Source: a virus. Taken from it: DNA of 33,573 bases. A model generated the notes under the pieces. The model saw only the letters and a program-made list of their open reading frames with translations, was not told where the DNA came from and did not search any database. Location: IMG/VR virus record IMGVR_UViG_3300035670_000799, positions 1 through 33,573 of that record. One strand, written 5' to 3'. Positions 1-33,573 of the stretch are shown piece by piece; the first letter of the stretch is position 1; each line of letters starts with the position of its first letter. The translations under genes were made by a program, and so were the position numbers.

Positions 1-114
1 GCGCAAATTGCGTTGCCATTCTTTCGTCAAGGCGTGGTCGAAACCGCGCCGGTTGGCCAACATGGTCAGGCCGTCTTTGTCTGCCAGTAGCTGGAGTTTT
101 TGGGCTTGTTTATA
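1..114 (-). pseudogene. Host GGDEF (diguanylate cyclase) gene, fragment cut by the prophage
   Basis: The minus strand reads without a stop through QAQKLQLLADKDGLT and then MLANRRGFDHALTKEWQR. The segment DGLTMLANRRGFD is the hallmark start of a GGDEF domain, which makes the second messenger cyclic di-GMP. Only the beginning of the domain is present; the catalytic GG(D/E)EF motif would lie left of the window. Reading upstream, host coding similarity stops near base 114, where prophage-end sequence begins. An ATG at 122 could in principle start a shortened protein, but it lies outside the family match. The preceding helix resembles the linker between a sensor or receiver domain and a GGDEF domain. 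The family call is secure; the exact junction is inferred. Confidence 0.8.
111..114. other. Left prophage junction with putative target duplication (TATA)
   Basis: The four bases TATA occur here and again at 33548-33551. Joining the flanks at this tetranucleotide restores an open frame, RMLGTY followed by KQAQKLQLLADKDGLT, into the GGDEF domain. Mu-type transposition usually duplicates 5 bp, so either one base has diverged or the boundary is off by a few bases. Confidence 0.45.
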
Positions 115-143
115 GTCACCCATTATAAAAATAATGATAACCA

Positions 144-151
144 CACGATAA
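144..151 (+). other. Putative transposase-binding octamer at left end (CACGATAA)
   Basis: The octamer CACGATAA points into the prophage. The same octamer occurs four times within the last 140 bases of the right end. Mu transposase binds several related sites at each end, so this is the likely left-end site. Only one exact copy is visible on this side. Confidence 0.5.
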
Positions 152-194
152 TCGGATGTGACAGGATGAATATGGATAAAATTGGACGCCGAAA

Positions 195-213
195 AATTTC
201 ACACGGTGAAATT
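195..213. repeat. Palindrome near left end, AATTTCAC-acg-GTGAAATT
   Basis: Eight-base arms with a 3-base centre form a perfect inverted repeat overlapping the stop codon of the gpG-like gene. The inner 17 bases match the palindrome at 33481-33497 at all but one central base. It could bind a dimeric regulator or an accessory transposition factor; it has no U-tract and does not look like a terminator. Confidence 0.6.
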
Positions 214-646
214 ATTCACCGGACAAATACTCGCCTACCAGAGAATATATTTCATCCTCGTCGTCACTGGACAGGCCGATAAATTCACGCTCATAATCAA
301 ATTGCTGGCGAGCAGCATAAACAGCGTTACTGCCGAGCTGCAACGAATTGGCATCGTATTTGTAGGTCAGTCCACCAGACATGTAGCCGTCGAGCACCAG
401 GATTTTATCAGCGCCGGCACTTTCGCGTTTCCTTTTAGAGTTCAGATATTCTTCAGACAGCGGCATCCACTTCTCGCCTTTCGGGTCAACCTGGTCTCTG
501 AATCTATCATCATGCGCCAGCAGCAGGTATTCGCCGATGTCAGGCCAAATCAGCGACAAATCTCCGGCTCTCGATTCCAGTGTTTGCAGGCGGTCATTAA
601 TGGCCTGGCCTCCCGAAATCTCGATATTAAGGGCAACGCCTGTCAT
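212..646 (-). CDS. Phage virion morphogenesis protein (Mu gpG-like)
   Basis: This 144-residue protein resembles the Mu gpG / phage tail-completion (virion morphogenesis) family in size, pattern and position. Members help finish the head or the head-tail connection. The N-terminus starts with a beta strand (ALNIEISG) and a helix. The middle has the family-like DPKGEKWMPLSEEYLNSKRK region (about residues 54-73), followed by DKILVLDGYMSGGL and an acidic C-terminus. The ATG overlaps the stop of the Mu F-like gene by 4 bases, so the two are translationally coupled. It is the last gene of the leftward operon, about 100 bp from the prophage end. In Mu the next gene would be the protease; here that lies 17 kb away at 17286. 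Confidence 0.75.
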   Translation of the reverse strand: MTGVALNIEISGGQAINDRLQTLESRAGDLSLIWPDIGEYLLLAHDDRFRDQVDPKGEKWMPLSEEYLNSKRKRESAGADKILVLDGYMSGGLTYKYDANSLQLGSNAVYAARQQFDYEREFIGLSSDDEDEIYSLVGEYLSGE

Positions 647-1422
647 TCCGGTCTCTGGTTTTTAGGGCGATTCGTCAGATCAGCCTGCAACTGCATGCCA
701 ATCTCAGGCCGCAGCCGCGCGGCTTTCTCGCTCAGCGATTCAAACATTCGCTCGACATCGTTCACGCCTGGGCGATAATCAAATCCTGGGTCAATGCCAA
801 CCGGCACCGTCACCTGCCGACCGTCTGCGATTTCCACCGTCTGCATTGGAATATCCGGCGCGTCTGTCACGGTCAGCCCACGACGCTCGACATCGCGCGC
901 GCTCAGCGCGAACTTCTTGCAGTTGCATCCCCAGCCGTTTTGCGGTGTCCAATAGTCCCACCAGGTCGAATCCAGTGGCACCACCATATTATCCTTTTCA
1001 AGATGTTCTGGACGGTGCTCTTTTGAGAATCCGACACGATAAAGTCCATACGGACGGCGTTCGCGTAATGCTGGCTCATTCATCTGAATTTCCCGCCCAG
1101 CATTATATGCTTGACGCACATTGGTATGATAAATCACCCGCGTCCGCCAATTTCTCCCGCCCTTATAGCTCCATCCGTGAGTCTCTACAATCGAATCAAA
1201 CGCCTTTCGGAACGCCTCAATCGTCGTCCCCTCTGCAATCGCCTCGTCCACAGCCGCGCGCATATCACTCAGCAAATCCGCCTTCGTCGCCCCGGCAATC
1301 ATAAATGCCTTTTCATGCGCAGCGCCGTAAACGTCATACCACGCATTCGTCGGCATATTCAGCTTTTTGCGGAAGAAATCAATCGCCTGCTTGAATGGCA
1401 GATTGCCCCACTTAACGGCCAT
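643..1422 (-). CDS. Mu F-like minor head protein
   Basis: A 259-residue protein of the phage Mu F / SPP1 gp7-like minor head family, which sits inside the capsid near the portal and helps head assembly or DNA ejection. Supporting motifs are the helix RVIYHTNVRQAYNAGR (residues 95-110), the segment YRVGFSKEHRPEHLE (128-142), and the Cys-containing NGWGCNC (162-168), in the order the family shows. It is shorter than Mu gpF itself but in the range of B3-like relatives. Its start overlaps the end of the portal gene by 11 bases and its end overlaps the gpG-like gene by 4, consistent with one cotranscribed head block. Confidence 0.88.
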   Translation of the reverse strand: MAVKWGNLPFKQAIDFFRKKLNMPTNAWYDVYGAAHEKAFMIAGATKADLLSDMRAAVDEAIAEGTTIEAFRKAFDSIVETHGWSYKGGRNWRTRVIYHTNVRQAYNAGREIQMNEPALRERRPYGLYRVGFSKEHRPEHLEKDNMVVPLDSTWWDYWTPQNGWGCNCKKFALSARDVERRGLTVTDAPDIPMQTVEIADGRQVTVPVGIDPGFDYRPGVNDVERMFESLSEKAARLRPEIGMQLQADLTNRPKNQRPE

Positions 1423-3043
1423 CGTCGACCTCAGCGCGGCCTGCTAAATCTGCGGCAATCATCCCGTCGCGAATTTTTTCTGTCATGCGCGCAATATCCA
1501 TTTTCGGATACAGCGCCGCCAACTGCTCGCGGAAATACGCCATGTCCGGCGACGCCTTCAGCAACGCCTTCACCGTCTCCACCATACTTTCTACATCTTC
1601 CCGCACCGATTCATCAACCCGCGCCGCGTACACATCCGCCAAATCCTCATCGCCTTCCGCATGATTCGCGCAATGTGGGCAGGAGTGCTCTGCGAACTGC
1701 GGCGTAGGCTCGACGGGTTCGACAGGCAGCGCTGGCATCGCCGCCTCGGTCAATTCATACTCACCGCCGTACACTTCTTTCAAATAGTCAACGCTGGGCC
1801 GCCGCCCGCTGAACACAAAAATCTTGCTATCGCGTTCAGCCCGAGCAGACAAATCCTCGCTATCATCGAGCACCCGCCACACTTGTGGAACCGCTGCGCC
1901 TGGATAGTTCCATTCCGTCAGCCAGCGTGCCACCTGAGAATTAAATGCGCCGCAAATCAAATCCGCGTCAGCTTTCACATACTCATCTTTCACCTGCCCG
2001 CGCTCGTTCTCACTTCCGAGTTTTCCGGACGTCCCCTCGATGCTGGCAGTTTGCCCAACCATCACTTTTGCGATAACGCCCTGCATCCGGTCGTACAGCT
2101 CTTTATAGTCAGCCGTGCCGTTGCGCTTGGCTTCCAATAACGACAGCTTCATGCCTTGCGGAATCACAATTCCGCTGTCCAATTGAATCGCCTGTGCCGC
2201 CGCTAATAGCGCAGATTTCTTTGCCGCCGCCAGCAATTGAGCCTCTTCGCCGACGGCGCTGTCCAGTTCCGGCGGGTATTCGCCCAACGCAGTAGGCGCG
2301 GCGAATTTCTCCATGAACATCAGCCAAAACGCCAAATCGTTCTTCTTGAAATGGACTGGCCAATACAGCCAGTGCGCCAGGCCGAGTCCGTACGGCTCGT
2401 CGTCATGATCGGCGCCGGTCGTAAACGCCCAAAATTTACGCGCCGGCAGCTTCTCTCCCATCGGATTTCCGACTGTCAGCAACCGCAGATTGAAGTCGAT
2501 GTCGAACGCAAATCTCCGGCGGTCGCGCACCGCAATCGAATCGAGCGCGACATTCTGGCCGTCTCGCGCCCACATGATTTCAGCGATGGCGTAACCGTAA
2601 AATGCCCCATACCACATTTTCTGGGTCGCGCCGTCAAATCCACTTTGCGGGCGGACCTTCGCAAATTGCTCCGTATCGTCCGCTACACTTCCTAGCGTGT
2701 CAAAATATTCAGCCAGCGAGTCAGCCGCCATCTGGTCGATTTTGCGCCGGCCGCCGCGCCTTCTTCCTGGAGTGACTTTCCATTCCCGCGACACCAGCGC
2801 GTTAATCCGCTGCTGGCACCCTGTGTATACCTGGTCGTCGCGCAACACCGCGCGATACAAATCATATCCGCCGCCAATCGCCTGCAATACATCGTCCTGT
2901 GGCTGCAACGGCAGGCCAGGAAACATATATCCGCGCGTAATATCACGCCCGTCACGGGTTGTCGCAATCTCATCATAAATTATTTGTTTTCGGCTCGCAG
3001 GTTGAGCTTCCGCAAAAAGCGCTTCGCCTTTTTCTTTTGACAT
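1412..3043 (-). CDS. Portal protein, DUF935 family (Mu gp29-like)
   Basis: This 543-residue protein is the DUF935 portal, the dodecameric ring through which DNA enters and leaves the capsid. Typical sequence includes an N-terminal DEIATTRDGRDITRGYMFPG (about residues 24-43), LRDDQVYTGCQQRINALV, then REWKVTPGRR, and the central MWYGAFYGYAIAEIMW. The C-terminal tail carries CPHCANHAE, a possible metal site, followed by a helical region that may meet the minor head protein. An ATG at 3043 with AAGGGG eight bases upstream is a better start than a TTG at 3049. It follows the terminase by 2 bases. Confidence 0.92.
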   Translation of the reverse strand: MSKEKGEALFAEAQPASRKQIIYDEIATTRDGRDITRGYMFPGLPLQPQDDVLQAIGGGYDLYRAVLRDDQVYTGCQQRINALVSREWKVTPGRRRGGRRKIDQMAADSLAEYFDTLGSVADDTEQFAKVRPQSGFDGATQKMWYGAFYGYAIAEIMWARDGQNVALDSIAVRDRRRFAFDIDFNLRLLTVGNPMGEKLPARKFWAFTTGADHDDEPYGLGLAHWLYWPVHFKKNDLAFWLMFMEKFAAPTALGEYPPELDSAVGEEAQLLAAAKKSALLAAAQAIQLDSGIVIPQGMKLSLLEAKRNGTADYKELYDRMQGVIAKVMVGQTASIEGTSGKLGSENERGQVKDEYVKADADLICGAFNSQVARWLTEWNYPGAAVPQVWRVLDDSEDLSARAERDSKIFVFSGRRPSVDYLKEVYGGEYELTEAAMPALPVEPVEPTPQFAEHSCPHCANHAEGDEDLADVYAARVDESVREDVESMVETVKALLKASPDMAYFREQLAALYPKMDIARMTEKIRDGMIAADLAGRAEVDDGR

Positions 3044-3045
3044 CC

Positions 3046-4419
3046 TCAAAACCCCTTTAGGCCGCGTAACGCCCCGCCAACATTAGACATGAATCCGCGC
3101 AAACCAGTTTTTTCGACACGCCTCCCGGCGGACTGAAATGCAATCTGCCCCTCGCCGGCATGTTCCATCAGATAGGTGATCGCCCACACCATGGCGTCAA
3201 GTCTATCCGGAGACGCCTCCCCAAGAGAGGGGTCCCAATTGCACATTTCATCTTCCAGTGCTGTAAACGCACCGACATGATGCACCCTACCCTGCTCATA
3301 GAGCGTGCTCACAGGCTCGGCGCGCAGCGCTTTGCCGCGTGTCGCCCGAACAGCCTCAAATGCGGCAGACTGACCGCCGGGTAAGTTGCGAATGTTAGAC
3401 TCAACTAAATCCCCGCCCTGATTTACCTCGCCAACAATTCGGTTGGCGAACATCGTATGATATGCGCTTAAGACCTGGGTTCCCCATTCATTCGGCTTAC
3501 CCAGCATGGTTTCATCGCGTAACACATAGTAATGCCCGTCTGAGCCGCGCCCGGCGCAAATGATTCCGGTATTGTTGCTGCTACTGTTTGCGGTAACAGC
3601 CGGGTCAACACCGACCACGACTTGCGACAATACCGGTGCGGCGGTTACGCGATTCTCGTCAATATTGGCGCGGTTGAACAGTGCGTTCGGGTTGTCGTCG
3701 AGGATTTCACCGTTTAGTTCTTGCCGGCCCAAACGCGAGCCTTCATATTTTGCGGTGATTTTTTCAAAGAAAGTCGGCGCAAGATTGGCCCGGTTATCGT
3801 AGGTTGAACCGCGTGTCACCACATTATTCTCATCGCCAACCAATTCTCTAACAATTCGAGTCGGTTTAGGTGTAGTGGTGACAAGGAATCGCGGATGTTT
3901 TCCTAGGCGCAAGCCGAACATCGCCTGGTCGTGTGATTCAGGATACTGCCAGGCCGCCAACTCATCCTCCCACAGCAAATAATGCTGCGGGCCGCGCAGA
4001 CTGTCAGGTTCATCGGCTGAAAACAGAGAAGCAATTGCGCCATTGGCGAAGGTGACACGGCGTTTTGACGGCTCGTATTTAGGCCGCTCGCTGCGCGGAT
4101 AAATCGACAGCAGACCGGATTCACCGTCCACCATTACATCGCGGATGTCTGCGGCGGTGCGGGCAATCAATGAAACACGAGGGTATTCACCGCTGTCCGT
4201 CATGCTGCGAATCCATTCCGCGCCCAGGCGCGTTTTGCCAAAACCGCGCCCGGCCAATACAATCCAGCCTACCCAATCACCAACCGGGGCAAGCTGGGCG
4301 TCACGCGCCCAGATTTCCCACAGGTGATAGAATACCTCGGCCTCGTCTTCGGTCAGACTGGCGATATAGTCACGGCGCTTTTTCTGGCTTAGCTTGAGCC
4401 ATTGCTCACGTAAAATCAT
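3046..4419 (-). CDS. Terminase large subunit
   Basis: The packaging motor ATPase/nuclease, 457 residues from the ATG at 4419. A Walker A motif AGRGFGKTR lies at residues 56-64 and a Walker B-like YLLWEDE at 147-153. A nuclease-domain strand VVVGVDPAV follows at 267-275, with a late Asp in DRLDAMVWA. The LAGRGFGKTRLGAEW signature is the form common in HK97-type and gene-transfer-agent terminases, rather than the gp28 type I would expect beside Mu-like head genes. The ATG overlaps the stop of a small upstream ORF (ATGA); an in-frame GTG at 4440 is an alternative start. It lies directly between terminase-associated DUF3486 and the portal. Confidence 0.92.
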   Translation of the reverse strand: MILREQWLKLSQKKRRDYIASLTEDEAEVFYHLWEIWARDAQLAPVGDWVGWIVLAGRGFGKTRLGAEWIRSMTDSGEYPRVSLIARTAADIRDVMVDGESGLLSIYPRSERPKYEPSKRRVTFANGAIASLFSADEPDSLRGPQHYLLWEDELAAWQYPESHDQAMFGLRLGKHPRFLVTTTPKPTRIVRELVGDENNVVTRGSTYDNRANLAPTFFEKITAKYEGSRLGRQELNGEILDDNPNALFNRANIDENRVTAAPVLSQVVVGVDPAVTANSSSNNTGIICAGRGSDGHYYVLRDETMLGKPNEWGTQVLSAYHTMFANRIVGEVNQGGDLVESNIRNLPGGQSAAFEAVRATRGKALRAEPVSTLYEQGRVHHVGAFTALEDEMCNWDPSLGEASPDRLDAMVWAITYLMEHAGEGQIAFQSAGRRVEKTGLRGFMSNVGGALRGLKGF

Positions 4420-4526
4420 GCGACCACCCAGCAACCGCACTCTGACAAGGCATGGCTATAAAACAAAATCAATGTCACACACACGCTATACAGCATCAGC
4501 ACGGCCTTGCCTAAAAAGTCATTCAT
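4416..4526 (-). CDS. 36-residue single-membrane-span protein between packaging genes
   Basis: This small reading frame fills the gap between the DUF3486 gene and the terminase. Its ATG overlaps the upstream stop and its TGA overlaps the terminase ATG, so it is tightly coupled on both sides. The product has a short polar N-terminus (MNDFLGK), about 17 hydrophobic residues (AVLMLYSVCVTLILFYS) and a Cys-rich tail. I do not recognise it. It could be a small holin-like or other membrane protein, which is of interest because no lysis cassette is visible, but a leader ORF whose translation only feeds the terminase is also possible. No clear ribosome binding site precedes it. Confidence 0.5.
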   Translation of the reverse strand: MNDFLGKAVLMLYSVCVTLILFYSHALSECGCWVVA

Positions 4527-5082
4527 CGTCGGCACCATCATTTGCGATGGCGGCAAGCTTGGCCGCCAGGCGGCGGCGGTATTCATCTGATTCTACCGCT
4601 TTGGCATCGGCGGCCCGTTCGCGCCTGGTTTCGCGCCGTTCATGTTTAACATGGCGGGACGCTTGGGCCGTGCGCCCCGCTACCAGGGTTAATTTGTCCA
4701 GGCGTTGCAGGTAGGCGTCCATCTCTTCGTCTGACATGCTCACCAGTTGCGCAGGCGTCTTTTCCATTTGCGCCTGCAACATGCGCGTCACAATCATATC
4801 TACCGACACACCGTTGCGGGTGGCGATGTCGTGTAATTTATCGCCCATCGCCTCGATGATATAACTGGATTGCACGGCAAGCTTGCGCGCCTCATACGCC
4901 GCCTCTTTGATTTCCTGAGAAATCAGTCCTGCTGTGGCACGGCTGACATTGTTTTCCGGTTCCATCTCGTTGATAAGCTCCTGCAATCCGTCGATGTCAC
5001 CAAAGCCATTGCGGGTCTGGCGCTGTTGCACGGCGGCCCGTGTTTCTTGCGACATCTTGTCCCACAGCCTGGGCTTCGCCAC
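4519..5082 (-). CDS. DUF3486 family protein, probable small terminase / packaging factor
   Basis: A 187-residue, highly charged helical protein matching the DUF3486 family (Mu gp27-like), which lies beside the large terminase in Mu-like phages and is thought to act as the small terminase subunit. Family features include a basic N-terminus MAKPRLWDKMS, a helix-turn-helix-like DIDGLQELINEM segment, and a helical C-terminus ending in a Lys/Arg-rich stretch and an acidic tail (DDE). The start is a GTG two bases after the upstream stop. Role in DNA recognition is inferred from position and family. Confidence 0.8.
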   Translation of the reverse strand: MAKPRLWDKMSQETRAAVQQRQTRNGFGDIDGLQELINEMEPENNVSRATAGLISQEIKEAAYEARKLAVQSSYIIEAMGDKLHDIATRNGVSVDMIVTRMLQAQMEKTPAQLVSMSDEEMDAYLQRLDKLTLVAGRTAQASRHVKHERRETRRERAADAKAVESDEYRRRLAAKLAAIANDGADDE

Positions 5083-5085
5083 ATC

Positions 5086-5424
5086 TTAGTCCTCGGCGCG
5101 GTAGACGCCAGACAGTGCCGGCCCGAATCCAGAGATATAATCAGTGCCGTGCGCGCTAATACCAGCAATCCATGTGCTGGCGGCGTCATCCCAAAAGCTG
5201 TCGTTCTTTCCGTAGCGCACCAGCGCCAGACCGTGGCCTTCCAAATACTTCAGCGCTTTACGAAGAGATTTCATACTAAAATCATCATGCGGGTAGTTTT
5301 CCCGCATATGACCCAGCAAATCCGCGTCTTTAACTGGCATCGGGTCACAATAGTCCAGCGCCATCAAAAGATTGGCGCGGCGAATCGCCTCGCGTTTCTT
5401 TTCCGCATCGGTAAACGTCTTCAT
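5086..5424 (-). CDS. Winged-helix protein in the packaging block
   Basis: A 112-residue protein with a helical N-terminus (KKREAIRRANLLMALDY) and a segment LLGHMRENYPHDDFSM then SLRKALKYLEGHGLALVRY that reads as a winged helix-turn-helix (about residues 35-72). Proteins like this, often labelled ArsR-like, recur between DUF2730 and DUF3486 genes in Mu-like prophages. It could be a regulator or a packaging DNA-binding factor. The ATG overlaps the stop of the DUF2730 gene by 4 bases. Confidence 0.7.
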   Translation of the reverse strand: MKTFTDAEKKREAIRRANLLMALDYCDPMPVKDADLLGHMRENYPHDDFSMKSLRKALKYLEGHGLALVRYGKNDSFWDDAASTWIAGISAHGTDYISGFGPALSGVYRAED

Positions 5425-5843
5425 TTCAATCTCCGCTCACAATCTACCTGGCAGGCGCTTAGCTTTTCTGTCATCTCACGCTGCCCCTGTGTCACATACC
5501 CAATCAGCCGGTCTACTTTACCCTCCAGTTCGCGCAGTTCTTCTATGCCTACGAACTGCCGAACATATTGAGTTTCCCGCTGAGCTATTTGGATTTGCAA
5601 TTCTGCCAACTTGTGCTCGCTGTCTTGCAGCCTACGCGCCAGGCCGTCTATGTGCTGAGTGACCTTTTCAATTTTCTGGTCTATATGCAGCGCATATGTC
5701 CTGAATGCCTCTTGCGTTCTATCGTCACGCGCCTGCATATCGCGCCGCAGACTACTAAAAAAATAGCCAGCCAGCGGTATGATCAGGGTGGTGATGACGG
5801 ACAGACCGAACGCAGCCCACGGTAAAAATCCAGGGGACATCAT
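5421..5843 (-). CDS. DUF2730 family membrane-anchored coiled-coil protein
   Basis: The 140-residue protein starts with a hydrophobic span (PWAAFGLSVITTLIIPLAG, about residues 7-25), then a long charged coiled coil rich in Glu, Gln and Arg to the C-terminus. Size, topology and location before the terminase genes fit DUF2730 of Mu-like phages. Its function is unknown; a role in lysis or membrane association is possible because this is the part of a Mu genome where lysis and middle genes sit. Start is one of two adjacent ATGs (5843 or 5840), overlapping the upstream stop codon as TAATG behind a GGGGG ribosome binding site. Confidence 0.75.
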   Translation of the reverse strand: MMSPGFLPWAAFGLSVITTLIIPLAGYFFSSLRRDMQARDDRTQEAFRTYALHIDQKIEKVTQHIDGLARRLQDSEHKLAELQIQIAQRETQYVRQFVGIEELRELEGKVDRLIGYVTQGQREMTEKLSACQVDCERRLK

Positions 5844-6094
5844 TACCCCCGATCTTCCAAAACAGCCACAGCCGCCTTGATCAACACATCGATATACCAC
5901 TCGTCAGGTAATCGCCCGCGAAAAACAGGGTTTTTCAGGATGTTTTCAGACACGAAATGCCGGCGCTGGGCGCCGGTCTTTAGTCCGGCGTCATTGGCGG
6001 CAACGCGAATTAAGCGGAAAATCTCGGCGCGAACATCTGCCGGGACGGATTGCAGTGTCACCCACTGCCAGAGTTTTTGGAGGTATTTTTTCAT
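5843..6094 (-). CDS. Small protein upstream of DUF2730, function unknown
   Basis: An 83-residue protein beginning MKKYLQKLWQWVTLQSVPAD and containing basic helical sequence, then LPDEWYIDVLIKAAVAVLEDRG at the end. It has no clear membrane span. It lies in the Mor-to-packaging interval, where Mu places its late activator and lysis genes, but I see no endolysin motif. A GTG at 6103 is an alternative start. The 83 bases between the Mor-family gene and this ATG may hold a Mor-dependent promoter, since such promoters lack a standard -35, but I could not pin one down. Confidence 0.65.
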   Translation of the reverse strand: MKKYLQKLWQWVTLQSVPADVRAEIFRLIRVAANDAGLKTGAQRRHFVSENILKNPVFRGRLPDEWYIDVLIKAAVAVLEDRG

Positions 6095-6177
6095 GAGGGT
6101 CACCCGCGTGGAATTGGTGACTCTATTCTGAGGGATTGCTTATGCGGGTAAAAACACGGAATTGTGCGTAATGATTT

Positions 6178-6492
6178 TCACAGCAAATTATTCTGCGCCG
6201 ACTCCTTTCCAGGCGTTCTCCCGCGCGTAATTTCGCGCAGTCGGTTCAAACTGATACCGTGGCGGCGGCAAAACTCCAACTTCAATTTGGTATATTCGTT
6301 TCTCATCCGGTATATCCGCTCGTCGCGGTTGTTGTCGCGGGTGATGTAGACAGATGCCGACTCCCATAACGCCCGCACGGAGTCGATTGCAGAGTCTATT
6401 TTATCGTCCTGCTCCGGAAATCTTTGTAGCAGTTCGTTTTTAAGGTCCTCAAAGAAATCACTTGCTTCGTAATTTTCATCTGTTTCAGCCAT
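6178..6492 (-). CDS. mor: Mor-family transcription activator (middle/late gene activator)
   Basis: A 104-residue protein. The segment SVYITRDNNRDERIYRMRNE followed by KLKLEFCRRHGISLNRLREI (about residues 46-89) matches the Mor/C family pattern: the YIPRG-like dimerisation strand, then a helix-turn-helix with RYG(I/V)S. Mor in Mu binds as a dimer and recruits RNA polymerase to the middle promoter. The ATG at 6492 follows GGGGGAC and overlaps the GemA stop by 8 bases; a longer reading from 6588 is the shadow of gemA. It is the only Mor/C-type gene found, so it may serve both middle and late control. Confidence 0.85.
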   Translation of the reverse strand: MAETDENYEASDFFEDLKNELLQRFPEQDDKIDSAIDSVRALWESASVYITRDNNRDERIYRMRNEYTKLKLEFCRRHGISLNRLREITRGRTPGKESAQNNLL

Positions 6493-6958
6493 GACCGTCC
6501 CCCAACTTAAACAGAAATGTCTTGCGCTCGCCGCATTCGTACTCGATATCGAACCCGCACCGCATAGCCCATTTCTTTTGAGCCTCAATAATAGTATCCA
6601 GCTTTTTAGCCGTCGCCCATTCCAATTTATCTACCCCGGCAACTGTCCTGCACCAGCGTCTCAACGCAGACTCATCGCTGTTTCGGACTACGCCTGCCTC
6701 GAACAGCAGCCGCCACACTGTTTTGATTTTTTTTATGCGTGCCGCGCGCCAATCTTGTGATTGACGACCAGATTTCCTGCGCAGCTCGGCAATCAGTGAA
6801 TCCAGTCTCGATGCCGGCACGGACTTCAGCGACACACGCCCGTCCGCGTCTGGTGTCGCACCAAAACGCGGCAGGATTTCTCCCCGCCAAACATCGTCGT
6901 CGATTCCTGCGTTGGCGCGTTCGATGTTGGCGATTTGGATTTTCTTATTTTGATTCAT
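6485..6958 (-). CDS. gemA: GemA-like regulatory protein (DUF1018)
   Basis: A 157-residue protein of the GemA/DUF1018 family, found immediately before Mor in Mu-like phages, as here. Features are an N-terminal IANIERANAGIDDDVWR helix, a central SRLDSLIAELRRKSG segment and a C-terminal conserved block around LEWATAKKLDTIIEAQKKW. GemA of Mu modulates host gene expression and DNA supercoiling-related functions; the detailed role is not settled. Its end overlaps mor by 8 bases and its start overlaps the end of the Rmf-HTH gene. Confidence 0.88.
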   Translation of the reverse strand: MNQNKKIQIANIERANAGIDDDVWRGEILPRFGATPDADGRVSLKSVPASRLDSLIAELRRKSGRQSQDWRAARIKKIKTVWRLLFEAGVVRNSDESALRRWCRTVAGVDKLEWATAKKLDTIIEAQKKWAMRCGFDIEYECGERKTFLFKLGDGHG

Positions 6959-7319
6959 TTTTCAATAACCTGACCAGCGCGCCAAGTTCGTGCAGCAACG
7001 CCAACGCCTTAAGCGTGGCGCTATCTTTTCTTGTGGGTTTGCGCCGTCCAGACTCGATGCGTGCATAGCTCGATTGCGGCATTCCCATCAGAGCTGCCAT
7101 TTGCGACTGTGTCAGTTGGAACCTCAGTCGCATAGCCAGTATGTCAGAAACATCTGACTGAAACGGTTTCTGCGGCATATCCAGAGACGCCTCGTAATAT
7201 CCGTCAATCCAGTCCTGACATTCCAGGCTGAGCGGTTTGGAACGGTACGGGTTTGGTGTTCCCGTACCGTTTTCATGATCGGCGCGGAACGCCGCAGCGC
7301 CTTCTTCATAGGCGTTCAT
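6945..7319 (-). CDS. Rmf-like domain fused to an XRE-family helix-turn-helix
   Basis: The first 45 residues (YEEGAAAFRADHENG, NPYRS, then W..GYYEAS) follow the ribosome modulation factor / CrpP fold pattern of G..A...G...NPY......W..G...A. Residues 55-110 form a classic XRE helix-turn-helix (ILAMRLRFQLTQSQMAALMG then QSSYARIESGRRKPTRKDSA). The protein is 124 residues. Rmf-like proteins occur alone in many Mu-like phages; a direct fusion to a DNA-binding domain is unusual. Together with the acidic gene upstream and a perfect palindrome 360 bases before its start, it could be an autoregulated repressor, and it is the best repressor candidate in the prophage. Confidence 0.75.
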   Translation of the reverse strand: MNAYEEGAAAFRADHENGTGTPNPYRSKPLSLECQDWIDGYYEASLDMPQKPFQSDVSDILAMRLRFQLTQSQMAALMGMPQSSYARIESGRRKPTRKDSATLKALALLHELGALVRLLKNESK

Positions 7320-7343
7320 GGGAAAACCTCACGTATATGGATA

Positions 7344-7628
7344 TTATTCTCCACATAATTCTTCATCTTCCCACTCGTCGCGGGAAACAAATCGAATGCT
7401 CCATGTGTCTCCGTCGTCTCCATCAAAAGGGGATTCTTCATTAGGATATTGAGTGTCGTACCAGTTTTCCACGGCATTCTGCATGTCTTCTAGCGTTTCG
7501 TGTTCTTCTAATATCAGCAGGTCGTCGTTTCCAGAACATGCTGAATCCAGGAACGCCACCCTCTTGCCAGACAGCACTGCATTTATAACTTCAGATTCTT
7601 TGTGTGATTTAGATTGATTTGCGTACAT
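7344..7628 (-). CDS. Small acidic protein, function unknown
   Basis: The ATG at 7628 is preceded by GGAGAA at good spacing; an upstream GTG-type start at 7655 is less likely. The 94-residue product is strongly acidic in its second half (DDLLILEEHETLEDMQ, then SPFDGDDGDTWS and DEWEDEELCGE). No domain is recognised. Such charge distribution resembles DNA-mimic or antitoxin-like proteins, but that is only a suggestion. It is the first gene after the palindrome at 7681 and probably cotranscribed with the Rmf-HTH gene. Confidence 0.65.
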   Translation of the reverse strand: MYANQSKSHKESEVINAVLSGKRVAFLDSACSGNDDLLILEEHETLEDMQNAVENWYDTQYPNEESPFDGDDGDTWSIRFVSRDEWEDEELCGE

Positions 7629-7680
7629 GGCTATTCTCCGTTTTTGGTTCGGCACGATTGCCTCCCCACTGAAAACAGTA

Positions 7681-7697
7681 TATAGCCATTGGCTATA
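7681..7697. promoter_or_regulatory. Perfect 17-bp palindrome, putative operator TATAGCCATTGGCTATA
   Basis: Arms TATAGCCA and TGGCTATA flank a single T, with no mismatch. It lies 53 bases upstream of the acidic gene on the minus strand. TATACT, a good -10 match, overlaps the downstream arm on that strand, although I see no strong -35. This is the layout of an operator bound by a dimeric helix-turn-helix repressor, plausibly the Rmf-HTH protein encoded two genes downstream. Confidence 0.6.
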
Positions 7698-7733
7698 AAA
7701 CGCAGGCCAAAATCGAAAAATATTTTCGAATCC

Positions 7734-8222
7734 TCATCCCCGCATCACACCGTTAAACGCGGCCTTCAAATTTTCAGGCATTCCACCGCGTTTCTCGGCC
7801 TCAGAGCGAGCCCGCTCAGGCGGGACATCAGTGGTGACAGCGGCGGATTTGCGCGGCTCCGCCGGCAGATTTTGCCGCGCGCGGGAATTTTTTAGGAAAG
7901 CCTTCAGCCATCCGTGGTCTTTTGGGGTTTTCCATAGACCTGCCATCTGCTTTTCCCGCGCCGCCTCTGTCGCCTCGATCATCGCCGTCCTGAGTACATC
8001 GACGTCACTCTCCAGCGACAGCGCCTCTTGCGCCAGCGATAGCGCCCGGTCGTTCGACAGATCGCGCTGCGCTGGACGAAACAGCGTCAGATACGCCACC
8101 AGCGGACGTGCGATTTTTCCATTCGCTGCGAGCAATCCCAGCAGCGCCCGTCCAGATTCGTCCTGAATGAGCGCATCCAGATGGATGGTCGCGTGGCATA
8201 TTGGGCATCTGGCGAGTTTCAT
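7734..8222 (-). CDS. Conserved Mu-like prophage protein with CPIC motif
   Basis: A 162-residue protein starting MKLARCPICHATIHLDALIQ, a CxxCH motif that could bind zinc or simply cap the N-terminal fold. It is followed by helical sequence (GRALLGLLAANGKIARPLVA) and a basic, Ala/Arg-rich C-terminus. I recognise the opening as recurrent in transposable prophages, but no function is known. It sits in the accessory block between MuB and GemA, downstream of a dispersed palindromic element at 8249. Confidence 0.7.
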   Translation of the reverse strand: MKLARCPICHATIHLDALIQDESGRALLGLLAANGKIARPLVAYLTLFRPAQRDLSNDRALSLAQEALSLESDVDVLRTAMIEATEAAREKQMAGLWKTPKDHGWLKAFLKNSRARQNLPAEPRKSAAVTTDVPPERARSEAEKRGGMPENLKAAFNGVMRG

Positions 8223-8248
8223 TTTTTTCCCCGTCTGCGGCTAAAGAT

Positions 8249-8280
8249 GGTGGGCAACGAAAAGATGTTGCCCACCCTAC
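8249..8280. repeat. Intergenic palindromic element ending in CTAC
   Basis: Ten-base perfect arms GGTGGGCAAC and GTTGCCCACC surround an 8-base loop, followed by CTAC. On the minus strand it reads GTAGGGTGGGCAAC and then the hairpin. A second element of the same plan is at 13894-13918. There is no U-tract, so it is not a standard intrinsic terminator. The GTAGGGTGGGC form recalls dispersed palindromes in many proteobacterial chromosomes, suggesting acquisition from a host genome. Confidence 0.65.
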
Positions 8281-8284
8281 CTGG

Positions 8285-8602
8285 CTATTTTAGATTTATA
8301 TGTGTTATTTTCCCGCAGTGCTGACATTTGCAGCGGCTGCGTTCAGATAGCATTTTTCTGGCCTCGATTATTCGCCGTCCTTCGCGTTCCCAGCGGCTTT
8401 CCTCTCGCGCCATTCTACCCAGAACATAGATGGGATTTAATTTTGTTCCGCAATCCTCGCAGGTGACTTCTGACTCTTCTTCGCTGACGATGACGTGCTT
8501 GTGAAGGCATTTTGGCACGCCATTCGCAGAAACGAGGCTCAACAGGTCTGAGTTGCCAGACCCGACATGGAGGTTGATCACATTACTACTATCCACAGCC
8601 AT
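8285..8602 (-). CDS. Zinc-ribbon protein with two CxxC pairs
   Basis: The 105-residue protein carries CEDCGTKL in the middle (C about 53 and 56) and CKCQHCGKITH near the end, giving paired Cys ligands of a zinc ribbon, with an additional His-rich CLHKHV segment. The linker is basic and helical (REESRWEREGRRIIEARKML). A DNA- or RNA-binding or protein-interaction role is plausible; no precise function is known. It lies in the small-gene block after MuB. Confidence 0.65.
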   Translation of the reverse strand: MAVDSSNVINLHVGSGNSDLLSLVSANGVPKCLHKHVIVSEEESEVTCEDCGTKLNPIYVLGRMAREESRWEREGRRIIEARKMLSERSRCKCQHCGKITHINLK

Positions 8603-8614
8603 GTTTTCGCCCCG

Positions 8615-8788
8615 TCATCCGCCATTGTGTCGCATGGCGCTTTCTTTTTCATAAGCCCGCCATACAAATTCAGTGAGTGTTTCGTCTGTTTTTTGGCAGT
8701 ACATCTCGACAAGATCATCGTCATCGTCGAATATGCGCCACACGCCGGAATCCCTATATAGAAACAGGTTTTCAGGCAGGCCGTCCAA
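8615..8788 (-). CDS. 57-residue small protein, TTG start
   Basis: This frame fills the otherwise empty stretch between two neighbouring accessory genes on the same strand. It starts at a TTG (8788; ATT at 8791 is the only other option before an in-frame stop). The product reads LPENLFLYRDSGVWRIF, then DDDDDLVEMYCQKTDETLTE and FVWRAYEKES. Composition and lack of frameshifts look like a real protein. A five-Asp run is notable. Function unknown; the start is uncertain because no strong ribosome binding site is visible. Confidence 0.5.
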   Translation of the reverse strand: MDGLPENLFLYRDSGVWRIFDDDDDLVEMYCQKTDETLTEFVWRAYEKESAMRHNGG

Positions 8789-8802
8789 AATGGATTACAG
8801 AC

Positions 8803-9189
8803 TCATACGCTATCCAGCACTTTCAGAGCCATCTCCAATTTTTCCAGACGAATCCGCGTTGTATTAATCTGAGCCCGCAGCGCTTTTTTGGCGGCTTCAT
8901 AATCATTGTCATTTATGTCGTGCGCCCTCAATTCTGGCATCACACGTTTCAGTTCGGCGGCCTTTGGTGGCGCCGGTGGTGGCGCCGGTCTGGAAATCTT
9001 CCAATTCCCATTCTGCTGATGCATCACATGCCCAGCGCCTTCCAGGCTGCGCAGCGCTTCGAGCACCTCGCTGCGCTCCAATCGTGTTTTCTGCGCAATG
9101 GACAGCGTCGATATTGGCGCTGTGGCATCACCAACCGCCTCGTAGACTGGCTGAGCGAGGCTATGCAATTCAGTGTAATCGGGTTCCAT
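8803..9189 (-). CDS. Winged-helix protein with coiled-coil tail
   Basis: A 128-residue protein. Residues about 10-65 form a winged-helix-like domain (ISTLSIAQKTRLERSEVLEA, LRSLEGAGHVMHQQNGNWKI) followed by a Pro/Ala linker (PAPPPAPPKAAE) and a C-terminal helix with heptad spacing (TTRIRLEKLEMALKVL). It may be a small transcriptional regulator or a replication accessory factor. It begins one base after the DUF3164 stop, so it is part of the same leftward transcript. Confidence 0.65.
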   Translation of the reverse strand: MEPDYTELHSLAQPVYEAVGDATAPISTLSIAQKTRLERSEVLEALRSLEGAGHVMHQQNGNWKISRPAPPPAPPKAAELKRVMPELRAHDINDNDYEAAKKALRAQINTTRIRLEKLEMALKVLDSV

Positions 9190-9190
9190 C

Positions 9191-9811
9191 TCACACCTCC
9201 AGGGCCGAAAAATCTAAAACGATTTGCTGGTGCTTGGCATTGCGCGCCGGGCGTTCAGAGATGCGGACATATTCTTTAGTATCCGCAATCGTCAGCGAGT
9301 CCTTAACCGCCTCCATCGCTGCTTTCCATTGCGCATCATCAATATTGACTCGCATCAGGCTAAGCACCCGACCAGTATTGATTTTTCCTTCTTTATCAGT
9401 TTGGAAGGCGTGTTGCACCAATGTTCTGATGTGCGCGTTAGCGCCCTCACTCCAGCGCAATACGCATTGATCAACCAACTCTTTTGCGGCTTGCAATTTT
9501 TCGTTAAATGAAATTCTGTCATGCACCGCGAGCTGCACTTGCAGCGAACCGTCGTAGCTGGACAGTGTGACATTCCCCTTCTTGCCGCCAAATCGCACCC
9601 CGTGCTGCTCGAACGAGGATTCCAAAAATGCTCTCAAATCGCTCAGCATTGCAGTTTTTTCCTGCATTACATGATCACGCAGCGCCTTGGCGCGCATGGC
9701 AATCTGTTGGACGGTGTCGTCACGAAGCAGATCAATTGATTCAATGTCCTCAATCGGCACTAAACGACCTACTGAATCTTGCTTGTAACCATCTGGTATC
9801 GTGTTATTCAT
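9191..9811 (-). CDS. DUF3164 family protein
   Basis: A 206-residue protein of the DUF3164 family, common in Mu-like phages after MuB. The N-terminus DGYKQDSVGRLVPIEDI then SIDLLRDD is diagnostic. The middle (GGKKGNVTLSSYDGSLQVQL) is beta-rich, with helices at the C-terminus (TGRVLSLMRVNIDDAQWK). The function is not established; some databases label it 'sulfate transporter', which has no support here. ATG at 9811 overlaps the upstream stop; a GTG at 9814 is equally close to the GGAGAG ribosome binding site. Confidence 0.85.
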   Translation of the reverse strand: MNNTIPDGYKQDSVGRLVPIEDIESIDLLRDDTVQQIAMRAKALRDHVMQEKTAMLSDLRAFLESSFEQHGVRFGGKKGNVTLSSYDGSLQVQLAVHDRISFNEKLQAAKELVDQCVLRWSEGANAHIRTLVQHAFQTDKEGKINTGRVLSLMRVNIDDAQWKAAMEAVKDSLTIADTKEYVRISERPARNAKHQQIVLDFSALEV

Positions 9812-10050
9812 CACTGTATTTCTCTCCGTTTTTTGGCCGCGCGAACATTCGCGCGGCGTCGTCTATAGTGCGGTTCCTCTGGCAGTCCGCGCATCCACTC
9901 GGCGGCCATCTGATGTCTGGGCGCCGTGATCAGGTGTCTCTGCGCATTCTCCACCGCGGTAGCCACCAGGCCATCGAAACGCGCGATTTCATCAGAATGC
10001 TCGCGCTTGAACTCGTCCCAACTCCATGGTTTTTCTTCGTTATGGCTCAT
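9811..10050 (-). CDS. Small basic protein, function unknown
   Basis: 79 residues starting MSHNEEKPWSWDEFKREHSD and ending in a strongly basic stretch (HYRRRRANVRAAKKRREIQ), which may bind nucleic acid. No domain recognised. It overlaps the 3' end of the upstream gene by 4 bases and abuts DUF3164, so it is part of the same operon. Confidence 0.6.
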   Translation of the reverse strand: MSHNEEKPWSWDEFKREHSDEIARFDGLVATAVENAQRHLITAPRHQMAAEWMRGLPEEPHYRRRRANVRAAKKRREIQ

Positions 10051-10343
10051 ATCTGTCCCTCATAGTCGCCTAGCAGTTCCTCCGCGCACGCCGCGCAGAA
10101 TCCCCCGGTATTTTCAGCGCTGAATCCGTGGTGATGGCAGTGCTCGTGGCATCCGAGGTGCGCGTCGTCAGCGGCGATAGCCGCCCGCGCCAGGTGCAGA
10201 TACCGCGCCACCACCTCAGGGTCTCTAGGCCAGAACTCATACAACGAGTTTAGCGTATGCCCACCTGACGGATTTCCGTCAGCATCGGAATGTGCAGCCA
10301 GGTAGATCGCCTCAGCCACACGCATTTGGCGTTCGTTATTCAT
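10047..10343 (-). CDS. Cys/His-rich small protein, function unknown
   Basis: A 98-residue protein with helical N-terminal sequence (RQMRVAEAIYLAAHSDAD) and a metal-binding-like cluster CHEHCHHH about two thirds along, followed by GFCAACAEELL. The pairs CxxxC and CxxC with several His could form a zinc site. It starts just after the duplicated gene and overlaps the next by 4 bases. No known family was recognised. Confidence 0.6.
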   Translation of the reverse strand: MNNERQMRVAEAIYLAAHSDADGNPSGGHTLNSLYEFWPRDPEVVARYLHLARAAIAADDAHLGCHEHCHHHGFSAENTGGFCAACAEELLGDYEGQI

Positions 10344-10746
10344 TTTTCACCCGTTCCGAGCCGATAGAATACTGGTTGTCGATCGTCGATTCCGCGAATT
10401 TACGGAACACGTCCTGATGCCGCGTCAGCATAAACCTCGCACTCTGTGCATCGTGTGATGCGTCAAAAATGCACTCCATCAGGGCAATCCCGAGCGCACT
10501 CATGCGATCTGCTGTGTCGGGTATTTTTTTGGCGGCGCAAAGAACTTCATTCGATGCGATGCGTATTTTGAACACGTCCTGATGCCGCGTCAGCATAAAT
10601 CTCGCACTCTGTGCATCGTGTGATGCGCCCAAAATGCACTCCATCAGGGCAATCCCGAGCGCACTCATGCGATCTGCTGGGTCGGGTATTTTTTGGGCGG
10701 CGCAAAGAACTTCATTCGATGCGATGCGTATTTTGCTTTTTCTCAT
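10336..10746 (-). CDS. Internally duplicated small protein (two 55-residue repeats)
   Basis: The protein (136 residues from the ATG at 10746) consists of two almost identical 55-residue units, KIRIASNEVLCAAQKIPDPA and onward to RHQDVF, then a short C-terminus. The units differ at only four residues. Each unit is itself related to the protein encoded just upstream (10985-10746): both share an AA-x-KI start, DRMS.L..A..E.I, then A..QNAR or AQSARF and LM/LT..H. So a single-copy ancestor duplicated first into two genes and then within this one. Helical composition; function unknown. Confidence 0.7.
   Translation of the reverse strand: MRKSKIRIASNEVLCAAQKIPDPADRMSALGIALMECILGASHDAQSARFMLTRHQDVFKIRIASNEVLCAAKKIPDTADRMSALGIALMECIFDASHDAQSARFMLTRHQDVFRKFAESTIDNQYSIGSERVKNE
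10406..10735. repeat. 165-bp tandem direct repeat, two copies
   Basis: Copies at 10406-10570 and 10571-10735 abut exactly and differ at five positions by my count, four of which change an amino acid. The period is 55 codons, so the reading frame is kept. The near identity indicates a recent duplication, and the mostly amino-acid-changing differences suggest the copies are not under strong constraint to stay the same. Confidence 0.9.
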
Positions 10747-10985
10747 CACATCACCATCCTTGCCGCGCGTTGCGAATACTGTTCATTGATGGCCTTTGAC
10801 CCCGCCTCCATGAGTACGTTAATGTGCGCCATCAGCAGCAGCCTGGCGTTCTGTTGCGAGGCGCTCTCGTCCAGAATGGTTTCGATTACCGCCATTTCCA
10901 GAACCGACATCCGGTCTTGGAATTCAGATATTTTTTGGGCCGCGGCCAGGAGATTGGCGGCTTTTATTTGGAGTTCATGTTTCAT
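10746..10985 (-). CDS. Small helical protein, paralogue of the duplicated gene
   Basis: 79 residues, helical (KAANLLAAAQKISEFQDRMS then VLEMAVIETILDESASQQNA). It aligns over most of its length with each repeat unit of the following gene. Its ATG overlaps the MuB stop by 4 bases (ATGA) and its TGA overlaps the next ATG, so it is firmly within the transposition operon. Position directly after MuB suggests an accessory to early phage functions, but nothing identifies the activity. Confidence 0.65.
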   Translation of the reverse strand: MKHELQIKAANLLAAAQKISEFQDRMSVLEMAVIETILDESASQQNARLLLMAHINVLMEAGSKAINEQYSQRAARMVM

Positions 10986-12136
10986 TGTTCCCGCCTCAAC
11001 GTTAAATCACCACATATCAATTCGGCGCCAATCTTGCCCAGCGCCGCGCCGCCGATTTCCGCCCATTTGTTTATGATCCGCACTGTCATATTGTTTGCAC
11101 GCTGCGGGTAGCAAAACGAATTTTTGCCGTCCTGCATCCTGGCGTGAATCGCTGCATAGGCGTCTCCGGCGAAAATTGAGTCCACATCCAATCCAGATTT
11201 CTCGAATTTCATCGCTAAATAGGCGTATAGCTGTTGCGGGCTCAACGGTTTCAGTTCCAACACCTGGCAGCGAAGTGCGACCTCACGGGTGTTCCACGAT
11301 TCGTCAGACAGATGCCTCCGCAGTTCGCTCTGGCCGATGAGGATTATGGCCAGCACCGCCTGGTGGCCGCTGCGTATCTCCCAGAACCGTTTTAGGTTTT
11401 TTAGCGTTGACGACGAGAGTCCGTGCGCCTCTTCTAATATCAGCGCGTGGCGGCGACCTTCGGCGTGCGCCTCCTTCAGTAGCCGTTTTGCCTGCCTTGA
11501 CTTGTACTCCAGCGTCCGCTTGGGACGTTCAGCACCTTCGCTCACGTCGTCGATAATCGCGTCATAGATGCCGCTGGCAGTCAGTCGCTCGACACTGATA
11601 TGATCAGGCCGAATAAATGTGATCTTCTTTTTCTGGGCGATGCAATAGTCTTCGAGATCATTCGCCAGCGTTGTTTTTCCGCCGCCAGGCTCGCTGATGA
11701 TGGCCATGAACCCGCCGTTTGTCGCGGCGGTACGCATACAGGCGCGTATATAGGCGGTGTCTTCGGTCTCGAATACGTCTCTCCAGTCATGGATGTCGTG
11801 CTCGAACAGATCGACCCCGTCGCGCAGGTGTAGCGCCAAACGAGCCTCTTGGGTTAGAATAGGTTTTGACATGTCAATTTCCTCTGCTTGTTTTGATGTG
11901 TTATCCACGGCGTTCGGTGTTGCGGCATCGAACGCCGTTTTTATTTCTGTCTCAGGTATTCCGTGCCACACCAGGTGGAAACGGATTTTCTGTTTGAGTT
12001 GGTCTGCGTCCTGTAGGCGTGGCCAATACCCCTCGTTGATCAGGCGGCTGAATGCCGCCGGTTTCATCCCAACCGCGTCCGCGAACGCTTTCTTTTTTAG
12101 GCCGTGCGCCACAATTATTTCTGCCAGTCTCAGCAT
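10982..12136 (-). CDS. MuB-type AAA+ ATPase, transposition target-capture protein
   Basis: The 384-residue protein has an N-terminal helix-turn-helix (residues 1-60; GLKKKAFADAVGMKPAAFSR) and an AAA+ domain. Walker A is SEPGGGKTT at 148-156 (Ser replaces the first Gly), Walker B is ALILEEAH at 231-238, and a sensor-like LIGQSE lies at 266-271. MuB binds DNA as an ATP-dependent filament, delivers target DNA to the transposase and stimulates strand transfer. It starts 19 bases after the transposase stop, the canonical A-B order. The N-terminal HTH is typical of MuB homologues. Confidence 0.93.
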   Translation of the reverse strand: MLRLAEIIVAHGLKKKAFADAVGMKPAAFSRLINEGYWPRLQDADQLKQKIRFHLVWHGIPETEIKTAFDAATPNAVDNTSKQAEEIDMSKPILTQEARLALHLRDGVDLFEHDIHDWRDVFETEDTAYIRACMRTAATNGGFMAIISEPGGGKTTLANDLEDYCIAQKKKITFIRPDHISVERLTASGIYDAIIDDVSEGAERPKRTLEYKSRQAKRLLKEAHAEGRRHALILEEAHGLSSSTLKNLKRFWEIRSGHQAVLAIILIGQSELRRHLSDESWNTREVALRCQVLELKPLSPQQLYAYLAMKFEKSGLDVDSIFAGDAYAAIHARMQDGKNSFCYPQRANNMTVRIINKWAEIGGAALGKIGAELICGDLTLRREQ

Positions 12137-12155
12137 CCACTCCTTCCTCCCTAAC

Positions 12156-13865
12156 TCACTTCACCAGCGCCAACTTAGGCTTACCGTCGCGCTGGCTGTC
12201 CCATTTCTGCGCCATCGCCTGAATATCCGCGTCGGTGCACCCGTGCGGGTATGCTCCCCGCAATTCATCGCCCTCCGCCGCGGTCAGTGGGCGGTTCAGC
12301 AGATTCGACAGGGCGATGATGCTGTTCATCGGCGTCATGCGCGGCAATTCAGGCGCCCTGATGATCTCGTTTCCTCTGCGCGGCATATATGCCGGCACAT
12401 CGTCCTGTTTCACATGAGCGAACGGATCGAGTTGCGGATATATCGGCGAGTTTTTAGCCTTCGCTTTCTCTGCCTCTTCCAGTTTGCCCGCGCCATACGC
12501 CTGTTTCATTGCGTCTTTTTTCAGCGCGTCGCGTGGCGTTTCCGGCGCGGATTTGTGCTCGCTACCAATCAGCGCGGCATCTGTGGCGAACCCTAGAGCA
12601 TCTCTTTCTATCGGCGACACCTGGAAAACCTGTTTTTTCCCGTCGAGTGATTCGACTGTGACAAACACATCACCAGGCGCATACGGTGCGGGGCGGACTT
12701 CTAGTTTGTCGCCGATGTTGATTTGCGACAGATGGCGCAGTCTGTAGGTCGCGTTGTTGAACGAGACCGATTTTTCTGCATCCACAGTTCGCGTTGCACC
12801 TCGCGACTCAACCAGTAATTTCAATACGCCAGCATCTGGCAGGTGCCGCAAATGTTCCTGCCGCGCGAATTTCAGCCACGCCTCAGCGCGCCTCATGCCG
12901 TGTCTGGAGTGAATTTTTGTGCCGTTAAACCAGCGCTCCCAGTTGCGCGCCAAATGATTCATTTGCGCCACGTTTTCCACTGCCACGCCCTTCAGACTCG
13001 ATTCAAACGAACACTCCACAATATTGTTCGCGTTTTCAACTTGGCCTTTTGCCCGCGCTGCCTGGGCGATAATCAGATCGACCTCAAGATTGCGCATCAG
13101 CGATTTTATTTCGTCAGTCCTCATCGCCCCTACCCGGTCGGCAATCAGGATTCGCGGAACGCCGAACATCGGCATCCGTTCACTGTCTGGGTCTTTCCAG
13201 AAATGGGTCAGCGCCTCCGCAAATGTCCCCCATGATTCCCCAGGCGCCTCGATGTAATGGACGCGGATGAATCCGGTTGCGTGGTCGGTTAGTACATAGC
13301 GCCAGATCAAATTGCGCTTCAATGCTTCGCGCACGTTGTCAGGCTTGTTTTTGTAATGGACAGACTTGTCCCAGCTAAAACTCGAGTTCTTGCCAAACTT
13401 GTACACCAACGCCACCGACGGGTCGATTTGATGCACTTGGTTGGAAAACTCGCTGCGCAGCGCTTGCACCGGTGTGTCTGTTCTCATCTGTTTATGCGTC
13501 CATCCGCGCAGTTTGAGTTGGCGGCGTACCGTGGCGACGGTCAGTTGTTGGTTGATCTGATCATTAGCCTTCAACCGTTCGACCGCCGCATCGATGCTGA
13601 CGATTGCCTTGTTATTCTGGCGGTTGTGGGAATGGGCGTAGCCGATAATCAGCCTTAACTCTGCTTCCGTCGCCATACTGTCGCCTTTGTCGGCGCGCAC
13701 TTTGCGCCCGGTATCATATCCGCCGACTGCCTTCACTTGTCTCCACCAGTTGTCCAGCGATACTTGACAACTGGCCGCTTGCTGCTTGGCATATGCGGAT
13801 TTGCCGCCGCGTTGGATGCCGCGCAGCGTGTCAGCCTGTTTTACCCAGTACTCGTTGGATGGCAT
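12156..13865 (-). CDS. Mu-type DDE transposase
   Basis: A 569-residue transposase (MuA is 663). The N-terminus (about 1-55) is a DNA-binding helical domain. The catalytic core of RNase H fold shows the first Asp in HQIDPS (D148), the second in LIADRVGA (D243) and the Glu in AKGQVENAN (E277); WRYVLTDHATG adds a conserved non-catalytic Asp. A beta-barrel region and a charged C-terminus (KPKLALVK at the end) follow, where MuA contacts MuB. It cuts the phage ends and joins them to target DNA in replicative transposition. The ATG at 13865 follows a gap holding a palindromic element. Confidence 0.95.
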   Translation of the reverse strand: MPSNEYWVKQADTLRGIQRGGKSAYAKQQAASCQVSLDNWWRQVKAVGGYDTGRKVRADKGDSMATEAELRLIIGYAHSHNRQNNKAIVSIDAAVERLKANDQINQQLTVATVRRQLKLRGWTHKQMRTDTPVQALRSEFSNQVHQIDPSVALVYKFGKNSSFSWDKSVHYKNKPDNVREALKRNLIWRYVLTDHATGFIRVHYIEAPGESWGTFAEALTHFWKDPDSERMPMFGVPRILIADRVGAMRTDEIKSLMRNLEVDLIIAQAARAKGQVENANNIVECSFESSLKGVAVENVAQMNHLARNWERWFNGTKIHSRHGMRRAEAWLKFARQEHLRHLPDAGVLKLLVESRGATRTVDAEKSVSFNNATYRLRHLSQINIGDKLEVRPAPYAPGDVFVTVESLDGKKQVFQVSPIERDALGFATDAALIGSEHKSAPETPRDALKKDAMKQAYGAGKLEEAEKAKAKNSPIYPQLDPFAHVKQDDVPAYMPRRGNEIIRAPELPRMTPMNSIIALSNLLNRPLTAAEGDELRGAYPHGCTDADIQAMAQKWDSQRDGKPKLALVK

Positions 13866-13893
13866 GGTTTTTGTCCGTTATATTTGCTGGGTT

Positions 13894-13918
13894 GGTTGGT
13901 GCGTGCGACCAACCCTAC
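13894..13918. repeat. Second intergenic palindromic element ending in CTAC
   Basis: Seven-base arms GGTTGGT and ACCAACC around GCGTGCG, followed by CTAC. On the minus strand it reads GTAGGGTTGGTCGC and so parallels the element at 8249-8280 in layout, differing in the arm sequence. It fills the only sizable gap between the coiled-coil gene and the transposase. It has no U-tract. Confidence 0.55.
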
Positions 13919-13922
13919 GCAC

Positions 13923-14879
13923 TCAATCCACCGCGGTAGGGTCAAACTGCTCGCCGGTCATCGCGGACATGATTTCTTCCGCGTTTTCCAGGTTGAATTC
14001 TTGCAATATCATGCGCAGGTCTGTGACCAATTCCGCAATCCCGTTGGCGGCGCATTCCCGCAGCGGCATTGGCATCTCGCCGTCGGCATAATAATTGTCG
14101 CTCAATTCATTCAGGCATAACCGCAGCGCCTCCGTGCCGCTGTCCCCAAATCGCATCCCCTTAAACCGCGCTTGCAGCGCCTCATATTCAGAGGCGACTT
14201 GCTCATCCGGTTGGGGCAGCGGCTTTTCTTCTAGCTCAAGCACTTTCTTTTTGAGTGATGTGATCTCTTTGGTTTGGATTGAAATTAGCTTTTCGTTGCC
14301 GTCGTTGTCGCTTTCGGCGCGCTTCAGCCGAGCCTCCAACTCGGTTTTTTCTTTCGCGTGGCGTTGCTGCACCGCGTCCAGCATTTCCGCGAAAGCCTCT
14401 TTGATGGCGTCCTTGTCTCCAGCGTCGGTTTCGATCTGTCTGCCGAACGCCTCCAGCACCATTGTCCGGTCTTCGTCCGGTAGCCTTCTCAACTTCCGCA
14501 AATCGCGGTAGCCAAGCCCGGCGCGTTGCATTCCGTCCAGTGCTTCTGCGCCGAATGCGGCGAGGTTTAAAAGGTCGTTATCTACCTTCTCGCGGCTGTA
14601 TCCTAAAAAACCGCAAAATTGCTCCCAACTGGTAACAGTTACCGGTTTTCCGTTTTCGTCTGCTGCGCTCAAATGCCGGTATGTCTTGGTTTCTTTGATT
14701 TTTTGTAGGTCGATTAAAGTGGTAACAGTTACCAGTTTTGCGATTCCCTGACCGAGTTGAATCCGCCCCAAAAGCTGATTAGCGGTATCGCGCTCCTGTT
14801 GGTTTTGCTCCGGGGTATTAATCGTTAGCGGCCTGGTTAATTCCGCGATTGGATTGAAAGACTCTTTCTGCTTGCTCAT
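13923..14879 (-). CDS. Coiled-coil protein upstream of the transposase
   Basis: A 318-residue protein starting at the ATG 14879 behind AAGGAG. The N-terminal third contains TVTSWEQFCGFLGYSREKVD and LGYRDLRKLRRLPDED, helical and ParB/Spo0J-like in feel. Residues about 175-240 are a long coiled coil (KEKTELEARLKRAESDN then IQTKEITSLKKKVLELEE). I do not recognise a defined family. Position just before the transposase suggests a role in replication, partition or regulation of early functions. A reading from 14963 is only a frame extension across the upstream gene. Confidence 0.65.
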   Translation of the reverse strand: MSKQKESFNPIAELTRPLTINTPEQNQQERDTANQLLGRIQLGQGIAKLVTVTTLIDLQKIKETKTYRHLSAADENGKPVTVTSWEQFCGFLGYSREKVDNDLLNLAAFGAEALDGMQRAGLGYRDLRKLRRLPDEDRTMVLEAFGRQIETDAGDKDAIKEAFAEMLDAVQQRHAKEKTELEARLKRAESDNDGNEKLISIQTKEITSLKKKVLELEEKPLPQPDEQVASEYEALQARFKGMRFGDSGTEALRLCLNELSDNYYADGEMPMPLRECAANGIAELVTDLRMILQEFNLENAEEIMSAMTGEQFDPTAVD

Positions 14880-14881
14880 TG

Positions 14882-15148
14882 CTAAAAACTCCTTAAAAGG
14901 GTTTCGCCGGCCTGCCTGAAATGCAGTTTTTTCACCGCCATCCATTGTTTGCCTGGCTGCCAATAATTGTTGTCTGTGCGGGTTGCGAGCCCTGCGTATA
15001 ACAAATTCTCCATGTCTCTCAGGGCCTTGGTTGGTGTGACTTCCAAATGCGCGGCTATCGCGTTCAATCTCACCGGGGTATCCTGTTGCGCCAGATATAG
15101 CAGCGCGTTAAGAATCCGTTGCTGGGCGTCATTTTTGTATTTTTCCAT
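14882..15148 (-). CDS. Small winged helix-turn-helix protein
   Basis: 88 residues with a winged-helix pattern: NDAQQRILNALLYLAQQDTP, a recognition-helix region LNAIAAHLEVTPTKALRDME, and a wing GLATRTDNNYWQPGKQ. The pattern is IclR/MarR-like. It probably regulates or assists the early operon. Its stop lies 3 bases before the coiled-coil gene's ATG and the two probably share a transcript. Confidence 0.65.
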   Translation of the reverse strand: MEKYKNDAQQRILNALLYLAQQDTPVRLNAIAAHLEVTPTKALRDMENLLYAGLATRTDNNYWQPGKQWMAVKKLHFRQAGETLLRSF

Positions 15149-15323
15149 TGCCGTCGTCCTTACGAATCACCAGCATCCCCATGCGAACGCGAAACCCCAC
15201 ATCCTCTTTCGCCTCCCGCCAACCGTCAGACCAATAAATTTGGTCGCCGTGCTGAACGAGGTCTCCCAATCGTACCTGGCTCCAGCCTTCCGGCATGTCA
15301 GGTATTTTGACTTTTCTTTTCAT
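15129..15323 (-). CDS. Small basic protein, function unknown
   Basis: 64 residues, MKRKVKIPDMPEGWSQVRLG followed by DLVQHGDQIYWSDGWREAKE and a basic C-terminus. The DGWREA segment is reminiscent of a short exposed beta-hairpin. No family recognised. It overlaps the winged-helix gene by 20 bases at the 3' end and follows the secreted-type protein by a 4-base overlap. Confidence 0.55.
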   Translation of the reverse strand: MKRKVKIPDMPEGWSQVRLGDLVQHGDQIYWSDGWREAKEDVGFRVRMGMLVIRKDDGNGKIQK

Positions 15324-15559
15324 GATTCATCCTTACACGCGCGCGGAGTCCAAAAACAGGTGATGCGCGCGCCGTTGCTATTCGCGTCTATCGCCAGCGT
15401 GTCCTCGCTGGCGCACACCCATTCCCACCCGGGAGCCGGCGTGGCCTCCGGCGGGCAAATGGTTAGGCTGAACATCGCCGCCTGCTGATCTGATTTTGCG
15501 TCCAAACCGCAGGCCAACATTAAAAGCGGCGGCAACCAAATCAAAAATCGCTTTTTCAT
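15320..15559 (-). CDS. Small secreted or lipoprotein-like protein
   Basis: 79 residues with an N-terminal signal-like sequence (basic MKKR, then FLIWLPPLLMLACGL). The Cys at 17 follows a hydrophobic core and could be a lipoprotein acceptor, although the preceding MLA is a poor lipobox. The mature part has four more Cys and would be exported. It might be a superinfection-exclusion or envelope protein, or a spanin-like lipoprotein; none is proven. It stands out among cytosolic early genes. Confidence 0.55.
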   Translation of the reverse strand: MKKRFLIWLPPLLMLACGLDAKSDQQAAMFSLTICPPEATPAPGWEWVCASEDTLAIDANSNGARITCFWTPRACKDES

Positions 15560-15569
15560 ACGTCATACT

Positions 15570-15929
15570 CTACGCAATCAGTACCGCGCGTATTTTCGCG
15601 GCGCCGGTCAGCGCCTCCGTGATGTGTTGCAGCAACCTCAACGCTGCATGTTGATCGTGCGCGACAAGTCGGCTCACATCGCCGCACACCTCGTCGTAAT
15701 CAGGCGCTTCCGGCGGTTCCGTATATCCGCGCTCGGTTACGAATTGCTTTAGCGCGCGATTCATCACGACGTTGAGTTGCGACGGGTCAAGCCCGTTTCG
15801 TTTTGCGTCATCTTGAATCGCGTCAACAATCCATTGCTCGGTGCGAACGGTGAGCTGTGCTTTGTCGTTTTCTTTGGCTTTGCTGTGCTTTACGCACTCT
15901 GCAAATGCCGGGTTTGGGCTGTTTTTCAT
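15570..15929 (-). CDS. Ribbon-helix-helix-like DNA-binding protein
   Basis: A 119-residue protein. The segment KAQLTVRTEQWIVDAIQDDA then LNVVMNRALKQFV has the strand-helix-helix pattern of Arc/MetJ repressors, with a basic region KHSKAKEND before it. The C-terminus is helical (HAALRLLQHITEALTGAAKI). It may be an autoregulating repressor of the early operon. ATG 15929 follows AAGGA; an upstream TTG is less likely. Confidence 0.6.
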   Translation of the reverse strand: MKNSPNPAFAECVKHSKAKENDKAQLTVRTEQWIVDAIQDDAKRNGLDPSQLNVVMNRALKQFVTERGYTEPPEAPDYDEVCGDVSRLVAHDQHAALRLLQHITEALTGAAKIRAVLIA

Positions 15930-15939
15930 TGGGGAATCC

Positions 15940-16188
15940 TTATCCTTCAATCACCACGCATTCATGGCGGGCGCTTAAGGTTCTGTAAAGTTGGTTTGTT
16001 TCGCGCAGTAGTTCGTTGTTTTCAAGCTGTAAGCGATTGATTTCTTCTCTGGCGCTTTCAATCTCACAAGTAAGAAGGAGCATTGCTTGAAACACCGGGT
16101 CTTTTTGTAATTCCTTTGACTGTGCTCTTTCAAACGTTTTGCGCATACTTTCAGCGACTTGGCTTAATCTTGTTGCGACCAGATTCAT
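15940..16188 (-). CDS. Small coiled-coil protein, function unknown
   Basis: 82 residues, largely one helix with heptad pattern (ILTCEIESAREE-like region around residues 38-70: CEIESAREEINRLQLENNEL then LRETNQLYRTL). It overlaps the Ner-like stop by 4 bases. Its dimerisation is likely; its partner and role are unknown. Confidence 0.6.
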   Translation of the reverse strand: MNLVATRLSQVAESMRKTFERAQSKELQKDPVFQAMLLLTCEIESAREEINRLQLENNELLRETNQLYRTLSARHECVVIEG

Positions 16189-16466
16189 GCCGCCTCCTTA
16201 ACCGGCGCTTGCCGGCTGTGTGCCTCCATATAGCGCCGTTTGATGTCCTCCCAGATTGGCTCTAACGATGGGCATATCGGCTTGTCGATGATGAACGACA
16301 CGTGGACCGCCACGCGATGCGTTTTGACTCCGCGACGTTTTCCGTCTGCGCTCATTCTGGTTAGCGCGGATGTCACCGTGGACTCCGGGAGACCCAATTC
16401 CCGCGCTACGTCCTGTTTTGTTTTGCCGGCCGCCGCCAGGCGTGTGGTAATTTCGTCCGGTCGCAT
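16185..16466 (-). CDS. Ner-like winged helix-turn-helix regulator
   Basis: A 93-residue protein starting at the ATG 16466 behind CGGAG. MRPDEITTRLAAAGKTKQDV then ARELGLPESTVTSALTRM matches the Ner/Nlp-type helix-turn-helix, which in Mu damps early transcription from the promoter upstream. The C-terminus VKTHRVAVHVSFIIDKP is unlike Mu Ner, which is shorter (75). The gene lies at the head of the early operon, as expected for ner. A longer frame from 16655 is a shadow. The first 89 codons also overlap another frame (16848-16198). Confidence 0.7.
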   Translation of the reverse strand: MRPDEITTRLAAAGKTKQDVARELGLPESTVTSALTRMSADGKRRGVKTHRVAVHVSFIIDKPICPSLEPIWEDIKRRYMEAHSRQAPVKEAA

Positions 16467-16848
16467 ATAAAACTCCGTAAATTGCGCGCCGCAGCTTTTC
16501 TGAGCGGCGCTTCGGTTGCGGTTCGAGTTCCAGTGGTTCATCGGTTTCGGCCTCCGGTTCTTCTTCCGGCAAGACCAGACCGAATTCACTTTCAAATTCT
16601 TCTTTTTTAACGTCGCTTGCGGTATCATTGGCCCAGCAACAAAAAATGGCGTCAACTTCTTTACTGCCTGCGCTTGTTAATTCATAACTAGCAGGTTTTC
16701 CGTTCAAGTCGGTTGTGTAAATGCGAATTAAGCCGCGTTTTAGCAGCGCATTAATGGTGTTTTGGCGCGGTTTGCCGGTGCCGAATGTGCCGTTAAAATA
16801 GCTAAGCCCGTTAATCATTGCGGGTGATAAATTGCTGTTTGCTGACAT
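16198..16848 (-). CDS. First early-operon gene; winged-helix N-terminus, doubtful C-terminus
   Basis: Starting at the ATG 16848 (GAGGA ribosome binding site) the N-terminal 100 residues read well: SPAMINGLSYFNGTFGTGKP, then QNTINALLKRGLIRIYTTD, a winged-helix fold, followed by an acidic tail (EEEPEAETDEPLELEP). From about residue 128 the frame overlaps the Ner-like gene for 269 bases and becomes Gly/Arg/His-rich, as expected of a non-coding frame. Either the original stop has been lost by frameshift, or the real gene is shorter than the open frame. Not a known family; probably an early DNA-binding regulator. Confidence 0.55.
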   Translation of the reverse strand: MSANSNLSPAMINGLSYFNGTFGTGKPRQNTINALLKRGLIRIYTTDLNGKPASYELTSAGSKEVDAIFCCWANDTASDVKKEEFESEFGLVLPEEEPEAETDEPLELEPQPKRRSEKLRRAIYGVLYATGRNYHTPGGGRQNKTGRSAGIGSPGVHGDIRANQNERRRKTSRSQNASRGGPRVVHHRQADMPIVRANLGGHQTALYGGTQPASAG

Positions 16849-16870
16849 GATGTCGTCCTCTGTTTGCTTT

Positions 16871-16897
16871 GCGCCGCCTGGTACGCGGCGCTTTTTT
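16871..16897 (+). terminator. Terminator-like hairpin with T6
   Basis: Perfect 7-bp stem GCGCCGC/GCGGCGC with loop CTGGTAC, followed by six T on the plus strand. It would end a rightward transcript before the rightward promoter. On the minus strand it lies in the leader of the early operon, where it could fold but has no U-tract after it. Confidence 0.6.
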
Positions 16898-16946
16898 AGT
16901 GTTTTGAGTGCGTTAGATTGCGCCAAAATGCGCCAATCTGAAACGA

Positions 16947-16975
16947 AGTATAGTACGGTTTTTTAGTACCGTCAA
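16947..16975 (-). promoter_or_regulatory. Early (leftward) sigma-70 promoter
   Basis: On the minus strand TTGACG (16975-16970) and TATACT (16952-16947) are separated by exactly 17 bases, a strong consensus match, 99 bases before the ATG at 16848. The spacer and -35 carry the near-direct repeat CGGTACTA / CCGTACTA, a likely operator for an early regulator such as the Ner-like protein. Confidence 0.75.
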
Positions 16976-17135
16976 ATCGGTCGTGGTAAACAATGTGCTA
17001 TCCGCCTTGCGGATTACGGATTACGGATTGCCTCTAAAACGCCTCAAATCGAATCACCGGCAAAAAACCATATCTTTTCACTGAAACCCAAAAACACCCG
17101 CTTTATAAAGCGACTCAAGCGGTTTTAACGCCGGT

Positions 17136-17164
17136 TTGCGATTGCCAAAATAACTAGCTACACT
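17136..17164 (+). promoter_or_regulatory. Rightward (structural operon) sigma-70-like promoter
   Basis: TTGCGA (17136-17141) and TACACT (17159-17164) with 17-base spacing, 122 bases before the protease ATG. The match is moderate. In Mu, late promoters depend on an activator, so this could be a weak or activated promoter. No Mor-type dyad was found upstream. Confidence 0.5.
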
Positions 17165-17201
17165 ATCCCACGTTACGCCCCCCCAAAAAACCAACCAAAT
17201 C

Positions 17202-17228
17202 AATCGTTCATCACGGAACGGTTTTTTT
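17202..17228 (+). terminator. Terminator-like hairpin in the structural-operon leader
   Basis: Stem AATCGTTC / GAACGGTT (8 pairs, one G-U) with a 6-base loop, followed by T5. It lies between the rightward promoter and the protease start, so transcripts must pass it. It may act as an attenuator or antitermination target. Confidence 0.55.
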
Positions 17229-17285
17229 ACCCCCCCATGCCTCCCGGCATACTGCGCTCAAATCCACAGCGGAATTGAGCGAGCG

Positions 17286-18236
17286 ATGATTCTAAAATTA
17301 AAACTTTTTCCGGTAGGTGTTCATACCGACAGCAGCGGCGTGACGCGCGAATTCACCGCCGACATGCTGGCGAATGCCGCCGCCGTGTATGACGTTGGCG
17401 TGCATGAAGCGCCGATTGTTGAATTGCACGACGACGGCCCAGGTGCATTCCGTCATGGTGGCGTGGCTAAACTGGAATTCGACGGCGAAACGCTTATACC
17501 GCACGTAAATCAACTGTCTTATCCGCTGCTTAACGGCGTGAACGACGGCAGCGTGCGCTATTTCAGCGCCTCATTTTATCTGCCCGACAATCCCAACAAC
17601 CCCGTTCCCGGTTCCCTGTACCTGCGCCATGTAGGCATTGTTCCCATTCCGGCGGTCAAAGGTCAGCCGGAGCCGGAATTGGTCTACAGCGAAAGCAAAC
17701 AAACCTTAACCATGAACTTTATGGAGGCCGATGTCATGTCTGACCCGGTAAGCCCTGCTCGGCAGGCTAAAAAAGAAGTTGCCGAATTTTTAGAGGCGAA
17801 TGCAGAGTCGCTCGCTAAAAAGCAAGCGGCATTTGAAGAGAGCCATCGTCAACGCGAGGCGGAATTCGCCGAGCGTGAAAAACGCCTGGCCGAAAAAGAG
17901 GCTGAAATCCGCCGCGCCAAAATCGCTCAATTTTGCGGATCATTGGCAGCGAGCGGCAAACTGCTGCCGCGCGATACGCCCACGGTTGTCGGCATTCTGG
18001 ACTATCTGGAGCAGGCTCCGGCGGCGGTGACGGTCAGTTTCGCCGAACCCGGCGCAGAGGGCGAAACCGCAAAAAAAGATGGCACTCTGGCCGAGGCGTT
18101 CAAATCGTTTCTGGCGAATCAGCCCAAAGCCGTGGAATACGGCGAAATTACCAAGCCTGACGGCAACGCTGCAGGCGGGCAGGATGCGGAAATGAAACGC
18201 ATGGCGGAAAACATTGCAAAGGGAGCGAATAGCTAA
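17286..18236 (+). CDS. Mu I-like prohead protease with fused scaffold
   Basis: A 316-residue protein. The N-terminal half is the Mu gpI-like protease: VELHDDGPGAFRHGGVA (His 48 and nearby), VRYFSASFYLPDNPNNPVPG (residues 90-109) and YLRHVGIVPIPAVKG (112-126) are family hallmarks. It processes the prohead scaffold. The C-terminal half (about 151-316) is charged, Glu/Lys-rich helix (AEFAEREKRLAEKEAEIRRA) typical of a scaffold. It opens the rightward operon 49 bases after the T-tract of a terminator-like hairpin. The ribosome binding site is weak (GGAATTGAGCGAGCG). Confidence 0.9.
   Translation: MILKLKLFPVGVHTDSSGVTREFTADMLANAAAVYDVGVHEAPIVELHDDGPGAFRHGGVAKLEFDGETLIPHVNQLSYPLLNGVNDGSVRYFSASFYLPDNPNNPVPGSLYLRHVGIVPIPAVKGQPEPELVYSESKQTLTMNFMEADVMSDPVSPARQAKKEVAEFLEANAESLAKKQAAFEESHRQREAEFAEREKRLAEKEAEIRRAKIAQFCGSLAASGKLLPRDTPTVVGILDYLEQAPAAVTVSFAEPGAEGETAKKDGTLAEAFKSFLANQPKAVEYGEITKPDGNAAGGQDAEMKRMAENIAKGANS
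17736..18236 (+). CDS. Nested in-frame scaffold protein (Mu Z-like)
   Basis: An internal ATG (codon 151 of the protease gene) has a strong GGAGG site eight bases upstream. The 166-residue product would be the coiled-coil scaffold alone. In Mu, gene Z is expressed in the same way from within I. The alignment of a good ribosome binding site exactly between protease and scaffold regions supports this; expression is inferred. Confidence 0.6.
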   Translation: MSDPVSPARQAKKEVAEFLEANAESLAKKQAAFEESHRQREAEFAEREKRLAEKEAEIRRAKIAQFCGSLAASGKLLPRDTPTVVGILDYLEQAPAAVTVSFAEPGAEGETAKKDGTLAEAFKSFLANQPKAVEYGEITKPDGNAAGGQDAEMKRMAENIAKGANS

Positions 18237-18604
18237 TGACTCAGCCAACTGAAACAACCTATACCCCGGACAATCTGATTGCCGGTAATTTTCCTCTGGT
18301 GACTGATACCGGAACGCTGTTATCCGGTGAAAGCGTCGTGCGCGGCGAATTGCTCGGCAAAATTACCAGCGGCGGAAAATTGGCAGTCTCGCTGTCAGCC
18401 AGTTCGGACGGTAGTGAAACGCCGTATTGCATCGCCGCCGAAACCGTGGACGCCAGCGCCGCAGACGCGCCAATTGCCTATTATCTGACGGGCGAGTTTA
18501 ACATCGCCGCGATGACATTCGGCACAGGCCATACCGCCGCGAGCGTGAAAGACGGCCTGCGCGCGTTAGGTATTTTTCTTAAAACCGTAATCAGCAACGC
18601 TTAA
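18236..18604 (+). CDS. Head decoration protein (lambda gpD-like)
   Basis: A 122-residue protein of the lambda D-type head decoration family. Diagnostic sequence: GNFPLVTDTGTLLSGESVVR, GELLGKITSGGKL and YYLTGEFNIAAMTFG, with a small beta-tulip fold. Trimers stabilise the expanded capsid. The ATG overlaps the protease TAA (TAATG), and it is followed by the major capsid gene, the lambda D-E order. Confidence 0.9.
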   Translation: MTQPTETTYTPDNLIAGNFPLVTDTGTLLSGESVVRGELLGKITSGGKLAVSLSASSDGSETPYCIAAETVDASAADAPIAYYLTGEFNIAAMTFGTGHTAASVKDGLRALGIFLKTVISNA

Positions 18605-18616
18605 GGAGTAATCAGA

Positions 18617-19684
18617 ATGGCTGATATGTTTCAAACCCGGACAATGTTGGCGGCGGTGGAGCAAATGCACCGTCCGCCAAAGTTCCTGGACGGCGTTATT
18701 TTTAAGCGCACCATGCCCGTCACCACCAAGAAGGTCGAAATTGACGTGGTGAAAGGCGGGAAAACGATGGCCCCGTTTGTTCACGCCACGCTGGAAGGTA
18801 AGGTTATTCAGCGCGATTCCTGGAATAATAAAGAGTACGAATTGCCGTATATCAATATGAAGCGCCCGACAAAAGCGGGTGATTTGCTGGTGCGCAATCC
18901 GGGGCAAATTGTTTATGCCACCGGCGCACAAACGCCGCAACAACGCGCTGAGCAATTGCTCGGCAAGGATATTTCTGAATTGATGGGCATGGTGGACTGG
19001 CGGATTGAGTACATGTGCGCCACCGCGCTCGACACGGGAATTGTCACCGCATCCGGCGACGGTATTGAAATGACGTTTGATTTTGGCATTCCGTCTGCAC
19101 ACAAACTGGCTGTGGCTAATCTGTCTACCGGCGTGGCGTGGTCAGACCAAACAGACGGCGACCCGATGACGGATTTGGAGGCGATGTGCAACCTGGCCTA
19201 CACCGATAGCGGTATGTCGCCTGATTTCGTGATTATGTCTGTGGAAGCCGCTGCGGCGTTCCGTAACCACGCCAAAATCAGCGGTCAAACCGGATTGATG
19301 TCGCAAACCCGCGTCAACATGGGGCAGCTCGACCCGAAACGCCTGCCGAATGGCGTGGTGTACCAGGGGTTTTTGACTGGATTAGGCGTGGATGTCTACA
19401 CCTACAATGCCAGTGTGAAAAACCCGGCTACCGGAAGTCCTGTGCGTCTCATGCCTGCGAATAAGGTCTGGGTAGGCAGTTCGCAAGCCCGCAATGAAAT
19501 CCATTTTGCGGTGATTGAGGACTTGGAAGCGTTTGAGGGCGGCCCCGGCGCTGCGGCGGTGGAATATTTCCCAAAAACATGGGTGACGAAAGATCCGTCT
19601 ATCCGCTGGTTGCAGCTTCAAAGCGCGCCGCTGGCGGCGTTGCATCAGCCGGATGCGTTCGTGTCCGCGGCTGTTCTGTCGTAA
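18617..19684 (+). CDS. Major capsid protein (lambda gpE-like)
   Basis: A 355-residue coat protein of the lambda E-type family, HK97 fold. Recognised by its size, the order D-E, the N-terminal FLDGVIFKRTMPVTTKKVEI, the spine-like PFVHATLEGKVIQRD, and a C-terminus with EYFPKTWVTKDPSIRWLQLQ followed by the closing LSAAVLS-like tail. Assembles with the gpD-like protein. A ribosome binding site AAGGAG lies before the ATG. In Mu the capsid protein is of the gpT type; its replacement here by a lambda-type pair shows modular exchange. Confidence 0.93.
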   Translation: MADMFQTRTMLAAVEQMHRPPKFLDGVIFKRTMPVTTKKVEIDVVKGGKTMAPFVHATLEGKVIQRDSWNNKEYELPYINMKRPTKAGDLLVRNPGQIVYATGAQTPQQRAEQLLGKDISELMGMVDWRIEYMCATALDTGIVTASGDGIEMTFDFGIPSAHKLAVANLSTGVAWSDQTDGDPMTDLEAMCNLAYTDSGMSPDFVIMSVEAAAAFRNHAKISGQTGLMSQTRVNMGQLDPKRLPNGVVYQGFLTGLGVDVYTYNASVKNPATGSPVRLMPANKVWVGSSQARNEIHFAVIEDLEAFEGGPGAAAVEYFPKTWVTKDPSIRWLQLQSAPLAALHQPDAFVSAAVLS

Positions 19685-19693
19685 GGAAGACGC

Positions 19694-20029
19694 ATGGCGC
19701 TGCCCGATTTCTTTAGGGGGGACACCTGGTCGCATCAGGTTCTCACAAAGGATTTGAGCGGTAATGCTGTGGATATTACCGGTCGGATTTACACGTTGTC
19801 GCTGAAGTCCGACATCGGCTCGGCAGCGCCAGTAGTTCAATCGCAAGTCGTCGCCGGTGGCGACGACGCGCTCAACGGCATCGTTACGATTGGATTGGCG
19901 TCAACGCAAACGGCCGCATTAGCGCCTGGAGTGTATTACTGCGATATTGAGCGTCGCACGCCTGGTGACCCTGACGATGTCCGCACGCTGATATTTCAGA
20001 AAGTGAAATGCTATGCCGACGTGTCATGA
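19694..20029 (+). CDS. Small beta-rich virion-associated protein
   Basis: 111 residues. DFFRGDTWSHQVLTKDLSGN, DITGRIYTLSLKSD and YYCDIERRTPGDPDD resemble the N-terminal domain of phage BppU-type baseplate or structural proteins that begin with a GDT motif. Position right after the capsid gene suggests a head-associated role. It overlaps the next gene by 17 bases. Confidence 0.6.
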   Translation: MALPDFFRGDTWSHQVLTKDLSGNAVDITGRIYTLSLKSDIGSAAPVVQSQVVAGGDDALNGIVTIGLASTQTAALAPGVYYCDIERRTPGDPDDVRTLIFQKVKCYADVS

Positions 20030-20462
20030 GAGCGTGGTGGTTATTGCCGAGGGCGTATCAGAATACGTCTACGTGCGCGACTCGCCGGCTGCCCCCGCGC
20101 CAACCCCAGACGCCCACGCGCATCGATTCACGATGGTCGCTGGGGAAACGCTCAGCGGGCATCGCGCGGTGGTTTCTGAGAATGGCCTGGCGGTGTATGC
20201 GGAACCGCTAGAAACTAATTATTTCAAATCTATCGGACTGACGCTGGGCGCGGCGATAGAGGGCTCTATCGTGACAGTACAGGCGATGGGTCTAATCACT
20301 GAGCCTAGCTGGAATTGGGACACAGGCGCGGCGATTTGGCTGAGCCAAAATGGTGTGCTGACGCAAAGCGTACCCACAACAGGTTTGCAGTGGCGACTTG
20401 GCACGGCGGTTAGTGCCACGACAATTTTATGGGCGCCGGAGGGGCGACCGATTTCAATCTAA
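20013..20462 (+). CDS. Virion surface-type protein, first of a two-domain paralogous pair
   Basis: A 149-residue beta-rich protein. Its C-terminal domain (about residues 45-149: MVAGETLSGHRAVV, AIEGSIVTVQAMGLI, GAAIWLSQNGVLTQ, LGTAVSATTI) has the same pattern as the domain in the next gene. Domains of this type occur in phage decoration or fibre proteins. Its function is unknown; location suggests capsid surface or adhesion. Confidence 0.6.
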   Translation: MPTCHESVVVIAEGVSEYVYVRDSPAAPAPTPDAHAHRFTMVAGETLSGHRAVVSENGLAVYAEPLETNYFKSIGLTLGAAIEGSIVTVQAMGLITEPSWNWDTGAAIWLSQNGVLTQSVPTTGLQWRLGTAVSATTILWAPEGRPISI

Positions 20463-20477
20463 ACAGAGGGATTTAAA

Positions 20478-20987
20478 ATGTCAAATAAGTACATTGGGAA
20501 TAATGGTGGCGTGCTGACAGAGGTAGAAGCTAGCTCAACGAGTTCTGGTGCGGCCGATGCGGGTAAAATTGTCGCCCTGAACTCGCAGGGTGATATTGAT
20601 GAAAGTATGTTGCCGCCTGGCGTAGGCGCCGATACTGCCGTAATCACTGCCTCTGAAGACCTCGGCGCCGGCGACTACGTGAATGTATATGACAACACCG
20701 GCACGGCAAATGTCCGCCTGGCTGATGCCAGTTCGGCGGGCAAAGAGGCGCACGGTTTTGTCCTGGCCGCTGTCACTAGTGGGAACCCGGCAACCGTGTA
20801 TTTTGAGGGAACGAACAACCAGGTCACGGGTCAAACCGCCGGTAAGGTATTTCTTAGCGCAACCACCCCAGGCGCGACCACATCCACCGCGCCGTCTGGA
20901 ACGGGGAAGGTTGTGCAGCGGCTTGGGGTAGCGGTATCTGCGACGGCTGTCAATACTGAAATCTCACAGCCGATTGTGTTGGCGTAA
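20478..20987 (+). CDS. Virion surface-type protein, second of the pair
   Basis: A 169-residue protein with a different N-terminus (MSNKYIGNNGGVLTEVEA, then SGAADAGKIVALNSQGDIDE) and a C-terminal domain paralogous to that of the previous gene (LGAGDYVNVYD, NPATVYFEGTN, AGKVFLSATTPGA, QRLGVAVSATA). AGAGGG precedes the ATG. The N-terminus resembles the GxV-L-N-x-x-G-x-IDxSMLPP linkers that precede tail-fibre domains. It probably forms a head or tail fibre base. Confidence 0.65.
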   Translation: MSNKYIGNNGGVLTEVEASSTSSGAADAGKIVALNSQGDIDESMLPPGVGADTAVITASEDLGAGDYVNVYDNTGTANVRLADASSAGKEAHGFVLAAVTSGNPATVYFEGTNNQVTGQTAGKVFLSATTPGATTSTAPSGTGKVVQRLGVAVSATAVNTEISQPIVLA

Positions 20988-21514
20988 TGACTATTCGAAC
21001 TCCAATCGTGAATATCGGAGGGGGGCTGTCGGAACTCCCGTCTGGCGATGTCACGCCGCCGTCGCTGTTCGAGTACGCGCATGCGTCGTACACGGTCAGC
21101 GACGGAACGGATGGCGGCTCGTTCCAGTCCGGTGACTGGCGCACTCGCCCGCTGAACACGGTGAGTTCGAATATTGGCGCGACTCTGTCTTCGAATCAGA
21201 TTACCCTGCCAGCCGGGACGTACTCGATAGATGGTCGGGCGGCGGCAAATATCATCGGAAATAATCGCCTGCGGCTGAGAAATATCACGAACTCGACGAC
21301 ATTAGTGCATGGATTTTCTCAATATGACAACTCTACATCAGGCATTCACATGGCCGTGATTAGAGGGGTATTCACGCTGGGAGCGTCGGCGACTCTGGAG
21401 CTGCAGCACTATGGCACGCTCACTAGAAATTCTACTGGAATGGGCGCGCCTGTATCCGCTGGCAGTGGGTATGAGGTTTATGCGGACGTGTTTTTTATGC
21501 GCGTGAGGACGTGA
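20987..21514 (+). CDS. Fibre protein with C1q-like jelly-roll domain
   Basis: A 175-residue protein. Residues about 30-175 show a C1q/TNF-type pattern: an N-terminal WRTRPLNTV, ITLPAGTYSIDGRAAAN, RLRLRNITNSTTLVHGFSQY, FTLGASATLELQHYGTLTRN and a closing strand ending DVFFMRVRT. In phages these trimeric domains bind receptors. The ATG overlaps the preceding stop (TAATG). Location among head genes, not at the tail end, suggests a head-attached or displaced adhesin. Confidence 0.65.
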   Translation: MTIRTPIVNIGGGLSELPSGDVTPPSLFEYAHASYTVSDGTDGGSFQSGDWRTRPLNTVSSNIGATLSSNQITLPAGTYSIDGRAAANIIGNNRLRLRNITNSTTLVHGFSQYDNSTSGIHMAVIRGVFTLGASATLELQHYGTLTRNSTGMGAPVSAGSGYEVYADVFFMRVRT

Positions 21515-21526
21515 TGGGGGTTTTTC

Positions 21527-22069
21527 ATGATCATTTGTGACGGGTATGTCTCGCCTGAGGAAATGTTGGCGCGATTCTACGCGAAGGAATTGGTCGAGCG
21601 CTGCGACGACACCAGGCGTGTCACACCAGAGTTGATGCAAGCAGCCATCGAATGCGGAGATATGAGCGCGGAGGATGCCGACACTCAGGCCGCGGTCACT
21701 GCGGCGCTATCACGTTTGCGCCGCGCCTGCGAGGACGCGAACAGCGAAATCAGCGTGGCACTGGATACCGGCGGCGTCGGCAATGTCAGCGAGGCAGGGG
21801 AAACACTGCTGAAGGCGCTCGGCTGCGATATCGCGCTATTCCTGCTCGCGGCTGGTACTGTAATCCAGGCCGGCAGCGAGGATGTCAGCGGCGAAAAAAA
21901 TCTGGTGTATTTGAGATCGCGCCAGGCCCGTGACAGATTGCGCGACATCGCCGCCGGCAAATTGACTATCGGTGTGCGCGCCGGCGCAGCGGCGACAGGG
22001 TATACCGGTCTGCCGTCCGTTTCTGCACCGCCTCGTGTTTTTGCGCGGAGCACGCTGGATAGATACTGA
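21527..22069 (+). CDS. DUF1320 head-completion protein (Mu gp36-like)
   Basis: A 180-residue protein of the DUF1320 family, the head-tail adaptor class. The start CDGYVSPEEMLARFYAKELV, the helical middle (ALSRLRRACEDANSEIS), and ARDRLRDIAAGKLTIGVRAG are characteristic. Good GGGGG ribosome binding site. Its stop overlaps the ATG of the next gene. Confidence 0.85.
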   Translation: MIICDGYVSPEEMLARFYAKELVERCDDTRRVTPELMQAAIECGDMSAEDADTQAAVTAALSRLRRACEDANSEISVALDTGGVGNVSEAGETLLKALGCDIALFLLAAGTVIQAGSEDVSGEKNLVYLRSRQARDRLRDIAAGKLTIGVRAGAAATGYTGLPSVSAPPRVFARSTLDRY

Positions 22070-22530
22070 TGTTACCGCAGCGCGAAAACTATTTTTTTCT
22101 GGAGCCGCTGATTGTCGAGCGATTGGAATCGCGGTTGGTGGATGCGAACGGAACGCGGTTGGCGCGGGTAATGACCAGCATCGATTTGGCGGGTTTCGAG
22201 CGCAAAGACCGGCCGGCGCCGGCGGTAGATGTGGTGTTATTGGACGATAACCCGGTCGACGAAACGAAATCCGGGGCGTCTGTGAAAGTGACCCAAACCT
22301 GGGTGTGTGTCGCGGTCGTGGAGAATTTTCGTGACGCGCGCGGCGCAAACCCAGCCAGGCAGGACGCCGGCGCGTTGGTCGGTGCGGTATTTAGCGCGAT
22401 GCAGGGGTGGGAATGGGAGCGTCTGCAACGGTTCAGCCGGGCCAAATTCAGCAGACCAATACGAGCGGATGGTTTCGGGCGGGTGTATTACCATCTCGCG
22501 TTTAAAACAGAATTCGTGTTTTCAGTGTAA
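22069..22530 (+). CDS. DUF1834 protein, head-tail connector (Mu gp37-like)
   Basis: A 153-residue protein of the DUF1834 family, following DUF1320 as in Mu. Family features include the start LEPLIVERLESRLVDAN, a region VDVVLLDDNPVDETKSGAS, and KVTQTWVCVAVVENFRDARG. It likely forms the tail terminator or neck. One base overlap with the preceding gene. Confidence 0.82.
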   Translation: MLPQRENYFFLEPLIVERLESRLVDANGTRLARVMTSIDLAGFERKDRPAPAVDVVLLDDNPVDETKSGASVKVTQTWVCVAVVENFRDARGANPARQDAGALVGAVFSAMQGWEWERLQRFSRAKFSRPIRADGFGRVYYHLAFKTEFVFSV

Positions 22531-22541
22531 GGAGTGAAAAA

Positions 22542-23300
22542 ATGAGCGGGCTATTAGGCGCGGGCGATTTGTATTTTAACCGCATTGTGAATGGTGCCAG
22601 TGTTGGTTACGACTGGCTGGGAAACGTAACGCAGTTTGCGCTGCAAGAGCCGACTGAAGAAAAGATTCGCCCGTCAAAGGGGCGCAACGACCGTGGAACA
22701 GCGCTCGATACGGTGTATATCAAGCAGCCGGCAACGATGGCGTTTGCGTTTGATGAGGTTCAGCCGGCTAATCTGGAGTTGGCGTTGCTTGGCGACCGCT
22801 CCACGGTGAATGAGGGCGCTGGCTCGTTGACAGATGTGGCGGTCACGGCAAAACTCGACAAATGGCAAAAAATCCCTGGCTATCGCAACATCGTCGCCAG
22901 CGGACTGACCGTGCAGGATGTGACCGATACCACTACCTACGCGCTGGGCACGGATTATGAAATAAACTTCGTCACCGGTATGATTAAGGCCCTGTCTACA
23001 GGCGACATCAGCGCGAATGAAGTGCTGCATATCGACGGCACCAGTTTCGCGGTTAGCGGCACCAAGGTCGTGGCTGGGACAAACCAGGTATTGCGCGGCG
23101 CGTTTTTGCTCGACGGCAAAAACCTGGCCGACGATTCTCCGATCATCGTCACCGTTCCGTACGGCGTTGTGTCTCCGAACTCGCCGATTGATTTTTTGGC
23201 TGACGATTTCACTAACGTGTCGTTCAACGGTCGCCCGGTCAAATTGCCAGGCGCAGAGACCGCGTGGTACGTCGAACAATTAACGTTGGCGACCGCATAA
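22542..23300 (+). CDS. Major tail tube protein (non-contractile tail)
   Basis: A 252-residue structural protein. MSGLLGAGDLYFNRIVNGAS, VTQFALQEPTEEKIRPSKGR, and GFTxxPxTxxVxF-like later sequence (KTVVAGTNQVLRGAF region) fit tube proteins of Mu-like siphophages (B3-type). It follows the connector genes directly with no tail sheath in between, so the tail is non-contractile. The gene ends overlapping the chaperone start. Confidence 0.8.
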   Translation: MSGLLGAGDLYFNRIVNGASVGYDWLGNVTQFALQEPTEEKIRPSKGRNDRGTALDTVYIKQPATMAFAFDEVQPANLELALLGDRSTVNEGAGSLTDVAVTAKLDKWQKIPGYRNIVASGLTVQDVTDTTTYALGTDYEINFVTGMIKALSTGDISANEVLHIDGTSFAVSGTKVVAGTNQVLRGAFLLDGKNLADDSPIIVTVPYGVVSPNSPIDFLADDFTNVSFNGRPVKLPGAETAWYVEQLTLATA

Positions 23301-23578
23301 TGTCAGCGCAAATCACTCGAATCACCCTGGCTGATTGGCTGTTGATTTCGGATGCGCTGGATGCGCCAGAAAATCAAGGGCGGCGTCTCGCAGAGGTCGT
23401 CGGCGGCCTGCTGCTGGACGCGGTAAAAACCGCAGACGGCAAAAAATCTCCGCTGTTAGCTATGGATTTCACCGAATACGACAGATTCGTCGAGGTGAAT
23501 CAGGATTTTTTCGCCCGTCTGCTGGCCCAGAACGGCCAGCAAGGCCAGGCGCAAAGCGCGTCCGCCCCAAGCGGATAA
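23300..23578 (+). CDS. Tail assembly chaperone (gpG-type)
   Basis: A 92-residue protein from the ATG at 23300, which overlaps the tube stop (TAATG). Sequence ITLADWLLISDALDAPENQG and PLLAMDFTEYDRFVEVNQDF suggests a helical chaperone that binds the tape measure. Position between tube and tape measure is canonical. In many siphophages a -1 frameshift extends this protein into the next frame, and here the following open sequence is in the -1 frame. Confidence 0.75.
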   Translation: MSAQITRITLADWLLISDALDAPENQGRRLAEVVGGLLLDAVKTADGKKSPLLAMDFTEYDRFVEVNQDFFARLLAQNGQQGQAQSASAPSG

Positions 23579-23592
23579 CGCGCGCCGACATT

Positions 23593-23730
23593 GTGATATT
23601 GCTGGACACGCTGGTGCGCCGGGGACATGCGAACGCATTGCATTACCCGGCGCATTTGTGTTTGGAACTAGCGAAAATAAAACCGCAACACCCGCACACC
23701 GCACCGCTGCCGCGCAGCTTGGTAAGATGA
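23593..23730 (+). CDS. Second tail assembly chaperone frame (gpT-type), start unclear
   Basis: In the -1 frame relative to the chaperone gene, coding-like sequence begins near 23560 (RPKRITRADIVILLDTLV) and continues to RSLVR and a stop at 23728-23730. The nearest start codon inside is a GTG at 23593, giving 45 residues. In tail modules this frame is often joined to the first by a -1 slip; I saw no canonical slippery heptamer near 23540-23578, so separate initiation remains possible. An upstream extension of this frame to 23335 is Arg-rich and not coding-like. Confidence 0.5.
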   Translation: MILLDTLVRRGHANALHYPAHLCLELAKIKPQHPHTAPLPRSLVR

Positions 23731-23731
23731 C

Positions 23732-26700
23732 ATGGGCGCTACCGCATACGAACTCAGCCTAAAAATTACCGCAAAGGACTTGGCGTCTAAAACGGTCGGC
23801 GACGTGCGGGCGAATGTCGCCAAAGATATTCAGCAGGTATCCACGCAAGTCCAAGACGCCAACAAAGCCGCCTCAAAGTCCGCGCGCGATACCGCTGACC
23901 AAACAGTCAAAGCAAACCAGAAAATCGGCGAAAGCGCCAAGAAAACCGGCAATCAATACGCCGATAACGCGCAAAAAATCCAGGCGGCCAATCGCGCCGT
24001 ATCCTATAGCCTGCGAGAAATACAGCTTCAAAGCAAACAAAGCGTCACCTCGACAACCCGCCTCGGTGCGGCATTCAAAACATTTTCCGGATTTGCGGGG
24101 CAGGCCAGCATCACGCTGGGGGCTGTTACATCATCAGCAGCGGCGGCGTGGAAAGTGCTCAGCGCCGGTTCTGATGTCGCCGGGAATGCCGAGCGCCAAT
24201 TCTTACGCCTGCAAAACCAAGTCCGCGCGACTGGCGGCGCGGCGGGTTTCACCGCCGCCGAACTAGATAAGCTGGCCCGCACTGAAGCGCTGGCAACCCT
24301 GGGCGACACCACCGGCTTGCGCAATGCCATCGGAGCGCTAACAACATTTAAATCCATTTCCGGCGATGTGTTTACCCGTACAATCCAACTGGCTGGCGAT
24401 GTGGCTGAAGTGCTGGGACAGAATGTCACCAGCGCGACGATCCAATTATCTAAAGCACTGGAAAACCCGAAACAAGGCATCAGTGCCTTGACCGAGGTCG
24501 GCGTGACCTTCACCAACGCCGAAAAAGAAAAAATCAAAGCGCTGCAAGAAAGCGGGGACTTACTCGGAGCGCAAATTGAAGTCTTGAAAGTGCTGGAGGG
24601 CCAATTCGGCGGCGCTGGTCGTGCCGCTGCCGAGGGTTATATCGGGGCGATTGACACCCTAAATCAGCGCTGGGAAGAACTGCTTGAAACGCTAGGTAAA
24701 TCGACATTAGAAGATATTACCAAATGGATAAAAGAAGGCGCAGCGGCATTAAATACATTTAATGAATTTCTTAATGATGATACCGAGCAAACGCGGCTAA
24801 ATAATGAAGTTAAAAAAGAATTTGAACAGCGATTGCGTTATATCAACGAGGCCACCGGCGCGAACTATGAAACCTGGATGGACGCTACCCGCGCCCTGGG
24901 CACCATGCGCGACAGCGCGGAACAGGCGGGCTATCAATTATCCGCCCTGGACGAAGCGGGCAAAGCCGCCGCCGCGCAAGCCGACAGCTTAACGCCTTCT
25001 ATCAACGCCACCAGCGCCGCCCTAGACAAAATTGACCAGGCCGCCGACAAAGCCGCCAAGACCCTATCTGGCTCCATCAAAGACATGGCGGCGGCATACC
25101 AAGACATCGACGCCCAAATCGCCGCCGGATTGCCCGCCACGCTGTCAGCCATTGAAGAAAACTACGCCGCCCGCCTGTCCGCCGTGCAAAACGGCAATCT
25201 AAGCGAGCAGGAACAAATCCGCCAAACCGCGCAACTGGTTGTTGACAAAGAACAAGAGAAAATCGCCGCCGTAAACTCGAATTATAGCCAGCGAGCGTCA
25301 CTGATAACCGAGGCGTTTAACAGTGAAATTCAAATCGCCGCGCAGGCAGGGCTCGACACAACCGAAATCGAGCGCCTCAAACTGGAGGCGCTCAACGAGT
25401 TGGCGGGCGAGCGAGAGGCGGCCTATAAAGCCAGCATTGATGCGCTGGTCGCCGAAGAGCAGCGCCTGCACGACCAAGCCAAGGCGCTGCGCGAGTCTCT
25501 GAAAGCGATCGATCAAAGCCAAGCCGACTACGAGCGCCAACTGCGCCGCGAAGGGTTGAGCGAATTCGCCCAATATCAGGATCAGCGCAAAGAAATCGCC
25601 GAGAAAAACGCCGCGGCGGAAAAGGCACTGCAAGCGGGAAATTTTGAGGCAGCGCGGGAATATGCGCAACAAGCGCTGGCGCTGGTCAAGCAAAACGACG
25701 ATGCGGTAAAAGATGGCAGCAAAACCGTCGTTTCCGCTGAGACTGCGCGCAAGAATGCGCTGGAAGACTCTCGCGCCGCTACTGAATTATTGAACGAGGT
25801 GACCGAGCAACAGGCGCAGGCAACGGAGAATGCCGCCGCGTCTGCCGGTGCATTGGCGGATGAATTCAACGCAGGACTGGCTGACGTCCAGGGTCAGTTG
25901 GGCGATTTGAAATCCGCGCTGGAAAGTGCGTTACAGGCCGAATTGCAGATCAAAACCGACCAGGCCGAAACCGATTTACGCGCATATCTGGACGCTGTGG
26001 CGCAAAAAGACGCGCTGTTGGATGTGAAGTTGTCACTTGAAAACGCCCAGGCCGCGCTGAGCGCATTCGCCGCCGACCCGCGCAACCAAGAGATGGCCAT
26101 CGAGGCGCGCCTGGCGCTGACGCAATTGGAAAGCGACGCGCAAATTGGTCGTGATTTGGTGGCGGCGATTGGGGATGAAAAAATTATCGCTCAGGCCGAC
26201 TTTTCCAGCGTGCTTAGCGGCGCCAAAAAAACACGTTCAGACATCGAGGCGGCGCTGGAGCCGCAAACGAATTCCACTCATGCGGTGTCCGCTGATACTG
26301 CTGCCGTGCGCGCCGAAATTAGCGCGCTACAACGGGCGACCTCGTCCACGCATACGGTATACGTGAGGACAGTGGAGAAGAAGCAGAGCGGCGGGCAGGT
26401 TGGCGCCAAGCTGGATATGGGCGGGCATTTGCCTGGCTATGGTGGTGGTGACAGAGTCCAGGCACTGCTAGAGGCCGGCGAATTTGTCGTGCGAAAGGAG
26501 GCAGTCCAACGTGTCGGCGTTAGCAGGTTGCAACGCCTCAACGATGGCGATGATGTCGCCATGTTCGCTCGGGGAGGGTTTGTTTCTTTCCGTGACGACC
26601 TGTATATCCGCGGGCAGGAAAACACCTTCAAGGACGACCTGTATATCCGCGGGCAGGAAAACACCTTCAAGGACGACCTGTATATCCGCGGGCAGGAAAA

Positions 26701-27460
26701 CACCTTCAAGGACGACCTGTTTATCCGCGGGCAGGAAAACACCTTCAAGGACGACCTGTTTATCAGCGGCATGCGGGATGCCGAGACCCTAAAAAACAGG
26801 GGCACTGTTGCGGAGCAGAATCCGCTGGTGAATGATAATGCCGTCGCTAAATTAGCCGATTATACGCGACAAAACACGCCGGTGGCGCCAGCGCAATCCT
26901 CCGCGTCTCGCCAGAACACTCGTGATGCCGATGATTCCGCGCGAGCAGCCAAAGCGCGGGCGGAACAAAGCGAAAAGAATCTCGACGCATTGAGGCGTAT
27001 GCCAATTAGCGCGCTGCGCGGAATTGAAGTTCAGAAATTGCCGGCGTTCGAGCGATACATCGTAGAAGAACGATTGCGTGACGACGCGGCCGCGCGCGGG
27101 AAAGCGTTCGCCGAAGCGGAATCAAAGCGGCGCGATGACGCCAATTGGTTCAACAGCGGCAGTGCCGCCGACGTAGAACGCCGGCGTAACGTGCTCGCCG
27201 CAATGCGCGCTAAAAATGTTGGCGCGTCTAACTCAGAACTGTTTGCGATGATCCGCGCGGAGAGTTCCAGTGTCGCAATGCCAGACATGCAATTTTCCGC
27301 TCCGGCAATTGCCAGAGGCGCTGGTGGTGAGCCACCTGGTTCTGGCGAAACAATCACCCTGCGTTTTGAGGTTGGCGGAAAAATCGTGTCAGGGAAATTC
27401 GAGCGAAATGATGCTGACGCGCTGATCTCCCAGTTAGACGGTATTGCGAGGCGTATGTGA
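23732..27460 (+). CDS. Tail length tape measure protein
   Basis: A 1242-residue protein, the largest gene, directly after the chaperones. Alpha-helical with coiled-coil (residues 1-110). A TMP_2-like block lies at about 225-300, with LSKALENPKQGISALTEVGV and GAQIEVLKVLEGQFGGAGRA, and long Ala/Glu/Lys helices follow at about 450-800. Near residue 955 lie four tandem 13-residue repeats DDLYIRGQENTFK. It sets tail length and exits with DNA. A short AT-rich patch near 24710-24845 contrasts with neighbours. The ATG follows the preceding stop by one base. Confidence 0.93.
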   Translation: MGATAYELSLKITAKDLASKTVGDVRANVAKDIQQVSTQVQDANKAASKSARDTADQTVKANQKIGESAKKTGNQYADNAQKIQAANRAVSYSLREIQLQSKQSVTSTTRLGAAFKTFSGFAGQASITLGAVTSSAAAAWKVLSAGSDVAGNAERQFLRLQNQVRATGGAAGFTAAELDKLARTEALATLGDTTGLRNAIGALTTFKSISGDVFTRTIQLAGDVAEVLGQNVTSATIQLSKALENPKQGISALTEVGVTFTNAEKEKIKALQESGDLLGAQIEVLKVLEGQFGGAGRAAAEGYIGAIDTLNQRWEELLETLGKSTLEDITKWIKEGAAALNTFNEFLNDDTEQTRLNNEVKKEFEQRLRYINEATGANYETWMDATRALGTMRDSAEQAGYQLSALDEAGKAAAAQADSLTPSINATSAALDKIDQAADKAAKTLSGSIKDMAAAYQDIDAQIAAGLPATLSAIEENYAARLSAVQNGNLSEQEQIRQTAQLVVDKEQEKIAAVNSNYSQRASLITEAFNSEIQIAAQAGLDTTEIERLKLEALNELAGEREAAYKASIDALVAEEQRLHDQAKALRESLKAIDQSQADYERQLRREGLSEFAQYQDQRKEIAEKNAAAEKALQAGNFEAAREYAQQALALVKQNDDAVKDGSKTVVSAETARKNALEDSRAATELLNEVTEQQAQATENAAASAGALADEFNAGLADVQGQLGDLKSALESALQAELQIKTDQAETDLRAYLDAVAQKDALLDVKLSLENAQAALSAFAADPRNQEMAIEARLALTQLESDAQIGRDLVAAIGDEKIIAQADFSSVLSGAKKTRSDIEAALEPQTNSTHAVSADTAAVRAEISALQRATSSTHTVYVRTVEKKQSGGQVGAKLDMGGHLPGYGGGDRVQALLEAGEFVVRKEAVQRVGVSRLQRLNDGDDVAMFARGGFVSFRDDLYIRGQENTFKDDLYIRGQENTFKDDLYIRGQENTFKDDLFIRGQENTFKDDLFISGMRDAETLKNRGTVAEQNPLVNDNAVAKLADYTRQNTPVAPAQSSASRQNTRDADDSARAAKARAEQSEKNLDALRRMPISALRGIEVQKLPAFERYIVEERLRDDAAARGKAFAEAESKRRDDANWFNSGSAADVERRRNVLAAMRAKNVGASNSELFAMIRAESSSVAMPDMQFSAPAIARGAGGEPPGSGETITLRFEVGGKIVSGKFERNDADALISQLDGIARRM
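26594..26749 (+). repeat. 39-bp tandem repeat in tape measure, four copies plus partial
   Basis: Units at 26594, 26633, 26672 and 26711 encode DDLYIRGQENTFK (the fourth has F for Y), and a fifth begins at 26750 but diverges after DDLFI. The first three are identical in DNA. The near-perfect identity means recent expansion. The frame is kept, so copy number changes would alter length by 13 residues each. Confidence 0.93.
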
Positions 27461-27855
27461 GCACTCTGACCACAGTTAATTTGATCGAAATTTCACTGCC
27501 AGATGATCTGGTGTGGGAGGACGAGTACGATTTCACCCCGGTAACGCAGGAATCGCATATTACGCTGACCGGCGAGGTGATCATCGAGACGGCGACGCAA
27601 AACGGATTGCGCCCGATGACGTTGGGCGGCGGCGAGGATGAAATCTGGATATCGAAGGCCGTGCTGGACGCGCTGTTCGCGTCCGTAAATAATGACGCGC
27701 CTGGCGAGATGTCGCTGAGTTGGCGCGGCGCGCAATACACGGTGATTTGGCGGCATGATGCGTCGCCACCGATTGAGGCGACGCCAATCAATGAATGCTA
27801 CGACCCGGACGACACGGATTTGTACGCCGTCCGGCTGAAATTCTGGATCATTTAG
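27457..27855 (+). CDS. Tail protein downstream of tape measure
   Basis: A 132-residue protein beginning at a GTG that overlaps the tape measure TGA (GTGA). EISLPDDLVWEDEYDFTPVT and LTGEVIIETATQNGLRPMTL are the best defined regions, with a C-terminal YAVRLKFWII strand. Position corresponds to distal tail or tip proteins of B3-like phages. The exact role is not known. Confidence 0.68.
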   Translation: MSTLTTVNLIEISLPDDLVWEDEYDFTPVTQESHITLTGEVIIETATQNGLRPMTLGGGEDEIWISKAVLDALFASVNNDAPGEMSLSWRGAQYTVIWRHDASPPIEATPINECYDPDDTDLYAVRLKFWII

Positions 27856-27864
27856 GGAACTGAA

Positions 27865-30504
27865 ATGACGATTACCGTAAGCGATTTGAAGCTGTACTAT
27901 CCGGCGAATACCGACCCCGCCAGCGACGAAGGCGGTGGGCATCAGACGTATGACGAAATTCCAGATAATACGCTGGAGAATGTGTTTTTGAATATTTCCA
28001 GGGTTGATCGTGTGACAGGTGATGTGCAGGCGATGCGCGTATGGTTCGCCAATAAGTCCGCTGGGTTGGAAATACTGAAAGATGCGCTATGCTACCTGGA
28101 AGTGCCGCCAAGCGACCCCAAGACATTCGTTACCCTCGCAAAAACCGGGCTGAAAACAAATCGCGAGTTGTTTGACGTGCTGGAATCCGCCGGCGCTGCC
28201 GACGCGCTGTTTGATCCGATTACGCTGTCAGCCGTCGCCGCCTCCAGCGGGGATAGTTCAATCGCGCTCAATGTGCCGTCATGGCCAGTGTACGACAGAT
28301 TGGAATCTGCCGGTACCGTGACGCTGCACATTGGATTGAAATCGTATCTCGCCGCGGTCTCTGGGTATGATGCGTCAATCGGAACTATTCGTGTCTATCT
28401 GACATTGCAGCGCACACTCGATAGCGACGTTGCGAACGGCGAAGACGTTATTGTATCACCCGCCCCCGGGCAGGATATCCCAGGGCTAGAAGTCGTCGGC
28501 GTATCTAAGTTGGCGGATGATGCGCTGTCAGGCTCATATGAAATCACTGTAAATGATGTCACCACAAAGGTTGCGCCTACGCTCGTGAGTCGAAAGTCGG
28601 CTACAGGTAGCGTATTGCTGCCGGCGCCTGTGACATCTGAGCTCACAGCCGGCAGCGTAATTCAATATGATCAGCAGTACAATGACGACAATGCGCTGGC
28701 TGAATATTTCTCCGGGAAGGATTTTACCGGCTACGGCTCAGTCTACGGCTCGCCTGCATTTGCGGCGCCGGTGCAATCAGGCTCGTTTAAAATATTGCGC
28801 GCATCAGACGGATCGACGTATGACGTGGCTGCGCAGGGCGCATGGCGCAGCATACAGGCGCCAGACAATACCCTATATCTCTATCCATCAGGCGGCAGTC
28901 CGTTTCTGCTGGCAGATGCGGGGGATTACGATGCTGTCCAGCTATACTGGAACGGGGCGTGGCGCACGGTGTCGGCATTGAACAGAACATCAGGGCAGTT
29001 GGAGAGACTATGCGTCTCAGCGGCGAATACCGCCTTGTTGATCAACAGCGTTACCGGCATCTCCAATTTGAAGGCTGACACGCTGTACGGTGGAAATCTC
29101 GGTACATTCGATTTCGACCCGGCCGATCCTGTTATTGGTGACAACAACATATTGCTAAAATTTGCCGCTAATAGCATTAGCGTATCCGGTATTCCTGAAC
29201 GAGTCTACGACGTGCTGCCAAATCAGGGAGCACTCACAACGTATAGCGCGGAGCTGCCTGAGGGCGTCTACCTGCCGTCACTAAAACTAAGTTATGAGGC
29301 AAAGACGTCCGCGTTTTATTACTACGAAGACGTTTTAGCGACGAACGGGATGAGCCAAGGGTATGCGAGAACTCGCTATGGCTACGGCCCGACCAATTCA
29401 TATGTGGGCAATTTTGGCGGTGCCAGCAAGCTCAACATATTCCCTGTCAGATACGGCGACGACCCAGATGTTTCCCCTGAGGCATACGAGTCGGGATTTT
29501 ACGGTTCGTCGTCGATAGCGGCGAATCAGGATGGAACCTATACGCTAACTATAGAGTTGGCTGACGCGAATCAGCCTAACTCAGCAATTTATCTGGAATA
29601 TTTGGTTTACAATGACGTCGTCGGGGAATATCAGCCTCCGCCGACATACCAAATATCCAAATTGCTCGCATCACCAGGGAATTTTGTGCCGGACAGTTTC
29701 GTCGCCACATGGACAGAGAGCGGTGTGTCAAAGTCTGCCTCGTCAGACGGAAACGGGGATATTACCGGGAACGCCTCTGGAACATTCAATGCGCCAGGAA
29801 AATCGTTCAGCATGTCACTGCCGACATATCCAGATGACGGGCGGGTGATTTATAGTTATCAGGCTGATGTCGAGAGTACGAAGACCGGCTCGCATTCCGT
29901 CCTGTCGATGTTTTATCCCGATGGGATAGTCATTGTCAGGGATGGCGTGAACGAAGAATTGGCAATGCTGGACGGAATCGATCCGGTAAACAAAATACTG
30001 TTTTTACGCGGACCGTTGCAACACAGATACAGTGCTGGAGCTACTGTCGCTGGCGTGCTGTCGTTCGGAAACCTGTATGCGCGTGAGAGCGCAATGTCGT
30101 TTTTCAGCGCCTGGAATGATACCAGTTGGACTGGCACAGGAGCGCCGAACAACGCGGCATACAACGCTGTGGATTACCCTGTAGTGCTCACGAACATCGG
30201 CTGTGTGGCGGGGAACTGGGTAGTGGAGTTCACCAGTTCCACAGAGTTCAATGTGAAGGAGCGGGAGCGAGGCATCGTCGGCACAGGAAACACGTCGACC
30301 GACACCGCCATAAACGGTCCGAACGCGGAGCCGTACTTCACCCTGCTGGCCGCAGGATTTAGCGGTACGTGGCAGGTCGGAGAGGGATTCTCGTTCCAAA
30401 CGTACGGCAATGCAGTGCCAATCTACTGCATTCGCGGCGTGAACTACGGCAGCAGTCTGACTACCACTGACTCGTGCCGAATTGTATTCGGCGGTGATTT
30501 GTAG
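27865..30504 (+). CDS. Large tail-tip structural protein
   Basis: An 879-residue beta-rich protein. The N-terminus (SDLKLYYPANTDPASDEGGG, IPDNTLENVFLNISRVDRVT, QAMRVWFANKS) is characteristic of distal tail proteins in transposable siphophages. The middle is Ser/Thr/Gly-rich with many short strands and the C-terminus includes STEFNVKERERGIVGTGN. It is probably part of the tail tip or a fibre. The next gene starts just after its stop. Confidence 0.78.
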   Translation: MTITVSDLKLYYPANTDPASDEGGGHQTYDEIPDNTLENVFLNISRVDRVTGDVQAMRVWFANKSAGLEILKDALCYLEVPPSDPKTFVTLAKTGLKTNRELFDVLESAGAADALFDPITLSAVAASSGDSSIALNVPSWPVYDRLESAGTVTLHIGLKSYLAAVSGYDASIGTIRVYLTLQRTLDSDVANGEDVIVSPAPGQDIPGLEVVGVSKLADDALSGSYEITVNDVTTKVAPTLVSRKSATGSVLLPAPVTSELTAGSVIQYDQQYNDDNALAEYFSGKDFTGYGSVYGSPAFAAPVQSGSFKILRASDGSTYDVAAQGAWRSIQAPDNTLYLYPSGGSPFLLADAGDYDAVQLYWNGAWRTVSALNRTSGQLERLCVSAANTALLINSVTGISNLKADTLYGGNLGTFDFDPADPVIGDNNILLKFAANSISVSGIPERVYDVLPNQGALTTYSAELPEGVYLPSLKLSYEAKTSAFYYYEDVLATNGMSQGYARTRYGYGPTNSYVGNFGGASKLNIFPVRYGDDPDVSPEAYESGFYGSSSIAANQDGTYTLTIELADANQPNSAIYLEYLVYNDVVGEYQPPPTYQISKLLASPGNFVPDSFVATWTESGVSKSASSDGNGDITGNASGTFNAPGKSFSMSLPTYPDDGRVIYSYQADVESTKTGSHSVLSMFYPDGIVIVRDGVNEELAMLDGIDPVNKILFLRGPLQHRYSAGATVAGVLSFGNLYARESAMSFFSAWNDTSWTGTGAPNNAAYNAVDYPVVLTNIGCVAGNWVVEFTSSTEFNVKERERGIVGTGNTSTDTAINGPNAEPYFTLLAAGFSGTWQVGEGFSFQTYGNAVPIYCIRGVNYGSSLTTTDSCRIVFGGDL

Positions 30505-30505
30505 T

Positions 30506-32146
30506 GTGGCCGTCCGCGACCTCGTTCTCTCGTTCGATGTCATCTACGGCGGTAATACCTCCGCCGACACGGCGTTTGCCGGATTGTGGGGGACTGGCGC
30601 GTCAGCCGACAGCGCGCTGATCACTCAGTGGGCTACGGGCACGACGGCGGATACTGTATTTTCCGCGTTATGGGGGATAGCGGAAAGTGCTGACCGTCAT
30701 CACACCGCGTTGTGGGGGATAGCCGAAACCGCCGACCGTCATCACACCGCGCTGTGGGGGATAGCCGAAACCGCTGACCGTCAGCACACCGCGTTATGGG
30801 GCATAGCCGAAACCGCTGGCCGTCAGCACACCGCGCTGTGGGGCATAGCCGAAACCGCCGACCGTCATCACACCGCGTTATGGGGCATAGCCGAAACCGC
30901 CGACCGTCATCACACCGCGCTGTTGGGCATAGCGGAAACCGCCGACCGTCATCACACCGCGTTGTGGGGGGCAGCGGAAACCGCCGACCGTCATCACACC
31001 GCGTTATGGGGGACAGCGGAAACCGCCGACCGTCAGCACATCGCGTTGTGGGGGACATCCGAATCAGCCGATTTTGTCTCGCGGTGGTTGAAATGGAACA
31101 CCCCGGTCTGGATGACCGGAAAAAGCGATTGGGTTTGGGCTTCAGATTACCTACTGCAACGGATTTTCAATATGAACGCGAGCATCATCAGAACTAGCGA
31201 CGGCGCGAATGTTGCCGCGCTATCAGCGTCACTCGAAACCGACCTGTCGAGCTGGGCATGGAGCGCCGACGGGACTGTCATCGGCGACGCGGCGCGGGAT
31301 TTGATCGCACCCGATAACGGGCCGGTCGAAGTGCTGATTTCCGCCAATGGCGTTCAGTTTCCGATTTGGATTACTGAAGTAGAACCTAAAGACCGTCGAC
31401 ATGGCGACGCGCAAACGTACTCGTTCAAGGGAGTGTCGCCAAATGCCTATTTCGCCAAACCGTACCACGCGCCACTGACCTACACATTCGGCACCGCCAC
31501 ATCTGCCCAACAGATATTTGCGTATTTATTGATCGGCAGCGGATGGGATTTGGACTGGGGAATAGACGATTTCGATATCGCCGCCAATGTGTATTCTGTC
31601 GCTGATCTCACGCCTGCTGAGATCATGCGCGAAATCGCCTCGGTTGTCGGCGCGTATGTATACCCAAGCCTCCAAGCGAAAACGATTTATGTCCGTTACA
31701 TCCACTCCAAAAACCCGGCACAACTGACAGACGGCGACGAGGTGCGCTCGATTCACGACGCCATGACGATCTCTGAGTCCCGCGAATGGCGCGCGAAAAA
31801 TGGCTATAACCGGGTGATTGCCAGCGGCACCAATACCGGATATACCGTGACCTGCACGCTGGACGGCACTGACGGCGCGAAACTCGCTCCGGTCATTGTC
31901 CACCCGTTGATATTGACCCCGCAGGTAGGGCGCAATGCCGGGCGTTATTTTTTATATGAAAACGGTTCCAACCAATTAGCGCGCACCAGAGAGTTTCCGC
32001 TGCACAGCGTAGATTATCCGCTGTTGCCGCCTGGCACGGTTGTGAAGAACGCAGAGAATGGATGGTTTTCAATTGTCGAGCGCACTCGCGTGACGCTCAC
32101 CCGCCCGCATATCCACCAATCAGTCACGATGCTGGAGTACAAGTGA
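30506..32146 (+). CDS. Tail hub / tail-tip protein with N-terminal 14-residue repeats
   Basis: A 546-residue protein starting at the GTG 30506. The N-terminus (residues about 54-179) is nine 14-residue repeats of ALWGIAETADRHHT with more degenerate copies upstream. The C-terminal two thirds is a folded domain with TPVWMTGKSDWVWASDYLLQ and YSFKGVSPNAYFAKPYHAPL, typical of tail-hub or tip (gp44-like) proteins of Mu-like phages. The repeats resemble adhesin or spacer stalks. Confidence 0.75.
   Translation: MAVRDLVLSFDVIYGGNTSADTAFAGLWGTGASADSALITQWATGTTADTVFSALWGIAESADRHHTALWGIAETADRHHTALWGIAETADRQHTALWGIAETAGRQHTALWGIAETADRHHTALWGIAETADRHHTALLGIAETADRHHTALWGAAETADRHHTALWGTAETADRQHIALWGTSESADFVSRWLKWNTPVWMTGKSDWVWASDYLLQRIFNMNASIIRTSDGANVAALSASLETDLSSWAWSADGTVIGDAARDLIAPDNGPVEVLISANGVQFPIWITEVEPKDRRHGDAQTYSFKGVSPNAYFAKPYHAPLTYTFGTATSAQQIFAYLLIGSGWDLDWGIDDFDIAANVYSVADLTPAEIMREIASVVGAYVYPSLQAKTIYVRYIHSKNPAQLTDGDEVRSIHDAMTISESREWRAKNGYNRVIASGTNTGYTVTCTLDGTDGAKLAPVIVHPLILTPQVGRNAGRYFLYENGSNQLARTREFPLHSVDYPLLPPGTVVKNAENGWFSIVERTRVTLTRPHIHQSVTMLEYK
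30665..31042 (+). repeat. 42-bp imperfect tandem repeat, nine units, in tail-hub gene
   Basis: Nine successive 42-bp units encode ALWGIAETADRHHT variants; substitutions are mostly D/G, H/Q, I/A and W/L. A tenth partial unit starts at 31043. Earlier LWGTGASAD and TQWATGTTAD copies extend the pattern upstream in diverged form. The unit is an exact number of codons, so the frame is kept. A long opposite-strand open frame here is a by-product. Confidence 0.93.
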
Positions 32147-32382
32147 ACGAACTCGTAAGGTTGCGCGGCATATTGCGCGGTAACAACGCAGCTACTGACG
32201 TATTGCGCGTCGCTACAGTGAATGTTGCACGAGAAGACGGCACCAGTCTGGTCACTGACGATTCAGGAAATCAATTTGTTGCGGTAGGAGCAACCGTTTC
32301 CCCTGGTTACAGAGCGATGATTGAAGGCAGGACGATTGTCGCGCAGGTTCCAGCATTGCCCACGGCTAGTTTTTACGTTTAA
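32143..32382 (+). CDS. Small tail-associated protein
   Basis: 79 residues from a GTG that overlaps the tail-hub stop (GTGA) and is preceded by GGAG. LRGILRGNNAATDVLRVATV and NVAREDGTSLVTDD are followed by YRAMIEGRTIVAQVP. It appears to be a beta-rich accessory of the tail tip; homologues of this size follow hub genes in transposable siphophages. A longer frame starting upstream at 32062 lies in another gene. Confidence 0.62.
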   Translation: MNELVRLRGILRGNNAATDVLRVATVNVAREDGTSLVTDDSGNQFVAVGATVSPGYRAMIEGRTIVAQVPALPTASFYV

Positions 32383-32423
32383 TCACGCCAAAGCGGTAGG
32401 ACGCGGCTTTTCAAGGAGAGAAT

Positions 32424-33197
32424 ATGAAGTCGTTCTTATCGTGGATGGGCGGTAAAAGCCGCCTTGCCAAAACCATTATCCCGCTAATCCCAGAACATCA
32501 TTGTTATTGCGAGGTGTTTGCGGGTGCGGCGTGGATTTTATTTTCTAAACCACCTAGCGATGTCGAGATAATTAACGATCTGAATGTTGAACTTGTCACG
32601 CTTTACAAGGTCGTTCGTCACCATCTAGAAGAGTTCGTAAAGCACCTTAAATGGCTTTTGGTGGCGCGCGATGAGTATGATTCGTTTATGAAATCAGCCC
32701 CCGAGACGCTGACAGATATTCAGCGTGCGGTGCGATTTTATTATATTGCACGAACATCATATGGTGCGAGGGTGGGTCATAATCCCAGCTTCAGCGTCAG
32801 CACCAATCGCCCAAGCAATTTTAATTTGCTGCGAATAGAAGAGGATTTGAGCGCTGCGCATATCAGGTTGGCGCGGGTGTTTGTTGAAAACCGCCCGTAT
32901 CAACAGTTTGTCGAGCGATTCGATAAGGACGGCGTTTTTATGTATGTCGATCCGCCATACTTTGGCTGTGAGGACTATTACGGTAAGGATATGTTTAGCC
33001 GATCCGATTTTCTTACCTTGCGTGACATGCTTGGCGAGGCTAAGTCAAAATGGATGCTCAGCATTAATGATGTGCCTGAAATGCGGAAGGTGTTTGACGG
33101 CTTTAACATCAAGCCTGTTCGCCTTGATTATAGCGTTGGCGTTCGGAAAGGCGAAAAGCGCAAAAGCAATGGTGAGCTATTGATAATGAACTATTAG
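32424..33197 (+). CDS. D12-class DNA adenine methyltransferase (Dam-like)
   Basis: A 257-residue N6-adenine methyltransferase. SAM-binding motifs WMGGKSRLAKTI (residues 7-18) and FAGAAW (32-37) and the catalytic DPPY (176-179, in YVDPPYFG) are in the alpha-class D12 order. It may methylate GATC-like sites and protect phage DNA or influence expression. Position at the right end matches the mom modification module of Mu. GGAGAG precedes the ATG. It is followed by a convergent small gene with a 4-base overlap. Confidence 0.93.
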   Translation: MKSFLSWMGGKSRLAKTIIPLIPEHHCYCEVFAGAAWILFSKPPSDVEIINDLNVELVTLYKVVRHHLEEFVKHLKWLLVARDEYDSFMKSAPETLTDIQRAVRFYYIARTSYGARVGHNPSFSVSTNRPSNFNLLRIEEDLSAAHIRLARVFVENRPYQQFVERFDKDGVFMYVDPPYFGCEDYYGKDMFSRSDFLTLRDMLGEAKSKWMLSINDVPEMRKVFDGFNIKPVRLDYSVGVRKGEKRKSNGELLIMNY

Positions 33198-33355
33198 TCT
33201 GCGTACTCGTAACCGCGGCGAGTTAGTTTTTCACCCTCTGCCGGGGTTACGACCCAGTATTTGTCGTCATCCCCTAAGATTATCATCATTATTTTAATGC
33301 AGCGGTTTTTGAAATTTTGCGCGTTTGCGTATGAGTTGAATTTGAAGGTTGTCAT
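33194..33355 (-). CDS. 53-residue small protein convergent with the methylase
   Basis: On the minus strand from the ATG at 33355 (AGGGG upstream), the product begins MTTFKFNSYANAQNFKNRC and ends DKYWVVTPAEGEKLTRRGYE, then YAD. The YWVVTPAE...GYEYA C-terminus looks like a conserved small-protein fold. It is the only leftward gene in this half. A promoter at 33413-33441 and a hexamer tract sit upstream. Function unknown; may regulate or partner the methylase. Confidence 0.6.
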   Translation of the reverse strand: MTTFKFNSYANAQNFKNRCIKIMMIILGDDDKYWVVTPAEGEKLTRRGYEYAD

Positions 33356-33365
33356 GGTCGCCCCT

Positions 33366-33407
33366 GTGTTGGTGTTGGTGTTGGTGTTGGTGTTGGTGTT
33401 TGTGTTG
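33366..33407. repeat. GTGTTG hexamer tract, seven units
   Basis: Seven tandem 6-bp units, six exact and one GTGTTT. It lies in the leader between the putative promoter and the start of the 53-residue gene. A change in the number of units would change the leader length by multiples of 6 and could tune expression. Confidence 0.85.
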
Positions 33408-33412
33408 CAGGC

Positions 33413-33441
33413 ACGATAACTCTGCGTTCTATTGGAGTCAA
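33413..33441 (-). promoter_or_regulatory. Putative promoter for the 53-residue gene
   Basis: TTGACT (33441-33436) and TATCGT (33418-33413) with 17-base spacing on the minus strand. The -10 overlaps the CACGATAA octamer at 33412-33419, so transposase or a related protein binding there would compete with RNA polymerase. Confidence 0.5.
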
Positions 33442-33480
33442 TGATAATTGGCGCCCATCACGATAAATTAATTAGATGTC

Positions 33481-33497
33481 ATTTCACACCGTGAAAT
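33481..33497. repeat. Palindrome near right end, ATTTCAC-acc-GTGAAAT
   Basis: Seven-base perfect arms with a 3-base centre. It is identical to the core of the left-end palindrome (195-213) except at one central base. It lies between the second and third CACGATAA sites. Confidence 0.65.
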
Positions 33498-33547
33498 AAT
33501 ATTTTTTTATTTATCGTGTATTTTGGACTCAATTTATCGTGCGCGGC

Positions 33548-33573
33548 TATACGTACCCAGCATCCGCACGAAC
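33548..33573 (-). pseudogene. Host GGDEF gene, upstream fragment
   Basis: The last 26 bases, read on the minus strand, give FVRMLGTY in the frame that continues, through the shared TATA, into KQAQKLQ and the GGDEF domain at the left end. Only eight codons are visible, so this is a continuity argument rather than a family match. Confidence 0.4.

Follow-up and report, generated by a model that had tools for sequence, protein, structure and literature searches.

A putative autoregulated acidic protein-HTH cassette behind a conserved 17-bp palindrome in the early operon of a Mu-like virus

Acr-aca operons and the layout of the window cassette

In acr-aca operons, inverted repeats are located in the core promoter no more than 150 bp from the first gene, and the Aca proteins, of 60-65 aa, repress their cognate promoter (PMC9410906). 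Autorepression within the acr-aca layout has likewise been described for Aca2 (PMC8434428). Here we examine a two-gene unit in a viral record of 33,573 nucleotides (IMG/VR record IMGVR_UViG_3300035670_000799, the whole of which is referred to as the window), in which the gene for a very acidic protein (gene 1) is followed by the gene for a helix-turn-helix (HTH) protein (gene 2) behind a perfect 17-bp palindrome. As in Aca systems, a small gene and, behind it, the HTH gene share an operon. The unit resembles acrIF1-aca1 of the Pseudomonas phage JBD30 in its small first gene, its HTH gene in second place, its palindrome at a candidate promoter and its position as an accessory cassette in a Mu-like phage; however, it contains no known Acr, occupies another genomic site, and gene 2 runs into gemA. 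Gene 2 gave no alignable match to Aca1 (JBD30) or Aca2 (ZF40), the two family members compared. A similar arrangement is found in the gemA-mor interval of the Mannheimia phage vB_MhM_3927AP2, where 3927AP2_16 and 3927AP2_17 encode an acidic protein (pI 4.33) and a 71-aa HTH_3 protein behind an inverted-repeat promoter, although the first gene there is unrelated (phrog_18666) and the HTH protein (phrog_7950) has no blastp match to gene 2. As far as our searches reach, the regulator and operator presented here appear to be undescribed.

The unit between the early genes and gemA

The record represents a Mu-like (B3-like) virus, whose minus strand carries the genes for a MuA-type transposase, MuB, DUF3164 and GemA. 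The transposase is ~30% identical (30-33%) to those of B3-like Pseudomonas phages, and the phage relatives matched at this level gave no match to either cassette gene. The initial annotation had placed the unit within the early operon, which agrees with the presence of MuA, MuB and DUF3164 upstream and of GemA directly downstream (Table 1). Since a phrog_2161-type gene and gemA are adjacent in several Mu-like phages, the pair of genes occupies a variable interval; in the Pseudomonas phage Fc02, accessory genes of the left operon have been described as lying within a plasticity region (PMC9936078). Across the window, minus-strand genes from ~16.9 kb down to 1 comprise the early, terminase, portal, MuF and virion morphogenesis genes, while plus-strand genes from 17286 on encode protease, head and tail proteins and end with a DNA methyltransferase gene (32424-33197; phrog_56, E 2e-85). 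Inverting positions 1 to ~17000 would yield the usual Mu order, and the break near 17 kb reflects either a rearrangement or a joining of sequences during assembly.

Table 1. Positions of the cassette components and neighbouring features in the window
Feature	Position	Strand	Remarks
Upstream early gene, phrog_2161 family	7734-8222	-	Adjoins gemA in several other Mu-like phages
Further 17-bp inverted repeat, rich in A+T, TCGAAAAATATTTTCGA	7713-7729		Directly precedes the palindrome; at about -43 to -59 relative to the expected start
Perfect palindrome of 17 bp, TATAGCCATTGGCTATA, putative HTH-protein operator	7681-7697		Identical 17-mer, same orientation, upstream of the relative on contig L002
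TATACT, candidate -10 hexamer	7677-7682	-	Same place in L002: TTGACT-17-TATACT
Gene 1, very acidic 94-aa protein	7344-7628	-	ATG at 7628, stop at 7344, GGAGA ribosome-binding site
Gene 2, 124-aa protein, proposed autorepressor	6945-7319	-	HTH_3 at residues 62-97; weak RMF-like residues 3-47
gemA homologue	6485-6958	-	14-base overlap with the end of gene 2

The palindrome TATAGCCATTGGCTATA is exact, with 8-base arms TATAGCCA and TGGCTATA about a one-base centre (8-1-8), and has a single copy in the 33.6-kb record when up to 3 mismatches are allowed. As a bare motif it is no rarer than chance, one palindrome with arms of at least 8 bases and a centre of at most one base being observed in the window against 1.8 expected in shuffles. 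Its end lies ~53 bp from the gene 1 ATG, and the overlap with a minus-strand TATACT that had been reported initially was confirmed, the hexamer sharing 2 bases with the downstream edge of the palindrome. No recognisable -35 hexamer accompanies it, and for this reason no sigma-70 promoter in the window passes the scan; a local promoter at the palindrome may thus be weak or in need of help. The second repeat TCGAAAAATATTTTCGA is possibly an UP-element-like stretch or a second site.

For gene 1, codon usage resembles that of coding sequence solely in the gene's own frame, and the product (pI 4.05, charge -19.3) is the most acidic among the 27 minus-strand ORFs tested. Searches of viral contigs, phages, plasmids, Pfam, PHROGs, NCBIfam, PADLOC and the PDB returned no convincing homologue, and the structure model (pLDDT 61) is too weak to assign a fold.

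Gene 2 has codon usage compatible with a real gene and encodes a clear HTH_3 domain (PF01381; E 3e-8, 33.9 bits against a gathering cut-off of 23). The interval 7344-7697, in which the initial annotation had located an acidic protein together with an Rmf-HTH protein, holds the palindrome and gene 1 only, the HTH gene lying at 6945-7319; the acidic gene and the HTH_3 domain of that description stand, whereas the RMF component is weak. The alignment of residues 3-47 spans most of the ribosome modulation factor domain (RMF, PF04957), and these residues are predicted with low confidence to form two helices, but they score below the gathering cut-off (E 0.026, 15.0 bits against 27.9) and, unlike RMF itself, are fused to an HTH domain. 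The RMF part found no match in the PDB, and a literature search for RMF joined to HTH in phages returned nothing relevant. The likeness of the N-terminus to RMF is suggestive only and, being absent from the L002 relative described below, this part would be dispensable for operator recognition. The structure model of the whole protein (pLDDT 70) is likewise too weak to assign a fold, and fold searches with the models retrieved generic HTH domains only.

The 17-mer and the HTH gene in a second phage type

A scan of 2.9 million IMG/VR viral contigs with TATAGCCANTGGCTATA, which comprises the 16 specified bases of the palindrome, retrieved 7 contigs. An independent protein scan with the HTH protein identified one specific relative, and this relative was encoded on one of the same 7 contigs, L002 (= L014). 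Here the identical 17-mer is found in the same orientation to the genes inside a TTGACT-17-TATACT promoter, where it takes up the greater part of the spacer and extends into the -10 hexamer; the inverted repeat thus forms part of the core promoter, no more than 150 bp away from the first start codon, as in acr-aca operons. The unit behind this promoter consists of a 59-aa gene followed by an overlapping 61-aa HTH gene, the product of which is 50% identical to gene 2 over 56 residues. A lambda-type portal and a DNA methylase, both encoded on the opposite strand from the two-gene pair, mark L002 as a different phage type.

The surrounding sequences have diverged considerably. Nucleotide identity in the HTH stretch shared by L002 and gene 2 is 51%, falling to 38% at third positions, and the palindrome flanks show 18-25% ungapped identity, a similarity at or close to chance given that shuffled sequences were as good in 4 of 200 cases upstream and 105 of 200 downstream. 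The 17-mer has therefore been retained while the sequence around it has drifted apart. Each unit has its own, dissimilar first gene, that of L002 having relatives in Pseudomonas and Stutzerimonas phages. From this comparison it follows that operator and regulator travel together while the cargo changes, a link that is based on one relative. Among the ~120 other loci fetched as a control with the 15-bp core, relatives of the HTH protein were absent, so that presence of the motif does not by itself entail presence of the HTH gene. Similarly, in the remaining 6 contigs with the full palindrome it falls inside coding sequence (4) or before unrelated genes (2), and no HTH relative is present.

The L002 first gene (1391-1570) belongs to a family of small proteins of 59-76 aa that also occurs in phages STP12, STP9, Lebethron and ZQG1. 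Two further scans with the HTH protein added only unrelated or distant matches. Among the candidates set aside, the match in Vibrio phage ZF14_PE001 is a different HTH protein; L018 and the matches in Gemmatimonadota and Clostridia genomes have only HTH residues in common with gene 2, together with no matching palindrome; and L155 and L156 are not HTH proteins.

A candidate Aca-like cassette and competing readings

We consider it likely, on the basis of these sequence comparisons, that the unit is a modular accessory cassette in which the HTH protein acts as an autorepressor at the palindrome, in the manner of Aca in an acr-aca operon. The autoregulated module proposed by the initial annotation gains strong support at this level from the recurrence of the same 17-mer before the single specific HTH-protein relative that the viral contigs yielded, in another type of phage and with another partner gene. 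The gene 2 HTH_3 protein, presumably as a dimer, would bind the two half-sites TATAGCCA and cover the -10 region, such that accumulation of the regulator would shut off transcription of the cassette and the acidic protein would be produced in an early pulse before repression sets in. As gene 2 overlaps gemA, the latter is probably also transcribed from the palindrome promoter, and the site would damp gemA and the genes beyond; repression may extend to gemA in this way, or the bound site may act as a roadblock to read-through from the early promoter. An anti-defence function of the gene 1 protein is possible and a reasonable guess on the analogy of acr-aca operons, and the protein may serve as a DNA mimic or other inhibitor. 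If the cassette operates as proposed, sequence alone would have defined both a family of phage HTH proteins and the precise operator that they use, direct searches with this operator could uncover exchangeable cargo genes, such genes in comparable cassettes frequently inhibiting bacterial defences, and the 94-aa orphan acidic protein would become a concrete candidate for testing. A more far-reaching version, in which the HTH protein founds a new Aca-like regulator family, TATAGCCANTGGCTATA serves as bait for new anti-defence genes, gene 1 encodes a DNA-mimic inhibitor of a host defence and the RMF-like N-terminus provides a second, ribosome- or RNA-linked control, is in our estimation doubtful.

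Toxin-antitoxin operons are also autoregulated at palindromes, and gene 2 resembles the HTH antitoxins NadS, MqsA and HigA in having an HTH_3-type domain and in being second in a two-gene unit. Its HTH domain furthermore gives matches to NadS, MqsA and HipB-type antitoxins, and its distant relatives in Gemmatimonadota genomes look antitoxin-like. Nevertheless, all of these matches fall below curated cut-offs, the extremely acidic gene 1 protein is not a recognisable toxin (no toxin-family match in Pfam, PHROG, NCBIfam or PADLOC), and in L002 the partner has been exchanged for one whose relatives occur in phages with no HTH gene seen adjacent. A type II toxin-antitoxin pair in HigBA/NadST order, with gene 1 as toxin and gene 2 as antitoxin and autorepressor, is consequently unlikely, and the antitoxin-toxin pair named among the initial possibilities was not supported.

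The overlap of gene 2 with gemA, and the position of the site inside the early operon and ahead of gemA, would also suit an element of the phage programme in which the HTH protein brakes gemA and later genes, by a roadblock or by control of an internal promoter, and gene 1 is incidental. This reading is quite unlikely given that several related phages have the phrog_2161-type gene and gemA adjacent with no such gene between them, and that the L002 pair is oriented against its neighbouring genes and does not run on into gemA. An immunity (lysogeny) switch, also put forward initially, is highly improbable: although the temperate nature of the phage, the pairing of an HTH protein with an operator and weak matches to phage repressors are in keeping with such a role, the cassette lies inside the early operon, behind MuA, MuB and DUF3164, being neither at its start nor divergent from it, it has a single operator, and other HTH genes (14882-15148 and 16185-16655) are located at the early-operon start. 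Similarly remote is the reading of the palindrome as a terminator, RNA hairpin or chance motif, since despite a terminator-like call at 7697-7681 and the fact that palindromes of this size arise by chance, the same 17-mer in L002 has no T-run behind it and is kept exactly where its flanks are not.

The Aca-like reading of the window unit aside, HTH genes in comparable settings were encountered in two further phages. In 3927AP2 (L009, 5026-5652), the acidic protein is of 130 aa, and the promoter TTGCAA-16-TATAAT carries GTAATTATATTAC in its spacer; in a six-sequence comparison the HTH protein was weakly similar to Aca1 (31% over 48 residues, E 2e-4), and this unit between gemA and mor is a candidate acr-aca-like operon. 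In the Pasteurella phage AFS-2018a (L007, 4558-5417), an HTH_3 gene overlaps a gene with weak similarity to SprT/IrrE-type peptidases, right after a mor homologue.
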